NCBI GenBank assembly: GCA_013285405.1
Contig: CP053446.1
Span: forward strand, 124,001 to 188,000
Length of the DNA: 64,000 bases
From: Ignavibacteriota bacterium
GTDB taxonomy: Bacteria; Bacteroidota; Ignavibacteria; Ignavibacteriales; Ignavibacteriaceae
Direction of reading: 5' to 3'
The notes beneath the pieces are model-generated. The model saw only the letters and a program-made list of their open reading frames with translations. It was not told where the DNA came from and searched no databases. Below, piece by piece: positions 1 through 64,000 of this stretch. How positions within the stretch are numbered: position 1 is the first letter of the stretch; each line of letters starts with the position of its first letter. The position numbers were made by a program, and so were the translations under genes.

Positions 1-1
1 T

Positions 2-1006
2 TTAATTGGTGATAACGGAACCGGAATATTCCGGAGTACAGATTATGGTGTTACATGGTCACAAGCATATAGTACTTCAGGTGAAATACCGACAATCTCT
101 ATTAATTATACAACACCGGGAATAGCCTGGGCTACTAAATGGGGCGGTGGTGGTGGATTATTAAAATCAACTAATTATGGTTCTACATGGAATTTGCAAT
201 CTGGTTTTACCGGAACGAGTATGTGGGGAGTTCACGTTCAACCAACAGACGGAAATATGGTTATTGCTGGTTGTTATTCCTGTGGAGCTTCATGGAGAAC
301 AAAAAATGGTGGACAAACCTGGACTCAAATTTCAATTGGCGGATCAAACTATCAATATTCAATTGTTGATTCAATGACACAGTTTGCTGCTCAAAGCAGC
401 GGATTTTATAAACTGGAATCTCAATACTTTATTCCTGTTGAATTGGCTTCATTCGTCGCTGAATTATCCGGTAATGATGTAACACTTAGCTGGACAACGG
501 CAACTGAGCTAAACAATCAAGGTTTTGAAATTGAACAAAGTTTTGATAACCAAAACTTCAATAAAATAGGATTCGTACCGGGATTTGGAACAACAACTGA
601 AATGAAATCATATTCTTTCATCATTCCTGATGTCAATGCGGTTGTTCAGTATTATAGATTAAAACAAATTGATTTTGACGGAACATCAACAACTTTTAAT
701 TCTGTTGAAGTAACAGGACCAATGCCAGATAATTTTGTACTTAACCAAAATCATCCAAATCCATTTAATCCTTCAACAACTATTTCGTTCACATTACCCG
801 TCGAATCGTATGTAACAATAAAATTATTTAATATGCTTGGACAGGAAGTTGCTAAGATTGCAGATGGAAGTTTTCAAACCGGGAGCCATAACTTTGAGTT
901 TAACGCACAGAACTTAACAAGTGGTGCTTACATTTATACGTTAGAAGCTAATGGAGTGAATGGACAGGTGTTCAAATCAACAAAGAAAATGTTGCTGCTG
1001 CGTTAA
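2..1006 (+). CDS. T9SS-sorted secreted protein with BNR-like repeats (5' end outside window)
   Basis: The reading frame is open from the window edge, so the N-terminus is missing. The visible part starts with BNR/sialidase-type repeats ('GIFRSTDYGVTWS', 'LKSTNYGSTWN', 'WRTKNGGQTWT'), typical of beta-propeller surface proteins. A linker beginning 'IPVELASFVAELSGNDV' leads into a fibronectin-like module with 'WTTATELNNQGFEIEQS', common in Ignavibacteria T9SS cargo. The last ~85 residues are a T9SS type A sorting domain ('QNHPNPFNPSTTISF', ending 'STKKMLLLR'). The protein is expected to be exported by Sec, moved across the outer membrane by T9SS and anchored or released at the surface. Substrate and role are unknown. 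A hairpin terminator follows at 1047. Confidence 0.85.
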   Translation, partial: LIGDNGTGIFRSTDYGVTWSQAYSTSGEIPTISINYTTPGIAWATKWGGGGGLLKSTNYGSTWNLQSGFTGTSMWGVHVQPTDGNMVIAGCYSCGASWRTKNGGQTWTQISIGGSNYQYSIVDSMTQFAAQSSGFYKLESQYFIPVELASFVAELSGNDVTLSWTTATELNNQGFEIEQSFDNQNFNKIGFVPGFGTTTEMKSYSFIIPDVNAVVQYYRLKQIDFDGTSTTFNSVEVTGPMPDNFVLNQNHPNPFNPSTTISFTLPVESYVTIKLFNMLGQEVAKIADGSFQTGSHNFEFNAQNLTSGAYIYTLEANGVNGQVFKSTKKMLLLR

Positions 1007-1046
1007 AGAATTATCATTGATATAATTTTGTTTTTCATTTATTATG

Positions 1047-1072
1047 AAGTCCCGGTTTTCGGGACTTTTTAA
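1047..1072 (+). terminator. Rho-independent terminator
   Basis: A perfect 7-bp stem (AGTCCCG / CGGGACT) with a 5-nt loop is followed by a T run. It sits 40 bp after the first T9SS gene and just before the ribosome binding site of the next. Confidence 0.8.
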
Positions 1073-1086
1073 TTCAGGAGATACCT

Positions 1087-1941
1087 ATGAAAATAAATTT
1101 TATTCTTGTTTTAGCTTTTATTTCTTTCATCGCTTATGCAAATATCGATTATCTGCATGGAATTGTTGGGATGACTTTAAGAGATGGAGGAATCGGTTGT
1201 ATCTGTCACAATATTGAATCTAACGATTCTGTTTTTGTTTGGATTGAAGGACCGGATAGTGTAAAAAGAAATTCTACCCAACAGTTTAAACTATTTATGA
1301 GCGGTGGTCCGGCAATTGCCGGTGGTTTTAATTTAGCAAGTTATTTTGGGGAACTCGACTCTGTTGACACTTTAACACATGTAATGTTCGGCGAACTAAC
1401 TCACACGCAGCCAAATCCATTCATAAATGATACTGTATCTTGGAATTTTTTATATACCGCACCCGATTCAATTTTAACTGATACGATTTATTCTGTCGGA
1501 AACAGTGTTAATTGGGACAGCATACCAAGTAACTTTGATCAGTGGAACTTTGGTCAGAATTTTGCAGTTCAGGTAACCGATTACCCAGTAAATCTGAGTA
1601 ATGAAAATAAATCGCCAAAAGATTTTGTGCTATATCAGAATTATCCTAACCCATTTAATCCTTCAACCAGAATTAGTTTTCAAATTTCAGATTTCGGATT
1701 CGTTAGTCTGAAAGTTTATGATATTCTTGGAAATGAAATTGCTGTTTTGGTAAATGGAAATTTAGCTGCAGGTGAATATGAGGTTGAATTCAATATTAAC
1801 TCGGTCGAAAACCGAGACCTCACATCCGGAATATACTTTTACCAGTTGACTCAAGAAGGTCCTGAATCAAACCCGACTGACAGTGATGTAGGTTTAGAAC
1901 AAGGTTTTGCCGAAACAAAAAAAATGATTCTTTTAAAGTAG
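1087..1941 (+). CDS. T9SS-sorted protein with choice-of-anchor V-like (Reeler-like) domain
   Basis: A 284-aa protein with a clear signal peptide (MKINFILVLAFISFIAYA) and a good ribosome binding site (AGGAG, 7 nt before the ATG). Residues ~20-165 contain 'GGIGCICHN', then 'GPDSVKRNSTQQFKLFMSGG' and 'AGGFNLASYFGEL', the layout of choice-of-anchor V domains, in which a Cys/His cluster precedes a beta-sandwich. The cluster is CxCH, not the CxxCH of a covalent haem site, so haem binding is not claimed. A T9SS type A domain follows ('QNYPNPFNPSTRISF', final 'ETKKMILLK'). That domain carries two extra loops: one encoded by a small palindrome at 1800-1816, and one rich in Asp/Glu near residues 258-272. 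Ligand unknown. Confidence 0.8.
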   Translation: MKINFILVLAFISFIAYANIDYLHGIVGMTLRDGGIGCICHNIESNDSVFVWIEGPDSVKRNSTQQFKLFMSGGPAIAGGFNLASYFGELDSVDTLTHVMFGELTHTQPNPFINDTVSWNFLYTAPDSILTDTIYSVGNSVNWDSIPSNFDQWNFGQNFAVQVTDYPVNLSNENKSPKDFVLYQNYPNPFNPSTRISFQISDFGFVSLKVYDILGNEIAVLVNGNLAAGEYEVEFNINSVENRDLTSGIYFYQLTQEGPESNPTDSDVGLEQGFAETKKMILLK

Positions 1942-1957
1942 TTCTGGATAAGGATTT

Positions 1958-2638
1958 TTAAATTCCCGGATATACGCCAAGAAAAATCATCAGGAAACCA
2001 ATAGTATCATAAATTCCATGAGCTAAAATTGCTGCCCAGAGATTTCTGTTTGTTGCGAAGTAAAGCCAGGCAAATATGAAACCTGTTATTGCTGTGATGA
2101 TCATCCCGGATAAACCCTGATACAGATGACCGAAGCCAAATAACAAATTGGAAAGTATCAGTCCAACAATCCATCCTGTATTATTTCTGTTGAACAAATC
2201 TGCAATCCTGTGCATCAGGTAACCACGATAAATCATTTCTTCAATGAATGCAGCAAATGTCCATGATAATACAAAATAAAAAAGTAATTGAGGAACATTT
2301 CCCACCATTGGTCTGAAAAAACTAACATCAGGAATATCGCCAGTTAGCTTTCCGAGGAAAGGTTCAATAACATAAAGGCTTAATCCCTGAAAAATAATTC
2401 CGACTAACAATGCGAGTGATATTGTCTTCTTCCAGTTTTCTGGTTTCTTTAAACCAAAATCGCTCCACCCTTTTCCTCTCAACCATAATGAAAACCAGGC
2501 ATAAAGAACAATAGCTAATATTATAAACTGTGTTATCCAGCCAAGTTCTATTGCTAGTAAAATGAAAATTGCTAGTGATAACTCAACGAAGGTAATCCAT
2601 CTGTTGTGTTCGATAAATGATTTTATTTGTTCGCGCAT
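1958..2638 (-). CDS. CPBP family intramembrane metalloprotease
   Basis: A 226-aa polytopic membrane protein with about six to seven hydrophobic segments. It carries the three CPBP (Abi/CAAX protease) motifs: EEMIYR near residue 133 (EExxxR), 'LLFGFGHLYQG' (FxxxH) and 'AAILAHGIYDTIG' (HxxxD/N). These residues form the membrane-embedded active site in the family. In bacteria, family members are linked to protein processing, bacteriocin self-immunity or membrane stress; nothing here identifies the substrate. It converges on the upstream T9SS gene (16 bp between stops) and is divergent from the APC permease. Start chosen at the only upstream ATG. Confidence 0.9.
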   Translation of the reverse strand: MREQIKSFIEHNRWITFVELSLAIFILLAIELGWITQFIILAIVLYAWFSLWLRGKGWSDFGLKKPENWKKTISLALLVGIIFQGLSLYVIEPFLGKLTGDIPDVSFFRPMVGNVPQLLFYFVLSWTFAAFIEEMIYRGYLMHRIADLFNRNNTGWIVGLILSNLLFGFGHLYQGLSGMIITAITGFIFAWLYFATNRNLWAAILAHGIYDTIGFLMIFLGVYPGI

Positions 2639-2962
2639 AGGTGATTGTTAATTTTTTGTCTAAATAAATTAGAAGTATCTTAAAACAGAATAAACACTTT
2701 CAATTAACTGTCCTTCGATTGATGGAATCATTACATTATGGGCAAACAAAGATATAGATGAAGTATAAATCAATCAACATTTTGGATCATCATAATTAAA
2801 ATTCATTATTCTTAAAAATTGAGTTCCAAGAAAAAAAATTTAGGAAAATTTGAAATAACTAATTAGTTTTCACAACATATTAATCTAAACTAAATTGTAA
2901 TTGCAGTTTCATTTGTAAAAGTTTATCCCAAAATCTACTCACATATTTAAAAGTTATCCCGG
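2639..2962. other. Intergenic region between divergent genes
   Basis: These 324 AT-rich bases separate the divergent CPBP protease and APC permease, so both promoters should lie here. No RNA gene, long inverted repeat or coding potential was recognised. Confidence 0.5.
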
Positions 2963-4465
2963 ATGAAAAAATACTTTATTAAAAAGCCACTTCATATCCT
3001 GCTGGAAGAAGTACACGGTGAGAATCGATTAAGAAGAATTCTTGGCCCGGTTGCATTGACAAGCCTTGGAGTTGGAGCGATAATCGGAACCGGAATTTTT
3101 GTCCTGACCGGCGTAGCTGCACATGATAAAGCAGGCGCAGCAGTTGTGCTTTCATTTTCGGTCGCTGGTATTGCCTGTATCTTTGCAGCATTATGTTATG
3201 CTGAATTCGCTTCAATGGTTCCCGTTGCCGGTTCTGCTTATACTTATGCATACGCTACTCTTGGTGAATTATTTGCATGGATAATTGGTTGGGATCTTAT
3301 TCTTGAATATGCTGTTGCTTCTGCTACAGTTGCACACGGATGGTCTCACTACTTTCAGGATTTTATCGGGATTATCGGGTTACATCTTCCGCCTGAATTA
3401 ACAAAAGCACCGTTTGATTTTGATGTTGCAACAGGACAGTTCGTCTCAACAGGTTCAGTCGTTGATATTACAGCTATAATAATCGCACTGATTATTACTA
3501 TAATACTTGTTAAAGGAATTAAAGAGAGCTCAGGATTTAATACAAGTATGGTAATAATAAAGTTAGCTGTTGTTTTACTTGTAATAATTGTCGGTGCAAT
3601 GTATATAAATTCAGCTAACTGGGAACCATTTGCACCTTTCGGTTATGCTGGTTTGAGTATTTTCGGTCATACAATCTGGGGTGAAACCGGAGCCGGAGGA
3701 GTTCCGGTTGGAGTTCTTGCAGGTGCTGCGATGATATTTTTTGCTTACATAGGTTTTGATTCTGTCTCTACTCATGCAGAGGAAGCAAAGAGACCACACC
3801 GTGATGTCCCGATTGGTATTATTACTTCTCTGATTTTGTGTACAGTACTTTATATTCTGGTCTCCGGTGTAATTACAGGAATGGTGCCTTACGACAAAAT
3901 TGATATTGACGCACCCGTGTCAAATGCATTCAAACAAGTTGGTTTGGAGTGGGCACAATTCATCGTTTCGCTTGGAGCAATTGCCGGAATAACATCCGTC
4001 CTTCTAGTTATGATGCTTAGTCAACCAAGAATTTTCCTGGCAATGGCTCGTGATGGTCTTCTTCCTGAAAATATTTTTGGTGCAGTTCATGAAAAATTCC
4101 GGACGCCATGGAAATCAACTATTCTTACAGGAATTTTTGTTGCTCTGTTAGGTGGATTTTTGCCGCTGAGAATACTGGCAGAACTTGTGAATATAGGTAC
4201 CTTGTTCGCATTTGTTGTAGTGTGTGCGGCTGTACTGATAATGAGAAAAACTCATCCTGAGGCTGAAAGACCATTTAAAGCGCCTTTGTTTCCGTTCGTT
4301 CCTATAATGGGAATTATAACCTGCCTCATTCTTATGTTTTCACTTCCCGAAGAAAATTGGTTGAGATTATTTGTTTGGCTGGCAATTGGTTTTGCAATCT
4401 ATTTCCTTTATAGTGTAAAACACAGTAAGCTTAGAAAGCTAAACCAAAATGAATTGAAAGATTAA
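2963..4465 (+). CDS. APC family amino acid permease
   Basis: A 500-aa secondary transporter of the amino acid-polyamine-organocation superfamily, closest in style to the cationic amino acid transporter (CAT/YfnA) group. After a short cytoplasmic N-terminus, 'LGVGAIIGTGIFVLTGVAA' is the conserved first helix with the unwound GxG substrate site. About twelve to fourteen hydrophobic segments follow, with 'FFAYIGFDSVSTHAEEAKRP' (TM6 and the adjoining loop) and 'ARDGLLPENIFGAVHEKFRTP' (conserved loop near TM8). Length is typical. It should import amino acids by proton-coupled or exchange transport; the substrate cannot be read from sequence. It is monocistronic, with a strong hairpin terminator right after the stop. 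Confidence 0.93.
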   Translation: MKKYFIKKPLHILLEEVHGENRLRRILGPVALTSLGVGAIIGTGIFVLTGVAAHDKAGAAVVLSFSVAGIACIFAALCYAEFASMVPVAGSAYTYAYATLGELFAWIIGWDLILEYAVASATVAHGWSHYFQDFIGIIGLHLPPELTKAPFDFDVATGQFVSTGSVVDITAIIIALIITIILVKGIKESSGFNTSMVIIKLAVVLLVIIVGAMYINSANWEPFAPFGYAGLSIFGHTIWGETGAGGVPVGVLAGAAMIFFAYIGFDSVSTHAEEAKRPHRDVPIGIITSLILCTVLYILVSGVITGMVPYDKIDIDAPVSNAFKQVGLEWAQFIVSLGAIAGITSVLLVMMLSQPRIFLAMARDGLLPENIFGAVHEKFRTPWKSTILTGIFVALLGGFLPLRILAELVNIGTLFAFVVVCAAVLIMRKTHPEAERPFKAPLFPFVPIMGIITCLILMFSLPEENWLRLFVWLAIGFAIYFLYSVKHSKLRKLNQNELKD

Positions 4466-4469
4466 AGTT

Positions 4470-4499
4470 CAGGGACACTTTATGCTGTGTCCCTGTTTC
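4470..4499 (+). terminator. Rho-independent terminator of the APC permease gene
   Basis: A perfect 9-bp stem (CAGGGACAC / GTGTCCCTG, 4470-4478 and 4487-4495) with an 8-nt loop begins 5 bp after the stop codon and is followed by TTTC. Confidence 0.85.
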
Positions 4500-4570
4500 A
4501 TCCTATACATAATAATATTAGTACTGCAATTATGTAGCGAAGCTCGCTTCTATAACTTTTATTCCGTTCT

Positions 4571-4693
4571 TCAAAATATATTCACTAGAAAATTTTTTCT
4601 GAACTTTTCTTGAAGTGGATTATACTCTACAGCTTGCATATCTCTGAAGAGTCTTTCCATTCCAAAATTTCTGTAAAATCTCCGTCCACCAAC
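4571..4693 (-). pseudogene. Relic of an acyl-CoA dehydrogenase C-terminus
   Basis: A 40-codon minus-strand frame reads 'VGGRRFYRNFGMERLFRD' followed by 'MQAVEYNPLQEKFRK' and a stop. This matches the C-terminal helix region of acyl-CoA dehydrogenases, where the usual pattern is VGG..YYR..P.ERL.RD....-.HPL.EK. The frame is closed two codons upstream by TAA, and the rest of the ~380-aa enzyme is absent. A short open stretch at ~4700-4760 does not clearly continue it. It is therefore a decayed remnant, not an expressed gene. Recognition is by eye and needs a protein search. Confidence 0.6.
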
Positions 4694-4857
4694 TGCTGAT
4701 TAAAAAGAGTGTTCAATAATCGCGATACATTTCAAAAAGTATTCTACCGATTTCAAATTTGTTATAATAATCACTCGTGCGAATATCCACGAATAGGTTT
4801 AACAAATTCTTGAACTATAAAATATTTGTATTACAAAAATTGACTGAATAAATTTTT

Positions 4858-5307
4858 CTAATACGATGCTTTTTCTTCGCCACTTAATGGATCAATATAC
4901 AGTTTAGGTTTATTTGCTGATTTACGGAATTTAACTTCCCACAAGCCATCTTCGAATTCAACTTCTTTTATATCTTTTGTTCCCTTGGATTCAAGTGATT
5001 CGATGATCGTCGAGATTAGCAGAGCATCTGCAGGCGGTAATTCTTCTCTGTCAGTTCCTTTCCTGAACTTTTCCATACCAGAAATCGGATCAATATAAAG
5101 TTTCTGGCATTCACCCGAATTGCAAACTTTTACTTCCCACAAACCTTCATCAAGTTCGGCATTTGCAATGATTCCAATTTTCTGAGCTTCAACCGATTTT
5201 AATATTGACGAGAGAGGTTGACTATTTGCAAGCTGCGGCTGACCTATTGAAAATGAACAGAGCGTAAGAGTTATTATAAAAACTGATAAGATATTTCTGG
5301 TGTTCAT
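4858..5307 (-). CDS. Secreted protein with two PepSY-like repeats
   Basis: A 149-aa protein with a signal peptide (MNTRNILSVFIITLTLCSFS) and two copies of a ~45-residue unit. Each copy has a helix, then 'GLWEVKVCNSGECQKLYIDP' or 'GLWEVKFRKSANKPKLYIDP', then 'SG.EK'. This is the PepSY-like pattern, in which the motif ...WEVKV....G....Y.DP.TG.. forms a small alpha/beta fold. PepSY modules often regulate proteases or sit near the envelope; a precise role is not known. It lies alone on the minus strand, away from any sensor kinase or peptidase operon. The first repeat has two cysteines four residues apart (CNSGEC) that could form a disulphide outside the cytoplasm. Confidence 0.75.
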   Translation of the reverse strand: MNTRNILSVFIITLTLCSFSIGQPQLANSQPLSSILKSVEAQKIGIIANAELDEGLWEVKVCNSGECQKLYIDPISGMEKFRKGTDREELPPADALLISTIIESLESKGTKDIKEVEFEDGLWEVKFRKSANKPKLYIDPLSGEEKASY

Positions 5308-5541
5308 AATTTTTCCTCATTTTTATTTGTGATTTATTTTTTAAAAAAAAGAAAAGAAAGAACTTGTCGGAAAATAGGAAATAGAAATGAAGCGGTCAAT
5401 GAATAGCAAATATTTCGTGATACAGATCAAATATTATTCTATCCGATCAAATCAATGATGTATTACCATTAGCATATAAATATTATTATCGGAACGAAAA
5501 TAATTACTCCTGCGGAAATGCTTTTCTAAATTTTGCTATCC
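5308..5541. other. Intergenic region upstream of the PepSY gene
   Basis: AT-rich, with a polypurine stretch around 5338-5362. It should contain the minus-strand promoter for the PepSY protein. Nothing else was recognised. From 5542 the sequence reads as the detached tail of the M28 peptidase's sorting domain. Confidence 0.4.
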
Positions 5542-5703
5542 TCACTTCAAAAGCAAAATTTTATGCGTATAATTTTTTTTCGATGTTCTCAATACAATGA
5601 AATATACGCCGCTAGATAATGAATTTCCTTCCAGATGAATTTTGTGATCGCCGGATTTTCTGAATCCTGTAAAAATATTACTTACCTTTTCACCAAGACA
5701 GCT
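5542..5703 (-). pseudogene. Detached tail of a T9SS sorting domain (after an in-frame stop)
   Basis: Directly after the TAA of the M28 peptidase, the same frame stays open for 53 more codons: 'SCLGEKVSNIFTGFRKSG', then 'LSSGVYFIVL' and a terminal 'YTHKILLLK' before TGA. This is the second half of a T9SS type A domain. The sequence 'NISLDL-stop-SCLGEKV' lines up with 'VSLKVYDxLGxEV' in neighbouring cargo, with the stop at the conserved Tyr (TAT or TAC changed to TAA). No frameshift is needed. See the M28 entry. Confidence 0.85.
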
Positions 5704-6744
5704 TTACAAATCTAATGAAATGTTATCATCATCAGTTAAATAATATTGAATTATTGTAGAGCTGTTAAACGGATTCGGATAGTTTGTAATAGAAAATGCT
5801 GATGGAAGAATGCCATCATCCGGTACAGAAACCACAAAATTTTCAAGAGCGAGTGCTGCAATTGTTGCGATACCAAGTTTAGAAACATTATGAAAGTAGG
5901 TTAAATTAAATTTATCAATTCTGTCCTGACTGCTATGATAATACGGATTGAAATCACCTCCGTAGTAAGCTTCACTAAAACAAATCGCCGAATAATTGTG
6001 CTGCCAGAATGATGAGTGATCGCTTGCCGTTGTTCCCGGATTATATACAACCGGTACAGTCGGCAAGTTATACAATGTATCAATGTTTTTCATAAAATTA
6101 CCAAGTAAAACAGAATTAGAAATATTACGTGTGTGAATATCCATTAGCCCATCGTTATTACTATCCCAGCCAGACATTTCAAATTGTATTACACCTTTAA
6201 TGTTTAATTGATTTGAATCAGCTTGTTCAGCAAAAAAAGCGCTTCCAACCAAACCAATTTCTTCCTCATCCCAAAATCCATAAACGATCGAATACTCAAA
6301 CTGATAAGATGATAATATTCTTGCAGCTTCTACAACTCCCGCACAACCGCTTGCATCATCATCAGCACAGAAATAGGTTACAGCATCATAATGAGCGCTG
6401 TAGATATAGTATTCTTCAGGGTAGAGCGTTCCCCGTTGAATTGCATAAATATTTCTTCCACTCGCACTGTAATGCTGGTCGTAAATTTCTAAACCATAAC
6501 CTGTTAATTTTTCTTTAATGTATTCAGCAGCCAGATCATTCCCTGTTGAACTTACTCTTTGCGTTATTAACACAGTTGAATCACCAATGACAACAGAATC
6601 TTCTCCTGAAAGAATCCGGACATAAGAAACTAATGAATCTAAATTTGTTTCATCAATTACTTGCTCAATGAATGGATCATAAGTTTGACTAAAACAAAAT
6701 ATTGAGAATAAGAATTGTAATGAAAGAGTTGCTTTAAGTTTCAT
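5704..6744 (-). CDS. M28 family zinc aminopeptidase, sorting domain interrupted by TAA
   Basis: The ATG at 6744 is chosen because it gives a clean signal peptide (MKLKATLSLQFLFSIFCFSQ); a TTG four codons upstream is also open. The M28 catalytic domain shows the di-zinc residues in order: 'SAHYDAV' (His-x-Asp), 'DDDASGCAGV' (bridging Asp), 'WDEEEIGLVGS' (catalytic and ligand Glu), 'QFEMSGWDSNNDG' (Asp) and 'YYHSSQDRID' (last His). The enzyme should remove N-terminal residues from peptides outside the cytoplasm. A T9SS domain starts with 'TNYPNPFNSSTIIQYY' but stops at TAA within 'ISLDL', although the rest is intact downstream to 5542. If real, the product lacks its secretion signal unless the stop is read through. 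Confidence 0.88.
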   Translation of the reverse strand: MKLKATLSLQFLFSIFCFSQTYDPFIEQVIDETNLDSLVSYVRILSGEDSVVIGDSTVLITQRVSSTGNDLAAEYIKEKLTGYGLEIYDQHYSASGRNIYAIQRGTLYPEEYYIYSAHYDAVTYFCADDDASGCAGVVEAARILSSYQFEYSIVYGFWDEEEIGLVGSAFFAEQADSNQLNIKGVIQFEMSGWDSNNDGLMDIHTRNISNSVLLGNFMKNIDTLYNLPTVPVVYNPGTTASDHSSFWQHNYSAICFSEAYYGGDFNPYYHSSQDRIDKFNLTYFHNVSKLGIATIAALALENFVVSVPDDGILPSAFSITNYPNPFNSSTIIQYYLTDDDNISLDL

Positions 6745-6767
6745 AATAACTACCAAATAATTTTTAG

Positions 6768-6906
6768 AGACTTCTGAATTATTATCGATGGGTCACTCTG
6801 AATCCGGCAACTGCCGGATTTTTTAATTTAAAAACAAGATATTTCACTCTTGCCTCGCCGGCAGGCAGTTCGCTCAACATGATAATTATTGATTATTCAG
6901 AAGTCT
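6768..6906. repeat. Small inverted-repeat element with nested palindromes
   Basis: Perfect 11-bp ends AGACTTCTGAA (6768-6778) and TTCAGAAGTCT (6896-6906) enclose ~139 bp. Inside are an 8-bp stem palindrome (AATCCGGC / GCCGGATT at 6801-6820, followed by TTTT) and a GCC-rich piece of the CCTGCC palindrome family near 6851-6868. The structure resembles the element at 16070-16224 and may be a non-autonomous mobile or REP-type unit. The inner hairpin could also terminate plus-strand transcription, but no plus-strand gene precedes it. Confidence 0.5.
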
Positions 6907-6942
6907 TTATAAAATAAATAAAGATTACTTTAAAAATAAATA

Positions 6943-7431
6943 TCATCGTTTCGGTTTAGTTTGTGACCAGTGAGAACTTATCAGTTTCCAATCCCCTTCA
7001 ATCAGTTTGTAAACTTCAGTTGTATTAAAATATTCCTTGCTGCCTTCCTTCATAAATCCAATAAAGTTGAAAGTAAGAATACCAATTTCACCATGCATTT
7101 GAACCTGCGGATCAAGCAATTCATAATCGGGAAAGCTGAATGTTCCGTTAAAAGCAGCTATCCAATCATGAAAATCATTTTTACCTGTGCAGCGTTTTTC
7201 CAGACCGGGATCAAAATAAGTTATTTCTTCGGCAGCAGCTTCGATGAATCCGAATGTATCGCCTGTTATCCAGCGGTCTAGTATTGCTTTTTCTTTTGCA
7301 ATTATTCTTTCTTGTGGTTTCATTTGTGTTGAATCTCCTTTAGAATAACAGAAATCAGAATTATTAGCTATAAATATTGTTGATGAGATTTCAACTATAA
7401 AAATTATTACAGACAATTTTTTAATAAACAT
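6943..7431 (-). CDS. Secreted NTF2-like (SnoaL/DUF4440-type) protein
   Basis: A 162-aa protein with an N-terminal hydrophobic segment (~residues 8-24), probably a signal peptide or anchor. Residues ~45-155 form one NTF2-like fold: helix 'EKAILDRWITGDTFGFIEAA', 'EITYFDPG', then beta strands ending 'STEVYKLIEGDWKLISSHWS' in style (here 'NTTEVYKLIEGDWKLISS'). The final '.DGDWKIVHSHWS'-like strand is characteristic of the DUF4440/SnoaL group. Members are often ketosteroid-isomerase-like or simply ligand-binding; no catalytic residues can be assigned with confidence. It is a single minus-strand gene. Confidence 0.75.
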   Translation of the reverse strand: MFIKKLSVIIFIVEISSTIFIANNSDFCYSKGDSTQMKPQERIIAKEKAILDRWITGDTFGFIEAAAEEITYFDPGLEKRCTGKNDFHDWIAAFNGTFSFPDYELLDPQVQMHGEIGILTFNFIGFMKEGSKEYFNTTEVYKLIEGDWKLISSHWSQTKPKR

Positions 7432-7619
7432 AATTACTCCCTTGTTTTTAACAGATGTCCTCTTGAATCTCTCGATACTTTATTTATTAATTTTGTATCT
7501 ATTAAAAATAGTCCTTTTCAATTCAAATTGTCTAAAGCAGTTGCTTTTAACCTGCTGCTCAGAACAATAATGCAGAATAAAGCACAACTGTCTCTGATTA
7601 AAAATTAATTTTGCCGGTT

Positions 7620-8234
7620 TTATTTTTCCTCGATCATTAAGGGAGTCAATGCATCAGTAGAATCCACAATCGATCCTTCAAAGCTGATTCGGGGATCGTT
7701 TATATCGACAAGTTCATTCAATTCATAGACATTGTGATAACCATATCCGTAAAGGTTTATGTAAGTTGGTATATTCAATGCCATCATCAGCGGTTTTTCT
7801 TGTGAGTTGAACTGTGCAGTAATAATGCTGCCTGAGTTAGTTACCGGCATTGCAACTTTGGACGCAAAATCAATCTGGTTGCCATCGAAATTATTGTTGC
7901 AGTAGATTAGTATTGTTGTCTCGAATGAAGGAATGACTTCTGCAAGATTGTTCTGCGTAAAATCTGTGAAACTCAGGTGCTTTGCTCCTTTCACGTGAAT
8001 GCGTTCGTAACGAAAAGTTGAACGACTATCCAGAATAATTACTCCAGGTTGATTACTCATCTTTAAGAATGTGTCGAGATCAACCAACCGTTTTTCGCGA
8101 TGTGGCTCAACTTCAGAGACAAGGTTTTTAAAGTCATCAAAACTGACTTTAGCTTTTGGGTAGGAATTGTCCTGTGCTATAACCGATGTACTAAAAAGTA
8201 TCATTGCAAATGCTGCAAGTATTTTCGCATTCAT
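7620..8234 (-). CDS. Periplasmic rhodanese-like domain protein
   Basis: The ATG at 8234 is preferred to the one two codons upstream because an AAGGA lies 6 nt before it. A signal peptide (MNAKILAAFAMILFSTSVIAQ) is followed by a rhodanese domain: 'PGVIILDSRSTFRYERIHVK' with 'GAKHLSFTDF', then 'TTILIYCNNNFDGN', where Cys is the expected sulphur-carrying residue of the active loop. The domain then continues without the usual CH2B-type motifs but includes 'YGYGYHNVYELNELVDIND'. It may move sulphur or simply bind a partner in the periplasm. The single-domain form is ~200 aa, as expected. Confidence 0.85.
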   Translation of the reverse strand: MNAKILAAFAMILFSTSVIAQDNSYPKAKVSFDDFKNLVSEVEPHREKRLVDLDTFLKMSNQPGVIILDSRSTFRYERIHVKGAKHLSFTDFTQNNLAEVIPSFETTILIYCNNNFDGNQIDFASKVAMPVTNSGSIITAQFNSQEKPLMMALNIPTYINLYGYGYHNVYELNELVDINDPRISFEGSIVDSTDALTPLMIEEK

Positions 8235-8264
8235 AACCATTCCTTTCTTTTTTTTCAGATATCG

Positions 8265-8421
8265 ATGATACTGACAATTCCCTTTTCAGAATTTAAGCTG
8301 AGTTTGCTAAAGCACAAAAAGTTTTTTACTAAGCTGCAAATCTAAAAGTTCCGAAACAGCCAAGCCTGCCTGTCAGTAGACAGGTGCGAAAAGGCAATCA
8401 GGTTGATTACTAGTTATACAG
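8265..8421 (-). repeat. attC-like repeat 1 (degraded), left edge of the cassette array
   Basis: This region aligns by eye with the repeat at 9181-9327 (shared 'AATTTA..CT.AG.TT.CTAAAG', 'AAAAGTTCC', 'GCCAA' blocks). It ends at GTTATACAG (8413-8421), six of seven bases complementary to the R''-like ATATAAC at 9183-9189. It also contains a CCTGCCTGTCAGTAGACAGG palindrome (8365-8384). The far end is not clear, so the boundary is approximate. Confidence 0.4.
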
Positions 8422-8427
8422 CTTTTG

Positions 8428-8853
8428 CTATTTTAATTTCGTATCTAAACTTTTTAGAAACTCTTCTGCTGTCAAGATATCTATTTTACTACGTCTATAA
8501 TCTATTTTATTTCTGGAAATAATAAGTGTGATACCATTATTTACAGCCGTGTAATACTGAATTGCATCTTCAAAATCATTGAATCCGGAATTAAGTGATT
8601 GTTCAATTACTCTTTCATCAATTGGTAAAATATTTATGAGAGTTTTTAGTTTTCTTAAACTCTTTAATGCTACGAAATTTGTGGTTTGTTTCTTTAGAAG
8701 GTAGTGCAGATTTGCGAAAATAAGTGGCGACGTGTAAGCGATAATTTTATTTTGATTAATCAACGTGAATAATCTAGCTGAGTGAATATAGTACGGCTCC
8801 CTTTCAGCAAGTAAATCCAATATTATATCCGAATCAACAAATATTTTTATCAT
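8428..8853 (-). CDS. PIN domain toxin of a type II toxin-antitoxin pair
   Basis: A 141-aa PIN-domain protein. The acidic metal-binding residues are visible: 'FVDSDIILDLL' (first Asp), 'PLIFANLHYLL' with the central acidic helix, 'GFNDFEDAIQYYTA' (DxxD/E pair) and 'LIISRNKIDYRRS' (N-x-x-D). Such proteins are Mg-dependent endoribonucleases that cut RNA when freed from their antitoxin. The start codon overlaps the antitoxin stop (ATGA at 8850-8853), showing translational coupling. The stop lies next to the attC-like site at 8413-8421, so the pair reads as one cassette. Confidence 0.85.
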   Translation of the reverse strand: MIKIFVDSDIILDLLAEREPYYIHSARLFTLINQNKIIAYTSPLIFANLHYLLKKQTTNFVALKSLRKLKTLINILPIDERVIEQSLNSGFNDFEDAIQYYTAVNNGITLIISRNKIDYRRSKIDILTAEEFLKSLDTKLK

Positions 8854-9101
8854 TTGGAATATTTTGCTTCTATATGATCTCTATAAGCCTCTTTCAAATT
8901 AATATGCTTTGGTAACTTGATAATCCCGGAAAGTTCGAGAACATTTGGTGATATTTCAATTTCAGTAATGCTTTCTTTATCAGATATTAAATTGAAATAT
9001 TTTTCTACCATTATTGAAAGACTCTGTTTATTTCTTTGAGCATATTTTTTAGCACGATCAATTGCTTTTTTATTGAGTTTTAATGTTAGTTTTGTATTCA
9101 T
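8850..9101 (-). CDS. Ribbon-helix-helix type antitoxin (DUF6364-like)
   Basis: The ATG at 9101 is chosen because AGAAAGGA precedes it and because homologues begin 'MNTKLTLKL'. The 83-aa product starts with a beta strand ('TKLTLKLNKKAIDRAKKYA') and a helix typical of DUF6364/RHH antitoxins ('RNKQSLSIMVEKYFNLI'). It ends in an acidic-basic tail ('LKEAYRDHIEAKYSK') that would wrap the PIN toxin. Gene order (antitoxin first), ATGA overlap and sizes are standard. The protein should neutralise the toxin and autoregulate by binding the promoter just upstream, which here overlaps the attC-like repeat. Confidence 0.8.
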   Translation of the reverse strand: MNTKLTLKLNKKAIDRAKKYAQRNKQSLSIMVEKYFNLISDKESITEIEISPNVLELSGIIKLPKHINLKEAYRDHIEAKYSK

Positions 9102-9180
9102 ATAAATCCTTTCTATCATACGTAAATATTCTAATGACAAGATACGTATAACCACTCCAATTTTCAAGTTCTACTATTTG

Positions 9181-9327
9181 CAATATAACGGCGTTATTGA
9201 TAACCCGCTGCCTATAATTTATACTAAGATTACTAAAGAAAAAAAAGTTTTTACTTCACTCCGATTCCAAAAGTTCCAGAACTGCCAAACTCGAAAACAC
9301 TGTAGGATTGAGTTGCTGGTTAGTTGC
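9181..9327 (-). repeat. attC-like repeat 2 (147 bp)
   Basis: On the minus strand it runs from GCAACTAAC (9327-9319) to GTTATATTG (9189-9181), matching the attC form RYYYAAC...GTTRRRY. The minus-strand right arm reads GGCAGCGGGTTATCAATAACGCC before GTTATATTG, almost the same as in repeats 3 and 4. It separates the PIN/antitoxin cassette from the BrnTA block. Confidence 0.55.
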
Positions 9328-9383
9328 TATTTTAATATTTTCTAATAGCATTATATTATAATTATTAAATAGACATATTAAAT

Positions 9384-9665
9384 ATGCGTTTTGTTTGGGA
9401 TAAAAATAAGAACCTCGCTAATATCAAGAAACATAAAATATCTTTTGAAGAAGCAAAGACAGTTTTTCTTGATGATAATGCCAGACTTATACATGATCCG
9501 GAACATTCAATATCGGAAGAACGATTTATTATTTTAGGAATTACAAACAAATTAAGACTCCTCGTTGTTGTGCATACCTATAAAGAGGACGGTGATGTTA
9601 TTAGAATAATTTCTGCCCGCAAAGCAACAAGAACTGAAACAATATATTATTACAAGGTGAAATAA
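9384..9665 (+). CDS. brnT: BrnT family toxin
   Basis: A 93-aa protein of the BrnT (DUF497) family, a RelE-fold ribonuclease. Hallmarks are 'FVWDKNKNLANIKKHKISF' at the N-terminus, 'EEAKTVFLDDNARLIHDPEH', 'SEERFIILGITNKLRLLVVV' and 'VIRIISARKATRTE', where the late Arg/Lys residues are part of the active surface. It cleaves RNA and stops translation when not bound by BrnA. The toxin gene is first, as usual for brnTA, and brnA starts 1 bp after its stop. It is opposite in orientation to its PIN neighbour. Confidence 0.93.
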   Translation: MRFVWDKNKNLANIKKHKISFEEAKTVFLDDNARLIHDPEHSISEERFIILGITNKLRLLVVVHTYKEDGDVIRIISARKATRTETIYYYKVK

Positions 9666-9666
9666 A

Positions 9667-9879
9667 ATGAAAAAAGAATATAACTTCAGTGATTCCATTA
9701 AGAATCCTTATACAAAGAAACTAAAAAAACAGATTTCAATCCGTATCGAAAAAGAAACTGTTGAGTATTTCAAAAAACTGGCTTCAGAAATTGATATCCC
9801 TTATCAGAATCTGATGAATATGTATTTAAGGGAATGTGCGCAAAACAATTTCAAACCAAATATTCACTGGCGAAAGTAA
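9667..9879 (+). CDS. brnA: BrnA family antitoxin
   Basis: A 70-aa BrnA/CopG-type antitoxin. 'KKQISIRIEKETVEYFKKLA' is the ribbon-helix-helix strand and first helix, and 'IDIPYQNLMNMYLRECA' is the second helix with the conserved family pattern. The ribosome binding site (AAGGTGA) lies within the end of brnT, so the two are translated together. The protein should dimerise, bind BrnT and repress the operon. Confidence 0.9.
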   Translation: MKKEYNFSDSIKNPYTKKLKKQISIRIEKETVEYFKKLASEIDIPYQNLMNMYLRECAQNNFKPNIHWRK

Positions 9880-9957
9880 TTTTACACTAGCTTCTAATAT
9901 TTTTCTTGAAACTATCAGAATAATGATATAATTTTGACATAGACAAAAGGAGTACTT

Positions 9958-10230
9958 ATGCCAATTATAAAACCAATATCTGATTTGAGAAATAAATCAA
10001 ACCAAATATCAGAACTTGCCAACAATTCTAACGAACCGATATTCATAACTAAAAATGGTGAAGGAGATTTAGTAGTTATGTCAATGTCTCATTATTCCAA
10101 GCTGCAATTAAAGATCGATTTACTTAGTAAACTATCCGCTGCACAGAATCAAAAAGCCGAAGGTGATAAGGGACGAACACTAAAACAAGTAATGACTGAT
10201 ATTCGGAATTCGATTAATGCCAAAAGATAA
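9958..10230 (+). CDS. Phd/YefM family antitoxin
   Basis: A 90-aa antitoxin preceded by a strong AAAAGGAG. The Phd/YefM fold is clear: 'PISDLRNKSNQISELANNSN' followed by 'EPIFITKNGEGDLVVMSM', the signature segment. 'HYSKLQLKIDLLSKLSAAQ' leads into a disordered, Lys-rich C-terminus that wraps the toxin. It overlaps the following ParE/RelE gene by 14 bp. It lies 78 bp after brnA without an attC-like site between, so the two modules may share one cassette. Confidence 0.92.
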   Translation: MPIIKPISDLRNKSNQISELANNSNEPIFITKNGEGDLVVMSMSHYSKLQLKIDLLSKLSAAQNQKAEGDKGRTLKQVMTDIRNSINAKR

Positions 10231-10525
10231 ATATCAAATTCGATTTCTCAGAGTTGCTGATGAAGATTTAACTGAAATAATATCTTTTATTGCATCCGAT
10301 AATCCGACTGCGGCAAATGCAATCGCTGACAAAATTGAAAAGAACATTGAACTTCTATCTGAGAATCCAATTCTTGGCAGAATACCAAGAGATGAAGACA
10401 TCAAAAATCTTGGGTATAGATATATAATTATTCAAAATTATATCGTTTTCTATACAATCGAAGAAAGAACGATTTTAATTCACAGAATCCTGCACGGCGC
10501 TAGAAATTATAAAACAATTCTATGA
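10217..10525 (+). CDS. ParE/RelE family toxin
   Basis: A 102-aa RelE/ParE superfamily toxin: 'YQIRFLRVADEDLTEIISFI' (helix 1), 'NPTAANAIADKIEKNIELL' (helix 2), 'NPILGRIPRDED', then 'YRYIIIQNYIVFYTIEERTI' and 'ILHGARNYKTIL'. The C-terminal 'H.ARNY..IL' and the mid-segment 'P..GR...DE' are typical of ParE-type members. Those inhibit DNA gyrase, whereas RelE members cut ribosome-bound mRNA; sequence alone leans to ParE. Translation is coupled to the antitoxin by overlap. An attC-like repeat starts 9 bp after its stop. Confidence 0.9.
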   Translation: MPKDKYQIRFLRVADEDLTEIISFIASDNPTAANAIADKIEKNIELLSENPILGRIPRDEDIKNLGYRYIIIQNYIVFYTIEERTILIHRILHGARNYKTIL

Positions 10526-10533
10526 TTTCTTAA

Positions 10534-10820
10534 CAGCTTAACGGCTTGCCGATAACCCCTGCCCAGCTTGCCCGCCGAAGTTTTAACGAAGTCGAGGACA
10601 GCAATGCAGATTAAAAAGACAAAACAAATGATTTATTCCGGTAGTTGCCGAACACTTTTCTTTCTTTGCAAGCACGTTTTGCAAGTTAATTATTTTTTTA
10701 TAAGACTTTTAACAACAAACTTTTTACGGAACGACTAAGCCAAAAAAATAAAAACTGCCAAGCCTGCCTGTCGGCAGACAGGTGCGAATTGGCAGGCAGC
10801 TTGAGGCACGGGTTATATTG
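10534..10820 (-). repeat. attC-like repeat 3 (287 bp)
   Basis: On the minus strand it starts with CAATATAAC (10820-10812), then CCGTGCCTCAAGCTGCC, and ends GGTTATCGGCAAGCC followed by GTTAAGCTG (10542-10534). This is the attC layout R''-L''...L'-R', with an L box (TCAAGC) like that of classical aadA-type sites. It is longer than classical attC (~60-140 bp) and holds a CCTGCCTGTCGGCAGACAGG palindrome at 10763-10782. It shares long blocks with repeat 4. Confidence 0.6.
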
Positions 10821-10839
10821 ATATTAATTAAAATGAAAT

Positions 10840-11148
10840 TTATTTGATTAAAGAAACAATAGTAACATTCAAATATAAAGGACCACCATCAACAGGATAA
10901 CCTTCAATAAGATTTCCAGAAATTTTCACTTCTTTATTTTCAAAATTATTTAAATCAATAGTTGAACTGGTTAAAGCATAAATTGGCTTACCACCCGCAT
11001 CATTGAGAGTATGTGTTCCGTACATCCAGGTTGATACTTCGATTTTATGAATTACACCAATCTGATTTTGTTTTTCTGCAGGATCTACACTTGACTCACA
11101 AGCAAAAAAGAAAAGTGAAAATGCTAATAAAAATAATGTTAGTTTCAT
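10840..11148 (-). CDS. Small lipoprotein in a cassette (possible OB-fold)
   Basis: The ATG at 11148 is chosen because AAGGTGA precedes it and a lipobox follows (MKLTLFLLAFSLFFFACESS); the longer frame runs into the attC-like repeat. The mature ~85 residues read as beta strands: 'GVIHKIEVSTWMYGTHTL', 'KPIYALTSSTIDLNNFENK', 'EVKISGNLIEGYPVDGGPLY', 'LNVTIVSL'. The pattern 'V.I.G......GP.YL.V..I' suggests a small OB-like barrel, but no family is assigned. The cassette is bounded by GTTATATTG (10812-10820) and its exact complement CAATATAAC (11172-11180). Confidence 0.75.
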   Translation of the reverse strand: MKLTLFLLAFSLFFFACESSVDPAEKQNQIGVIHKIEVSTWMYGTHTLNDAGGKPIYALTSSTIDLNNFENKEVKISGNLIEGYPVDGGPLYLNVTIVSLIK

Positions 11149-11171
11149 TTCAGTCACCTTTAAATTGTTTG

Positions 11172-11420
11172 CAATATAACGACGTTGCCGATAACCTGCT
11201 GCCAAGAACAACAATGCAGAATAAAAAGACAAAGCCAAAGACCTGCCTGCCGGCAGGCAGGTTTAGTAAACTGTGCTTATCTTTCTTTGCAAGTGCAGTT
11301 TACAAGTTAATTATTTTTTTATAACACTTTAACAACAAACTTTTTACGGAACGACCAACCAGAAAATTTTATAAATACCAACTGCGAATTCGCAGGCAGC
11401 TTGAGGCACGGGTTAGGTTG
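11172..11420 (-). repeat. attC-like repeat 4 (249 bp)
   Basis: On the minus strand it runs from CAACCTAAC (11420-11412) plus CCGTGCCTCAAGCTGCC to GGCAGCAGGTTATCGGCAACGTC and GTTATATTG (11180-11172). The middle includes a perfect palindrome of the CCTGCC family at 11241-11262 and blocks shared with repeat 3 ('AACAACAAACTTTTTACGGA'). The stop codon of the next cassette gene (11421) directly touches this site, as in many integron cassettes. Confidence 0.65.
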
Positions 11421-12023
11421 TTATTGTTTTAGTTGAACGTTAGTTGAAACCAGTTCTCTTGTCTGGATTAAATATGTCGTATCACTATTATATGGTCTCA
11501 TTGGTGTTTCACTGTAAATTAAACCAATACCAGGCGAATAGATTGTATTATAAGAAAAATCATAGAAATATCGATTGTATACATAACATTTTAACTTACC
11601 TAAATTTGTTTGAAATAGTGAATCTTTTGATGTAACAGTAAATCCATCTAATGATTCACCAACTTCTGCTGGATAAGGATATGTTATTGAATATGATTCA
11701 AAGTTAGTAACATGATGCCCAATGGTATCATTTCTAAAACCTGTTTGCCCAAGCATTGTCCTATTAGAGCCTTGAAGAAACCATAATACATTATTAATAG
11801 CAGTATCTTTTTTAATAAAAAATGTTAAAGTATCTATCCAATCTATTGCTCCCAAAGTATCATATGTTGTTATCTTAAAAGACCAGCTATTTCCAATTTT
11901 CAATGGAACTAATTCATCAGGCTCTGTATCTGGAGGTAAAATCGGATTTGTTGATTCACTGCACGTACTGATAACAATAGAAAAAAATATTAACAGTACT
12001 ATTGAAATTTTTTTGTTATTCAT
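11421..12023 (-). CDS. Lipoprotein of unknown function in a cassette
   Basis: A 200-aa protein with a lipobox (MNNKKISIVLLIFFSIVIST, then Cys). After a Pro-rich linker, a beta-rich domain starts 'LVPLKIGNSWSFKITTYDT', has tryptophans at the start of strands, and ends 'IYSPGIGLIYSETPMRPY'. The motif 'PL.IGNSW.Y ... YxPGIGLI' recurs in secreted proteins of Ignavibacteria-like genomes, but no function is known to me. AAGGGG lies ~8 nt before the ATG. The cassette ends are GTTAGGTTG (11412-11420) and the exact complement CAACCTAAC (12048-12056). Confidence 0.75.
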   Translation of the reverse strand: MNNKKISIVLLIFFSIVISTCSESTNPILPPDTEPDELVPLKIGNSWSFKITTYDTLGAIDWIDTLTFFIKKDTAINNVLWFLQGSNRTMLGQTGFRNDTIGHHVTNFESYSITYPYPAEVGESLDGFTVTSKDSLFQTNLGKLKCYVYNRYFYDFSYNTIYSPGIGLIYSETPMRPYNSDTTYLIQTRELVSTNVQLKQ

Positions 12024-12047
12024 ATTTACCCCTTAATCTTCATTTGA

Positions 12048-12491
12048 CAACCTAACGACGTGTTATGTTAAAACACAACACCGTAATTATTTTTAATTTA
12101 AGATTTCCTGTGTGTTTATCTTTTTATTAAACACTTTAATTAATTTCAATATCTAACTTAATCCAATCAACGAAATAAATCATCCTCTTTAATAATAGGA
12201 TATCCTCCCGTATAGCAGGACAAGTCGTTATACGCTCTTCCACTAAAGAATGAGTAATTCCCAAAATGCCTGTCCCGAACTTGTTTCGGGAAAGTATGGC
12301 TGCCATAGCCTTTTTGATATTAAGGCAGAATAGTTGTTTTCCCGCTTTTGCAGGATCCCGTTTTAAGGGAAAGTAAGAAACATTGTAGATCAGTTTTTCA
12401 AAGCACTTAATTTTTAATTTAACTGTCTCGAGCCGGATAACTATTTATTTTCTGTGCCTATTGACTTTTTATTATTAAAGAGGTTAGGCAC
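12048..12491 (-). repeat. Non-canonical attC-like interval (444 bp) with REP insert
   Basis: The interval lies between the cassette end CAACCTAAC (12048-12056) and the next cassette start GTTAGGCAC (12483-12491). CCTAACGACGTGTTATGTT at 12051 keeps the shared end pattern. Near the other end, TCTGTGCCTA / TAGGCACAGA forms a perfect 10-bp inverted repeat (about 12456-12494). A CCCGAACTTGTTTCGGG palindrome near 12277 suggests a later insertion. Whether this is one enlarged attC or two sites with a lost gene is open. Confidence 0.4.
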
Positions 12492-12546
12492 AGATTATAA
12501 ATTATTTTTTTTATATACTAAATAAATGTTTAAAAAAGACTAAATA

Positions 12547-13071
12547 TTAAAATGTTTTAAAATGAAAAATTGGAACATCAATTGCTGTTTCATTCAACAT
12601 TATTTTTCTTATTTCTAAATCAGCTGCAAAATAAACTAGGTTTGCAAAAACATTATCCTCTTTTGAGAATTGAAAACTAAACTTTGCTGTACTATTTGGA
12701 TAAACAGAGATTGAATTTTTAATCATACTCTTTCCATCTTTGAGGAAACCCTTTTGATTATAAAAATATACGTTATCTAAATTAAATACTTTGTAATTAG
12801 TAATATCGTTTAAAACTATATCATCCAATAAAAATTTAATTGAATCAACTTTACTTGATATTTCAATTTCGAAATTACTATAATTGAGAAGTGGCGGTTG
12901 GTCGTAATAATGAAAATCTCCCTTAACTTTAACAATTAATTTATCTGTTAAATAGATGATATATTCATCTGATACAGAGTAATTTGAAGATTCGATTGGT
13001 TTATATTCTATTAAAAGAGTGCAACTTGAAAATATTAAAGCGACTATAGATATATAAAATCCTTTTTTCAT
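12547..13071 (-). CDS. Lipoprotein of unknown function in a cassette
   Basis: A 174-aa protein with a lipobox (MKKGFYISIVALIFSSC). The mature part is rich in beta strands and aromatic residues ('EYIIYLTDKLIVKVKGDFHY', 'NVYFYNQKGFLKDGKSM', 'STAKFSFQFSKEDN'). No family is recognised. On the minus strand the ATG lies 13 nt after the G of GTTAGGCAC (13084-13076), the short leader typical of integron cassettes. The matching complement GTTAGGCAC is at 12483-12491 on the plus strand. Base composition is even more AT-rich than its neighbours. Confidence 0.7.
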   Translation of the reverse strand: MKKGFYISIVALIFSSCTLLIEYKPIESSNYSVSDEYIIYLTDKLIVKVKGDFHYYDQPPLLNYSNFEIEISSKVDSIKFLLDDIVLNDITNYKVFNLDNVYFYNQKGFLKDGKSMIKNSISVYPNSTAKFSFQFSKEDNVFANLVYFAADLEIRKIMLNETAIDVPIFHFKTF

Positions 13072-13075
13072 TTTA

Positions 13076-13084
13076 GTGCCTAAC
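13076..13084 (-). other. Cassette boundary core site
   Basis: GTGCCTAAC on the plus strand (GTTAGGCAC on the minus strand, fitting GTTRRRY) is the exact complement of the core at 12483-12491. To its right no attC arm of the common type, attI or integrase gene could be seen before 13500, so the array may end here. Confidence 0.5.
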
Positions 13085-13487
13085 TATTACTTATACCGAG
13101 TTGGTGGTCCTCAATCCGGTTGTTATTTAAGAATTATTTTCTAATCTACCGACCACATTATTTATTATTTTTTTCTTCTAACTTATTTTAATGCTTATAC
13201 TTAAAAATGCAATTACCGGGTTCTTTCAGGAATATATTCCCGAAAGTTTTTCTCATCTATCAACTTTTAATCCAATGGGCTTCTAACTCCAATGCCTCTA
13301 TTCAACACGTGAGTATATATCATCGTTGTTTTTACAACCTAAAATTAAAACTTCGTGGTAACTATATCAATCAACATTTAACAATAATTCGCTCAACTCT
13401 TTTCAAATTTTTATATTTACTGAAGACTGTTCATAATAATTCTTAATATCAAAATATGATCATCCAAAGAATAAATAATTCTATGTC
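13085..13487. other. Intergenic region right of the cassette array
   Basis: No credible gene. A 79-codon open frame at 13207-13446 has no family features, no ribosome binding site and an odd composition. A GTGGTC / GACCAC inverted repeat lies near 13106-13155. Nothing else was recognised. Confidence 0.4.
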
Positions 13488-13632
13488 GTCCCAAAGGGAC
13501 TTTCATTTATCTTATGTAAATTTTTACTAAAAATATTCAGTCCCTAAAGGGACTATCACAAATTTATTATCCCACAGGGACAAAATATTTGTAACTTAAA
13601 ACATCCAATAAAATTAAAAGTCCCGTAGGGAC
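13488..13632. repeat. Cluster of four GTCCC-N3/4-GGGAC palindromes (REP-like)
   Basis: GTCCCAAAGGGAC (13488-13500), GTCCCTAAAGGGAC (13540-13553), TCCCACAGGGA (13570-13580) and GTCCCGTAGGGAC (13620-13632) lie in an AT-rich stretch. Arms are conserved while the 3-4 nt loops vary, and spacing is irregular (52, 30 and 50 bp). That fits a REP/RAYT-type family of Bacteroidota-like genomes rather than CRISPR. Confidence 0.7.
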
Positions 13633-13691
13633 TATATAAAAAATGTTTGAGAGATATATATTTGCACAACAACAATAAATCAAATAACTCG

Positions 13692-15401
13692 ATGAAAAAT
13701 TCAGCGCTATTTATTCTAACATTAATTTGCATTCATACGTTCATACAACCATTCCTGCCTGTCCGGCAGGCAGGCATTCATACAACGATGGCTCAATCGA
13801 AGCAGACCGCTTTCATCAACGGAAAAATTTATACAGTTAACGAAAAGCAGCCGTATGCAGAAGCTGTTGTTGTTGAAGGAAATAAAATAAAATTCGTCGG
13901 TTCAACAAGTGAAGCAAGAAAATTCATTGATACACAAACAGAAGTAATTGATCTTGATGGAAAGCTGATGCTTCCGGGATTTAATGACAGCCATCTCCAT
14001 TTTACAAGCGGAGGGAATTATTTGCTTGGAATAAATCTTCGTCCTGCACTCAGCAAAGAAGAGTTTGTTGAAATAATTCAGTCATATATTTTAAGAAGAA
14101 CTCTCTCCGAATCATCCTGGGTTACAGGAGGACGATGGGACCACGAACTCTGGCAGGATAAATCTCTTCCTACAAAAGATTTGATTGATCCGGTAACAGA
14201 AAACACTCCGGTTTTTGTAAGCAGAATTGATGGACACATCGGTCTTGCAAATTCAAAAGCACTTGAGCTTGCAGGAATAAATAAAAATACACCCGATCCG
14301 GATGGTGGGTTAATAGAAAGAGATAAAAACGGAGAACCGACAGGAATTTTAAAAGACAATGCAATGGATTTGGTTTTCAAAATAATTCCCTCGCCAACTC
14401 TTGAAGAAAATATTGAATCCACTCTTCGTGCGCTTGAAGAAGCAAGAAAACTTGGAATTACAAGCGTTCAGGATATGACTCAACCGGGAGAACTTGAAGC
14501 TTATCAACAAATAATGAAAGATGGGAAATTGACCTGTAGAATTTATTCCATCTGGCCAATTGATCGGTACGAAGATATTGTCCGTGCTGGAATTACAGTT
14601 AATACTGAAGATATTTTTATTAAACGTGGTGGACTAAAAGGCTATGCTGATGGTTCACTCGGAGCAAGCACTGCATGGTTTTTTGAACCGTATTACAGCA
14701 ATCCTTCTAACTACGGATTGGCAAATGATGTTGTTACAAATGGCAATCTTGAAAAATGGTCAACTGATGCAGATAGAAATCGTTTGCAGGTTTGCATCCA
14801 TGCAATTGGTGATAAAGCTAATGCATATGTTCTCGATATGTTTCAGAAAATTAAAAACATTAATTCACCGTGGAACAGAAGATTCAGAATCGAGCATGCA
14901 CAACATCTTCGTAAAGAAGATATAAATCGATTTGCAGAAATAGGAGTAATTGCTTCTGTTCAGCCATATCATTGCATTGACGATGGTGTGTGGGCTGAAA
15001 AAAGAATTGGATCTGAAAGAATAAAAACTACTCACGTATATCATTCGTTACTGGAGAGTGGAGCAGTAGTTTCATTCGGTACTGACTGGCCAGTTGCACC
15101 GCTCAATCCTCTCTATGGAATTTATGCAGCGGTTACACGAGAAACTGTTGACGGTAAAAATCCAAATGGCTGGATACCTTCAGAAATAATCTCTGTTGAA
15201 GATGCTGTGAAGTGTTACACATTAAATTCAGCTTACGCATCTTTTGAAGAAAAAATAAAAGGCAGTATCGAAGTCGGTAAACTGGCAGATTTTGTTGTAT
15301 TGAGTGATGATATTTTTTCAATCGATCCAGATGAAATAAAAAATGTTGAAGTAGAGATGACAATTTTTAATGGCGAGATTGTTTATACGGTGAGGGAATA
15401 G
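13692..15401 (+). CDS. Exported amidohydrolase family protein (YtcJ-like)
   Basis: The ATG at 13692 begins a hydrophobic leader (MKNSALFILTLICIHTFIQP), so the enzyme is probably exported. The ~540-aa mature part is an amidohydrolase-3 (YtcJ-type) enzyme: 'FINGKIYTVNEKQPYAEAVV' opens the small beta-sandwich, 'LPGFNDSHLHFTSGG' has the HxH metal site, 'QVCIHAIGDKAN' and 'RIEHAQHL' supply later His ligands, and 'VSFGTDWPVAPLNPLYGIY' the Asp. Family members hydrolyse C-N bonds in cyclic or acyl amides; substrate unknown. The segment 'LPVRQAG' just after the leader is encoded by a perfect CCTGCC-type palindrome at 13754-13774 and is not part of the family. Confidence 0.92.
   Translation: MKNSALFILTLICIHTFIQPFLPVRQAGIHTTMAQSKQTAFINGKIYTVNEKQPYAEAVVVEGNKIKFVGSTSEARKFIDTQTEVIDLDGKLMLPGFNDSHLHFTSGGNYLLGINLRPALSKEEFVEIIQSYILRRTLSESSWVTGGRWDHELWQDKSLPTKDLIDPVTENTPVFVSRIDGHIGLANSKALELAGINKNTPDPDGGLIERDKNGEPTGILKDNAMDLVFKIIPSPTLEENIESTLRALEEARKLGITSVQDMTQPGELEAYQQIMKDGKLTCRIYSIWPIDRYEDIVRAGITVNTEDIFIKRGGLKGYADGSLGASTAWFFEPYYSNPSNYGLANDVVTNGNLEKWSTDADRNRLQVCIHAIGDKANAYVLDMFQKIKNINSPWNRRFRIEHAQHLRKEDINRFAEIGVIASVQPYHCIDDGVWAEKRIGSERIKTTHVYHSLLESGAVVSFGTDWPVAPLNPLYGIYAAVTRETVDGKNPNGWIPSEIISVEDAVKCYTLNSAYASFEEKIKGSIEVGKLADFVVLSDDIFSIDPDEIKNVEVEMTIFNGEIVYTVRE
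13754..13774. repeat. CCTGCC-family palindrome inside a coding region
   Basis: A 21-bp palindrome (CCTGCCTG-TCCGG-CAGGCAGG form) inserted in frame in the amidohydrolase leader, where it encodes LPVRQAG. Copies of the same family occur at 8365, 10763, 11241 and 16102. Similar 'ATTCATACAAC' stretches lie on both sides, as if a short target was duplicated. Confidence 0.7.
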
Positions 15402-15486
15402 AACGCAGATACCACCGATTAAGCAGATTATAACAGATTTAAATCTGCGTAAATCAACCCGATCTGCGTAATCAGCGTTCTATTTA
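15402..15486. repeat. Inverted repeat 'GAACGCAGAT...' after the amidohydrolase
   Basis: GAACGCAGAT (15402-15411) pairs imperfectly with ATCTGCGTAATCAGCGTTC (15461-15479), with inner ATCTGCG units near 15444 and 15461. A T-rich end follows. It may act as a terminator, but its internal repetition suggests a dispersed repeat. Confidence 0.5.
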
Positions 15487-15660
15487 TTCAGTGTAAACCT
15501 TACATTTCTCCTCTATATCAAAGCAATATTCTACATCGCCTTTGTAACTATGATTTTGAGATTGTTAATTTTCTAATTATTTATCAACCAATCCAATGGA
15601 TTTCATTGGCATTTAAGTTGACCTTATGGAAACAAAATTTATAAACAAAATGGAGGTTCA

Positions 15661-16047
15661 ATGAAAACCCGGTTACTTGTAAGTCTGTTATTTGCTTTCT
15701 TTTTCATATTCGTTTCAAATCTTTCTGCACAGACATTATACTTCTGCGAAGGAGTTGATGATGACGGTTATCCGATAACTGATGCATCTTCATTCACAAT
15801 TCCGGATGATGGTGGATATCTCTACGTACTAATCCGTCTGCCATACGAGGTTGATTGTTCATCAGTGAGATTGGAAATTTACAGGAATGGAGATTATGAT
15901 AATACAATTTATGTTGATACAGAATATGAATGGAGCTGGTTCTGGAAACAAATTACATTTTATAAGCGCGGCACGTATGATGTTTATGCTTATGATTGTG
16001 ATGATTATGAATTGGCAAGCGGCAGAGTCAAGATAAGTTTTGATTAA
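15661..16047 (+). CDS. Small secreted protein of unknown function
   Basis: A 128-aa protein preceded by TGGAGGTTCA, a strong binding site directly before the ATG. The signal peptide is MKTRLLVSLLFAFFFIFVSN...LSAQ. The mature ~100 residues are acidic and aromatic, with Tyr/Asp-rich strands ('GGYLYVLIRLPYEVDCSSVR', 'LEIYRNGDYDNTIYVDTEYE', 'WSWFWKQITFYKRGTYDVYA'). The alternation suggests a single Ig-like beta-sandwich, with two to three cysteines that could pair. I do not recognise a family. A small CCAATG-N5-CATTGG hairpin lies ~55 bp upstream. Confidence 0.65.
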   Translation: MKTRLLVSLLFAFFFIFVSNLSAQTLYFCEGVDDDGYPITDASSFTIPDDGGYLYVLIRLPYEVDCSSVRLEIYRNGDYDNTIYVDTEYEWSWFWKQITFYKRGTYDVYAYDCDDYELASGRVKISFD

Positions 16048-16069
16048 TAAATTTTTAGTTCTATCAAGT

Positions 16070-16224
16070 GGCTGTCTCATAAGTCTGATTTTGTCAACCT
16101 GAACCTGCCTGACGGCGGACAGGTTTGTTTCTCCAAAGGAGTCCTTTAGACAGGTTCTAATTTTTAACTGAAATTAAGATATTAGATTCCGAAATAAATT
16201 CGGAATGACAATTCTGAGACAGCC
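16070..16224. mobile_element. MITE-like element with 10-bp terminal inverted repeats
   Basis: GGCTGTCTCA (16070-16079) and TGAGACAGCC (16215-16224) are perfect inverted ends of a 155-bp non-coding unit. Inside are a palindrome of the CCTGCC family (AACCTG...CAGGTT, 16102-16125), a CTCC/GGAG hairpin at ~16130-16142, and ATTCCGAAATAAATTCGGAAT (16188-16206 region). No transposase is inside. The nested palindromes look like REP units packed between terminal repeats. Confidence 0.6.
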
Positions 16225-16235
16225 TCTTTTCTATT

Positions 16236-17081
16236 TTAAAAGCCTAACACCAATGCAATCCATTCATCTTCTTTTTCAATTCGTCTGATCTCAAAACCAA
16301 TAGAATAATATTTATTCCTGATTACATCAAAGTCAGAGTCTAACAAACCAGAAAGAATTACAAAACCATTTTTATTCAATCTTGATTTTAACTTCTCAGC
16401 AATTTCGATAAGCACATTCTTCTGGATATTGGCAAGTATTAAGTCAAAATCATTTTCATTGACTGCATCAATTTCGCCGGTCAGTATTTTAACTGAATCA
16501 ACAACCTGATTTAATGAACAGTTCTCATTACAATTATCAAGACAAATTTCATCCGAATCAACCGCAACAGCTTTTGAAGCTCCTAATTTAATTGATGCAA
16601 TGGCAAGTATTCCGGTTCCCGAACCAACATCAAGAACTTTTATTCCGGGTTTTACAGTATCTTCAAGCAATTGCAAAATAAGTTTGGTTGTTTGATGTTC
16701 ACCAGTTCCGAATGACATTTTTGGATCGATTGTGAGAACGATTTCATTTTCTTTTGCCGAGTAATTTTTAAACGTAGGTTTAATTACAATTCTATCCGAA
16801 ATGCGGATCACTTCCCTGCTTTTTTCCCATTCCTCATTCCAGTTTTTATCTTCCAGAATTTCTTTCTCTACTCTGAATGATTCGATAAAATTTTCATTTT
16901 TTAATTTCATTAATGATGAATTCAATTTTGCTTCAACAGCTAAGTCAATATCAGAAATAAAAACAGAAACGTGATCATCGTTTTCAAGAAGACCGGTTAT
17001 GTTAAACTCCCACATTATTCCTGAAAGCAGCTCAGTATCAAATGGTTGAGTGTAAATCTTATAAATTAAAAATTTTTTCAT
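16236..17081 (-). CDS. prmA: Ribosomal protein L11 methyltransferase
   Basis: A 281-aa class I methyltransferase. The N-terminal ~90 residues are the L11-recognition domain ending at 'EDKNWNEEWEKSREVIRI'. The catalytic part has the PrmA signature 'DPKMSFGTGEHQTTKLILQL' followed by SAM motif I 'VLDVGSGTGILAIASIKLGA', acidic 'AVDSDEICLDNC' and motif IV 'LILANIQKNVLIEI'. It trimethylates lysines and the N-terminus of ribosomal protein L11 in the cytoplasm. It is last in the minus-strand run with the carboxypeptidase, TatD-rSAM and purM genes, from which it is separated by a repeat-filled gap. Confidence 0.96.
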   Translation of the reverse strand: MKKFLIYKIYTQPFDTELLSGIMWEFNITGLLENDDHVSVFISDIDLAVEAKLNSSLMKLKNENFIESFRVEKEILEDKNWNEEWEKSREVIRISDRIVIKPTFKNYSAKENEIVLTIDPKMSFGTGEHQTTKLILQLLEDTVKPGIKVLDVGSGTGILAIASIKLGASKAVAVDSDEICLDNCNENCSLNQVVDSVKILTGEIDAVNENDFDLILANIQKNVLIEIAEKLKSRLNKNGFVILSGLLDSDFDVIRNKYYSIGFEIRRIEKEDEWIALVLGF

Positions 17082-17094
17082 TTGTTATTAATTA

Positions 17095-17247
17095 ACTCTC
17101 AGATTCCCGACACTCTCCGTTCGCGGGAATGACAACCTCACAGTCATTCCGGCGATAATCCCAGAGGGTTTGAGTCCGGAATCTACTCTCAGATTCTCAA
17201 CAGGTCCGGTAATTGCCGGACTTGCGGAAATGACAGCCGTCTCATTG
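17095..17247. repeat. Repeat cluster between prmA and the carboxypeptidase gene
   Basis: A tract of short inverted units: TCCCG...CGGGA near 17104-17128, ATTCCGGCGATAATCC... with TCCGGAAT further on, and GTCCGGTAATTGCCGGAC near 17204-17221. Blocks such as 'GGAATGACA' and 'GGAAATGACAG' recur in it and in the element at 16070-16224. An open frame crossing this tract is a repeat artefact. The 3' end of the carboxypeptidase gene abuts the cluster. Confidence 0.55.
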
Positions 17248-18750
17248 TCACTCAAACTCAACCAGCAGTTCACAAATTTTATTCTGAAAGTTTCTTGCTC
17301 TGGAAGATTGATCAACATAATTCTGAATCAGAATTGAAAATGCAAGCAAATGTCCGTTCTTTGCAGTAACATATCCTGAAAGATTGCTGACTCCGTTAAG
17401 TGTTCCGGTTTTTGCATGCACATTATTTAGTGCGGATGTGTTTTTCATTCTGTTCTTCAATGTACCATCAACACCGGCAACGGCAAGTGAATTGTAAAAG
17501 AGATTGAACAAACTTTTATGATCGTAGTACATATATTTCAATGTAGCAAGAATAAGCTCAGCATTGAGAAGATTATAATGAGATACGCCTGAACCATCGG
17601 CAATTGAATAATCATTTGAATTAAAACCAATTGAATCAATTAATCTTTTTACAGCAGCAAGTCCGTCATCAGCAACCGCCGGCGCACCGGAATCTTTATA
17701 TGCCATAGCATAAATCAGCATTTCAGCACTGAGGTTATCACTATCTTTATTTACAAAAGAAAGTACTGTATCAATTGAATGATAAATACTTGTCAGGTAA
17801 ACAGAATTCTGTTCAAGATTTTTTACATCAACGGGTTTGTAAAAGGTAATTCCACTTTGTGCAAGTTTCTCCTTGCACAATTCAAGAAAATATCTTTCCG
17901 GATACATTAAATTAATTTTAGAAGAATATTCATGCGATTGATCCTTACCTGCACTTCCGCTGATCAGGATAATATTTTTATTATTCAGCCAATCGCGAGT
18001 GATTAAAATTTCTTCGGATTCATCGGAGTCAACCGTAATGGAGTTGTTAGCAACTTTAACAAATTTTGTTTCCGGATTTATTTTAATGATTAAAGGTGAA
18101 TCTATCTCTGCAGTATTTGCAAAAACTTCGATTGCATTTCCGTTTACATTTAATGAACTCAGATAAGGAGCGCCCGGATCAGGATTATCATCCCACATCC
18201 AACCTCTGCCCCAGTAAATTGAATCTTTCTTTGATATATCGGCATAGACACCACCAGATATTTTTTTGATTCCAAGTGATTTAATAATCGAAATCATTGA
18301 ATCTATATCTGTAGTCATCAACATCGGATCAAAGCCGCCAACAATAAATAAATCTCCATACATTATTGTATCCTCTATTACTCCCGTATGATACAAATCA
18401 GTTTTGAAAGTATAATGTTCGCCAAGGTTTAAAAGCGCAGATGCTGAAGTGAGCAATTTCATATTTGATGCGGGACGAAGCAGCAGTTGATTATTTTTTT
18501 GATAGAGTGACGTGCTGTCTGTTAAATCAAAAATATCAATTGCAATAATTGTTTTATCAAAGAAAGGATCATTGACTATTGTTTCAATCTCTAATGAGAG
18601 GTTACTGCTTGCGGATTTCTGATTGCGGGTTTCGGATTGAGAGAAAATATTATTGTTGAAAAGAAAGAATATGGAAAATAAAATAACTTTTATAAAACTG
18701 CTCTTCAGATATTTTTTAAAGCTAAAATTATAACCTTCCACATTTTTCAT
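17248..18750 (-). CDS. dacB: D-alanyl-D-alanine carboxypeptidase/endopeptidase (PBP4 type, S13)
   Basis: A 500-aa periplasmic serine peptidase with an N-terminal hydrophobic signal (~residues 15-38). The three penicillin-binding motifs are visible: 'LLRPASNMKLLTSASALLN' (SxxK), 'YSIADGSGVSHYNLLNAELI' (S-x-N region) and 'VHAKTGTLNGVSNLSGYVTA' (KTG). The large inserted domains between motifs 1 and 2 are typical of the S13/DacB family. It removes the last D-Ala from peptidoglycan stem peptides or cuts cross-links. It follows the TatD-rSAM gene by 21 bp on the minus strand. Its last codons run into the repeat cluster at 17095-17247. Confidence 0.94.
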   Translation of the reverse strand: MKNVEGYNFSFKKYLKSSFIKVILFSIFFLFNNNIFSQSETRNQKSASSNLSLEIETIVNDPFFDKTIIAIDIFDLTDSTSLYQKNNQLLLRPASNMKLLTSASALLNLGEHYTFKTDLYHTGVIEDTIMYGDLFIVGGFDPMLMTTDIDSMISIIKSLGIKKISGGVYADISKKDSIYWGRGWMWDDNPDPGAPYLSSLNVNGNAIEVFANTAEIDSPLIIKINPETKFVKVANNSITVDSDESEEILITRDWLNNKNIILISGSAGKDQSHEYSSKINLMYPERYFLELCKEKLAQSGITFYKPVDVKNLEQNSVYLTSIYHSIDTVLSFVNKDSDNLSAEMLIYAMAYKDSGAPAVADDGLAAVKRLIDSIGFNSNDYSIADGSGVSHYNLLNAELILATLKYMYYDHKSLFNLFYNSLAVAGVDGTLKNRMKNTSALNNVHAKTGTLNGVSNLSGYVTAKNGHLLAFSILIQNYVDQSSRARNFQNKICELLVEFE

Positions 18751-18771
18751 ATTCCATCAGCCATTTTCCAA

Positions 18772-20133
18772 TTAAAAATATTCTCTTACTCTGAAATCTG
18801 CACCAACTTCATCTACTGCAATTTTTCTGGCACGTTCAATATCAACCTCATCAACAGAAACGATTGTCAGAACAACTTTTTCAACAAAATTTTTTGATTT
18901 TTTTGCGAAGTCGATCATTTCATTAAAATAATTTTTCCCGAGTCCAACTAATTTTGAATATTGTTCCGGATCAAAAGAATTCAGGCTGATTGAAACAACA
19001 TCAATAAGATCTTTCATCTCGGATGTAATATCCCTTTTGTTTATTACATTTCCATGACCATTAGTATTCAGTCGTGTTCTTCCGCCATTTGATTTAACAT
19101 AACTGGCAATAGATTTTAAAATATCCCATCTAATAGTTGGTTCACCATAACCGCAGAAAACAATCTCTTTATACTTTTGGGGATCATCAATCTCCTTTAT
19201 ATAAACTTCAGCGGACGGTTCTTCGCTTCTTTCCATACCAAGATTGTAACCGCTGATTACTGGATTTTCATTTCTCTTACAAAAGACACAATTAGCATTG
19301 CAGCGATTCGTAACGTTAATATACAATGAATTATCAAGTTTGTAAGTAAAAGATGTCTCAGGTTTAGCACCAATTCCATAGATTCTGAATGCATTGAATG
19401 ATGTAATGTTTGCAACATCTGCGATTCTCAAATTATGAAGTTCGGCTACTATTTCAGCAATGAATTTTATATTTGCCGGTTCATTTCTTTTTCCGCGATT
19501 CGGAACCGGAGTCATAAAAGGTGAATCAGTTTCAAGCAGTAAATTTTCTAATGGAATATGTTTTAAAATATTTCTTAAACCATCAGCATTTTTAAAAGTA
19601 ATATTCCCCGTAAAGGAAATCATAAAATTCATTCCCACTAATTCCATTGCATCTTCAAGCGATCCATTAAAACAATGAAATTGACCTCGCAAACCTGAAC
19701 CGCAATAACTTCTGATTATTTCCATCATATCTTCATCCGAATCACGATTATGAACGATGATGGGCAAATCAAGTTTCAAAGCCAGATCTATCTGAGATTT
19801 GAAAGCTTCTATTTGTTTTTCTTTCGGAGAGAAATCATAATAGTAATCAAGACCGATTTCGCCAATGGCAACAATTTTTTTATTCTTTGCTAACTTTTCA
19901 ATCGGAGAAATTAAAGAAGGATTCCAGTCTTTTGTATCATGAGGATGAACACCAACAGCACCGTAAATCATTTCATATTTTTCAGTCAGATCAATTACCT
20001 GTTCTGCAGTTTTAAGATCGGTTGCTGGTACGAGAATATATTTGACACCGGTTTTTTTTGCCCGGTCAATTACTTCATCGAGTTCTCCATCATAGTTTGG
20101 ATAGAAAAGATGTGCGTGAGAATCTATAAACAT
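18772..20133 (-). CDS. TatD-type hydrolase fused to a radical SAM domain
   Basis: A 453-aa two-domain protein. Residues 1-~255 are a complete TatD metal-dependent hydrolase: 'MFIDSHAHLFYPNYDGEL' (HxH), 'AIGEIGLDYYYDFSPKEKQ', 'PIIVHNRDSDEDMMEI', 'QFHCFNGS' and 'LLLETDSPFMTP'. Residues ~265-453 are a radical SAM domain: 'YINVTNRCNANCVFCKRNEN' has the CxxxCxxC iron-sulphur motif and 'EIVFCGYGEPTIRWDILKSI' the GGEP-like SAM motif. This matches the TatD-associated radical SAM family, here as one chain rather than two genes. It should combine a phosphoesterase/nuclease-like activity with radical chemistry; the reaction is unknown. It sits 10 bp after purM. Confidence 0.93.
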   Translation of the reverse strand: MFIDSHAHLFYPNYDGELDEVIDRAKKTGVKYILVPATDLKTAEQVIDLTEKYEMIYGAVGVHPHDTKDWNPSLISPIEKLAKNKKIVAIGEIGLDYYYDFSPKEKQIEAFKSQIDLALKLDLPIIVHNRDSDEDMMEIIRSYCGSGLRGQFHCFNGSLEDAMELVGMNFMISFTGNITFKNADGLRNILKHIPLENLLLETDSPFMTPVPNRGKRNEPANIKFIAEIVAELHNLRIADVANITSFNAFRIYGIGAKPETSFTYKLDNSLYINVTNRCNANCVFCKRNENPVISGYNLGMERSEEPSAEVYIKEIDDPQKYKEIVFCGYGEPTIRWDILKSIASYVKSNGGRTRLNTNGHGNVINKRDITSEMKDLIDVVSISLNSFDPEQYSKLVGLGKNYFNEMIDFAKKSKNFVEKVVLTIVSVDEVDIERARKIAVDEVGADFRVREYF

Positions 20134-20143
20134 AAAAGCTAAA

Positions 20144-21145
20144 TCAGATTTTATCTACTTCGCCAATCACTATAAACTGCTCGTTGATTTCATTAGCAAG
20201 TTTTAGCGCAGCACCAACTTTTTTCTTATGAATAATTATTACAAGTCCGATTCCCATATTGAATACTTCGTGCATTTCTTCATCAGAAATTTCGCCGGAA
20301 GATTGTATCAGTTTGAATATTTGAGGTGTTTCCCAATTGTTCCAATCAACGTTTAGTTTTAATCCCTGCGGAAGAATTCTCTTTGTATTACCTATCAATC
20401 CCCCGCCGGTAATGTGAGAAAGACCTTTAACATCAATTTTACTTTTGATTGCGTTGATAAGCTTTAAATATGAACGATGAATAGTGAGAAGTTCTTCACC
20501 CAAAGTCTTCTTTAGTGATGGAATTTTTTCAGTGAGTTTGTATTTTTCGAGTAATACTTTTCTTGCGAGAGAATATCCATTTGTATGAAGTCCGGTTGAA
20601 GGAACTCCAATCAGTACATCACCTGAAGAAATTTTATCACCTTTAATTATTTCTGATTTTTCTACGACGCCAACAATAGTTCCTGAAATATCATAATCAC
20701 TTGTTTTATAAACTCCGGGCATTTCAGCAGTTTCACCACCGATAAGAGAACAATTATTTTCTTTGCAGGCGATCGAAAATCCTTTTACTATTTCCGCTCC
20801 AATATTTGAATCCAATTTTCCAAAAGCTAAATAATCCAGAAAGAAAAGTGGTTCGGCTCCACAAACTGCAATATCATTAACACAATGATTCACCAAATCC
20901 TGACCAATAGTATCATGTTTGTTTAACTCAATGGCTATTTTCAGCTTCGTTCCAACTCCATCAACGCTGGAAACCAGGACAGGCTCTTTATATTTTGAAA
21001 AATCAGGTTGGAAAAATGCACCAAACAGACCAATGTCCGTTAGAACAGATCTGCTAAAAGTTGTTTTTGCGTATTCTTTTATCTTATCAACTGTATCATT
21101 ACCAGTTTTTATACTTACACCAGCTTCTTCATATTTCTTAGCCAA
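20144..21145 (-). CDS. purM: Phosphoribosylformylglycinamidine cyclo-ligase (AIR synthetase)
   Basis: A 333-aa PurM, fifth step of purine synthesis: ATP-dependent ring closure of FGAM to AIR. Markers are 'YEEAGVSIKTGNDTVDKI', 'PVLVSSVDGVGTKLKIAIEL' (ATP loop), 'DLVNHCVNDIAVCGAEPLFF', 'CSLIGGETAEMPGVYKTSDY' and 'HTNGYSLARKVL'. No in-frame ATG fits; translation appears to start at TTG (21145) with GAAGGGAA ~9 nt upstream, giving 'MAKKYEEAG', as expected for the family. It heads the minus-strand run purM, TatD-rSAM, dacB-type, prmA and is divergent from hrcA. Confidence 0.96.
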   Translation of the reverse strand: MAKKYEEAGVSIKTGNDTVDKIKEYAKTTFSRSVLTDIGLFGAFFQPDFSKYKEPVLVSSVDGVGTKLKIAIELNKHDTIGQDLVNHCVNDIAVCGAEPLFFLDYLAFGKLDSNIGAEIVKGFSIACKENNCSLIGGETAEMPGVYKTSDYDISGTIVGVVEKSEIIKGDKISSGDVLIGVPSTGLHTNGYSLARKVLLEKYKLTEKIPSLKKTLGEELLTIHRSYLKLINAIKSKIDVKGLSHITGGGLIGNTKRILPQGLKLNVDWNNWETPQIFKLIQSSGEISDEEMHEVFNMGIGLVIIIHKKKVGAALKLANEINEQFIVIGEVDKI

Positions 21146-21367
21146 AACCAGTTCCCTTCACTCAAAATAAACATAATAAAAATTTCTTTTTGAAAATTAA
21201 GCAGATATGCCAAATTATTCAAAAAACCAGGTCAGTAAAGCTGAGTAATAAATTAATAAAGAGAAATTTAAATTGAGACTTTATGAGTACATGATCATCC
21301 AATGCCTGCCAAATAATGCTTAATTTTGATATATTTGCGCCTTGATTTCGTGCAAGAAAAACTAAAA

Positions 21368-22411
21368 ATGGAAACAGAAGAATTAAATCAGAGAGAGAAA
21401 TCTATACTAAGATCAATCGTTCAGCAGTTTATACTTACTGCAACACCGGTTGGTTCTCGTAATATTACAAAAAAGTATGATATCGGTTTCTCACCGGCAA
21501 CTGTGAGAAATGTAATGGCTGATCTTGAAGATTCAGGTTATATTAATCATCCGCACACATCGGCTGGAAGAATTCCAACGGATAAAGGTTATCGTTATTA
21601 TGTAGATTCATTGATGGATGTAGAAAAGGTTAACACAAAAGAAAAAAGCCTGATAGAAAACAGTTTGAATCAGATTGTTGATGAAACTGATGAATTAGTT
21701 AAAGTTACATCAAAATTACTCAGTTCTATAACCAGACAAATAGCTTGTGTATCATATCCAAACCTTGAATCGGGTATTCTCGAGAAGATTCAAATAATTT
21801 CTCTTACTTCAACAAGAATTCTGGTTGTGATCAGTATTAAATCCGGGCTCGTAAAAACTATTACGATGGAACTTGATACTGAGATGAAAGAATCACAGAT
21901 AGATTCTGTTCAGATTCTTCTCAATGAAAAATTAGCCGGGCTAAATCTTGCTGAAATAAGAAATACTTTTGAAGAGCGATTCACTGATGTTACTGACGAC
22001 CAGAAACCGATAATCCGGCTTTTTGTTGATTCAGTTGATAAACTTTTTAAAGATGAAGTCAGATCAGAACGTTTAATTGTAACCGGTGCAAAAAATATTA
22101 TCCAGCAGCCCGAATTTGAAAGCCCTGAAAATTTCCAGAGCATAATAGAACTCATTGAAGACAAAGATGTAATTGTTCATATAATGGATAAATCATCCGA
22201 ATCTAAAAAAGAGGAAGTTTACATTTCAATCGGCAGTGAACATTTAGAAAAAAAACTGCAGGAATATAGTTTCGTAAGTAAGGAATATAAATTTGGTGAA
22301 AACAGCGGGACGCTTGGAATAATCGGACCGAAGCGTATGGAATATTCCAGGATTGTTGCAATTGTGGATTATCTCGCAAAAGTATTATCCGAACATTTAA
22401 AATCACGTTAA
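21368..22411 (+). CDS. hrcA: Heat-inducible transcription repressor HrcA
   Basis: A 347-aa repressor from the ATG at 21368; the open frame upstream needs a TTG. The N-terminal winged helix is clear: 'LNQREKSILRSIVQQFILTA', 'TPVGSRNITKKYDIGFSPAT', 'VRNVMADLEDSGYINHPHTS' and 'AGRIPTDKGYRYYVDSLM'. The central GAF-like domain and dimer region follow to 'GSGTLGIIGPKRMEYSRIVA' in style ('NSGTLGIIGPKRMEYSRI'). HrcA binds CIRCE operators with GroEL help; no CIRCE (TTAGCACTC-N9-GAGTGCTAA) was found upstream, so its target may be elsewhere. It is the first gene of hrcA-grpE-dnaJ. Confidence 0.96.
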   Translation: METEELNQREKSILRSIVQQFILTATPVGSRNITKKYDIGFSPATVRNVMADLEDSGYINHPHTSAGRIPTDKGYRYYVDSLMDVEKVNTKEKSLIENSLNQIVDETDELVKVTSKLLSSITRQIACVSYPNLESGILEKIQIISLTSTRILVVISIKSGLVKTITMELDTEMKESQIDSVQILLNEKLAGLNLAEIRNTFEERFTDVTDDQKPIIRLFVDSVDKLFKDEVRSERLIVTGAKNIIQQPEFESPENFQSIIELIEDKDVIVHIMDKSSESKKEEVYISIGSEHLEKKLQEYSFVSKEYKFGENSGTLGIIGPKRMEYSRIVAIVDYLAKVLSEHLKSR

Positions 22412-22433
22412 TAAAAACAGGAATAGATGAATT

Positions 22434-23063
22434 ATGATTAAAAATAAAAAAGACAACCACCAGGAAGAACAAAATATTGAACAAGTTGACAACAAATCAG
22501 AAAATTCAACCAATGATGCTAAAGATGAACAGAAGCAGCTTCAAAGCGCAGAAGCAAAAATTGCAGAGCTCGAAACTCAGGTAAAAGAATGGAATGACAA
22601 ATATTTAAGGAAAGCTGCTGAGTTTGAAAATTATAAAAGACGAACTGAAAATGATCAGTTCAACTTAATTAATTATGCGGCTGAATCTTTCATCGTAAAA
22701 ATTCTTCCTATTGTTGATGACTTTGAAAGATCAATGGAACACATTGATGATATTGACAACAATAAATCAGTTAAAGATGGAATTAAATTAGTATATGAAA
22801 AGCTATTGAAATTACTTCATGAACAAGGCGTAAAAAAAATCAAATCTAAGGGAGAGCCCTTCAATGTTGATTATCATGATGCTTTATTGCAGAGGAAAGA
22901 TGATTCCGTTCCTGCACACACTGTGCTTGAAGAAATAGAATCAGGCTATTTGTACCGCGATAAAGTAATACGACACGCAAAAGTAATAGTGAGTGAAGAA
23001 TCTTCTGACAGCCCGGCAACAGATGAAAATTCTGCTGATTCATCTTTAGAGAATGAGAACTAA
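22434..23063 (+). CDS. grpE: Nucleotide exchange factor GrpE
   Basis: A 209-aa DnaK cochaperone. A charged, low-complexity N-terminus (residues 1-45) leads into the long dimer helix ('AKIAELETQVKEWNDKYLRK', 'AAEFENYKRRTENDQFNLIN', which is the GrpE signature region) and the beta domain ('GVKKIKSKGEPFNVDYHDAL', 'ESGYLYRDKVIRHAKVIVSE'). It promotes ADP release from DnaK. It starts 22 bp after hrcA and ends 5 bp before dnaJ, so the three form one operon; dnaK itself is not in the window. Confidence 0.97.
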   Translation: MIKNKKDNHQEEQNIEQVDNKSENSTNDAKDEQKQLQSAEAKIAELETQVKEWNDKYLRKAAEFENYKRRTENDQFNLINYAAESFIVKILPIVDDFERSMEHIDDIDNNKSVKDGIKLVYEKLLKLLHEQGVKKIKSKGEPFNVDYHDALLQRKDDSVPAHTVLEEIESGYLYRDKVIRHAKVIVSEESSDSPATDENSADSSLENEN

Positions 23064-23068
23064 TTTTA

Positions 23069-24217
23069 ATGGCTAAAAGAGATTATTACGATGTCCTCGG
23101 AGTAAGCAGAAATGCCTCGAAGGATGAAATAAAAAAAGCTTACCGCAAACTTGCAATGCAGTATCATCCGGATCGCAACCCGGGTGATAAATCGGCTGAA
23201 GATAAATTTAAAGAGGCTGCTGAAGCGTATGAAATATTAAGTCACGATGATAAGAAAAATAATTACGACCGATTTGGTCATGAAGGTGTCAGAGGAAGTG
23301 GATTTGGCGCTGAAGGGTTTTCATCTGTTAATGATATTTTTTCACACTTCTCAGATATATTCGGTGGTTCATCAATCTTCGATGAATTTTTCGGAGGAAA
23401 TCAAAGAGGCAGAACAAGAAGACGAGGCACTGGTACACAGGGTTCAGATCTGCGTGTTAATTTAAAATTGACACTTGAAGAAATTGCAACCGGAATAACA
23501 AAAAAAATCAAGATAAAAAAACAGGTGAGATGTAATGATTGTAATGGAACAGGAGCCCAAGCCGGAACATCTCTAAAAACTTGTCCGGTTTGCAACGGAA
23601 CCGGTGAAATAAAAAGTGTGTCGAGATCAGTATTCGGACAGTTTGTAAACATTACAACTTGTAATAATTGCGGTGGTGAAGGACAAGTAGTAGATTCACC
23701 ATGTAAAACCTGTTCAGGCGATGGAAGAGTGAATGAGGAAACAACATTGAAGATAGATGTTCCCTCCGGAGTTGAAGATGGAAATTATATGACAATGCGT
23801 GGAGAAGGTAATGCAGGTAAACGCGGAGGTCAGCCCGGAGATATTATTGTAGTATTTCAGGAATTACCCCACGAACATTTTATTCGTGAAAAAGATGACA
23901 TTGTTTATAATTTATTTGTTTCCTTTCCACAAGCTGCGCTCGGAGCAGAAATTGAGGTACCGACTCTCACAGGAAAATCAATGCTGAAGATTGAACAAGG
24001 CACACAGCCCGGAAAATTGTTGAAGATGAGAGGGAAAGGAATCAGACATCTTAATTATTCGGGCAGCGGTGATCAGATTGTCAGAATTAATGTGGCAATT
24101 CCACAAAAACTTAATTCAAAAGAGAAAGAATTACTGAAACAGCTTTCTGAAATGCCAAATGTAAAATCTTCTTCAGAAGATGAGAAAAAAAACTTCTTCA
24201 GCAAGTTCGGATTGTAA
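23069..24217 (+). CDS. dnaJ: Chaperone DnaJ
   Basis: A 382-aa type I Hsp40. The J domain opens 'KRDYYDVLGVSRNASKDEIK' and contains 'YHPDRNPGD' (HPD). A Gly/Phe-rich linker follows (~75-120), then four zinc-binding repeats CNDCNGTG, CPVCNGTG, CNNCGGEG and CKTCSGDG. The C-terminal beta domains ('LKIDVPSGVEDGNYMTMRGE', 'LFVSFPQAALGAEIEVPTL') bind substrate. It delivers unfolded proteins to DnaK and stimulates its ATPase. It is the last gene of the hrcA-grpE-dnaJ operon. Confidence 0.98.
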   Translation: MAKRDYYDVLGVSRNASKDEIKKAYRKLAMQYHPDRNPGDKSAEDKFKEAAEAYEILSHDDKKNNYDRFGHEGVRGSGFGAEGFSSVNDIFSHFSDIFGGSSIFDEFFGGNQRGRTRRRGTGTQGSDLRVNLKLTLEEIATGITKKIKIKKQVRCNDCNGTGAQAGTSLKTCPVCNGTGEIKSVSRSVFGQFVNITTCNNCGGEGQVVDSPCKTCSGDGRVNEETTLKIDVPSGVEDGNYMTMRGEGNAGKRGGQPGDIIVVFQELPHEHFIREKDDIVYNLFVSFPQAALGAEIEVPTLTGKSMLKIEQGTQPGKLLKMRGKGIRHLNYSGSGDQIVRINVAIPQKLNSKEKELLKQLSEMPNVKSSSEDEKKNFFSKFGL

Positions 24218-24293
24218 TTGATAAAATACGGAACCAGAAAAGTTGGACTTAATTAAGTTGTTGGTTTTCTAAATATTATTTTTTCTTTTATTA

Positions 24294-24788
24294 ATGTTTG
24301 AAAAAATTTCTAAAAAAATAGGTTTTACTCAAACAGAAATTCTGGTAATTCTTTTTCTTTCGGGTTTGCTTCTGTCTGGTATTGTTTACGTTGAATTTTT
24401 TAAAAAAAGCAGCAACGATAATAAATACATTGATTACTCAAAAGAAGATAGTCTCTTCTACTACTATTCCAATTTGAATCCTGAATTTGATATTGAAGAC
24501 ACAACTCTGATCAACAACATTGAAATTAAAAAGAGAGTTCTGGAATTATCAGATACTGTTGAATATGCAAAAAAAGATATCGCTTCACTTACTGAGAAAA
24601 GCATAAATCTCAATACTGCTGGTTTAAATGATCTGACTAAATTACCGGGAGTTGGAGAAAAGACTGCTGAGAAAATACTTGAGCTTAGAAATCAAAGAGG
24701 TAAATTCAAACGATTGGAAGAGTTGATGGATGTTAAGGGAATTGGTGAAGTAAAGTTCAGTAAGATTAAGAAGTATGTATATCTTTAA
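24294..24788 (+). CDS. Membrane-anchored ComEA-like helix-hairpin-helix protein
   Basis: A 164-aa protein. A single membrane helix near the N-terminus ('TEILVILFLSGLLLSGIVYV') is followed by a ~60-residue linker and a C-terminal tandem helix-hairpin-helix domain: 'INLNTAGLNDLTKLPGVGEK', 'TAEKILELRNQRGKFKRLEE', 'LMDVKGIGEVKFSKIKKYV'. This is the ComEA DNA-binding module, which holds incoming DNA in the periplasm during natural transformation. The PilM-like gene downstream fits a type IV pilus/competence context, although the rest of the uptake machinery is not in the window. Confidence 0.88.
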   Translation: MFEKISKKIGFTQTEILVILFLSGLLLSGIVYVEFFKKSSNDNKYIDYSKEDSLFYYYSNLNPEFDIEDTTLINNIEIKKRVLELSDTVEYAKKDIASLTEKSINLNTAGLNDLTKLPGVGEKTAEKILELRNQRGKFKRLEELMDVKGIGEVKFSKIKKYVYL

Positions 24789-24837
24789 CTATAATGCGAA
24801 TGATTAACAATTACTTTTACAGCATAAATAAAAAGCC

Positions 24838-25761
24838 GTGAACGCATTGCAAAAATTTGGCGGGATTAATATAACTGCTTCAAGGTTACAAATTATTGAA
24901 CTGGAAATTGAGTCGAATCATTTCTCTGTCAATAATGTTGGTCAGACTTTTTTAAGTCCTGCTATTAATTTCGATGACCCGGCTGAAGAAATTATTTTCC
25001 CCCAGATTCAAAATGCTTTTGAAGAAATTAAAATAAGAAATGGATTCAACTGCTCTTTTGCATCGTTTACACTTCCTCCGGAATTATTTCTTACAATTCA
25101 GCTTCCCTATGACTCCAACCTTAATCAAAAAGAAATACGTGATGAATTCAGTTGGGAAATATCTCAACTTTTTCCATTTGTACCTGTTGAAGAACTTGCG
25201 CTAAAATTTTATGACCTTGAAAGCAAATTCCTGCAAGGCAGAAACAACGCACTCGTCGTTGCGTTACCGAAAAAATATTTAATGCTGCTAAAAAAATTCT
25301 GTTCAATAAATAATCTTCAGCCAAAATTAGTTGATAATGCATCAATCAGTGCGAATAGTTTCATAAACTCCTCCAGAAATGAAACAAATAATTTTATCGG
25401 CATTAATCTTTACAATTCTAAAAACTCCATTACTTTGTTCATCAATATTTCATCAAAGCCCGCATACATAAAAGTTTTTAATAAGAGTGACAAGAACTTA
25501 ATCAGCACAATTGTTAACGAATTACGACAGGAACGATTCGAAAAAATCTTCAACCAGTCACAATTGAGCGGAGCTATTTGCGGTGAAGATATCGGCATTG
25601 ATGCAATCGCACAATTAGAACAGGAACTAAATATAAAATTTGAAAACTTTGACCCATTCAATATTATTAAATTTAAAGATGATGCTCATAGTTTTGAAAT
25701 TCCATTGGATTACTACAGTTCCTTTACACCTGCAGTTGGTGTAGCATCCCGTTACAATTGA
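24838..25761 (+). CDS. PilM-like pilus assembly ATPase-fold protein
   Basis: A 307-aa protein starting at GTG. It has the layout of the PilM/actin-like family: 'KFGGINITASRLQIIELEIE' (first strand pair), 'SCSFASFTLPPELFLTIQLP' in style, 'QKEIRDEFSWEISQLFPFVP' (the conserved region before the EL.WE..QYIP motif of PilM), and the C-terminal 'YYSSFTPAVGVASRYN', equivalent to the 'AVGLALR' end. The nucleotide-binding loops are poorly conserved, so ATP binding is uncertain. PilM links the inner-membrane PilN/O complex to the cytoplasm. No pilN or pilO gene follows, which is unusual. The stop overlaps the region before rsmD. Confidence 0.65.
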   Translation: MNALQKFGGINITASRLQIIELEIESNHFSVNNVGQTFLSPAINFDDPAEEIIFPQIQNAFEEIKIRNGFNCSFASFTLPPELFLTIQLPYDSNLNQKEIRDEFSWEISQLFPFVPVEELALKFYDLESKFLQGRNNALVVALPKKYLMLLKKFCSINNLQPKLVDNASISANSFINSSRNETNNFIGINLYNSKNSITLFINISSKPAYIKVFNKSDKNLISTIVNELRQERFEKIFNQSQLSGAICGEDIGIDAIAQLEQELNIKFENFDPFNIIKFKDDAHSFEIPLDYYSSFTPAVGVASRYN

Positions 25762-25772
25762 TTGAAAACTTA

Positions 25773-26330
25773 GTGAGATTAAGAATTACAGCCGGTGAAC
25801 TTAAGGGAAGATTTATCAATGTTCCCAAATCAGATTTAGTCAGACCGACAACTGAACGAGTTCGGGAAACTATTTTTAATATCCTGAATAACCGAATCTC
25901 ATTCGAAGGGATACGAGTTCTGGATTTGTATTCGGGTTCAGGAGCGCTTGGTTTTGAATGCCTAAGCAGAGGTGCAGAGGAAATTCATTTTGTGGAAAAG
26001 AATTCAGTGATTTACAAAACGATCGAAGAAAATATTAATCTTCTGAAAGTCAAAGATCAATGCAGAATTTTCAAAATGACTGCAATTCAGTTTTCATCAA
26101 TGAAAATTAAAAACAACTACAATTTAATTTTAGCAGATCCTCCTTTTTTCAAAGATGATATTTATAATGTCGTTGAAAATATATTGAATAATGGATACCT
26201 TCACAGCGAATGTTTTATGATCATAGAAAGATCAATTCAGACAAAACAAAAAGATATTGAGAATTTTAGAATTGATCCTTTTAAAATCATAGGTGATGCG
26301 TGCCTCTACGAAATAAAATCCTTGCATTAA
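25773..26330 (+). CDS. rsmD: 16S rRNA (guanine(966)-N2)-methyltransferase RsmD
   Basis: The GTG at 25773 is preferred to a TTG five codons upstream because it gives the usual N-terminus 'MRLRITAGELKGRFINVPKS'. The 185-aa enzyme shows 'VRPTTERVRETIFNILNNRI', SAM motif I 'VLDLYSGSGALGFECLSRGA', acidic 'IHFVEKNS' and the catalytic 'NLILADPPFF' (D/NPPY-type, here DPPF). It methylates G966 of 16S rRNA in the small ribosomal subunit. The open frame begins right at the stop of the PilM-like gene, and the next gene starts inside its last codons, so the genes are tightly packed. Confidence 0.94.
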   Translation: MRLRITAGELKGRFINVPKSDLVRPTTERVRETIFNILNNRISFEGIRVLDLYSGSGALGFECLSRGAEEIHFVEKNSVIYKTIEENINLLKVKDQCRIFKMTAIQFSSMKIKNNYNLILADPPFFKDDIYNVVENILNNGYLHSECFMIIERSIQTKQKDIENFRIDPFKIIGDACLYEIKSLH

Positions 26331-28399
26331 CTCTTACATCCCTTTTATTTTTCGCTGCAGCTGACATCTGTTCACAACCGTTTCATCGGGAACTAAATCT
26401 TATTCCTGTAAGCGATGGATCCGGATTGATTAAAAATAATTTCAGCGGCGGACATAACAATCTGGAGTATCAATTTGTAGATATTGATAATGATGAAGAC
26501 CTGGATATTTTTTTCCTTGACAGCGATAAAACTTTCGGTTTATTTGAAAATATTGGTAACAAATTCAATCCTGAATATAAATACCTGATTAACAAACCAA
26601 ATAATTTATTTTTTTCAAATTGGTTTTACTTTGTTGACATAGATAATGACAATGACTTTGATTACTTTACCGGTAATAACGATCAGATATCATATTACCA
26701 GAATAATGGGAGCATAAACTCACCTTCTTTTATTCTGGTTCAAGACACTGTCTGGGATGATACCGGACAACCTATCTATAGTGAATTCGGAAGCAATGCT
26801 TTATTCGCAGATATTGATAATGATGATGATTTAGATTTCTTCAGTGGAAATTCAGCAGGGACAGTTAAATTCTATGAGAACATTGGAACGCAAACAAATT
26901 TCAATTTTAAATTTATTACCAACGAGTGGCAAAACTTATATATTGTTGGTACTCTGGCAGAGAACTCACTTCACGGTGCAAGTTCATTGGACTTTATTGA
27001 TATCAATGATGATGACGATCTGGATCTTTTCTGGGGAGATTTTTTTAGCAACAGTCTTTATTTTATTGAGAATCAGGGAAATTCCATCTCTCCTGATATG
27101 CAAAAAATTTCAGATGTTTATCCAATTAACTCTGACAGCGTAAATACAAGCGGATTCAATATGCCGCGTTTTACAGATATTGATAGCGATGGTGATTACG
27201 ACTTGTTTGTTTCTGTACTTTATGATCCAACTGTTCCTCAATCATTAATGTTTTATGAAAATACCGGTAATGCTCAATCAGCAAATCACATATTAAGAAC
27301 AAATGATTTTCTAAAAACGCTTGATGTCGGTAATAACAGTTCGCCGGTTTTTGTAGATATAGATAATGATGGTGATCTTGATTTATTCATAGGTTCTTTC
27401 AATAACCCGAATGGTTCAATTCACTTTCTTGAAAATACAGGAACTGTTTCCAACCCATCATTTTATTATTCTGACTCTCAGTACTTTAATATAATGAGTG
27501 ATCTCGTTGTAACTCCGGCATTCGGTGATCTGGATAATGATGGTGATTATGATTTGCTGGCAGGAAAACTAAACGGAACAATTGACTTTTATCTCAACAA
27601 TGGAACACCTGTATCTGCAAATTTTCAAAATAGTATTTTGTTAAGAAATAATAACAATGACAGCATTGATGTTGGTTCAAGTTCGTCACCATTTTTGATG
27701 GATGTTGATGGTGATTCTGATCTCGATCTGGCGATAGGAGGTTTCAATGGTAAATTAAGTTTTTATGAAAACACCGGCAATCCCGCGTCATACGAATTCA
27801 CTTCTAACCCTGCTTACTTCGGCACGTTAGATATTGGTGATAACAGTACGCCATTTTTTATTGATTATAATGAAGATGATGTATTAGATTTATTTTCTGG
27901 CAGCAGAAATGGGGAAATGTTTTATTTCAGAAATGATGGAAATAATATTTCGCCCATTTGGAGTCTGATAACAAATCAATTCATCCATGATAACTTTGGT
28001 GGAAATACGTTCCCCTGTTTCTTTGATATTGATAATGATACTGACTCAGATTTATTCCTTGGAAATGTAAAAGGCGGATTATATTTTTACCTTAATTCTA
28101 TGATAACAAGTGTTGCTGAATGGGAATTAACGCCAGTTGACAATTATTCAATTGCAACTTTTCCTAATCCATTTAATCCATCAACCAGAATAAAATACTC
28201 AATTCCTGACAATGGTTTTGTAAATCTTTCAGTTTATAATTTGCTTGGCGAAAAAATTGCTCAACTTGTAAATGAAATAAAAACGGCTGGTGAATATGAA
28301 TCTGAATTTGATGGAAGCGGATTAGCTTCAGGAGTTTATATCGCGAAATTAGTCTCAAATAATAATCATCATACAATAAAAATGATTTTAACCAAATAA
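26300..28399 (+). CDS. T9SS-sorted FG-GAP/VCBS repeat protein
   Basis: A 699-aa protein starting at GTG, 31 bp inside rsmD, with a signal peptide (NKILALTLTSLLFFAAADIC). Residues ~45-600 hold about nine FG-GAP/VCBS repeats with the Ca-binding loop 'DIDNDxDLDxF' ('FVDIDNDEDLDIFF', 'ADIDNDDDLDFFSG', 'VDIDNDGDLDLFIG', 'GDLDNDGDYDLLAG'), forming an integrin-like beta-propeller. A T9SS domain ends the protein ('TFPNPFNPSTRIKYS', 'HTIKMILTK'). Such proteins are calcium-stabilised surface adhesins or scaffolds; ligand unknown. It is likely co-transcribed with the next gene (10 bp gap). Confidence 0.9.
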   Translation: MPLRNKILALTLTSLLFFAAADICSQPFHRELNLIPVSDGSGLIKNNFSGGHNNLEYQFVDIDNDEDLDIFFLDSDKTFGLFENIGNKFNPEYKYLINKPNNLFFSNWFYFVDIDNDNDFDYFTGNNDQISYYQNNGSINSPSFILVQDTVWDDTGQPIYSEFGSNALFADIDNDDDLDFFSGNSAGTVKFYENIGTQTNFNFKFITNEWQNLYIVGTLAENSLHGASSLDFIDINDDDDLDLFWGDFFSNSLYFIENQGNSISPDMQKISDVYPINSDSVNTSGFNMPRFTDIDSDGDYDLFVSVLYDPTVPQSLMFYENTGNAQSANHILRTNDFLKTLDVGNNSSPVFVDIDNDGDLDLFIGSFNNPNGSIHFLENTGTVSNPSFYYSDSQYFNIMSDLVVTPAFGDLDNDGDYDLLAGKLNGTIDFYLNNGTPVSANFQNSILLRNNNNDSIDVGSSSSPFLMDVDGDSDLDLAIGGFNGKLSFYENTGNPASYEFTSNPAYFGTLDIGDNSTPFFIDYNEDDVLDLFSGSRNGEMFYFRNDGNNISPIWSLITNQFIHDNFGGNTFPCFFDIDNDTDSDLFLGNVKGGLYFYLNSMITSVAEWELTPVDNYSIATFPNPFNPSTRIKYSIPDNGFVNLSVYNLLGEKIAQLVNEIKTAGEYESEFDGSGLASGVYIAKLVSNNNHHTIKMILTK

Positions 28400-28409
28400 A
28401 AGGAGTATC

Positions 28410-30002
28410 ATGAAAAAAGTTGTTCTTCTTCTTGCATTACTTTCAACAGCAATTTTATCTCAGACTAACGTTACATTTCTTAGTAACCTGAATGAATATA
28501 GTTCATTCGGTTATAGTAATATCTGGGGTTATGTTGATCCTCTGGGAAATGAATATGCTCTTCTTGGAACCGGTAATGGAACATCTATTATCAGTCTTGC
28601 TGATCCGACGAATCCGGTTGAGTGCGCTTTTATTCCTGCACCACAATCTGCGTGGAGAGAATTAAAAGTTTGGAGTCATTATGCCTACGTTGCAACCGAT
28701 GCTACCGGTAATGGATTACAGATAATTGACCTTTCTCAATTACCAACTACAGCAACACTTGTAAATACTTTAAATACATATTTCAATGATTGCCATGATC
28801 TTTTAATTGATGATGGTTATTGTTACACTGTCGGAGGAGATGGAGTGGGTGGTTTGCGCATACTTGATTTATTAAATCCGGTCATCCCGGTTCAAACAGC
28901 ATACTATACCGGAAGCGGTTACATTCATGATATTTACATCTGGAATGATACGGTTGTTGCTAGTTGTGGAAGCTCACAAGAATATCACCTGATAGATGTA
29001 ACAGATAAATCTAATCCACAATTCATTAGTGCAAGTCAGTCATTACCAGGAATTTATGCTCATAGCGGATGGATGACAGAGGATAAAAGATATTTTTTCG
29101 CAACTGAAGAATTTAATGTCAGAGATATGACAGTTTGGGATCTTCAGGATCGAAATACCTGGGACTTAAAAATTTCTTCGTGGGGTTTGAATAATAGTTC
29201 AGTTATTCATAATCTTTACATAATCGGAAATTATGCGCATATATCTTATTACACTTCAGGATATTTGGTTTTAGATATCTCGAATCCATTAAGCCCGCAA
29301 ATAGCCGGGCAATACGATACCTATCCACAAAATAACAGTGGTAATTATGATGGAGCCTGGGGAGTATATCCTTTCCTGCCATCTGGTAATACAATTATTT
29401 CAGATATTAGTACAGGATTGTATGTCTTACATTTTGACGGAATGGTTCCCGTTGAATTATCATCTTTCACCGCAACTGCTTTTGAAAATTCAGTTATATT
29501 AAAATGGTCAACTGCAACTGAGACTAATAATCAGGGATTTGAAATTCAAAAAAAGATTGATAGTGATTTTTATTCCATCGGGTTTGTTAGGGGTGCCGGA
29601 TCAACAACTGAATTACAAAATTACTCATTCACTGACAGGAATTTAGTAAATGGGAAGTATGAATACAGAATAAAGCAAATTGATTATGATGGAAGTTTTC
29701 ATTACTCGGATGTTGTTGAAGTGGAGGTAACTGACGTAAAAACTTTTTCATTAAGTCAAAATTATCCTAATCCATTTAATCCTACGACAAATATAAAATT
29801 TAATATTCCTAATGCAGGTTATACTACTCTTTCTATATATAATCTGATTGGAGAAAAAGTCAGTGAACTTGTAAATGAAGTACTTGTTGAAGGCGAATAC
29901 AACATTTCGTTTGACGCAAAAAATCTGCCGTCAGGAATTTATGTTGCTAAACTGACAGCAAATGGATTTAATCAAACGATCAAAATGACTTTATTGAAAT
30001 AA
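28410..30002 (+). CDS. T9SS-sorted choice-of-anchor B family protein
   Basis: A 530-aa protein with AAAAGGAG before the ATG and a signal peptide (MKKVVLLLALLSTAILSQ). The N-terminal ~340 residues are the choice-of-anchor B/LVIVD propeller: 'YSNIWGYVDPLGNEYALLGT', 'GTSIISLADPTNPVECAFIP', 'AWRELKVWSHYAYVATDATG', 'NDCHDLLIDDGYCYTVGG' and 'YSGHSGWMTEDKRYFFATE' in style. A 'PVELSSFTATAFENSVILKW' module and T9SS domain follow ('QNYPNPFNPTTNIKFN', 'NQTIKMTLLK'). It is expected on the cell surface; function unknown. It is co-directional and close to the FG-GAP protein, and a decayed T9SS fragment lies downstream. Confidence 0.9.
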   Translation: MKKVVLLLALLSTAILSQTNVTFLSNLNEYSSFGYSNIWGYVDPLGNEYALLGTGNGTSIISLADPTNPVECAFIPAPQSAWRELKVWSHYAYVATDATGNGLQIIDLSQLPTTATLVNTLNTYFNDCHDLLIDDGYCYTVGGDGVGGLRILDLLNPVIPVQTAYYTGSGYIHDIYIWNDTVVASCGSSQEYHLIDVTDKSNPQFISASQSLPGIYAHSGWMTEDKRYFFATEEFNVRDMTVWDLQDRNTWDLKISSWGLNNSSVIHNLYIIGNYAHISYYTSGYLVLDISNPLSPQIAGQYDTYPQNNSGNYDGAWGVYPFLPSGNTIISDISTGLYVLHFDGMVPVELSSFTATAFENSVILKWSTATETNNQGFEIQKKIDSDFYSIGFVRGAGSTTELQNYSFTDRNLVNGKYEYRIKQIDYDGSFHYSDVVEVEVTDVKTFSLSQNYPNPFNPTTNIKFNIPNAGYTTLSIYNLIGEKVSELVNEVLVEGEYNISFDAKNLPSGIYVAKLTANGFNQTIKMTLLK

Positions 30003-30050
30003 AAAATAATAGATTAAGAAATATTTCGGCTTATATTAATTACCTTAAAA

Positions 30051-30337
30051 GGTACTTGTGATTTCTGTGCTTGTGATGAAGAAATTATAATTCATCTGGT
30101 TGATGAGACGAATAATGGATTTCCACCAAAAGAAATTGTTGAGATATTTGTATCATATTGTTTGGAAGCCGAATCTCATTGTAATATTGACCTGCATCAT
30201 AATTTGAACCTCATTATCAAATACCTGGTAAAATCAGAGCATCATTAGTTTGTGTTTATGATGTATCTGCAAATGAGATTGTAAAAATTATAGATGTTGG
30301 CAGTTTTGCTACCGGAATTGCAGCGAGTGAGAATTAA
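30051..30337 (+). pseudogene. Decayed fragment of a T9SS-type protein
   Basis: Two frames in succession look like gene debris. Frame one (30051-30248) reads 'GTCDFCACDEEIIIHLVDET...' and ends 'HHNLNLIIKYLVKSEHH' at TAG. Frame three (30248-30337) reads 'VCVYDVSANEIVKIIDVGSF' then 'ATGIAASEN'. 'NLxLIIKYL' and 'VYDxSxNEIxKIIDxGSFxxG' resemble the first and middle strands of a T9SS type A domain, with the PNPFNP core and the last strand lost. No start or binding site is visible. It is probably the tail of a former cargo gene. Confidence 0.45.
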
Positions 30338-30342
30338 GCTTA

Positions 30343-31134
30343 CTATTCTATTTGTTTACTGAGGTTTGAACTGTAGAATTCCCGAGGTAAAATAAAAGTA
30401 CATTTTTCTTCCTTAAGAAAGTCGATTATTTTTTTGAATTCATTGAATTGGTTTTCATCCCACATATTTGGATGAATTTGAAATACAATATAGTTGCTGC
30501 TGACTGAATGATTTTTTAGAAATGAATTAAAGTCCGGATTTCCAACTGGAAATTCCATCTCTTCACTTCTATGCAGAACAAGTTTATCTGAGTCATCCCG
30601 ACCGAAAAACCAGACTTTTATCTCATCAAATGCATCAAGAGCTATGGAAGTGTTTTCATCAATAGCATTTCCCGGAGCTCCAAAAGTTTGCATAGTGAAA
30701 TCAAGTTTTTGCTTCGAAAGATCAAGTGCTTTTTTAATTTGTTCTTTCTGAAATTCAAGCGATGAATTGCGGAATTCATCATATAAATCTCCATTCGGAT
30801 GTTTGACTCCGAGCCGATGATCATAACCATGAATCCATAGCTCTACATAACCTGTTCTATTCAGATACTTCAAAAGTCCGGGATATCTTTCATCATCCGT
30901 TTCCAAAGAATTTACGACCAGACCAACACTTGATTTTATTTTTTCAGAGACTACATAATCAAGAAATTTGTACCAGTTTTTCGAGATAACATTTACTTTA
31001 TCGTGCACAAGATCATCTGCTTTTAGTATTACAAATTGCCTGATATCTGTTTTGCTGCTTGTTTCTGATTGACAAACAGAAGAACTGACCATCATAAGAA
31101 AAATCAGTGGAAATATTTTCAGAAAAAGTTTCAT
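30343..31134 (-). CDS. Exported polysaccharide deacetylase-like protein
   Basis: A 263-aa protein with a signal peptide (MKLFLKIFPLIFLMMVSSSV) and a NodB-like fold. 'FVILKADDLVHD' supplies the paired Asp, and 'VELWIHGYDHRLG' the HxxxH-like metal site ('HGYDH'). 'QTFGAPGNAID' is the Arg/Pro-rich motif 3 position, and 'SSNYIVFQIHPNMWDEN' has the late catalytic His. Enzymes of this class remove N-acetyl groups from cell-wall or capsule sugars. The sequence is diverged and could be a DUF2334-type member. It is minus strand, next to the zinc metallopeptidase gene. Confidence 0.8.
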   Translation of the reverse strand: MKLFLKIFPLIFLMMVSSSVCQSETSSKTDIRQFVILKADDLVHDKVNVISKNWYKFLDYVVSEKIKSSVGLVVNSLETDDERYPGLLKYLNRTGYVELWIHGYDHRLGVKHPNGDLYDEFRNSSLEFQKEQIKKALDLSKQKLDFTMQTFGAPGNAIDENTSIALDAFDEIKVWFFGRDDSDKLVLHRSEEMEFPVGNPDFNSFLKNHSVSSNYIVFQIHPNMWDENQFNEFKKIIDFLKEEKCTFILPREFYSSNLSKQIE

Positions 31135-31180
31135 TTACAGGTAAATATCAAATTATAGTTGAATTGAAAATTTAATTTAA

Positions 31181-32023
31181 TTACAGATTTTCAGCACTAA
31201 ATGTGTCGCCATCTTCCAGGTTGCCCGCATTGAATCCTTTGTAAAACCATCTCTTTCTTTGCTCGGAAGTACCATGAGTAAAACTTTCAGGTACAACATA
31301 ACCTTGCATACTTTTCTGAATACGATCATCGCCAACTGCACTTGCAGCGTTTAACGCTTCATCAATATCCCCCTCTTCAAGTAAATTTGCTCTGTTTGCA
31401 TAATGAGCCCAGACACCAGCAAGGTAATCAGCTTGCAGTTCGAGACGAACCAAATATTTATTGAATTCTTTTTCGCTCAGTCTCGACCGCAAAGAATTCA
31501 CTTTCTCATTTATCCCCAGCAAAGTTTGAACATGATGACCAACTTCATGAGCAACAACATACGCCATCGCAAAATCTCCAGGAGCTTTAAATTTGGTTTT
31601 TAGTTCATCATAAAAACTCAAATCGATATATAATTTATAATCGCCCGGACAATAAAAAGGTCCTGTAGCTGCGCTTGAAAACCCACACGCAGATTGAACG
31701 CTTCCGGTATAAAGTACAAGCTTTGGATATTTGTACGTCAATCCATCTTCGAGGAATAATTGTGTCCAGACGTCTTCGGTTTCAGCAAGAACAACAGAAA
31801 CGAATTGAGCTAATTCATTTTCTTCGGCAGTTCCCTGGTAAGAAGAAGTTGTAGTGTGATCATCAAGCTGTGAAGTGTTCATTATCTGTGAAGGATCTCC
31901 ACCGAGGAAATATATTAAAAGAATAACTACTACACTCCCTATTCCTCCACCGACCATACCTTTAGAATAACCACCACGGCGATCTTCGACATTACTGCTT
32001 TCCCTTCTGCCTTTCCAGCGCAT
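31181..32023 (-). CDS. Neutral zinc metallopeptidase (YpfJ family)
   Basis: A 280-aa membrane-anchored protein. The start 'MRWKGRRESSNVEDRRG' is the conserved cytoplasmic leader of the family, followed by one helix ('GGGIGSVVVILLIYFLGG'). The periplasmic domain contains 'YVVAHEVGHHVQTLLGI' (HExxH) and 'RLELQADYLAGVWAHYAN' with the third ligand, and ends 'GTSEQRKRWFYKGFNAGNLE', diagnostic of PF04228. It is an uncharacterised peptidase family of about this length. Five cysteine-free repeats of Gly/Ser in the linker suggest flexibility. It is a single minus-strand gene, divergent from coaD. Confidence 0.94.
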   Translation of the reverse strand: MRWKGRRESSNVEDRRGGYSKGMVGGGIGSVVVILLIYFLGGDPSQIMNTSQLDDHTTTSSYQGTAEENELAQFVSVVLAETEDVWTQLFLEDGLTYKYPKLVLYTGSVQSACGFSSAATGPFYCPGDYKLYIDLSFYDELKTKFKAPGDFAMAYVVAHEVGHHVQTLLGINEKVNSLRSRLSEKEFNKYLVRLELQADYLAGVWAHYANRANLLEEGDIDEALNAASAVGDDRIQKSMQGYVVPESFTHGTSEQRKRWFYKGFNAGNLEDGDTFSAENL

Positions 32024-32188
32024 ACTTCATTCCCTTTCTATTATGTTTTTTGGATTCAGACAACAGCTAATGAATTCTGTATGCAAATATCTTATCAATA
32101 TCAGCAAAAGCAAAACCGTTTTTTGTTAAATTTAACTTATTGATTAATATTTGAATAATCATTTACAAAATTATTGGCGGTATTCAAT

Positions 32189-32671
32189 ATGCGTAAAGTT
32201 ATTTATCCAGGAACGTTTGATCCGGTCACTTATGGTCACATTGATCTGATTAAAAGAGCAATAGAACTTTTTGATGCTGTTGTTGTAACTGTAGCAGTCA
32301 ACCCCGGTAAAGCACCATTGTTCACAACTGAAGAAAGAGTAAATATGCTTCAGGAAAGTTTGAAAGATTTTCAGAATGTATCAGTTGATTCGTTTGATGG
32401 ATTAGTTGTTGATCATGCAAGGATAGTCGGAGCTTCAGGGATATTAAGAGGACTTCGTGCGGTAAGTGATTTCGAGTATGAATTTCAAATGGCATTAATG
32501 AACAGAAAACTCGCAAATGATATTGCAACTGTTTTCCTGATGCCGCATGAGAAATTTACTTATCTCAATTCAACAATTATCAGAAATCTTGCAAGCCTTA
32601 AAAGTGATGTGAGTGATTTTGTCCCACCAATTGTTGTTGAAGCATTAAAGAAAAAATTCCAGATGAAGTAG
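32189..32671 (+). CDS. coaD: Phosphopantetheine adenylyltransferase
   Basis: A 160-aa enzyme, fourth step of CoA synthesis: ATP plus 4'-phosphopantetheine to dephospho-CoA and PPi. The ATG at 32189 gives the standard start 'MRKVIYPGTFDPVTYGHIDL' with the T/HxGH nucleotidyl site. 'RGLRAVSDFEYEFQMALMNR' and 'FTYLNSTIIRNLASLKSDVS' with the ISSS-like 'NSTIIR' segment are also typical. Length matches the family. A bidirectional hairpin terminator lies 18 bp downstream. Confidence 0.97.
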   Translation: MRKVIYPGTFDPVTYGHIDLIKRAIELFDAVVVTVAVNPGKAPLFTTEERVNMLQESLKDFQNVSVDSFDGLVVDHARIVGASGILRGLRAVSDFEYEFQMALMNRKLANDIATVFLMPHEKFTYLNSTIIRNLASLKSDVSDFVPPIVVEALKKKFQMK

Positions 32672-32688
32672 TGATTTGATATTGGAAA

Positions 32689-32722
32689 CAAAAAAGGCTG
32701 CCCAATTAAGACAGCCTCTTTT
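32689..32722. terminator. Bidirectional terminator after coaD
   Basis: A stem AGGCTG / CAGCCT (32695-32700 and 32712-32717), extended by A-rich bases on the left and CTTTT on the right, allows termination from both strands. It could serve coaD and the small minus-strand frame at 32747-32833. Confidence 0.7.
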
Positions 32723-32746
32723 GCAGTTTAATAGCTGAGATTACTA

Positions 32747-32833
32747 TCAGCTTAGAAAAACTATTGTAACAAGAAGGAAAAGTGCGCTGAATACAAAACT
32801 TGTTATAATATTTAATGCCGTATCACTTTGCAT
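32747..32833 (-). CDS. Possible 28-aa membrane microprotein
   Basis: A minus-strand frame encodes 'MQSDTALNIITSFVFSALFL' then 'LVTIVFLS', a single hydrophobic helix of ~20 residues after a short polar leader. A terminator-like hairpin lies ~25 bp downstream on the same strand. The Shine-Dalgarno is weak (GGTAAATACT), as is common in this phylum. Short open frames occur by chance in AT-rich DNA, so expression is unproven; conservation in relatives would decide. Confidence 0.35.
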   Translation of the reverse strand: MQSDTALNIITSFVFSALFLLVTIVFLS

Positions 32834-33212
32834 AGTATTTACCAGACTTTAGTTAAGATGATTTTAATTGCTTGAATTTTTCAACTAACATGCCGTTGCA
32901 AAATTCGAATTTAATTTGAATTTTAGATGATACCAGCGAATTAATGGTAATTTCTACTCTTTTTCAGGTTAAATCAGGAATTAATAACGGAATTTCAAGC
33001 TTGTAATCTTATTGAATGTCAAATTTGTCAGTGAGTTTTCATTAACAAAAAAATCAATCGATATTCATTTCCAAACGGATAGAACATTTTGTTATCGACT
33101 TGAAAATTAAGTGTGTCACTGTTTATCAACTTGTTTATGGTTTGCAGTACAAATAATTTTCAATGGTAAATTTTTATTATTTAACTAATCATCAAAATAC
33201 AGGGCTGAAATT
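32834..33212. other. Intergenic region upstream of the aminotransferase-pckA operon
   Basis: About 380 bases that should hold the operon promoter. No RNA gene or strong inverted repeat was recognised. Confidence 0.4.
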
Positions 33213-34430
33213 ATGAGCTTAAGTCTTATCGCTAAATCAATAAAGCCCTCTCCCACCCTTGCACTCAACGAAAAGTTCGCAATTTTAAAAGAGAAAGGTG
33301 ATCCGGTAATTCACCTCGGTGGAGGAGAGCCAAAAACCCGAGTTCCGATGGAAGCTATTATGGCGACTGTCGCTCACGTAAATACAGGTGAAGTTCGTTA
33401 TGCACCTGCTGATGGAATACCTGCACTCAAACAGGCAATCATCAGATACACAGAAGAGTTTTATAACAGAAAAGTAACTCCTCAACATATCATTGCTTCA
33501 AGTGGTGCAAAGCAAGCAATAATGGTTGCACTCCAGGCAATACTAAATCCACAGGAAGAAGTAGTTTTTCCAGCTCCATACTGGGTAAGCTATCCTGATA
33601 TGGCAAGATTGATTGGTGCAATTCCGGTTTCTGCACCTGCTGAAGACGGAACATTTTATCCCGCAATAAAAGATATTGAAGATCGCGTTGGTTCATACAC
33701 AAAAGCTGTTATCATCAATAGTCCGAACAATCCAACCGGAGCAATGTACTCGGAAGAATTTATTTCTGATATTGTTCAGTTCTGTGAGAAGAAAGACATC
33801 TGGCTAATAATGGATGATATTTATCATCGTTTAATTTTTGATGGGAAGAAACCAATCAACGCACTAAAGTATGCAAAGAAACAGGATGAAAATTCTAAGA
33901 TAATCATCATCAACGGAGTTTCTAAACAATATGCAATGACTGGATTCAGAATTGGCTGGGCAGTTGGTAATAAAAAAGTAATTGCAGCTATGAGCAATAT
34001 TCAGGGACATCAAACATCAGGACCATCTGTTCTGTTACAAAAGGCTGCAGTTGGTGCACTTAATGGAATTCAATCTTCTGTTGAATCACTCAGAGTTACA
34101 CTTGAAAATAACAGAAACGTTATGATAGGTCTTCTCAATTCATTTGAAGGAGTAAAAGTAACGAAACCCGATGGGACGTTTTATTGCTTTGCAGATTTCA
34201 GTACATATAATAAAAATTCAAACGCACTCTCAGCTTTTCTCATCGATAAAGTTCAGGTGCTAACAGTTCCAGGTGCTGAATTTGGATTAGAAGGATATTT
34301 AAGATTGAGTTATTGCGGAACGATAAAAGATATCCAGGATGGAATTGAAAGAATGAAATGGGCACTCGATCCTAATTCACCTAACGAACTTTACATCGGT
34401 GATAGAAAATTAGTGAGGGATTGGTCATGA
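33213..34430 (+). CDS. PLP-dependent aminotransferase, class I/II (aspartate aminotransferase-like)
   Basis: A 405-aa fold-type I aminotransferase. 'HLGGGEPKTRVPMEAIMATV' and 'VRYAPADGIPALKQAIIRYT' open the domain. 'INSPNNPTGAMYSEEFISDI' holds the Asn for PLP, 'WLIMDDIYHRLIFDGKKP' the Asp/Tyr pair and 'NGVSKQYAMTGFRIGWAVGN' the Schiff-base Lys, with 'YLRLSYCGT' carrying the substrate-carboxylate Arg. It most likely transfers the amino group of aspartate (oxaloacetate as product). The stop overlaps the pckA start (ATGA), so oxaloacetate-forming and oxaloacetate-using enzymes are translationally coupled. A second paralogue is at 51964. Confidence 0.93.
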   Translation: MSLSLIAKSIKPSPTLALNEKFAILKEKGDPVIHLGGGEPKTRVPMEAIMATVAHVNTGEVRYAPADGIPALKQAIIRYTEEFYNRKVTPQHIIASSGAKQAIMVALQAILNPQEEVVFPAPYWVSYPDMARLIGAIPVSAPAEDGTFYPAIKDIEDRVGSYTKAVIINSPNNPTGAMYSEEFISDIVQFCEKKDIWLIMDDIYHRLIFDGKKPINALKYAKKQDENSKIIIINGVSKQYAMTGFRIGWAVGNKKVIAAMSNIQGHQTSGPSVLLQKAAVGALNGIQSSVESLRVTLENNRNVMIGLLNSFEGVKVTKPDGTFYCFADFSTYNKNSNALSAFLIDKVQVLTVPGAEFGLEGYLRLSYCGTIKDIQDGIERMKWALDPNSPNELYIGDRKLVRDWS

Positions 34431-36100
34431 GTAAATATTTAGAATTCGATACACCAGCAACCAAACAAGCGATGGAGCTTGCTTCTGATTTCAGATTGAA
34501 GAATCAGGGTTTTACAGATCTTGACAGAGTATTCTGGAATCTTCCTGATGAAGCATTATATGAAGAAGCAATTTTCCGAAATGAGGGAAAGCTAACTAAA
34601 CACGGTCCATTATTAGTAAACACAAAACCACATACAGCCCGCGCTGCTTCAGATAAATTTGTTGTTGAAGAACAATCGACAAAAGATAAAATCTGGTGGG
34701 GAGTTTATAACCGTCCTTTCAGCCAGGAGAAATTCACATCAGTAATGGCAAGAGCAAGAGCATATCTTCAGGGTGAAGAATTATTTGTGCAGGATGTTTA
34801 CGCCGGTGCTGATCCTGATTATAGATTGAAAGTTAGAATCATAACAGAAAAAGCATGGCACAGTTTGTTTGCAAGAAATATGTTTCTAACAATAGCTAAC
34901 AAGGACGAACTAAAAAACTTTATTCCTGATTTCACAGTCATCGCATTACCAGGTTTTAAACTTGATCCTTCAATTGACGGCTCAAGAACTCAAACCGGAA
35001 TACTTCTGAACTTTGCTGAAAGAACCGCAATCATTGCTAACTCACTTTATGGTGGTGAAATAAAAAAATCTGTTTTCACCGTTCTGAATTTCCTTTTAAC
35101 ATTTGAAGATGTTCTACCGATGCATTGCTCTGCAAATGTTGGAAAGTCGACTAGACCCGGCTCTGACGGGAAAGGAGATGTTGCATTATTCTTTGGATTG
35201 AGCGGAACTGGTAAAACAACTCTTTCTGCTGATCCAAATCGTCTTCTTATTGGAGATGATGAACACGGCTGGAGTTCAAACGGAGTATTTAATTTTGAAG
35301 GCGGATGTTATGCAAAAGTAATCAGACTTTCTGCAGAAGCTGAACCGGAAATTTATGCAACTACCAGACGATTCGGAACAATACTGGAAAATGTTGTATT
35401 TGATTCCGTCAGCAGACACATTGATCTTGACGATGATATGATAACTGAGAATACACGTTGTTCGTATCCAATAGATTTTATTCCAAATGTGGTTCCTGAA
35501 GGATACGTTCACAAACATCCAAAGAATGTTATCTTCCTGACTTGTGATGCATCTGGTGTTATGCCTCCGATTGCAAGACTGAATCCTGAACAAGCTCAAT
35601 ATCATTTTATCAGCGGTTACACTTCTAAGATTGCCGGAACAGAAATCGGACTTGGCATTGAGCCACAGATAACTTTCTCAGCGTGTTTCGGTGGACCTTT
35701 TATGGTTCGTCATCCTTATGAATATTCGCAGATGCTGAAAGAAAGAATGTTGAAGCATAAATCAAACGTATGGCTGGTAAATACAGGATGGGTTGGTGGA
35801 AGATTCGGAGTTGGAAAACGAATCAGCATCCGTCATACGAGAAATCTTTTAAATGCAGCACTCGAAGGCAAGCTTGATAATGTTAAATATAGAAAAGATA
35901 AATTATTCGGATTTGAAGTTCCTCTCTCCTGTCCCGATGTTCCTGAAGATGTTCTCGAACCATCCAACAGTTGGGGAAACAAAGATGAGTACTGGAAAAA
36001 ATACGATGCACTTGCTGCAAGATTTGTAGAAAACTTTAAGCTCTTTGCAGACGGGACTGCTGAAGAAGTTAAGAAAGCAGGACCGGTGAGGTTGAAATAA
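34427..36100 (+). CDS. pckA: Phosphoenolpyruvate carboxykinase (ATP)
   Basis: A 557-aa ATP-dependent PEPCK starting at the ATGA overlap with the aminotransferase. 'VNTKPHTARAASDKFVVEEQ' is the usual N-terminus, 'FFGLSGTGKTTLSADPNRLL' the kinase-1a/P-loop, 'IGDDEHGWSSNGVFNFEGGC' kinase-2 with Mn/Mg ligands, and 'MLKHKSNVWLVNTGWVGGRF' and 'GKRISIRHTRNLLNAAL' the C-terminal core. It makes PEP from oxaloacetate for gluconeogenesis, or the reverse. The terminal 'TAEEVKKAGPVRLK' codons and terminator are copied elsewhere (44217 and 45022). Confidence 0.97.
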   Translation: MSKYLEFDTPATKQAMELASDFRLKNQGFTDLDRVFWNLPDEALYEEAIFRNEGKLTKHGPLLVNTKPHTARAASDKFVVEEQSTKDKIWWGVYNRPFSQEKFTSVMARARAYLQGEELFVQDVYAGADPDYRLKVRIITEKAWHSLFARNMFLTIANKDELKNFIPDFTVIALPGFKLDPSIDGSRTQTGILLNFAERTAIIANSLYGGEIKKSVFTVLNFLLTFEDVLPMHCSANVGKSTRPGSDGKGDVALFFGLSGTGKTTLSADPNRLLIGDDEHGWSSNGVFNFEGGCYAKVIRLSAEAEPEIYATTRRFGTILENVVFDSVSRHIDLDDDMITENTRCSYPIDFIPNVVPEGYVHKHPKNVIFLTCDASGVMPPIARLNPEQAQYHFISGYTSKIAGTEIGLGIEPQITFSACFGGPFMVRHPYEYSQMLKERMLKHKSNVWLVNTGWVGGRFGVGKRISIRHTRNLLNAALEGKLDNVKYRKDKLFGFEVPLSCPDVPEDVLEPSNSWGNKDEYWKKYDALAARFVENFKLFADGTAEEVKKAGPVRLK

Positions 36101-36149
36101 AGGCCCCCTCCAACTCCCCCAAAGGGGAAGAGTAAGAAACTTTTTCAAG

Positions 36150-36172
36150 AACGGGTCTTTGACCCGTTTTTT
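36150..36172 (+). terminator. Terminator of the aminotransferase-pckA operon
   Basis: ACGGGTC-TTT-GACCCGT stem (36151-36167) with T run. It overlaps the stop codon of the convergent T9SS gene by two bases, so it may work for both strands. The surrounding ~117 bp recur at 44217. Confidence 0.85.
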
Positions 36173-38903
36173 ATTTCAACAAAATCATTTTCTTTACTGT
36201 GGTATTGAAAGCTTCCAGTTTGTAAAAGTAAATGCCTGATGCCAGAGAACTAGCATCAAATTCAACTTCATATAATCCTTTCTCCTGATTTTCACTTACC
36301 AAAATTTTTACTTCCCTGCCTAATATATCATATATAATTAACTTAACATTGTGATATGACAACAACTCATAAGCAATTTTGGTTTTTGAGTTGAATGGAT
36401 TTGGAAAGTTATTATAAAGGACATCATAATCAGCAGGTGGATAAAATAGTTCTGATTCAAAATTTACATTTTCATTTTTTCTAACATTTGCCCAGATATC
36501 ATAACCCGTTCCTTCATTACCTGGATTTTCGTAAGAAAAAATAATTTTATCATTCAAAATATCTGAACTATTAGATCCATTGTAATTATCATAATATGGA
36601 TCAATGAATTCATACTGATGCAACAGATAAGATTCCGTTTCCCTTCTATTATCATTCGCATAAAAACCGATTACATCTAAATTGGAATTGTAGGTAACAA
36701 AAACTTTTTGATTATCAAACTCAACAATATTAAGCTGGGTTGGACTGTAACTATAATCACTAAAACTATTTTCAAATGTGTAATTATCATCCTTGTCGTA
36801 AATTCTTTTTAAATAAATCTTAGTGCCATCCCTGTAGAAGATTACAAAATTGTTTCCTTTATTTTTGCAAATGAATTCGGCGATATATGAATTCACTGAG
36901 TCGATGATAAATCCCGAAGAACCATTCCCATTTTTGTCGAAAAATTTTCCCCTGATTTTATTGTCAGAGGAATAATTTTGATAATCATAATTAACGTATG
37001 AAATAAAAGTATTAAATAAACTATCTACTGAAACTGTAATTGGGTTAAAGCTAATGTTATTTGAGGAGTGAAGTAACGTCTTTTCGGGAATGATATTATT
37101 AAGATTTTTATCAAATATTCTCATAGATGCACCATTCTGGTTATACCAGCACACAAGTATTTCATCGTTTGAGTCAACACTTAGAGAAACATCGTACTCA
37201 TAATAATTATTGCTCTGTTTCACTAACTTATTATTTCCAATTTTTTCGCCTGAATTACTTACTAACTGCAGAAAAGCACTACTAGTAGAATAATTTTCGT
37301 TACCACTGAAAGCGATGACAAATGTACCATCTGACAGACTTTCAGCAGTCTTATTTTGCAAAAGCCAATACTCTTTATCAGTTTCATTTATCTGTATATT
37401 TCCACCCATCGGTTTAAATTCTGCATCATAGACCTGAGCGTATAAATCAAAACGTCCGTTTCTTTGATCCTCCCAGAGAACAATTGATCCACCTAATTTG
37501 TTAAATTTTACAATCGATTTTTTTTGACTTGAACTACCAATATCATCGTGGATTTTATTAAATGCGCCAATGGGTTGAAGTTCAAAATTAAATTTTTGTA
37601 AATAAATATTTTGATCATGCCGTACATAAATTTCCGGAGCAATAAAAAAGTGATTATCAAACATGTCTGTTAGTCCGCTATAGTAGCCATAACCTGAAAT
37701 CGATGAATTATAACTGACCTTAACTGTATCACCAATATATTCCCCGTTGGATTTTATTTTTTGGAGATATTTACCATCGTAACCTAGCCAGAGTACAATA
37801 AAAACGCTGTCTTTATCTGATGAGACATCAACAGGATTCCATGAAGTACCCGGGTGTCTATAGATGCTGAAATCATCCGTGATGAAGTATCCATCTGAAT
37901 GAAAAATTCTACCACCCACACCTCCACCACTTAGAGGATAGTCAAAATCTTTTTCCCAGGTAATTAGAAAATGACCATCATCGGTTGAGACAATATCAGG
38001 AAAATAATTACGTGAACTATCATTAGGACTGCTGACTAAGACATTTCCTCCAATTTTTTGTCCAAAGCTATTAATTATTTGAAGATAGATTTTGGAGGAG
38101 GTGGGAGCCGTAGCTGCACTCCACGTCAGACAATATTTCCCGGTTTGGTCAACGTCAATAGTCTTGCCTCGACCAATACTTGAATAGCTTAGCTGGTAGT
38201 CGTTAACATTAATTTGCTGTCCGACAGAATTTCCTAAACTATCAAATAGCATAGCATAAATTTGATTATTCCCACTATAGAATTCAGTACTCCACATTAC
38301 CATAAAGGATCCATCATTACTTACAGCTACTGATGGTTCTGAAGTATTCCATCCGGAAGTGTTGGTAACTAAAATATTATTTCCGACTTTTTGTCCATAC
38401 TTATTATATCTTTGAGCCATAGCAACACGAAAATCTCGAAGCCATACAATTACAAAATTTCCATTTTTATTCACAGAAATAAACGGAGAGTTATTGCCAT
38501 TCAAAGGATCTTCATTTACTAAAATATTAATCCCAATTCTTTGATCATCACTATTGAAAAACTGTACATAAATCTGTTCCTGGCTGTTTCTGTAATCAAT
38601 CCAAGTAAACGCATAGTTTCCACTTCCATCCATCGCACCGCAAACTCTGTTCTGATCTGCTCCATAATCTCCATCAAATGAATTAACAATGAAATCATTT
38701 TTAATGAATGGAAGACTGCCTTCATCAGTGGTGATTAAATTATTTTTGCTCATTGGTGCATGATCAAGGAATAATGAATCATTTCTGAATTGATAATCTC
38801 GGTACAGAACTCCATTTCTTTCAACAACTTGTCCAACGGATTCTCCATCAAATACCATTAATATGTTCAGGATTACCATAGTAAATGAAATTTTTAGTTT
38901 CAT
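36171..38903 (-). CDS. Large T9SS-sorted repeat protein of unknown function
   Basis: A 910-aa protein with a signal peptide (MKLKISFTMVILNILMVFDG). Residues ~60-800 contain about a dozen repeats of ~50 aa. Each has a strand such as 'NGNFVIVWLRDF', 'DGSFMVMWSTEF', 'TGKYCLTWSAAT', 'DGHFLITWEKDF' or 'GTFVIAFSGNEN' followed by 'IYxQxFNxxGxxIGxNIxVN'. The pattern suggests two or more beta-propellers. A T9SS domain ends it ('NNFPNPFNSKTKIAYE', 'TTVKKMILLK'). No substrate can be named. It is convergent with pckA; the stop overlaps the pckA terminator. Confidence 0.85.
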   Translation of the reverse strand: MKLKISFTMVILNILMVFDGESVGQVVERNGVLYRDYQFRNDSLFLDHAPMSKNNLITTDEGSLPFIKNDFIVNSFDGDYGADQNRVCGAMDGSGNYAFTWIDYRNSQEQIYVQFFNSDDQRIGINILVNEDPLNGNNSPFISVNKNGNFVIVWLRDFRVAMAQRYNKYGQKVGNNILVTNTSGWNTSEPSVAVSNDGSFMVMWSTEFYSGNNQIYAMLFDSLGNSVGQQINVNDYQLSYSSIGRGKTIDVDQTGKYCLTWSAATAPTSSKIYLQIINSFGQKIGGNVLVSSPNDSSRNYFPDIVSTDDGHFLITWEKDFDYPLSGGGVGGRIFHSDGYFITDDFSIYRHPGTSWNPVDVSSDKDSVFIVLWLGYDGKYLQKIKSNGEYIGDTVKVSYNSSISGYGYYSGLTDMFDNHFFIAPEIYVRHDQNIYLQKFNFELQPIGAFNKIHDDIGSSSQKKSIVKFNKLGGSIVLWEDQRNGRFDLYAQVYDAEFKPMGGNIQINETDKEYWLLQNKTAESLSDGTFVIAFSGNENYSTSSAFLQLVSNSGEKIGNNKLVKQSNNYYEYDVSLSVDSNDEILVCWYNQNGASMRIFDKNLNNIIPEKTLLHSSNNISFNPITVSVDSLFNTFISYVNYDYQNYSSDNKIRGKFFDKNGNGSSGFIIDSVNSYIAEFICKNKGNNFVIFYRDGTKIYLKRIYDKDDNYTFENSFSDYSYSPTQLNIVEFDNQKVFVTYNSNLDVIGFYANDNRRETESYLLHQYEFIDPYYDNYNGSNSSDILNDKIIFSYENPGNEGTGYDIWANVRKNENVNFESELFYPPADYDVLYNNFPNPFNSKTKIAYELLSYHNVKLIIYDILGREVKILVSENQEKGLYEVEFDASSLASGIYFYKLEAFNTTVKKMILLK

Positions 38904-38954
38904 ATTAATTCCTTATGCCAATTGCTTTAATTAATTCACCTTATGAATATCAAA

Positions 38955-40055
38955 TTAAAAATAAAAATTTATTCCAATGCCAATATGCGTTACAAATTCA
39001 GAAGTTGAATATTCAATTGAGCGAGTAATTGTTTCATAATTATCTATATATCTGTAATCATATTCTGAACTAGCATTAGTATAAATAAATCGAATATTAG
39101 AATTTAGTGATAGCGATTCATTAAATAAATATTCTGCACCAAATCCAAAATCCAGATGCCATGGTGAATTCATTTCTTCCAGATAATCCGCCATATTATC
39201 TTCAATAATCGGTCTTGGTCCAGGACCAGGATATAAATTCTCCTCGCTCACATCTGCAAAAGCAAATTGTCGCCCGAATCCAGCAAGCGCATATATATTT
39301 ACATTATTAGAGTTGAATTCGAGAAAATAATATTTCAAGCCCAAGCTAAAGTCAAATAAGTATAAACCATTTGTTGTTTTTAATCCTGAATCAAAATCTT
39401 CAAATTCGTTTCGTCTATGATACTCTGAACTCAATTCACTGTATGTGGAGGAATAAGAGACATCGAGTGTTAACATTACATCTGATACTAGTGCATACGC
39501 TAGCTGACCTTGAATATTTATTTCGTTATTGGCGTAGCTGGAGATTAAGACATCAGGCGGATTATAGCTATAATATTGAATTACAGAATATATTGTCCCT
39601 GAGTAATATGGAATTAAAAGCACACCAAATGACCACTTCTTTGTCTTAAAAGGTTTTTGATAGATAATATAATTTTCTGGCTGATTGTTATAATCTGTGC
39701 CGATTTGCTCGGAACTTGAAATAGCAGAAAGCTTAGCAAGTTCTTGCTGCACTAACTGTTCCTCTGCTATTTTTTCCAGCCTGGAATTGACAAATATATT
39801 AATCTGGTCAACATCTTTTATGAAACCCTGGTTTGAAGTATAAACAGTTCCTAATTCTTCTATTGAAAGCTTTTCGACTGCCTTTGATACGATCGATTCA
39901 TCCTTATTGTTCAGATAACGAAAATTAATCTTTGCACCATCAATGCTTGTAACTAAACAGGGATATGTTCTACTATCGGTTAATAGAAGTGTATCAGGAT
40001 AAGGAATTTGTGCAAAAAGTAAAACCGGGTACAGCAAACAAATGACTGTTTTCAT
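38955..40055 (-). CDS. Outer-membrane beta-barrel protein
   Basis: The ATG at 40055 is used because GGGGTC lies upstream and a clean signal peptide follows (MKTVICLLYPVLLFAQ); four upstream codons are also open. The N-terminal ~110 residues include a small conserved segment ('PDTLLLTDSRTYPCLVTSID' and 'GAKINFRYLNNKDESIVSKA') and a helical stretch ('SRLEKIAEEQLVQQELAKL'). The C-terminal ~240 residues alternate polar and aromatic residues in repeated strands, ending 'SEFVTHIGIGINFYF', a typical barrel-closing strand. It is likely an outer-membrane porin-like or structural protein; substrate unknown. Confidence 0.75.
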   Translation of the reverse strand: MKTVICLLYPVLLFAQIPYPDTLLLTDSRTYPCLVTSIDGAKINFRYLNNKDESIVSKAVEKLSIEELGTVYTSNQGFIKDVDQINIFVNSRLEKIAEEQLVQQELAKLSAISSSEQIGTDYNNQPENYIIYQKPFKTKKWSFGVLLIPYYSGTIYSVIQYYSYNPPDVLISSYANNEINIQGQLAYALVSDVMLTLDVSYSSTYSELSSEYHRRNEFEDFDSGLKTTNGLYLFDFSLGLKYYFLEFNSNNVNIYALAGFGRQFAFADVSEENLYPGPGPRPIIEDNMADYLEEMNSPWHLDFGFGAEYLFNESLSLNSNIRFIYTNASSEYDYRYIDNYETITRSIEYSTSEFVTHIGIGINFYF

Positions 40056-40490
40056 AATTGACCCCACAATAATTTTGTTGATAAATAATTTTTAAAAGTA
40101 GGCTGTATAAATCGGATTTCGTCTGGTTGAAAATTAATCGTTTTACTAAAATACCTGGGTAGGAAATACTACTGAAACTGCTTAAGAGAATTGATGTCAG
40201 AAAATATTTTATTTCTTTATTCACCAGGATTTTGCCAGTAAGATAAAGTTTAATGAAAATAGTTTTTATAAGTGATTATAAATTTGAGGAATTTTCTATA
40301 ATCATCAGTTTAAATATAGCAGTAATCATTCTTAAAAAGTTCAAAGATTTAAATGATTGAGGTGTAAAAATATGTCCCTGATATTAGTTGATAAATGCGA
40401 AACAATTTATTGAAATGTTTTTCATTTTGATCAATTAAGGAATATCTTGTATATAATATATAGCTATAAATTATTTATTACTTACGACGT
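40056..40490. other. Intergenic region between divergent envelope genes
   Basis: About 435 AT-rich bases between the barrel protein and the gluzincin-like protein. Both promoters should be here. No repeats of the families seen elsewhere, no RNA gene and no credible reading frame were recognised. Confidence 0.45.
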
Positions 40491-41969
40491 ATGAAAAATT
40501 ATCCGTTTATTCTGTTTGTGATATTAAATCTTAATATAACTTCTAATTCCCAATCGCTCACAATCGAACGCGCATCTGCATTTATCGAATCTATGATAAC
40601 CGATAGCGACTCTCTGGGAGCTTTTGTTCTTCAAGAAGAACTGGAAATTTCAAAAAGATTGAGCATTACCTATGATGGGGTAAAAACTAAATTTCTTATC
40701 TCGTATGAAATTCCTCAGCAGGTTATCAAAGAAATCAAAGAAGAGAGCTTAAAGTACACACTTTCTATCGAGAAGATTGACGGAGAATTTTCTATCTTAA
40801 ATTTTAAAACAGATAACTTTAAAACTAAATATTATTTCAAGAATGGTTTTCTAATTTCACCTCCCTATTTTTTCAGCAAAGGTTGGAAGAAAATAGAGTC
40901 TGAGCATTTCATTTTTTATGTAAGTGAACCGGAATTATTCAACCAGTATTCCGTTAACCAGCTTGAAGATTTTGTAAAAAATATTTTTTCTGTTTTGAAA
41001 TTCACTGATGAAGAAAAGAAAACCATTCAAAAAGAAAAGCTGATTTATATTCTCTGCAAAGATGAAAATGAAATTGAAAAGCTTACTGGCTATAAAGCAA
41101 GAGGAATGGGCAATCTCGCTTATGATTATGTGATTACTACTTACAACTGTCATTATCACGAAGTACTTCATATTTTATTAAATTTTAAACTTAAGAGTTT
41201 ACCCTTATATACTCATCCATTTTTCCAGGAAGGATTCGCAGTTGCTTTTGGTGGGCGCGGAGGTTATGAACCGGGTATTATATTAAATCTTGGAAAATTT
41301 CTTGAGCAATCGGAATTTCTGAACAAGAATCAACTTCTCAATGCAGATGAGTATAAATCTTACGACGTTTCGATGAGCTATCCTTTGAGCGGTTTGTATA
41401 ACCTATTCCTCATTCAAGAGTTAGGAATTGATAGTTATTTAAAACTTTATTTGAAATACAGCTCAGGAAATGTCACCGGATCTGTAATAAATCCTGCTGA
41501 CCTTCCGGAAGAAACAAAGTGGAATAATTTCGTAAGCAGTTTTACAAACGATGGTGAGATAGGAATAAATTTTGGTAATCCATCCCATCAGGGCAAGAAT
41601 GAAGATTTTAAAACACTGATCGAAAATTCAACTTTAACCCTTAAAGAAAATGAGGAGTTTTATCTTTTAGAAACTATAGGAAATATCCTGATTACTGCAA
41701 ATGATAAACAAGAAAATTATCACAGCAAACTTTTTAATGAATTTTATCCTGATAAAAATTATAATGGCGAAAAATATTTAATCAAAGTAAATGACAGTGA
41801 AGCTGCGATTTATAATATTTATACAAATAATTTAATTGCAAACTATGTAAGTGGATTCAGCATAGATATGAAACCGGTTCCAAAAGAAAATGGTTATTAT
41901 AAATTTTTAATGAATCAAATTATATTTGATGAGAAAGAAACAGAATGGATATTAAAAATACAGGATTAA
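40491..41969 (+). CDS. Secreted putative gluzincin metallopeptidase
   Basis: A 492-aa protein with an N-terminal signal segment (MKNYPFILFVILNLNITSNS). A zinc site is visible at residue 223: 'HYHEVLHILLNFKL' (HExxH) with a third ligand Glu ~25 residues later in 'PFFQEGFAVAFGGRGGYEPG', as in peptidase-MA-like gluzincins. Before it, a ~100-residue 'SEHFIFYVSEPELFNQYSVN' segment resembles the substrate-binding subdomain of that group. It may cleave envelope or external proteins. No T9SS domain is present, so it probably stays in the periplasm. The next gene starts 2 bp after its stop. Confidence 0.7.
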   Translation: MKNYPFILFVILNLNITSNSQSLTIERASAFIESMITDSDSLGAFVLQEELEISKRLSITYDGVKTKFLISYEIPQQVIKEIKEESLKYTLSIEKIDGEFSILNFKTDNFKTKYYFKNGFLISPPYFFSKGWKKIESEHFIFYVSEPELFNQYSVNQLEDFVKNIFSVLKFTDEEKKTIQKEKLIYILCKDENEIEKLTGYKARGMGNLAYDYVITTYNCHYHEVLHILLNFKLKSLPLYTHPFFQEGFAVAFGGRGGYEPGIILNLGKFLEQSEFLNKNQLLNADEYKSYDVSMSYPLSGLYNLFLIQELGIDSYLKLYLKYSSGNVTGSVINPADLPEETKWNNFVSSFTNDGEIGINFGNPSHQGKNEDFKTLIENSTLTLKENEEFYLLETIGNILITANDKQENYHSKLFNEFYPDKNYNGEKYLIKVNDSEAAIYNIYTNNLIANYVSGFSIDMKPVPKENGYYKFLMNQIIFDEKETEWILKIQD

Positions 41970-41971
41970 AA

Positions 41972-42331
41972 ATGATCAATACATTATCGGATCTTTTCCT
42001 TCGTGATCTTGAAAAATTAAAAACAGAAATTTCTTCATTCAGAGATGAAAAGAACCTCTGGAAAATTTCCGGAGACACCCACCTGGACGGCGGGCAGGTA
42101 AAAAACTCATCCGGGAATTTGTGCTTACATCTTTGTGGAAATCTTCAACATTTCATAGGAGCTATACTTGGAAATTCAGGTTATATTAGAAACCGTGATG
42201 CAGAATTCAGCCAAAAGAATGTTCCCATTCGTGAACTGGTGGCTGAAATTGAATTAACGAGTAAAGTTGTTAAGCAGACATTAGAATCTTTAACTGAGTC
42301 TTCACTAAATAATATTTACTCCCTTTACTGA
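41972..42331 (+). pseudogene. Truncated DUF1572 (DinB-like) gene, 5' copy
   Basis: The frame encodes ~115 residues of the DinB-like protein seen complete at 45122 ('LFLRDLEKLKTEISSF', 'GDTHLDGGQVKNSSGNL', 'HLCGNLQHFIGAILGNSG'), then diverges at 42320 and ends 'NNIYSLY'. The missing 3' third includes the metal-binding 'HLAAHLNYHLGQINYH' part, so the product would be inactive. The break coincides with the end of an IS701-like fragment read on the other strand. The last 135 bp before the break are identical to the complete copy. Confidence 0.85.
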
Positions 42332-42625
42332 TATCCCTTGGCTGTGATCATAATGCCAGCAGATAATTTCGTTTTCATCTGTACTTGGTTTTTCTTCTAT
42401 TGTGTCGTCTATTATTATTATGCTTTCTTGGCTTTCTATTTCTCTTACTGTTGATTTGATTAGAGCCCATAGTCCCGATGGTGTAAAATCTTCTGAACTC
42501 AAAAACCTGGTCACTTTGTCGTGACTAATCTTCCCTTCTGACATTGCTGAAAGACCGGTAGCTGTTGTATATGAAAACGAACTCATTAAATAATCTGAGT
42601 ATAGTTCTAAGAATTCTTTTTTCAT
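42305..42625 (-). pseudogene. IS701-like transposase, N-terminal fragment
   Basis: The 106-residue frame has the N-terminus of a DDE transposase of the IS701-like type: 'KKEFLELYSDYLMSSFSYTT', 'ATGLSAMSEGKISHDKVTRF', 'SLIIIDDTIEEKPSTDENE' in style ('ESIIIIDDTIEEKPSTDENE', with the first catalytic Asp) and 'CWHYDHSQGISVKGVN'. It stops after ~105 of ~330 expected residues, and its last codons belong to the disrupted DUF1572 gene. No terminal inverted repeats were identified. It marks a deletion or incomplete insertion. Confidence 0.85.
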
Positions 42626-42764
42626 CTTTTACCTCTGATTTTTGTCAACTGAAATCTAACTCTTTTTTATATTTTTGCGTAAGGTGAGTTAGTAAGTTGC
42701 ATCAGGAGAGAATAGAGCTGCTTGGTTCGGAAAGTTTTTTTGTAGAAAATTAAGTCTAAGTCAG

Positions 42765-42793
42765 ATATGACAGTTCTTAGAGAACTGTCATAT
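42765..42793. repeat. Perfect palindrome, left of the ATPase gene
   Basis: 13-bp arms ATATGACAGTTCT / AGAACTGTCATAT with a 3-nt loop. The same palindrome lies at 44180-44204 on the far side of the DUF4143 ATPase gene. Here it is just downstream of that gene's stop and could also act as a transcript end. Confidence 0.75.
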
Positions 42794-42814
42794 TTTGTTA
42801 TCAGTCATTTTTCA

Positions 42815-44065
42815 TCAATCAGTTGAAGTCAATAATTTATAGAACGGAATAAATATAACTTTCGTTTCGTTTATTATAGTTTGATCTGAATAATTCATAT
42901 TGATAACGAAAGCTTGCTTAGGTGAATATCTCTCTATAAAACTTCTGAGTGCGCGTTTAATTGTGTTATTTCTTATTGCTGAATATTTAACTTCAATCGG
43001 TATTACTTCGCTGCCCTTATTAATTACAAAATCAACTTCGGCTTTATCTGTTGTTCGCCAGAAATTAATCGTCCAGTTTTTCCAGAGCAAATGCTCATTA
43101 ATTAAATTTTTTATAAAGTTCTGAAATACAAACCCGAGTTCATTTTGATTTTGCAGCAGCATAAAAGAGTTATTCGCAAAATTTCTCAATCCATAATCAT
43201 AAAAATAAGCAGTCCGGGATTTGGTTAATTCTTTTAAAGAGTTACCTATAAACGGACCAATAGTTTGTATCACATAAGTTTTTTCAGCATACCACAAGTA
43301 TTTTTTAAGCGTTATCGTTGATATACCAATTGCCGTCGCTAATTTTGAGTAGTTCAAAAGCTTGCCCGTTTGAGATGCTAAGATTTTAATTAACAAGCTG
43401 AAAGCATCAGGTCTGTCAATATTTAAAAGACTAACAATGTCTTTCTCAATATAACTTCTATATATCTCGTCAATTATTTTTTTCTTTTCTTCTAAATTAT
43501 TTTCAGTAACAATTCTTGGATATCCCCCAAAACTCAAGTACTCATTAAGCAGCATTTCTGTTTCTTGATTTTCTAAATTAAAATAATCATCAAGCTTATC
43601 TTCATATCTGTACTCTGTTTTATAATTTACAAATTCCTTAAAAGTTACCGGCAGAAGCTCGAACAATCTCTTTCTGCCAACTAAAGACTCCTGGATTTTT
43701 TCTTTTAGTTCTAAGCTGCCCGAACCGGATAAAATGAATTTGTATGGCAGGTGTAGATCATAAATTCCCTTTATAAATATACCGGCATTTTCCTTTCTTT
43801 GTATCTCATCAATAAAAACGTATCCATCATTGCCAATTTCCAGCTTAATTTTGCTTAAAAGTAAATCCTGATTTTCAAAAAATCTTTTATCATTTTCATA
43901 ATCTAAATTTAGAAATAATGCCTTTTCTCCAGTATCTTTTAGAGAATTTAATAATTCAAGCATTAAAGTTGTTTTACCAACCTGTCTTGGACCTATAATA
44001 ATAGAGATTTCTTTTGCTCTGAGATGATCTTTTATTTCATTATACAATAAACGTTTTATAAGCAT
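42815..44065 (-). CDS. AAA ATPase with DUF4143 domain
   Basis: A 416-aa ATP-binding protein. The AAA N-terminal part has Walker A 'IIGPRQVGKTTLMLELL' and Walker B 'DGYVFIDEIQRKENAG', followed by sensor-like 'FILSGSGSLELKEKIQESLV'. The C-terminal DUF4143 part ('FRTTDKAEVDFVINKGSEVI', with a PD-(D/E)xK-like 'DFV.......PIEVKYSA') resembles a nuclease fold. Family members are common next to mobile DNA and are sometimes described as archaeal-type ATPases; the role is not settled. The gene is bracketed by near-identical palindromes (42765 and 44180), which suggests acquisition as a unit. Confidence 0.9.
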   Translation of the reverse strand: MLIKRLLYNEIKDHLRAKEISIIIGPRQVGKTTLMLELLNSLKDTGEKALFLNLDYENDKRFFENQDLLLSKIKLEIGNDGYVFIDEIQRKENAGIFIKGIYDLHLPYKFILSGSGSLELKEKIQESLVGRKRLFELLPVTFKEFVNYKTEYRYEDKLDDYFNLENQETEMLLNEYLSFGGYPRIVTENNLEEKKKIIDEIYRSYIEKDIVSLLNIDRPDAFSLLIKILASQTGKLLNYSKLATAIGISTITLKKYLWYAEKTYVIQTIGPFIGNSLKELTKSRTAYFYDYGLRNFANNSFMLLQNQNELGFVFQNFIKNLINEHLLWKNWTINFWRTTDKAEVDFVINKGSEVIPIEVKYSAIRNNTIKRALRSFIERYSPKQAFVINMNYSDQTIINETKVIFIPFYKLLTSTD

Positions 44066-44179
44066 TTTTTTGATTTAACCCGATATTTTTTGAAGTCAAC
44101 TTATCAAATAATCGGGTTATCTGCAAATCTAATGTCACTTATTAAATTCTTCTGATGCAAGGTACGTATTTAATTAGAA

Positions 44180-44204
44180 ATGACAGTTCTTTGAGAACTG
44201 TCAT
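44180..44204. repeat. Perfect palindrome, right of the ATPase gene
   Basis: 11-bp arms ATGACAGTTCT / AGAACTGTCAT with a TTG loop, matching the palindrome at 42765-42793 except for the loop and the outer pairs. Confidence 0.75.
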
Positions 44205-44216
44205 ATCTGGCAAGTA

Positions 44217-44335
44217 CTGAAGAAGTTAAGAAAGCCGGAGACCGGTGAGGTTGAAATAAGGCCCCCTCCAACTCCCCCAAAGGCGGAGAGTAAGAAACTT
44301 TTTCAAGAACGGGTCTTTGACCCGTTTTTTATTTT
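44217..44335 (+). repeat. Duplicated pckA 3' end with terminator
   Basis: These ~119 bp copy 36060-36176, the last codons of pckA, the following C-rich linker and the ACGGGTC-TTT-GACCCGT terminator. There are a few indels (AAGCCGGAGACC versus AAGCAGGACC) and one change in the linker. No pckA body precedes it. The copied hairpin (44309-44325 plus T run) is still intact. Confidence 0.9.
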
Positions 44336-44403
44336 CACAGTCAAAATGATATTGATAATCTTGATTCTCTGAATTAAATTTGAATAAAATTAAAGATATA
44401 AAA

Positions 44404-44628
44404 ATGGAATACAGAAATATTATAACAATGAATGCCCAAAAAAGAAGCGGAAAACCATGTATTCGAAATTTAAGAATTACTGTTTATGATGTTTTAGAAT
44501 ACCTAGCTTCTGGAATGTCGATAGACCAGATATTGAGTGACTTCCCGGAGTTGACAAAAGAAGACATTTTCGCTTGCCTCAGTTTTGCCGCAGATAGAGA
44601 AAGAAGATCAATTAATCTTTCTCAATGA
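44404..44628 (+). CDS. DUF433 family antitoxin-like protein
   Basis: A 74-aa DUF433 protein; the ATG at 44404 is preferred to a TTG eight codons upstream. 'SGKPCIRNLRITVYDVLEYL' and 'ASGMSIDQILSDFPELTKED' are the family core, and 'IFACLSFAADRERRSI' ends it. DUF433 proteins pair with PIN-like toxins, and the next gene encodes one with an ATGA overlap. It is probably a DNA-binding antitoxin with an HTH-like core. It is located between two degraded copies of the pckA 3' end. Confidence 0.88.
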   Translation: MEYRNIITMNAQKRSGKPCIRNLRITVYDVLEYLASGMSIDQILSDFPELTKEDIFACLSFAADRERRSINLSQ

Positions 44629-44957
44629 AAATCTTGCTTGATCAAAATCTGTCCTTTAAACTTTGCTCAAAACTTAAAGATATCTTCCCTGATATAATTC
44701 ACATAAAAGATGTTTCCTTAGAGGCTGCATCTGATGAAGAAGTGTGGCTTTATGCAAAGTTGAATTCTTTTATTTTAATTTCGAAGGATTCTGACTTCAT
44801 TGAAAAAGCTGTAATAAAAGGTCATCCACCAAAAATTATTTGGATCAAGACAGGAAATTGTCCGACAGATCAAATTGAAATGCTGGTAAGGAAGAATAGG
44901 AAAATAATTGAGGAGTTCATTGCAGATAAAGAAAATTCGGTTCTTACAATTTCCTAA
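44625..44957 (+). CDS. PIN-like (DUF5615) putative toxin
   Basis: A 110-aa protein: 'MKILLDQNLSFKLCSKLKDI' with the leading Asp-Gln-Asn, 'DEEVWLYAKLNSFILISKDS' and 'DFIEKAVIKGHPPKIIWIKT', which is the DUF5615 (Mut7-C/PIN-like) pattern with acidic 'SKDSDF'. The stretch 'GNCPTDQIEMLVRKNRKIIE' closes the domain. These proteins are probable nucleases in toxin-antitoxin pairs with DUF433 partners. The start overlaps the antitoxin stop by 4 bp (ATGA). Confidence 0.88.
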   Translation: MKILLDQNLSFKLCSKLKDIFPDIIHIKDVSLEAASDEEVWLYAKLNSFILISKDSDFIEKAVIKGHPPKIIWIKTGNCPTDQIEMLVRKNRKIIEEFIADKENSVLTIS

Positions 44958-45021
44958 ACTCAGCACAGCATTGTGAATTAAAATTAAATTATACCTTTAA
45001 CTTTTCACGGATTTGCCTTTG

Positions 45022-45057
45022 GAAGAAATTAATAAAGCTAAACCTGTGAGGTTGAAA
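45022..45057 (+). pseudogene. Remnant of a third pckA 3' end
   Basis: The 36-bp frame reads 'EEINKAKPVRLK', compared with 'EEVKKAGPVRLK' at the end of pckA. Upstream bases (AACTTT...TTTGC) also resemble the pckA codons before that point. The stop and terminator are lost. It sits 64 bp before the complete DUF1572 gene, which may mark the original pckA-DUF1572 junction. Confidence 0.6.
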
Positions 45058-45076
45058 GGACAATTAATAATTTGCG

Positions 45077-45099
45077 GAGACAGGTTGATAACCTGTCTC
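45077..45099. repeat. Palindrome upstream of DUF1572
   Basis: 10-bp arms GAGACAGGTT / AACCTGTCTC with a 3-nt loop, but no T run on either side. More likely a short repeat or operator-like site than a terminator. Confidence 0.5.
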
Positions 45100-45121
45100 G
45101 CTAAAACATACAGATACAACC

Positions 45122-45586
45122 ATGACAGAAACACTCACACAACTTTTCCTTCGTGATCTTGAAAAATTAAAAACAGAGATTTCCTCATTCAAAGATGAAA
45201 AGAACCTCTGGAAAATTTCCGGAGACACCCACCTGGACGGCGGGCAGGTAAAAAACTCTGCGGGAAACCTTTGCCTCCACCTTTGTGGAAACCTTCAGCA
45301 TTTTGTCGGTGCAGTTCTCGGTAATTCCGAATACATTAGAAACCGTGATGCAGAATTCAGCCAAAAGAATGTTCCCATTCGTGAACTGGTGGCTGAAATT
45401 GAATTAACGAGTAAAGTTGTTAAGCAGACATTAGAATCTTTAACTGAGTCTTCACTAAATAATATTTACCCAAGCAATATTTTTGGTGAAGGAACAACAA
45501 CTGCTGGTTTCCTGATTCACCTCGCAGCACATTTAAATTATCATCTTGGGCAAATTAATTACCACAGGAGATTAATTGATAAATAG
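45122..45586 (+). CDS. DUF1572 family (DinB-like) protein
   Basis: A 154-aa member of the DinB/YfiT superfamily, a four-helix bundle with a putative metal site: 'GNLCLHLCGNLQHFVGAVLG' (first His pair), 'RNRDAEFSQKNVPIRELVAE' and 'GFLIHLAAHLNYHLGQINYH' (C-terminal His cluster). Many relatives use thiol cofactors such as bacillithiol, but DUF1572 function is unknown. The segment 'THLDGGQVKNS' includes an ACCTG...CAGGT repeat that looks inserted compared with the usual family sequence. A truncated duplicate is at 41972. Confidence 0.88.
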   Translation: MTETLTQLFLRDLEKLKTEISSFKDEKNLWKISGDTHLDGGQVKNSAGNLCLHLCGNLQHFVGAVLGNSEYIRNRDAEFSQKNVPIRELVAEIELTSKVVKQTLESLTESSLNNIYPSNIFGEGTTTAGFLIHLAAHLNYHLGQINYHRRLIDK

Positions 45587-45752
45587 TTCAAATCGAATAA
45601 CTGCTTCTTGTATCTTTAAAAATTATTTTCTAAGTTATTAAGTAAATGATTAGTGTTTACAAAAATTGAATCAAGCATAAAGATTAAAGTTTCATAATAG
45701 CATTATCTCAGTTACTTAAAATTTTTTCATAAATAATTGATTGGGTAAAGTC

Positions 45753-47309
45753 ATGAGTAAAATTCTTTACTTTCTTATGCGGAGATGCAGTGTGCCAGCA
45801 TTGTTTTTAACACTCTTCGCTTCTCAAATAAATTTTTCACAAACCTGGGTCCGGCATGTTGATGGTTTTTCAATGTGGTCAATTGCAAAAGATTATGCAG
45901 GTAACATCTATGCCGGGACTACAGGATCAAACCGTGGAATTTTCAAATCAACTGATGGTGGCATTACATGGACGAATATGTTTTCGACTGGTGTATCAAA
46001 TTATTTAGAAATCGCCTGCGATTCTTTGAACAACATTTATATTGCGAATGTTTCAAACGGTCTATTAAAATCAACTGATGGTGGACAGAATTTTACAGTT
46101 ATTCCGGCAAGTACATTCGGCGGCGGTAATGTTAATACAGTAGCGTGCGGAATTAATGGATATATTTTTGTTGGAGTTACAAATGGCGGTATTTGGCGAA
46201 GTACCGATTTTGGAACAACATTTAATAACACCGGTGCACTAACTAATACTATTGTTTCATTTGCGGTTGACAAATTCGATGCTGATAGAATTTATGCAGG
46301 TTCTTCATCCAGTTCGTTAAATGGATTCTTTATTTCAACAGATGGCGGACTTACTTTTGGTGCGTCCACTATTTCTGTAAACATTTGGCAGATTTTACAA
46401 ACGTCAAGTAATTCAATCTATATTGCTACAACATCTTCACCATATTCATTCAATAAATCTACGGATGGTGGATTAACGTGGACTGCTGTCGGCACTCAAC
46501 CCGGTGCGATGCGTGGTGCTGCTCTCGATTTACTGGAAGATATTTATATTTCTGGAAATGGTGGTGTTTACAAATCAATTGATGGTGGTGCAACATTTAA
46601 TAATCATAATTTAACTTTCAGTTCAAACAAGATTATTACATTTGAAAATAAAGTGATGGTTTGTGTTACGGGATCCACAAATGGTGGTGTGTGGGTTTTT
46701 ACAGATACTCAAATTCCTGTTGAGTTGACAAGTTTTACTGCTGGTGCAAGTACTGATTATGTTGAACTGAATTGGGCTACTGCTACTGAGTTAAATAATT
46801 CCGGATTCAATATTGAAAGATCAAAATCAGATGAATTGCAATGGGAAGTTATCGGCTTTGTACCGGGATTTGGGACTACAACTGAAATGCATTCTTACTC
46901 TTTCACAGATAGCGATGTTCAAACCGGTCATTACTCTTACAGATTGAAACAAATAGATTTCGACGGCACTTTTGAATACTCACATATTGTTAAAGTTGAG
47001 GTTGATACTCCACTCGAGTTTATTCTGGAACAGAATTACCCAAATCCCTTTAATCCTTCCACAAAAATAAAATTCACCGTCCCGGCTCTCATTGCGATCC
47101 GGCAATTGCCGGAGAAGCAATCTCAAATGGTAACCTTAAAAATTTATGATGTTTTAGGAAATGAAATTGCTACACTGGTCAATGAGGAGAAACCCGCCGG
47201 TAACTATGAAATCAATTTTGATGCTTCGAAAATATCAAGCGGTGTTTACTTTTACAGTATTGCTGTCGGAAAATATTATGAATCAAAAAAAATGATATTG
47301 ATCAGATAA
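45753..47309 (+). CDS. T9SS-sorted BNR-repeat protein
   Basis: The ATG at 45753 is chosen, four codons after a TTG, for a signal peptide (RRCSVPALFLTLFASQINFS). The ~330-residue propeller has BNR/sortilin-type repeats ('GIFKSTDGGITWTNMFST', 'GLLKSTDGGQNFTVIPAS', 'GIWRSTDFGTTFNNTGAL', 'SFNKSTDGGLTWTAVGTQ', 'GVYKSIDGGATFNNHNLT'). 'IPVELTSFTAGASTDYVELN' begins a small linker module, and a T9SS domain follows ('QNYPNPFNPSTKIKFT' and 'YESKKMILIR'). A 31-bp palindrome (47091-47121) is inserted in frame in the sorting domain and adds 'ALIAIRQLPEKQSQM'. The linker strongly resembles that of the protein at the window start. Ligand unknown. Confidence 0.9.
   Translation: MSKILYFLMRRCSVPALFLTLFASQINFSQTWVRHVDGFSMWSIAKDYAGNIYAGTTGSNRGIFKSTDGGITWTNMFSTGVSNYLEIACDSLNNIYIANVSNGLLKSTDGGQNFTVIPASTFGGGNVNTVACGINGYIFVGVTNGGIWRSTDFGTTFNNTGALTNTIVSFAVDKFDADRIYAGSSSSSLNGFFISTDGGLTFGASTISVNIWQILQTSSNSIYIATTSSPYSFNKSTDGGLTWTAVGTQPGAMRGAALDLLEDIYISGNGGVYKSIDGGATFNNHNLTFSSNKIITFENKVMVCVTGSTNGGVWVFTDTQIPVELTSFTAGASTDYVELNWATATELNNSGFNIERSKSDELQWEVIGFVPGFGTTTEMHSYSFTDSDVQTGHYSYRLKQIDFDGTFEYSHIVKVEVDTPLEFILEQNYPNPFNPSTKIKFTVPALIAIRQLPEKQSQMVTLKIYDVLGNEIATLVNEEKPAGNYEINFDASKISSGVYFYSIAVGKYYESKKMILIR
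47091..47121. repeat. 31-bp palindromic element inside a T9SS domain
   Basis: An imperfect palindrome centred on CCGGCAATTGCCGG, with ATTGC and GCAAT at its ends. It reads through in frame. An inverted copy with two mismatches is at 59353-59383, in non-coding DNA. Confidence 0.85.
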
Positions 47310-47369
47310 AAACTTTACTCAAGTATATAATTTTAACCAAGCTTTTTGTTTTACTTAAAGAGGTCAGCA

Positions 47370-49559
47370 ATGAAAAATATTGGAACTGTATTAATAATTT
47401 TTGTGTTACAAATCTCAAGCATTTCTTTTTCACAGAACTTCTGGGAACAAACAAATGGACCAACCGGCGGCAGCGTCATGACAATATCAGCTAACTCAAA
47501 TAACATACTATTTGCTGGTTCAAGAGGTGGTGGAGTTTTAAGATCTACTGATGATGGTGACAGCTGGGAACAGATCAATAACGGATTGACAACTAACAGC
47601 ATTGCATCGATTGCAATCAATTCAAGCGATCATATTTTTGCAGCATCTAACAGCGGTATATTTAGATCAATTGATGATGGAGAAAACTGGATAGAAGTTA
47701 ATAATGGTTTGTCTTATCCATTTGTTATCTCGCTTGCAATTAATTCAAACGATGAGATCTTCGCTGGTACATTTGAAGGCGGTGGAGTTTTTAGATCGAC
47801 CGATAACGGTGAGAACTGGACACTGGTGGTAAACGGTTTGACTAATACGTATGTACTCGGATTAGCAATAAATTCAAACAATGACATCTTTGCAGCAACT
47901 TATGATTTTGTTTTTCGTTCCACTGATAACGGAGAGAACTGGATTCAACTTACAAATGGAATTGCAAATCCTTATTGTTGGTGTTTTGCTATAAATTCTC
48001 AAGATCAAATTTTTTTGGGAACTGAAGGTGGCGGAGGAATTTTCAGATCGACTGATAATGGAAATAGCTGGACTCACATAAACAATGGACTTACTTCTTC
48101 AAACATTGTCAATGCACTGACTATCAACTCATCTGACGAAATATTTGCCGGTACTTATGGCGACGGAATTTATAAATCGACTAATAATGGAGATAGCTGG
48201 ATACAGATCAATAACGGCTTGACCGGTCAATACGTGGTTTCATTAGCTGCAAATTCAAACGATAATTTATTTGCCGGAACTTTTCTCGGTGATGGTGTTT
48301 TTCGCTCGACTAATGGTGGAAATAACTGGACACAAATAAATAATGGTTTAATTGCGACTGAAGTCAGAGCAGTAAAATTCAATTCAACTAATTATTTATT
48401 TGCCGGTACTTATGGAACTGGAATGTTTCGATCTTCAGATTTTGGAAATATCTGGGAAGAAAAAAATAATGGATTAACAGCGGCTTATTTTACTTCAATA
48501 GCATTCAACTCAACTGATCAGGTTTTTGTTGGAGCTGATTTTATAGATGGTGCCGGAGGAGTTTTCAGATCAACTGATAATGGTGAAAACTGGACTGAGA
48601 TAAATCAAGGAATGATAACGACTGATGTTCGCGCTATTGCAATTAATTCAAACAACGAAATTTTTGCTGGAACTTACTTCGGAGGTGGTGTTTATCGCTC
48701 AACAGATAACGGAAATAGCTGGACTCAAATTAATAACGGACTGACTTGTACAAATATCTGGTCGTTGGTAATAAATTCAGAAAATGTTCTATTCGCGGGA
48801 ACTGCTGGTTGCGGATCAGGTGTATTCCGTTCAACTGATAACGGAGAGAATTGGGTTCTTCTGAATAATGGTTTAACTTCGACTGATATTGCTTCATTGG
48901 TAATTGATTCCGATAATAATATTTACGCCGGAACGATGAGTCAGATGGGTTCAGGTGGAGGCGTTTTTCGTTCGACTGATAATGGTAATACCTGGTCTGA
49001 AGTAAACAACGGTTTAACTAATTATGATATCAATGCTCTTGTATCAAATACTTATGAACTTGGTGATAATGTTTTTGCAGGAACTCCAAATGGTGTATTT
49101 CAATCTTCTGATAATGGAATGAACTGGTTTGAACTGCCTGATGGATTAACAACAAAAGATGTTCGAAGTTTATCATCAAGCTGGAATGGTTATTTATATG
49201 CGGGAACGGTCGGTGGTGGTGTTTTTAGAAGCACTGCTTCGACAACATCAGTTGAAAATGAAAATATAAATCCTTCATTATTTATTTTATATCAGAATTA
49301 TCCGAACCCGTTTAATCCGAGTACAACAATCAGATATTCAATTCCGGTCTCCCGAAATTCCTCCAAAGGCGAGACTTTCGTAACACTGAAAGTTTATGAT
49401 GTTTTAGGAAATGAAATCACGACATTGATTAACGAGGAAAAATCTGCTGGTAACTATGAAATTCAATTTGACGCTACCGATATCCCAAGCGGCGTATATT
49501 TTTATACTTTACGTACCGAAGAATTTACTCAAACCAGAAAGTTGGTTTTATTAAAATAA
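47370..49559 (+). CDS. T9SS-sorted protein with fourteen BNR-like repeats
   Basis: The ATG at 47370 is chosen (AAGAGGTCAGC upstream) over an ORF start eight codons earlier. The signal peptide is MKNIGTVLIIFVLQISSISF. About fourteen repeats of ~42 residues follow, with consensus 'IFAGTxGGGVFRSTDNGENW' then 'TxINNGLTxxxVxSLAINSN'. Some units are nearly identical, which implies recent unit duplication. Fourteen blades could make two propellers of seven. The T9SS domain ('QNYPNPFNPSTTIRYS', 'TQTRKLVLLK') has an extra loop 'VSRNSSKGETF' encoded by a small inverted repeat near 49350-49378. It is likely a surface binding protein; ligand unknown. It follows the previous BNR gene by 60 bp. Confidence 0.9.
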   Translation: MKNIGTVLIIFVLQISSISFSQNFWEQTNGPTGGSVMTISANSNNILFAGSRGGGVLRSTDDGDSWEQINNGLTTNSIASIAINSSDHIFAASNSGIFRSIDDGENWIEVNNGLSYPFVISLAINSNDEIFAGTFEGGGVFRSTDNGENWTLVVNGLTNTYVLGLAINSNNDIFAATYDFVFRSTDNGENWIQLTNGIANPYCWCFAINSQDQIFLGTEGGGGIFRSTDNGNSWTHINNGLTSSNIVNALTINSSDEIFAGTYGDGIYKSTNNGDSWIQINNGLTGQYVVSLAANSNDNLFAGTFLGDGVFRSTNGGNNWTQINNGLIATEVRAVKFNSTNYLFAGTYGTGMFRSSDFGNIWEEKNNGLTAAYFTSIAFNSTDQVFVGADFIDGAGGVFRSTDNGENWTEINQGMITTDVRAIAINSNNEIFAGTYFGGGVYRSTDNGNSWTQINNGLTCTNIWSLVINSENVLFAGTAGCGSGVFRSTDNGENWVLLNNGLTSTDIASLVIDSDNNIYAGTMSQMGSGGGVFRSTDNGNTWSEVNNGLTNYDINALVSNTYELGDNVFAGTPNGVFQSSDNGMNWFELPDGLTTKDVRSLSSSWNGYLYAGTVGGGVFRSTASTTSVENENINPSLFILYQNYPNPFNPSTTIRYSIPVSRNSSKGETFVTLKVYDVLGNEITTLINEEKSAGNYEIQFDATDIPSGVYFYTLRTEEFTQTRKLVLLK

Positions 49560-49589
49560 AATTGTTAAGGATTGGTTGACGATCATAAT

Positions 49590-49622
49590 TAAACCCGATT
49601 TCAACCATCGGGTTTATTTTTT
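49590..49622 (+). terminator. Rho-independent terminator
   Basis: AAACCCGAT / ATCGGGTTT (49591-49599, 49607-49615), 9-bp perfect stem, then ATTTTTT. Ends the BNR gene transcript. Confidence 0.85.
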
Positions 49623-49746
49623 GTGCGAACTAAAATTTTCTGTTTTTACAAATTCTATTCTTTTGTTTTGCATGACATTAATATATTTTTAAGTGCTTCA
49701 ATAATAAAATCTCTTTCAAAATAGTAAAATAAATCGGAGGTACTCT

Positions 49747-50148
49747 ATGAAAATGTTACAAGAATTTAAACAATTCGCTATGCGTGGAAATGTACTGGAT
49801 ATGGCAATTGGTATCATTATCGGCGCGGCATTTGGGAAAATCGTTTCATCATTTGTTGCGGATGTGATAATGCCGCCAATTGGGTTATTGCTTGGCGGTG
49901 TTGATTTTTCAAGTCTTTCAATCACTTTAAAACAGGGTTCTGAAGGTGTAGCTCCTGTCATGCTGAAGTACGGGGTTTTCATCAACACAATTATTGATTT
50001 TATAATTATTGCATTCGCAATATTTATGGTTGTGAAAGCAATAAATTCGATGAAGAAAAAGGAAGAAGAAAAACCAGCAGCACCTCCAGCACCAACTAAA
50101 GAAGAAATTCTTCTTACAGAAATCAGAGATGAATTGAGGAAAAAATAA
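49747..50148 (+). CDS. mscL: Large-conductance mechanosensitive channel
   Basis: A 133-aa MscL. The first amphipathic helix and TM1 are '[20 protein letters not shown]' and '[20 protein letters not shown]', with the PIG-type turn '[12 protein letters not shown]'. TM2 is '[20 protein letters not shown]', and the cytoplasmic coil is Lys/Glu-rich ('[15 protein letters not shown]'), ending in a charged helix. It opens under membrane tension and releases solutes in hypo-osmotic shock. It has a single-gene unit with its own terminator 19 bp downstream. Confidence 0.98.
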
Positions 50149-50166
50149 ACTATATTTTTATCTTTG

Positions 50167-50193
50167 AGCCACGGATTAACCGTGGCTTTTTAT
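50167..50193 (+). terminator. Terminator of mscL
   Basis: AGCCACGG-ATTAA-CCGTGGCT stem (8 bp) followed by TTTTATTTTT. Confidence 0.88.
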
Positions 50194-50211
50194 TTTTAAA
50201 ATGTTTGTGTT

Positions 50212-50709
50212 ATGAAATTTAATTTGGTCATCTCTCTGCTATTTTTATCCTTACTCATTTCTTGCGGCAGAAAAGAATATACTGAGCAAGGCATACTTGA
50301 AATTAAAAATGAAATTGATTCATTACTTTACAACCCCGAAGCTGAAGAACATTTTAACTGGGGTTCTTCTGATGCCTATTCAAACTTCAGAGCTTATTTT
50401 AATGGGTCAAAACTAATTTTTATCAATGAAGATTTCCACTACAGAGAACCCGGAGAATCATTCAACAGGTATTATTTCAAAGATGGCAAAATGCTCTACT
50501 TTGTGGGCAGAGAATTAACTTATATGCCGGATAAACAATTTAAAAATGTTGAACTAATGGTTGATCCCGATGGCGATGTAATTGCGTACGATTATGTAAT
50601 TAATGGTCAAAGGACAGGACTCGACGGTGATGATTCAAAAAAAATTATTAAGCATTCGCAGGAGTTAGAACGAATAGTATCTCAAAGGTCCAAGATTATC
50701 AGAAACTGA
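50212..50709 (+). CDS. Lipoprotein of unknown function
   Basis: A 165-aa protein with a lipobox (MKFNLVISLLFLSLLISCGR, Cys 18). The mature domain is Glu/Asp-rich and aromatic: 'NWGSSDAYSNFRAYFNGSKL', 'IFINEDFHYREPGESFNRYY', 'FKDGKMLYFVGREL' and 'VELMVDPDGDVIAYDYVING'. The pattern of short strands ending in 'F.DGK..Y...' suggests a MORN- or antirepressor-like beta sheet, but no family is assigned. It is expected to be on the outer membrane or in the periplasm. It starts 19 bp after the mscL terminator. Confidence 0.7.
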   Translation: MKFNLVISLLFLSLLISCGRKEYTEQGILEIKNEIDSLLYNPEAEEHFNWGSSDAYSNFRAYFNGSKLIFINEDFHYREPGESFNRYYFKDGKMLYFVGRELTYMPDKQFKNVELMVDPDGDVIAYDYVINGQRTGLDGDDSKKIIKHSQELERIVSQRSKIIRN

Positions 50710-51105
50710 ATTATGGATTATAATAGTCTGAGCAATGAATAGAATATTCTGGTTGCAAAAGGCTTTTCTGCTTCAACTGAAATTATTCGCTTTATATCAT
50801 ATCCTCTTCCGGATTTAATTGAACCGAGGTCTTCATCACAAATTACGATTCAAATATTTGAATCACTGACCTCAAAAAGATTTTACCTTACTGTATCTTG
50901 CCTGCCGAAAAGGTGCAGTAACAATTCAAATCGTAAAGAAACCAGGATTCTATTGTATCTGAGAAAGTTCTGATGGACTTAAAATTATTTATCCGGATCA
51001 AAGCGAATTATTTTTTGATTATGTTAAGAAGCAGGAAGAAGAATGTGCGATTATTGAAAATGATATTACGGGCTGAATTTGCTGTATAGGAAAAAAAAGT
51101 GCAGA
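50710..51105. other. Intergenic region with possible gene debris
   Basis: A short frame ends 'DGLKIIYPDQSELFFDYVKK' and then 'QEEECAIIENDITG' with TGA at about 51076, but upstream it is closed by a stop within 35 codons. It looks like the end of a lost gene. No family was recognised. A CTTGCCTGCCGAAAAGGTGCAG palindrome-like stretch near 50895 belongs to the dispersed repeat background. Confidence 0.35.
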
Positions 51106-51756
51106 TCAATCAGTAAGATAATACCGCACACCAAAAGTATAATTCATAGCGCTCATATTTCCTGATCTGTATTCAGCATCGCTTTTAGCAAAGTTATATT
51201 GAGCTTCCGCGAATGTTGAAAAGTTGCTGTCATCCCAGTTTTTTTCTGCGATGAGTCCACCAAAAGCACCCCAGATATTTTCATTTTCAACACTTGAGAT
51301 CACTCTCCCGGTTCTCAATCTTGCTTCCTGGTTGACTACCATAAAAGTTAAACCGCCATTAACACCTAACACGAGGTCATCAGTGACAAGGAAATTGTAA
51401 AGCAAACCACCATTAAGAATTAATTGGCTGAATGAGGAATTTACTTCCACAAATTTTTCTGAAAGCTGGCTGCTGAAGTTCAGATAGGATGAGTTGTACC
51501 ACGATTGAAAATTTGATTGCGAGATGTAAGATGTTCTTGCATACATATACATATTTTTTATGAATAGAATTGGAATACCAATACTTCCGCCAAATGCAAA
51601 TGATGCAGGACTCTGGGTTTCATTACCGGATAAATTAACGGTTGCAACTCCAGCCATTCCTCCAAGAAATATTGAGTTAGGTCTTAAATATGACTGTGCG
51701 TTAGTAAGAAAACCAGTTGAAAGCGATAAAACGAAAATCAATGTAAGTTTTTTCAT
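51106..51756 (-). CDS. Outer-membrane beta-barrel protein (OmpA/OprF-like barrel)
   Basis: A 216-aa protein with a signal peptide (MKKLTLIFVLSLSTGFLTNA). The mature part is a small eight-strand type barrel: alternating strands ('SIFLGGMAGVATVNLSG', 'PASFAFGGSIGIPILFIKN', 'LILNGGLLYNFLVTDDLVLG', 'VNGGLTFMVVNQEARL') and a final 'NYTFGVRYYLTD' strand with terminal aromatic positions. Such barrels are structural or porin-like. It is a single minus-strand gene, divergent from the aminotransferase at 51964. Confidence 0.8.
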   Translation of the reverse strand: MKKLTLIFVLSLSTGFLTNAQSYLRPNSIFLGGMAGVATVNLSGNETQSPASFAFGGSIGIPILFIKNMYMYARTSYISQSNFQSWYNSSYLNFSSQLSEKFVEVNSSFSQLILNGGLLYNFLVTDDLVLGVNGGLTFMVVNQEARLRTGRVISSVENENIWGAFGGLIAEKNWDDSNFSTFAEAQYNFAKSDAEYRSGNMSAMNYTFGVRYYLTD

Positions 51757-51963
51757 AATTCACCTTTGTTTAATTGAAACGTAATAAATAATCCGGATAT
51801 TGTCAAACTATATTTCAAGCGAATGGCTTTAATAATTTATATTTTTTTAATTCAACTCATCACGATTATATTTCATTAAATTTTTTTGAGATTTAAAACA
51901 TCCCATTATTAAATCTGCAATGAAGCAGATGAACCTTCTTTCACCATATTTCTGGAATATTTA

Positions 51964-53157
51964 ATGATTGCTAACAGAGTAAATGAGATTGCCGTATCCG
52001 AAACCATGCATATTGCAGCCGAAGCAAAAAAACTCAAAGCCGAGGGATTTGATGTTATCAATCTCAGTATGGGAGAACCCGATTTTCCCACACCAAAAAA
52101 TATAAAAGAGGCTGGCAAAACAGCAATCGAAGAAAATCATACAAGATATACTATTAACGCAGGAACTGTTGAGCTTAGAACTGCAATTCAGGCTAAGCTT
52201 AAAAGAGACAATCAACTCGATTACAAACTAAATGAAATAATTGTTTCCAGCGGAGCTAAACAGAGCTGCTACAATGCAATTTTAACAACAGTAAATCCCA
52301 GCGATGAAGTTATTATTCCCTCGCCATATTGGGTTTCATATCCTGCGATGGTTAATCTTGCAGGTGGTACAGTTGTTGTCATTGAAACAACTGAAAAGAA
52401 TGGATTCAGGATTACACCTGAACAGCTTGAAAAAGCCATCACAAAAAAAACTAAATTGTTTATTCTTTGCAATCCATCCAATCCGACAGGTTCAGCATAC
52501 AATAAAGAGGAGCTTATTGCTTTAGCCGAAGTTGCTGAAAAAGGAAATTTTTATATTCTTGCCGATGAAATTTATGAGAAGATGGTTTATGATGATTTTG
52601 AGTTCTACAGTTTCGCAACTGTGGCACCTGAACTTCGGAATAGAATTATACTTGTAAATGGAATCTCAAAATCCTATGCAATGACCGGCTGGAGAATTGG
52701 TTACACAGCCGCCAATGAACATATAGTTGAAGGAATGAACAAGATACAGAGTCACAGTACATCACATCCATCTTCGGTTTCGCAATTTGCTGCTATTGAA
52801 GCATTAACCGGACCTCAATATGTGATAAATGAGATGTTTGTCGAATTTAAAAAGCGAAGAGAATTTTTGCACAATGAATTAATTTCAATTAAAGGAATTA
52901 CTTGTTATAAACCGGAAGGTGCTTTTTATCTTTTTCCTAACATTTCAACATTTATGCATAAGCACTCAAAAGTATTGAAGATTGAAAATTCTTTTGACTT
53001 TGCGATGCACTTGCTTTACGAAGCACATATTGCTGTAGTTCCTGGAAATGCATTTGGCGCAGATGATTATTTGAGAATCTCCTACGCAACTTCGATGGAA
53101 AATTTGAAAGAAGCTGTGATAAGACTAAAAAAAGCTTTAGCGAGACTTGAAGTCTGA
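51964..53157 (+). CDS. Aspartate aminotransferase-like enzyme (class I/II)
   Basis: A 397-aa fold-type I aminotransferase, a paralogue of the enzyme at 33213. Features: 'VINLSMGEPDFPTPKNIKEA', 'TRYTINAGTVELRTAIQAKL', 'ILCNPSNPTGSAYNKEELIA' (PLP Asn), 'FYILADEIYEKMVYDDFEFY', 'NGISKSYAMTGWRIGYTAAN' (Schiff-base Lys) and 'YLRISYATSMENLKEAVIRL' (substrate Arg). It is closest in style to bacterial Ib aspartate/prephenate aminotransferases. If it uses prephenate, it would work with the aroE gene 120 bp downstream (convergent) in aromatic amino acid synthesis; this is inference. Confidence 0.93.
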   Translation: MIANRVNEIAVSETMHIAAEAKKLKAEGFDVINLSMGEPDFPTPKNIKEAGKTAIEENHTRYTINAGTVELRTAIQAKLKRDNQLDYKLNEIIVSSGAKQSCYNAILTTVNPSDEVIIPSPYWVSYPAMVNLAGGTVVVIETTEKNGFRITPEQLEKAITKKTKLFILCNPSNPTGSAYNKEELIALAEVAEKGNFYILADEIYEKMVYDDFEFYSFATVAPELRNRIILVNGISKSYAMTGWRIGYTAANEHIVEGMNKIQSHSTSHPSSVSQFAAIEALTGPQYVINEMFVEFKKRREFLHNELISIKGITCYKPEGAFYLFPNISTFMHKHSKVLKIENSFDFAMHLLYEAHIAVVPGNAFGADDYLRISYATSMENLKEAVIRLKKALARLEV

Positions 53158-53275
53158 AATATTTATACTCGGCTTTAGTTTCTTTACAGGCTGATCTGCA
53201 AGATGATTTGAATGTTTGAGTGATTAATTGATTGAATGCGTTACGTTAAATTGAACTTTTATTCTTCATCATCAA

Positions 53276-54157
53276 TTAAACATTTTGCTGTTTAATGTAT
53301 TCCTGTAGTGAATCTGCTATGACTTCAACAGGCATATCAAGACCTGTCCAAAGTTTAAAAGATTTGGCAGCCTGAGCAATAAGCATCTTTAATCCTCCCA
53401 CTACTTTTGCTCCTTGCATCTCTGCAGTTTTAAGAAATTTTGTTTTAGTCGGATTATAGATCAGATCGAAAACTATTTGATCTTCATTGAAAGAATCATC
53501 AATATCCGTGATTGTATCTTCAATCTCAGGATACATTCCTATTGTAGTAGCGTTAACAATAAGTTTTGAATCCCTTAAAGTATCAACATTATCCGGCGGA
53601 AAAAGTTCAAATGTATGAAACAAATCATATCGCATCTTCAAAGAAAAATCATTCGCCAGCGTATCAGCTTTCTGCTGGGTTCTGTTTATGATATTTATTT
53701 CCTCAGGTTTGAAATAACGGAGTAAAGTATAAATAACGGCTCGCGCACTTCCGCCGGCACCAATTACAGTTGCTTTCGCTCCAGATATTTTTTCTTTAAA
53801 TGGAAGTAACGTTTCCAGGATTCCAAAAGCATCAGTATTATAACCCATCAACTTGCCATGGTCATTAACAATAGTATTTACGGCTCCTATAATTGAAGCT
53901 TCTTCAGATACTTCATCAAGGAACTTTATTATTTTTTCTTTGTGTGGAAGTGTTACATTTAATCCTTTTAAACCCAGTGCAAGCACTCCATTAACTGCGG
54001 CTTTAAGATTTTCGGATGGAACATCGAAAGGAAGATACACATAATCTAAGTTCATCTGTTCAAGCGCAAAATTTTGAATAAATGGAGAATATGAATGCTT
54101 AATCGGATGACCAATCAAACCAATTAATTCCGTATTTGCTAAAAAGGAATCTCTCAC
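53276..54157 (-). CDS. aroE: Shikimate dehydrogenase
   Basis: A 293-aa NADP-dependent enzyme reducing 3-dehydroshikimate. 'LIGLIGHPIKHSYSPFIQNF' is the substrate-binding start (SxS: Ser-Tyr-Ser), 'GLKGLNVTLPHKEKIIKFLD' the catalytic Lys/Asp region, 'AVNTIVNDHGKLMGYNTDAF' the conserved NTD motif, and 'ATVIGAGGSARAVIYTLLRY' the Rossmann NADP loop. 'IVNATTIGMYPEIEDT' and the C-terminal 'GGLKMLIAQAAKSFKLWTG' complete it. It is minus strand, 39 bp from the TPR gene upstream on the same strand. Confidence 0.96.
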   Translation of the reverse strand: MRDSFLANTELIGLIGHPIKHSYSPFIQNFALEQMNLDYVYLPFDVPSENLKAAVNGVLALGLKGLNVTLPHKEKIIKFLDEVSEEASIIGAVNTIVNDHGKLMGYNTDAFGILETLLPFKEKISGAKATVIGAGGSARAVIYTLLRYFKPEEINIINRTQQKADTLANDFSLKMRYDLFHTFELFPPDNVDTLRDSKLIVNATTIGMYPEIEDTITDIDDSFNEDQIVFDLIYNPTKTKFLKTAEMQGAKVVGGLKMLIAQAAKSFKLWTGLDMPVEVIADSLQEYIKQQNV

Positions 54158-54195
54158 ATAGCCCTCATATAAAATTCACAGGAATTGTGCACTTG

Positions 54196-55608
54196 TTAGT
54201 TTTCGCCTAAAAGTTTCTTAAAGAGCTTGGAAGATTTTATTTCAGGATAGTCATTTGTAAATTCCTCTTCAATACTTGGGTCCAGTTCAAATGCTTTCTT
54301 TAAACAATGAATTGCATCCTCAGTTCTGCTGAGAATAAAATTGACCTTTGCTTTCTCATAAATAGCTTTAGCATCATTTTCCTTTAAAACTATACATTTA
54401 TCAAAAGCTTCAAGAGCGCTCAGCCATTCACCAAGTTCTATATAAGTTTCTGCAAGCGTGAACCATATATCGTAATTAGCAGGTGATATTTTTAATGCGT
54501 GAATATAACTTGCGACAGCTTCTTTTAATTTGCCCAAAGAATATTCAAGATCAGCTTTTGCGTACCATGCCTCTGCACTATCCTGAGCAAGAGTAACAGC
54601 TTTGTTAAAATCTCTTAAAGCATGCTGATATTTTCCTGCTGAATCGTAACAGTAACCGCGGGCTAAATATGCTTCAAAATAAGCATCGTTATTTTTTATT
54701 GCTTCACTGTAAAACCTGAGAGCATTTTTCAAATCACCAAGTTCTTCGTAAAGATTTCCAATATTAAAGCAGGTTGTTTCATCGTTCGAATCAAGTTCAT
54801 AAGATTTCCTGAAACACTCGAGTGCTTCATGGTATCTCTCAAGTTCAGCAAGAATATTTCCTTTGTTGAACCATGCACTTGTAAAATTTTCTCTTATAGA
54901 AACCGCAAGATCATAGCTGTTTATAGCCTGTTCAGGTTTGTTCATCTTGGATAGAATAACTCCACGGTTATACCATCCGTTTGGGTTATATGGTTCCAAC
55001 TCAAGAAATTTTTCGTAAGAAGCCAAAGAGTTAGAATAATCTTCCAAATTCTCATAACAAAAGCCAAGCTCGTAGTATGCTTCAGAATAATCAGGATTGA
55101 GTTTCAAAACTTTATTAAAAAATCTGATTGCAGCTTCGAATTCTTCATTATGCTGATGAAGAATTCCGAGGCTGTAGAGAGCATCTTCATTATTCGGATC
55201 GTTTGAAAGAGCTTTATTCAATGATTCTTTTGCCTGTGTGAATAAACCAATATTTTCTTCGGCAATTGACCGGTCAACAAGTGCATCAGTATCGCCAGGA
55301 TTCAACGACAAAGCTTTATTAAAACATTCGATGGATTCATTAAAATATCCAAGTGCATTCAGGAATAATCCTTTTTTAATCCAGTATTCTGAATTGTATG
55401 GAGAAATTTCAAGAAGCGCATTTATTATGTATAACCCATCTTCATTTAGGTCATGTTCGAGGCAGGCTTGAGTTACTTCGTCAAACATATCAAGATAACC
55501 ATAGACAGCACCAGTATCTATCAGCTTTTTACATTCTTCTATCTGTTCCTTAAGTTTTTCATTTCCGGAAGGTTCATCAAATACATATTCTTCATTAAAG
55601 AAATTCAT
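54196..55608 (-). CDS. TPR-repeat protein
   Basis: A 470-aa cytoplasmic protein with no signal peptide. After ~60 residues it has about eleven consecutive tetratricopeptide repeats of 34 residues; examples are 'SEYWIKKGLFLNALGYFNES', 'PDYSEAYYELGFCYENLEDY' and 'AWFNKGNILAELERYHEALE'. The consensus W-x2-L/I-G-x2-Y-x8-A-x3-F/Y is preserved. TPR superhelices bind peptide partners; the partner is unknown. It ends with a short helical tail ('EEFTNDYPEIKSSKLFKKLL'). It may be co-transcribed with aroE (39 bp gap). Confidence 0.9.
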   Translation of the reverse strand: MNFFNEEYVFDEPSGNEKLKEQIEECKKLIDTGAVYGYLDMFDEVTQACLEHDLNEDGLYIINALLEISPYNSEYWIKKGLFLNALGYFNESIECFNKALSLNPGDTDALVDRSIAEENIGLFTQAKESLNKALSNDPNNEDALYSLGILHQHNEEFEAAIRFFNKVLKLNPDYSEAYYELGFCYENLEDYSNSLASYEKFLELEPYNPNGWYNRGVILSKMNKPEQAINSYDLAVSIRENFTSAWFNKGNILAELERYHEALECFRKSYELDSNDETTCFNIGNLYEELGDLKNALRFYSEAIKNNDAYFEAYLARGYCYDSAGKYQHALRDFNKAVTLAQDSAEAWYAKADLEYSLGKLKEAVASYIHALKISPANYDIWFTLAETYIELGEWLSALEAFDKCIVLKENDAKAIYEKAKVNFILSRTEDAIHCLKKAFELDPSIEEEFTNDYPEIKSSKLFKKLLGEN

Positions 55609-55719
55609 CTACTTTCCTTATTAAATTTAATTCCACAAAAAATTTAGAACTAAAAAAAACTAAAAACAAGAATCGAACCGTTTGACATATTAATAAAATT
55701 TTTGTAAGCAAATATCGGA

Positions 55720-55748
55720 CATAAAAAAAGCCCCGAATGAACGGGGCT
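55720..55748 (-). terminator. Terminator of the duplicated T9SS operon
   Basis: AGCCCCG / CGGGGCT stem (55729-55735, 55742-55748) with an A run on the plus strand just before it, i.e. a T run on the minus strand. It lies 16 bp past the stop of the propeller protein. Confidence 0.85.
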
Positions 55749-55763
55749 AAGAAAGATAGGAGT

Positions 55764-57533
55764 TTACTTTAACAGTATAAGTTTCTTTGTATCGACAAAA
55801 TTGCCGGAAGTAAGAGCGTAAACATAAATTCCACTTGGCAGATTTGAAGCATTAAATGTAACTGAGTAATTTCCAGCTTCTTGATTTTCATTTACCAATG
55901 ATGCTACTTCTGTCCCGAGCATATCATAAACTTTCAAAGAAACTTCTCCGGAAGTTTTTATTGAGTATGAAATTGTTGTCGTTGGGTTGAACGGGTTTGG
56001 ATAGTTCTGACTTAACTCATAGTTATCAACAACTTCGGTTGGATTATTAACAGAAATTTTATAAGGATCCTCTCCTTGAACAATTGCTTCTACTTCATTT
56101 GATGCTGGTGAAACTTTAGCTGTTAAATCAACTGCGGTAATATAATATTTTGCTACTGTTCCACTCTGGCATTGTGCACCAGGAGGAGGATTGCAAACTG
56201 TTTCCTCATTGTCAATATATTCAGTGGGCAGTGAGGCTGAAACAGTTGTATGCAATGTGAAGGGAAGAGAACCGATCCTCCTATAAATACGATAATAATC
56301 TATATCCTGTTCAGGATTTTTCTGCCAAACTAATTTAGGATGATTATTATGCGAGGACATAGTAAGATTTTGTGGTGCAATTGGATTTAAATTTTCCCAC
56401 CTGTACCTCAAATTATTTCCGTTGTTGCTTCCTAAACTATCTTTCCAGATAACGTGAACTTCATTGCCTGCCGAAGATACATTTACGTGCATTGGATCAA
56501 CTGATGGTGGATTAAGGCCATAGTTATAAATAATATCATCAGGATATCCGCTTATTGATTTGGAACGCCAGATGGCAAAATCCTCTATTTGTCCACCACC
56601 TTCACCACCAGCTATTTGTTTGTAATAAAATGCCGAATGACTGTTATTGTCAAAAGTAGTTGTTGAGTAAACCAATTGATTGAAATTAGAATAAGGGTTA
56701 GGCAGATAACCTAAAAAAGCATTATCACTTAATCTTTTCCATGCCCAGCCAAGCCGATGACTGTAAGTTCCATTCTCATAGAATGAATAGTAAATTACAA
56801 GTGTTGTGCTTGTAACACGAATACCAGCAAGGTTTGATGAAACAAGATTAGGTTCTGATACAGTATAACCTGATAATACAGAAGTCCAGTCATTTTGTGT
56901 AACTCTATATTTTCTCCAGTTATTAGTATTTGTGCCGCTCTTTTGCCACATAAAATAGACATAATCTTCGTTCACTCCAGTGTAACGGGCAGTTATTTTT
57001 GGATATGTGCCGGTTTCTCCTGTGGAAACTACCATTTCACCTGTGAAATTCCCACTCTGATAATTACGGTATCTATATTTTACTATTCCTGACTCAAGGT
57101 AAGTTATGTGCAAGTTTTGATTGGAAACTATAGATTCCATCCAAGATGTACTTGTCACAAGATTGAGTGTGTATATTAAACTCCAGTTTGAACCACCATT
57201 AGTACTACGTCTTACTCTCATTTGGCTTCCGATTCCATAAACAATATAAATATTGTCTGCATCACCGGAAATACTCGGAGAAACTACTGCGGAGTATTCT
57301 ATAGTTATTGGCGAACCTGCAACTCCGTTCAGATTCATTTTGTAATATTTCAACGAACTACTGTTTTGGACGATAATATGGTTACCATCCCGGTTTGTAA
57401 ATATATCCACACCGCCAAAATTTAATGCATTAGAAACATTAATGTTTGTTTCTTTAACAGAAGTCCAGTTTGGCGTCTGTGTAAAACCTGCTGCATATAG
57501 CAGCAGAACAATTAAGATGATTATCTTCTTCAT
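55764..57533 (-). CDS. T9SS-sorted propeller-FN3 protein (copy A)
   Basis: A 589-aa protein with a signal peptide (MKKIIILIVLLLYAAGFTQ). Residues ~25-370 form a BNR-type propeller ('GDADNIYIVYGIGSQMRVRR', 'STNGGSNWSLIYTLNLVTST', 'GNEVHVIWKDSLGSNNGNNL'). A fibronectin type III domain follows ('NPIAPQNLTMSSHNNHPKLV', 'DIDYYRIYRRIGSLPFTLHT') with two cysteine-containing loops ('CNPPPGAQCQ'). The T9SS domain ('QNYPNPFNPTTTISYSIKTS', 'DTKKLILLK') is almost the same as that of copy A' (59823), although the propellers differ. It is the last gene of the second B-A unit. Confidence 0.88.
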   Translation of the reverse strand: MKKIIILIVLLLYAAGFTQTPNWTSVKETNINVSNALNFGGVDIFTNRDGNHIIVQNSSSLKYYKMNLNGVAGSPITIEYSAVVSPSISGDADNIYIVYGIGSQMRVRRSTNGGSNWSLIYTLNLVTSTSWMESIVSNQNLHITYLESGIVKYRYRNYQSGNFTGEMVVSTGETGTYPKITARYTGVNEDYVYFMWQKSGTNTNNWRKYRVTQNDWTSVLSGYTVSEPNLVSSNLAGIRVTSTTLVIYYSFYENGTYSHRLGWAWKRLSDNAFLGYLPNPYSNFNQLVYSTTTFDNNSHSAFYYKQIAGGEGGGQIEDFAIWRSKSISGYPDDIIYNYGLNPPSVDPMHVNVSSAGNEVHVIWKDSLGSNNGNNLRYRWENLNPIAPQNLTMSSHNNHPKLVWQKNPEQDIDYYRIYRRIGSLPFTLHTTVSASLPTEYIDNEETVCNPPPGAQCQSGTVAKYYITAVDLTAKVSPASNEVEAIVQGEDPYKISVNNPTEVVDNYELSQNYPNPFNPTTTISYSIKTSGEVSLKVYDMLGTEVASLVNENQEAGNYSVTFNASNLPSGIYVYALTSGNFVDTKKLILLK

Positions 57534-57581
57534 TTTTAAAATACCTTTCTTGTCAAGGCTCAGCAGTTAAGCTGAGTCTGA

Positions 57582-59309
57582 TTATTTTAACAAAAGTGAT
57601 TTAAATGTTCTAACAGAATTCTTTGTCTTGAGGACAATTAGATAAACACCGCTTGGTAGTGAATTGCCAAGTCTGTCCCTTGCATCCCAGGAAATATTAT
57701 AATTTCCCGGAGAGAATACCTTATCTAATAGTGTTGTTATTTCTTTCCCTAATGAATTAAAAATTTTTAACTGAACGTTTGAAGTTTCATAAATATTGAA
57801 GCTGATAATACTTTCTGAATTAAAGGGATTCGGATAAGCCCGAACGACTTCAAAGGATAGTTCTTTAATCTCTGATTCAATTATTCCAGATATTTTATCT
57901 CTTTTCAGTATGTAGCTAAAGTTATAAATAACTGAAGGTGTATATTTTTCCATCGGAATAAGAAGGTCTCTCTTTCCATCACCATTAAGATCTGCAATAG
58001 AAACAGGATAGAATTGAGCGCCGAGCTGTGTTACTTCTCCGAGCTTTGCATACCACAGCTTATACTGATGATTGCCGGGAGAACCAACAAATTTTATAAT
58101 TAGTATTACATTGCCTATCGAAATAATTAATTCTTCTTTGTTGTCGTCATCGATGTCTACTGCTTGTAATAAATTAGTAAAGGAAAGGGAAGTCAAATAT
58201 CTGAGTTCAATGCTTGCAACTACCTTATAGCTGTTATCCCTATCTGTTTCATAACATTGATAAAGAGTAATTCCCTCTTCAAAATCTTGCCCGCCAATCC
58301 AGAATTCAGGTTTTCCGTTCCCATCAAGATCTTTTGTAGCAGCTTGCATATATGTATTAGGCGTAGAAAATGGGAATTGATTAACAATTGAATACTCATT
58401 TTCATCTTCATTTTCTATTACAAATACATTACCGGGACCTGAGCTAATAACCAGTTCAGTCTTATTATCCTGATCAAAATCCCCGATTGCAAAGCCAGAG
58501 ATATCACTATCAAAGATAGATTTAAATCTGAATACTTCTTCAAAATTGTTTATGCTATCTCTGTATTCAGATATAACACACATTGTTGTATCCCAAATAC
58601 TCGGAGTAGTAAAAGCACAATCTGTTATCCCGTTATTATCCCAATCTCCCAATATTAAATTATTTATTTGGAGTGTGTCTAAATAAAAGAAGAAATCGGG
58701 AGTTGTTGGTAAAACACTTGCTGAATCACATTTATAAACTGGATAAAAGAAAAAAACATCATCCACTAATGATGCTATAATTATCTCTTTGTTCTCATCT
58801 TTGTTAAAATCTGCAATTCCTTTTACTAAAACTGTAGAAGTATCATAAGAAAATATATCTTGGTAAATGTCATTGATATTTCTCTCAAATATTTTTACTG
58901 GCCCAGCAATATTGGGTATAATTGTATTTGTACATCCGAATAATTCCGGTCGTCCATTATTATTTAAATCTTCTACTGGCTGAGGTAACCACCAAGAAAT
59001 ATTAGCTACAGGAACTTGTTGCCAAAAGGTAAATTTGCTGCTGTATTTAGTTGTATCTATTTCCCAAATGTTTATTATTGTTGTATCAACATCCGCATTA
59101 CTTTCAAAAATATTTTCTTTGCTGCCAAGATAAAAAGTCCTGCTTTCTCCAATTCTGTTTGTTAGCCTGTAAATATTTGGTGAATTTTCTTCATACTTTC
59201 CTCCCTGTTCAACAAATTTTTGTAGTTCATACCCTTTGTTAAAATTGTTTTGCTGCGCAAGGATAATTGCACTTAATCCAAAAACCAGTAAGAAAAATAT
59301 TTTATTCAT
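57582..59309 (-). CDS. T9SS-sorted FG-GAP repeat protein (copy B)
   Basis: The ATG at 59309 gives a clean signal peptide (MNKIFFLLVFGLSAIILAQQ); the longer frame upstream is repeat sequence. About seven FG-GAP/VCBS repeats follow with Ca-binding loops: 'DLNNNGRPELFG', 'DFNKDENKEIIIAS', 'DWDNNGITDCAFTT', 'DFDQDNKTELVISS', 'DLDGNGKPEFWIGG', 'DIDDDNKEELIIS' and 'DLNGDGKRDLLIPM'. The T9SS domain ends the protein ('RAYPNPFNSESIISFN', 'TFKSLLLK'). It is the first gene of the second B-A unit; the downstream partner starts 48 bp later, with a CTCAGC-N6-GCTGAG hairpin in the gap. Confidence 0.9.
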   Translation of the reverse strand: MNKIFFLLVFGLSAIILAQQNNFNKGYELQKFVEQGGKYEENSPNIYRLTNRIGESRTFYLGSKENIFESNADVDTTIINIWEIDTTKYSSKFTFWQQVPVANISWWLPQPVEDLNNNGRPELFGCTNTIIPNIAGPVKIFERNINDIYQDIFSYDTSTVLVKGIADFNKDENKEIIIASLVDDVFFFYPVYKCDSASVLPTTPDFFFYLDTLQINNLILGDWDNNGITDCAFTTPSIWDTTMCVISEYRDSINNFEEVFRFKSIFDSDISGFAIGDFDQDNKTELVISSGPGNVFVIENEDENEYSIVNQFPFSTPNTYMQAATKDLDGNGKPEFWIGGQDFEEGITLYQCYETDRDNSYKVVASIELRYLTSLSFTNLLQAVDIDDDNKEELIISIGNVILIIKFVGSPGNHQYKLWYAKLGEVTQLGAQFYPVSIADLNGDGKRDLLIPMEKYTPSVIYNFSYILKRDKISGIIESEIKELSFEVVRAYPNPFNSESIISFNIYETSNVQLKIFNSLGKEITTLLDKVFSPGNYNISWDARDRLGNSLPSGVYLIVLKTKNSVRTFKSLLLK

Positions 59310-59352
59310 TCTGCTACTCAATATTTTATAGGGAAAGAAAACACTGTTAGAG

Positions 59353-59383
59353 ATTGCTTCTCCGTCAATTGCCGGATAGCAAT
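59353..59383. repeat. 31-bp palindromic element, non-coding copy
   Basis: Inverted copy of the element at 47091-47121 with two mismatches. It lies upstream of the FG-GAP gene B and is missing from the matching upstream region of gene B' at 63422-63468, so it was probably inserted after the operon duplication. Confidence 0.85.
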
Positions 59384-59401
59384 AACTGATGATTTTTTTC
59401 A

Positions 59402-59626
59402 AGCTATGTAAAACCAGAAGGGAAGAATAAGAAATGAATGGATGGTTGATTGAATGATTGTATGAGAACTTTGAAAGTTTCATACAGAATAATCTGGATT
59501 GGTGAAAATAATTTCACCATCTTTCTCGCTCCGGAGAGAGAGAGAGAGAGCTAAATATCGTGCCAACTTTGAAGAACTTATTTCTGAAAAAAAGTTCATC
59601 GGTTTTCTACCCTGAATTAATTTCAA
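59402..59626 (-). repeat. Upstream repeat of the T9SS operon, copy 1
   Basis: These 225 bp match 63469-63691 with about six base changes and one GA unit difference. Contents include GAACTTTGAAAGTTTC-type inverted repeat, GGTGAAA-ATAA-TTTCACC palindrome and a GA tract of 17 nt after CTCCG. It lies ~95-320 bp upstream of gene B. It may hold the promoter and operator of the operon. Confidence 0.85.
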
Positions 59627-59771
59627 TGAGAACTTAACGAACTGATCTCACAAAGTCAATATCTTTATTAAATTATATCAGAAAAATATTTTTGCATCTA
59701 TGGATGAAGGCTGAATAATTGCGATGTGATGAAAATATGTTTATGAGTTTTGGATATCCGGGAAATAAATA

Positions 59772-59798
59772 AAAACAGAACCCGGTATTAACCGGATT
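59772..59798 (-). terminator. Probable terminator after copy A'
   Basis: AATCCGGT / ACCGGGTT stem on the minus strand (59798-59779, one wobble pair) followed by CTGTTTTT. It ends the B'-A' unit. Confidence 0.65.
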
Positions 59799-59822
59799 CC
59801 GTGTGATGTTGAGGCTGGTTGT

Positions 59823-61628
59823 TTACTTCAGCAAAATTAATTTCTTCGTCTCCATAAAATTTCCTGAAGTTAATGTGTAGAAATAAATCCCACTCGTTAA
59901 TGCCGAGCCTGATCGGCTTGGAAGTTCTGCTGCGTTGAAAGTAATTGAGTAATTTCCTGCTTCTTGATTTTCATTTACCAATGAAGCTACTTCTGTTCCG
60001 AGCATATCATAAACTTTCAAAGAAACTTCTCCTGCATTTTTTATTGAGTATGAAATTGTTGTTGTTGGGTTAAAAGGATTGGGGTAGTTCTGGCTGAGTT
60101 CATAGTTGTAACTTAACGCTGCAGAACCAGAGTTGTTAACTTTATTTGTTGCATTCGAACCATTATTCCCAGGAGAGTTATGTATGAATTTCAAAAATTC
60201 GATCATTACGGTCGAGGAATAAGCTGAATAATGATTGTTATTATCTAAAGCTCTCATTCTGTATTCAGCAAAATAACTCTCTCCGGAACCAGCACCTTGA
60301 ACTTCTGAATCTATGAACTGAGATATACTACCGCCGGGAGAATAAACAACTGTCCAAGGTCCCCAGGGATTATCCAGAAACTTTATTCTGCGTTCAACTT
60401 GATAAGCATTATATGTCTTTACAAATACATCAGGTTCGTTATTTAATTGCCAGGTTAGCTTTGCGCACTGTACATTTCCTTGTTGATATGGATTAACTGC
60501 TAATCCAGTAGGTGCAAGTGGAGCATCATCATAATGCCTGAATTTTATTTTCGAAGGATAATCTGGATTGGAAACTCTTAACAGATATAAATCATTCGAA
60601 TTTGAACTTAAGAAACTTGATTGCTCAAACAAAGGTACATTTGCGATAACACCTGAATAAGTTGTACCTGTAAGATACTTGTGAACATAGTTGACAGCCT
60701 GTTCATCATAATAGATAATATGTATTCTGTTATTAAGCGTATTATTGACAACGTGTATTTTGTTAACCGGAGTGAAAAGGTTTTCGTTGTTTTGATTCCA
60801 AGTGGAACTACCCAAACTTCTATATGAATGACCAATATATGAGCCTTCTGTACCGATTGAAGCATAGTCCGCTCTGTACATTTCATTTAAATAGTTACTA
60901 GAAATAATTGGTTTACCCTTTCTCAGATTGGTTGTATATGGTAAATAATTGAACGGAACGCTCTGAGATGCTTGCCAGGTACCTGAAGAACGGTCTCTAG
61001 TTTTTGGTTCATCAAATTGATATTTAATAAAGCTTACGTGAACTCTGTCAGGTGAAAATGTTAAATCAGGTTCGTCTCCACCGTACTCTTCATTATCTGT
61101 AATATTTTTATATTCGCTCCAACTAGGACCCGATGGAGTAAATTTTATGAAGTGTGAATCATAGCCCCAACCGCTTACTCTGACTTCTGACCAAACTATG
61201 TAAATTAATGCATCATATTTATAAGCAAGAATTTTATTGCAGCCGGTATTGACTAAATCACGACTAGAAAATGTGTTATTCCAGGTATCACCGAGATTGG
61301 TGCTTCTTGCTACTTTAATATCATCGTTTTTGTAATAGACTGCATAAACGTCATTTCCAAATGCAACTACGTTTGCATGATTAGTTCCTGCGCCTTCTGA
61401 TTCAATTACTTTGTCGTATTTTATTACACCTCCATTCGAGTTCACAAGTGCATATCTTATTCCTCCATTCCTTGAGTAAACAATATGCACACCATTTTGA
61501 TCTACAAACGAAGTAACTATTGTATTTGACTGGACAAAGAAATTAATATCGGTTTCAGACGACCAATAATTCTGACTAAAGCCGACTGATATAAATAAAA
61601 CTGTAAGAATAAAAATTAGCTTTTTCAT
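59823..61628 (-). CDS. T9SS-sorted propeller-FN3 protein (copy A')
   Basis: A 601-aa paralogue of the protein at 55764, with a signal peptide (MKKLIFILTVLFISVGFSQ). The propeller carries 'NGVHIVYSRNGGIRYALVNS', 'ARSTNLGDTWNNTFSSRDLV' and 'ALIYIVWSEVRVSGWGYDS'. The FN3-like domain starts 'APLAPTGLAVNPYQQGNVQC'. The T9SS domain ('QNYPNPFNPTTTISYSIKNA', 'ETKKLILLK') is nearly identical to that of copy A but has 'RSGSALT' inserted before the last strand, encoded by a CCGAGCC-N5-GGCTTGG palindrome near 59906. It starts 47 bp after gene B' and probably shares its transcript. Confidence 0.88.
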   Translation of the reverse strand: MKKLIFILTVLFISVGFSQNYWSSETDINFFVQSNTIVTSFVDQNGVHIVYSRNGGIRYALVNSNGGVIKYDKVIESEGAGTNHANVVAFGNDVYAVYYKNDDIKVARSTNLGDTWNNTFSSRDLVNTGCNKILAYKYDALIYIVWSEVRVSGWGYDSHFIKFTPSGPSWSEYKNITDNEEYGGDEPDLTFSPDRVHVSFIKYQFDEPKTRDRSSGTWQASQSVPFNYLPYTTNLRKGKPIISSNYLNEMYRADYASIGTEGSYIGHSYRSLGSSTWNQNNENLFTPVNKIHVVNNTLNNRIHIIYYDEQAVNYVHKYLTGTTYSGVIANVPLFEQSSFLSSNSNDLYLLRVSNPDYPSKIKFRHYDDAPLAPTGLAVNPYQQGNVQCAKLTWQLNNEPDVFVKTYNAYQVERRIKFLDNPWGPWTVVYSPGGSISQFIDSEVQGAGSGESYFAEYRMRALDNNNHYSAYSSTVMIEFLKFIHNSPGNNGSNATNKVNNSGSAALSYNYELSQNYPNPFNPTTTISYSIKNAGEVSLKVYDMLGTEVASLVNENQEAGNYSITFNAAELPSRSGSALTSGIYFYTLTSGNFMETKKLILLK

Positions 61629-61675
61629 TTTAGTTCTCCCTTTTTATCCAGGCTCAGCAAATAAGATGAGTCTGA

Positions 61676-63421
61676 TTATTTAATTAAAACTGATTTAATT
61701 GTTTTGCTGTATTTATCAGCAATCATTGTAATGAAATAAATTCCGGAAGGAACTAAATTTCCATTTACATCTGTTCCATTCCAGATAATTTCATATTCTC
61801 CGCTTAAGCAGGTTTCATTTATTAATACTTTTATCTCTTCCCCGAGTGAATTATAAATGCATAAAGATACTCTTGCGTCCGATGGTAAATGAAATTTTAT
61901 CCTGGTTTCAGGATTGAATGGATTTGGATAGTTATTATACAAATCAAATCTATCAAGAATAGGATTATAATTATCATCTACTTCAGAAATCTTATTGCGT
62001 TTATGAAAAACAGAGTAATAAGCACTCTTCTGAGATGGAAAGTAAAGGTAATGATTTGCAACAATTTCATAAGTTCCATCACCATCTAAATCAGCAGCAT
62101 CAATTCTATCTATCAATTGACTTGAGTATGTAGTATCAATTAATGGTAAGAGGTTAATAAAATCGAAATAGTAAGAACCTACGCCATTATTTTTAATCCC
62201 AAAAACAAAATCTCCGTTTGCAAGAAAAAGATCTTTCTTCCCATCATAGTCCAGATCACAAAAACGCAATTTACCTGTTGTAAAAGCAAAAAGTCCCCGA
62301 ATATCAATCTGGTAAACCTGCTCATAATTTCCGGGCACGTCAGCTTCAAAAACGTAAATTCTTGTTACACCGCCATAAAGGCTGCTGTTGAAATCACCAC
62401 CTATCCATATCTCCGGCTTCCCGTTACCATCCATATCGTCTGTAAAAGTGGTCAGATATGCATTATAAGTTTGGAGTGTATCTTCAAGTTCAACCATATA
62501 TTGCTTTCCCTGAACATGTTCGTATATATAGAATTTACCATCTATACTTCCGGTTCCAAAATTTCCTTTCACATCCTGATCAAAATCACCCGTTGAAATA
62601 CCATAAGTATATTTATCAGGTAATGGGCGATGATAATAAATAAGTTCATAATTATTTATTTGAGGATTATACTTAGCCACGTGGTTGCTGTATGACCATA
62701 CACTATCACCATCTCCTGCATCCAGAAAATAAATTATCTCGAGATTAATATCATTATCAATATCATAAAATGTTGGTGTGTTGGGTTGATACTGTGGGGG
62801 AAAGGAGTTATAGATAAAATTGAAATTATTGATTAAATCATTAGGTGTATTCTGTTTGAAAAATTTCATACTGTTTTCCCTACCTCTATAGAAAATATCC
62901 AACAGTCCATCATTTGTAATGTCTCCAACATCAAAAAACTTATCAGATGAATCCAACGGAAAATCATAAATCAAGCTGAATAACGAGTCATTACTTTGCT
63001 CATAAATTTGTGTGGCATGAAAATCCAAAAACGGTGAATTATTGACAAATCGATAAACATAAAGTTCCATCTTATTATTCTTATTAGCATCAATGGCAAT
63101 GTAATTTGCTGAGTAAGCATTATAGGCTGGTATTTTTCCATAGGAACGGTATAGATTATCATAGTAACTGAGATTTAGTGTATCTAGCTCTAAAATCAAG
63201 TCTGCTTGACTAAGATTATCTTCTTCTGGGAATGCTCGCAAAGATTTTAAGTAGCGGTCATTTGTTGCCTTGTCAATTACTTCGAAGGTGCTATCCTGCA
63301 AAAGATGGACATCAATACCTGGATTATTCCTGAATTCATTAAATGACCTTTTTTGTGCAAATGTGCTTTGAGCTACTGTCATAACTAATAATATCACAAT
63401 AAAAAATTTATTCAATAACAT
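61676..63421 (-). CDS. T9SS-sorted FG-GAP repeat protein (copy B')
   Basis: A 581-aa FG-GAP protein with a signal peptide (NKFFIVILLVMTVAQSTFAQ). About seven calcium-loop repeats are visible: 'DANKNNKMELYVY', 'DITNDGLLDIFYRG', 'DIDNDINLEIIYF', 'DFDQDVKGNFGTGS', 'DMDGNGKPEIWIGG', 'DLDYDGKKDLFLAN' and 'DLDGDGTYEIVAN'. The T9SS domain ends it ('NNYPNPFNPETRIKFH', 'KTIKSVLIK'). It is a diverged paralogue of copy B: 'DGNGKPExWIGGDF' is kept but most loops differ. First gene of the first B-A unit. Confidence 0.9.
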   Translation of the reverse strand: MLLNKFFIVILLVMTVAQSTFAQKRSFNEFRNNPGIDVHLLQDSTFEVIDKATNDRYLKSLRAFPEEDNLSQADLILELDTLNLSYYDNLYRSYGKIPAYNAYSANYIAIDANKNNKMELYVYRFVNNSPFLDFHATQIYEQSNDSLFSLIYDFPLDSSDKFFDVGDITNDGLLDIFYRGRENSMKFFKQNTPNDLINNFNFIYNSFPPQYQPNTPTFYDIDNDINLEIIYFLDAGDGDSVWSYSNHVAKYNPQINNYELIYYHRPLPDKYTYGISTGDFDQDVKGNFGTGSIDGKFYIYEHVQGKQYMVELEDTLQTYNAYLTTFTDDMDGNGKPEIWIGGDFNSSLYGGVTRIYVFEADVPGNYEQVYQIDIRGLFAFTTGKLRFCDLDYDGKKDLFLANGDFVFGIKNNGVGSYYFDFINLLPLIDTTYSSQLIDRIDAADLDGDGTYEIVANHYLYFPSQKSAYYSVFHKRNKISEVDDNYNPILDRFDLYNNYPNPFNPETRIKFHLPSDARVSLCIYNSLGEEIKVLINETCLSGEYEIIWNGTDVNGNLVPSGIYFITMIADKYSKTIKSVLIK

Positions 63422-63468
63422 ACTATCCTCTTAATAAAAATTTCGTGGAAGAGATTTGCTTATCTCCG

Positions 63469-63691
63469 AGCTATGTAAAACCAGAAGGGAAGAATAAGAA
63501 ATGAATGGATGGTTGATTGAATTGCTGTATGGAAACTTTGAAAGTTTCATACAGAATAATCTGGATTGGTGAAAATAATTTCACCATCTTTCTCGCTCCG
63601 GAGAGAGAGAGAGAGCTAAATATCGTGCCACCTTTGAAGAACTTATTTCTGAAAAAAAGTTCATCGGTTTTCTACCCTGAATTAATTTCAA
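63469..63691 (-). repeat. Upstream repeat of the T9SS operon, copy 2
   Basis: These 223 bp are ~97% identical to 59402-59626. The GA tract is 15 nt (17 in copy 1). The inverted repeat GAAACTTT-G-AAAGTTTC is perfect here, and the GGTGAAA/TTTCACC palindrome is unchanged. It begins ~48 bp upstream of gene B'. Confidence 0.85.
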
Positions 63692-63805
63692 CAGAAACTT
63701 AGATAAGGAATTTTAGAAAGTCAAGGTGGTTCTTGATAAATTGTTGAACTCGTAAAAAAACCCACGATCACTCGAGAATTTACAAGCACTAAATAGATTT
63801 AATTT

Positions 63806-64000
63806 TTACTTTTTCAAAACCGCAGTCACTTTTTTCGCAGCATCAGCAAATGAATCAGCAACTTCAAAGTTTAATCCTGATTCTCTCAGAAGTATTCCTG
63901 CTTCTTTTGCGTTCGTACCTTCAAGCCGTACAACAATCGGAACAGCAACGTGCATTTCTTTTGCTGCGTCAATAACTCCCTGTGCAACCCGGTCGCATCT
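63806..64000 (-). CDS. sucC: Succinyl-CoA ligase (ADP-forming) beta subunit, C-terminal end
   Basis: Only the last 64 residues are inside the window. They read 'CDRVAQGVIDAAKEMHVAVP' and 'IVVRLEGTNAKEAGILLRES', then 'GLNFEVADSFADAAKKVTAV', ending LKK. This is the C-terminal part of the SucC ligase domain, with the typical 'P.VVRL.GTN...G...L..SGL' signature. The enzyme makes succinate and ATP from succinyl-CoA in the TCA cycle. It is on the minus strand, running out of the window. Confidence 0.95.
   Translation of the reverse strand, partial: RCDRVAQGVIDAAKEMHVAVPIVVRLEGTNAKEAGILLRESGLNFEVADSFADAAKKVTAVLKK

Follow-up and report, generated by a model that had tools for sequence, protein, structure and literature searches.

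A cassette array headed by an attI site and a 22-codon integrase remnant in an Ignavibacteriota genome: a probable integron that has lost its integrase gene

What leaves three neighboring lipoprotein genes each bounded by a pair of short, exactly complementary sequences that differ from one gene to the next? The question arises in a 64,000-nucleotide stretch of DNA analyzed here as a whole (the window, G000:C1:124001-188000), taken from a single-contig Ignavibacteriota genome of 3.86 Mb. An earlier note on this DNA had explained the paired ends by circular cassettes carrying complementary R' and R'' sequences. Our analysis indicates that the genes very probably belong to an integron cassette array that runs along the minus strand, starting from an attI site at 13080 and reaching about 7.5 kb, and that deletion would have left just the last 22 codons of the array's own integrase gene. 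The window thus holds one attI, about five cassettes, and this remnant (Table 1). An integron integrase cuts between the G and the TT of the GTT core. A lipoprotein gene and its attC would form a single cassette entering as a circle and, because of the position of the cut, the inserted cassette would begin with the R' of the circle and finish with its R'', leaving each cassette with private complementary ends.

Table 1. Features of the array, in window positions.
Feature	Position	Strand	Remarks
Integron integrase gene remnant	13267-13335	-	Last 22 codons and stop; tblastn 22/22 identical, IntI residues 296-317
attI region	13080-13266	-	98.8% identity over 256 bp to G000:C1:3153366-3153621; core TAACTATTACTTATACCGAGTT at 13081-13102 (plus-strand letters)
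Cassette 1, adjoining attI	12483-13084	-	Lipoprotein gene 12547-13071; ends GTTAGGCAC/GTGCCTAAC (12483, 13076); 9-nt private match
attC of cassette 1, long type	12050-12489	-	440 bp; 85-97% identical blocks, in G000 arrays only; aligned and folded
Cassette 2	11412-12056	-	Lipoprotein gene 11421-12023; ends GTTAGGTTG/CAACCTAAC (11412, 12048); private match runs to 10 nt
attC of cassette 2, short type	11174-11418	-	245 bp; 71% identical copies at integrase locus and 1.968 Mb
Cassette 3	10812-11180	-	Lipoprotein gene 10840-11148; ends GTTATATTG/CAATATAAC (10812, 11172); 9-nt private match
attC of cassette 3, short type	10536-10818	-	283 bp; palindromic insert in tip
Cassette or fused cassettes	9319-10542	-	BrnT/BrnA and Phd/ParE toxin-antitoxin genes, plus strand; ends unmatched
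attC	9183-9325	-	143 bp
Cassette	8413-9189	-	PIN_3 toxin and DUF6364 antitoxin genes; ends match over 6 leading nt
Last attC	7528-8419	-	Halves 7533-7581 and 8314-8406, split by a rhodanese-domain gene (7620-8240)

The three 9-nt pairs described in the earlier note are all present and exactly complementary. Pairs of this kind do not carry the cassette claim by themselves: in a blind scan of 7 kb, four complementary pairs of at least 9 nt are found, against a mean of 1.19 and a maximum of 6 in 100 Markov shuffles, which is just modestly above chance. A stronger comparison comes from three arrays (the window, the integrase locus discussed below, and a locus at 1.968 Mb; 16 cassettes in all), in which the cassette ends were set independently, via the attC repeat blocks lying between the genes, before end matching was tested. 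A private match of at least 9 nt is then seen in 11 of the 16 cassettes, against 4 of 240 mismatched pairings, and none of 100,000 permutations attains the observed sum. The assertion that three such pairs would be unlikely by chance therefore does not stand as a blind count, but becomes decisive once the ends are defined by the attC blocks; that the pairs are private to their cassettes is borne out by the same figures. Three of the five cassettes falling short of 9 nt do so through a one-base difference within 9-10 nt. In the window, the cassettes at 8413-9189 and 9319-10542 match poorly, over 6 and 4 leading nucleotides, respectively. It is hardly credible that the matches reflect chance, or the inverted repeats of a transposon or of a short palindromic repeat family: the blind count does exceed the shuffles modestly and attC tips do contain palindromic repeats, but transposon ends would not be private to each cassette, and the permutation test, the attI, and the integrase all contradict such an origin. 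REP-like repeats were likewise considered as a cause of the matching ends and dropped.

The lipoprotein genes lie on the same strand as the array and begin 13-33 nt inside their cassettes (the start codon of cassette 1 is 13 nt inside the core), so that they probably depend on transcription from the attI side. No family was found for the three lipoproteins in Pfam or NCBIfam, and an Rfam search of 7-15 kb gave chance matches only; a weak hairpin match sits at the end of cassette 1. The two toxin-antitoxin pairs at 9319-10542 run against the cassette direction, and the segment perhaps represents two cassettes minus their intervening attC. A homologous cassette is found at different loci in G000 and in a genome of the same genus, each time beginning at the core.

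The segment 13080-13335 is almost identical to a distant attI together with the 3' end of the adjacent integrase gene, and the identity of the two attI copies ends exactly at the CTAAC core site, with unrelated cassettes beyond. No intact integrase adjoins the window array, and 13267-13335 holds just the last 22 codons. The extent of this identity, which takes in these codons and stops at the core, points to an array that starts at attI and whose integrase gene was deleted save for the stub. The sole true integron integrase of G000 is a full-length gene at G000:C1:3153556-3154491 on the minus strand, scoring 414.7 bits against the IntI profile TIGR02249 (cut-off 265; residues 1-313 of 315). 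At this intact locus the integrase points the same way as the cassettes, and attI lies at the 3' end of the integrase gene. The closest integrases from named organisms come mostly from Ignavibacteria or Bacteroidetes MAGs and from Stygiobacter electus, which is the basis for describing the family below as Ignavibacteria-like. Just past the 5' end of the intact gene there are long direct repeats with a period of about 240 bp (L025 16600-17200). The 3.15-Mb integrase, with its nearly identical attI, could act in trans on the window array. The circular cassettes proposed in the earlier note are thus supported by an integrase in the genome, an attI adjoining the third pair (13080), recurring attC blocks, the folds of the short-type sites, and the private matches; that reading had missed the attI, the integrase remnant, the distant integrase, and the unusual attC lengths.

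Related genomes bear on how the integrase was lost. The amidohydrolase gene to the right of the array (13647-15401) is conserved in the genus. In G004, which belongs to the same genus, an 86%-identical integrase is represented by its 5' end, on the expected strand and just upstream of this gene. At this position G005 shows no integrase, only an attI-like site plus a cassette with ends that match over 9 nt. G002 does have an integrase there, 55% identical and oppositely oriented, followed by an attI-like core and a cassette. The orientation of the integrase with respect to the attI-like core differs within the one genus (G002:C69; L098 8997-10215). Beside the amidohydrolase gene, G004 thus has an integrase and G005 an attI-like site plus a cassette, so that an integron at this place is ancestral, and the comparison supports loss of the integrase at the ancestral locus. 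A cassette at 2.848 Mb in G000 shares 86% identity with that of G002, the similarity comprising the attI-like core and the cassette and ending before the remaining flank. Comparing boundaries at related loci, which the earlier note had named as the place where cassettes could fail, gives a favorable result: the attI copies part at the core, and a homologous cassette starts there.

Two other histories have to be weighed against these data. An attC cluster without a nearby intact integrase is what defines a CALIN, and the window array is such a cluster. CALINs are common, and their proposed origins include off-target insertion, integrase loss, and rearrangement (PMC8618304). That the array is an ordinary CALIN, a stray cassette cluster without attI inserted off-target (attG-type), nevertheless appears very improbable, since a true attI and 22 leftover integrase codons stand at its head, and since the orthologous locus in G004 keeps integrase sequence. 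In the other history the integrase was not lost in place; the window copy would instead derive from the 3.15-Mb integron, through duplication (a segmental copy) or rearrangement (a chromosome break across the integrase gene). That attI and flank are 98.8% identical at the two loci suggests a recent copy or gene conversion, whereas the G004 integrase and the G005 attI-like site with its cassette, at the same place beside the amidohydrolase gene, argue for loss in place. We consider duplication a serious possibility, if well short of probable, and the two are not mutually exclusive: even with the integrase lost from an ancestral integron, a recent copy or conversion would still be needed to account for how closely the attI resembles the one at 3.15 Mb.

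Blocks of attC are common to the window, the integrase locus, and the third array at 1.968 Mb, and the cassette ends delimit their lengths directly: 143, 245, 283, and 440 bp in the window, and 225-226 and 392-441 bp at the integrase locus. The short type spans 143-283 bp in the window and 189-245 bp elsewhere, while the long type (392-441 bp) recurs with 85-97% identity, inside arrays only. Sites in the window and at the integrase locus exceed the 56-141 bp reported for mobile integrons, chromosomal ones being mostly 120-129 bp (PMC5371416). Some short-type sites have the classic predicted fold, with R pairing, an unpaired spacer, and two extrahelical bases on one arm (INT 26389, 26941); predicted R pairing reaches 0.88 and 0.49 in short-type sites at the integrase locus and is weak (0.14 or less) in those of the window. 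In the long type, R'-R'' pairing is absent from the predicted minimum-energy fold, and these sites are best regarded as unproven candidates for recombination. On the minus strand, the 5' arm of the short type reads TAAC-5 nt-CCTCAA(C/G), which we take to resemble the Vibrio cholerae repeat arm; this likeness suggests that genes and attC have the usual relative orientation.

Both ends of the long type are conserved across the family. A 117-bp version in another genome (L121) looks like the uninserted form, and in the relative G089 (L129) the first 150 bp of the long type run on towards an IS110-family transposase gene. The long type may be a short attC that was expanded by an IS110-like insert and then spread with its cassettes. 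The idea that the long block combines a short attC with a separate gene-less cassette was rejected: it is the outer borders of the block that carry the variable matching ends, which makes the whole block the unit that moves. Two further observations concern the architecture of attC sites. The palindrome GCCTGCCTGTCGGCAGACAGGTGCG, or near copies of it, occupies the same tip position in several of them (10761-10785, 8366-8388, and L055 at about 10260). A short direct repeat, AAAGCACAA, occurs on either side of the rhodanese-domain gene in the split last attC (at about 7581 and 8311), which gives the gene the look of an insertion.

The attI core itself is found four times in G000 (137081, 1970320, 2848887, and 3153367), always with cassettes on the same side and with an integrase only at 3153367. 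One intact integrase could serve the window array plus at least two further attI-capped arrays. At 1970320, the ends of the first cassette match over 11 nt. A simple L-box pattern search was not specific, one match falling at the attI-capped array at 2.848 Mb. At that array (L027 3240-4720), two attC-like sites contain a copy of about 40 nt from the 3' end of a neighboring host gene (AAATAATTCCTTTTGC...), and an intact attI is stacked with a degraded one; new attC sites were possibly built there from host DNA. In the family, 28 attI cores occur in 15 genomes, a reversed-pattern control giving 1 match in all. A full or near-full integrase lies within about 1.5 kb of three cores; four others have fragments nearby, and the remaining 21 a trace at most, so that 25 of the 28 are without a full adjacent integrase, although several of these genomes are drafts whose contig ends may hide a few. 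At half of the cores (14/28), the ends of a first cassette within 1.5 kb match over at least 9 nucleotides. An integrase above the cut-off is found in 24 of 80 family genomes.

Sedentary chromosomal integrons have been reported in Chlorobi/Ignavibacteriae (PMC9024848). The system described here resembles them in its IntI-family integrase, its attI, its promoterless-looking cassettes with attC, and the complementary R'/R'' of each cassette, but differs in having attI at the intI 3' end, in the same direction as the cassettes, along with attC sites of 225-441 bp and several attI per integrase. In Treponema integrons, too, the integrase runs in the cassette direction and attC length classes are mixed in one array, yet the attC sites there measure 63-132 bp (PMC3607928), whereas here they reach 441 bp and there are several attI sites. 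Like a CALIN, the window array lacks an adjoining integrase; unlike one, it keeps a recognizable attI cap and a 22-codon integrase remnant that show its mode of formation. Some IS1111 members target attC. The long-type attC recalls IS1111/IS110-type elements in the roughly 150 bp shared with the relative's locus running towards a transposase gene, but the inserts here are about 320 bp long, lack a transposase, and travel with moving cassettes as part of their attC.

The locus offers a worked example of CALIN formation by integrase loss, in which attI and a 22-codon stub remain and relatives show the earlier state. As attI detection by IntegronFinder 2.0 is limited to class 1 integrons (PMC9024848), attI-capped arrays without an integrase would pass as stray clusters. 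Matching cassette ends measures attC length without a folding model, and reveals sites that exceed the usual range about threefold; such sites make it testable what length of folded single-strand site an integrase can use. A literature search, largely of freely readable papers, returned nothing relevant on several attI sites per integrase. We tentatively suggest, as a reading that falls only a little short of probable, that in this Ignavibacteria-like family the integron may be distributed, with one integrase commonly serving several attI-capped arrays dispersed over the chromosome and also accepting attC sites of more than 400 bp, whose IS110-derived tip would spread along with the cassettes.
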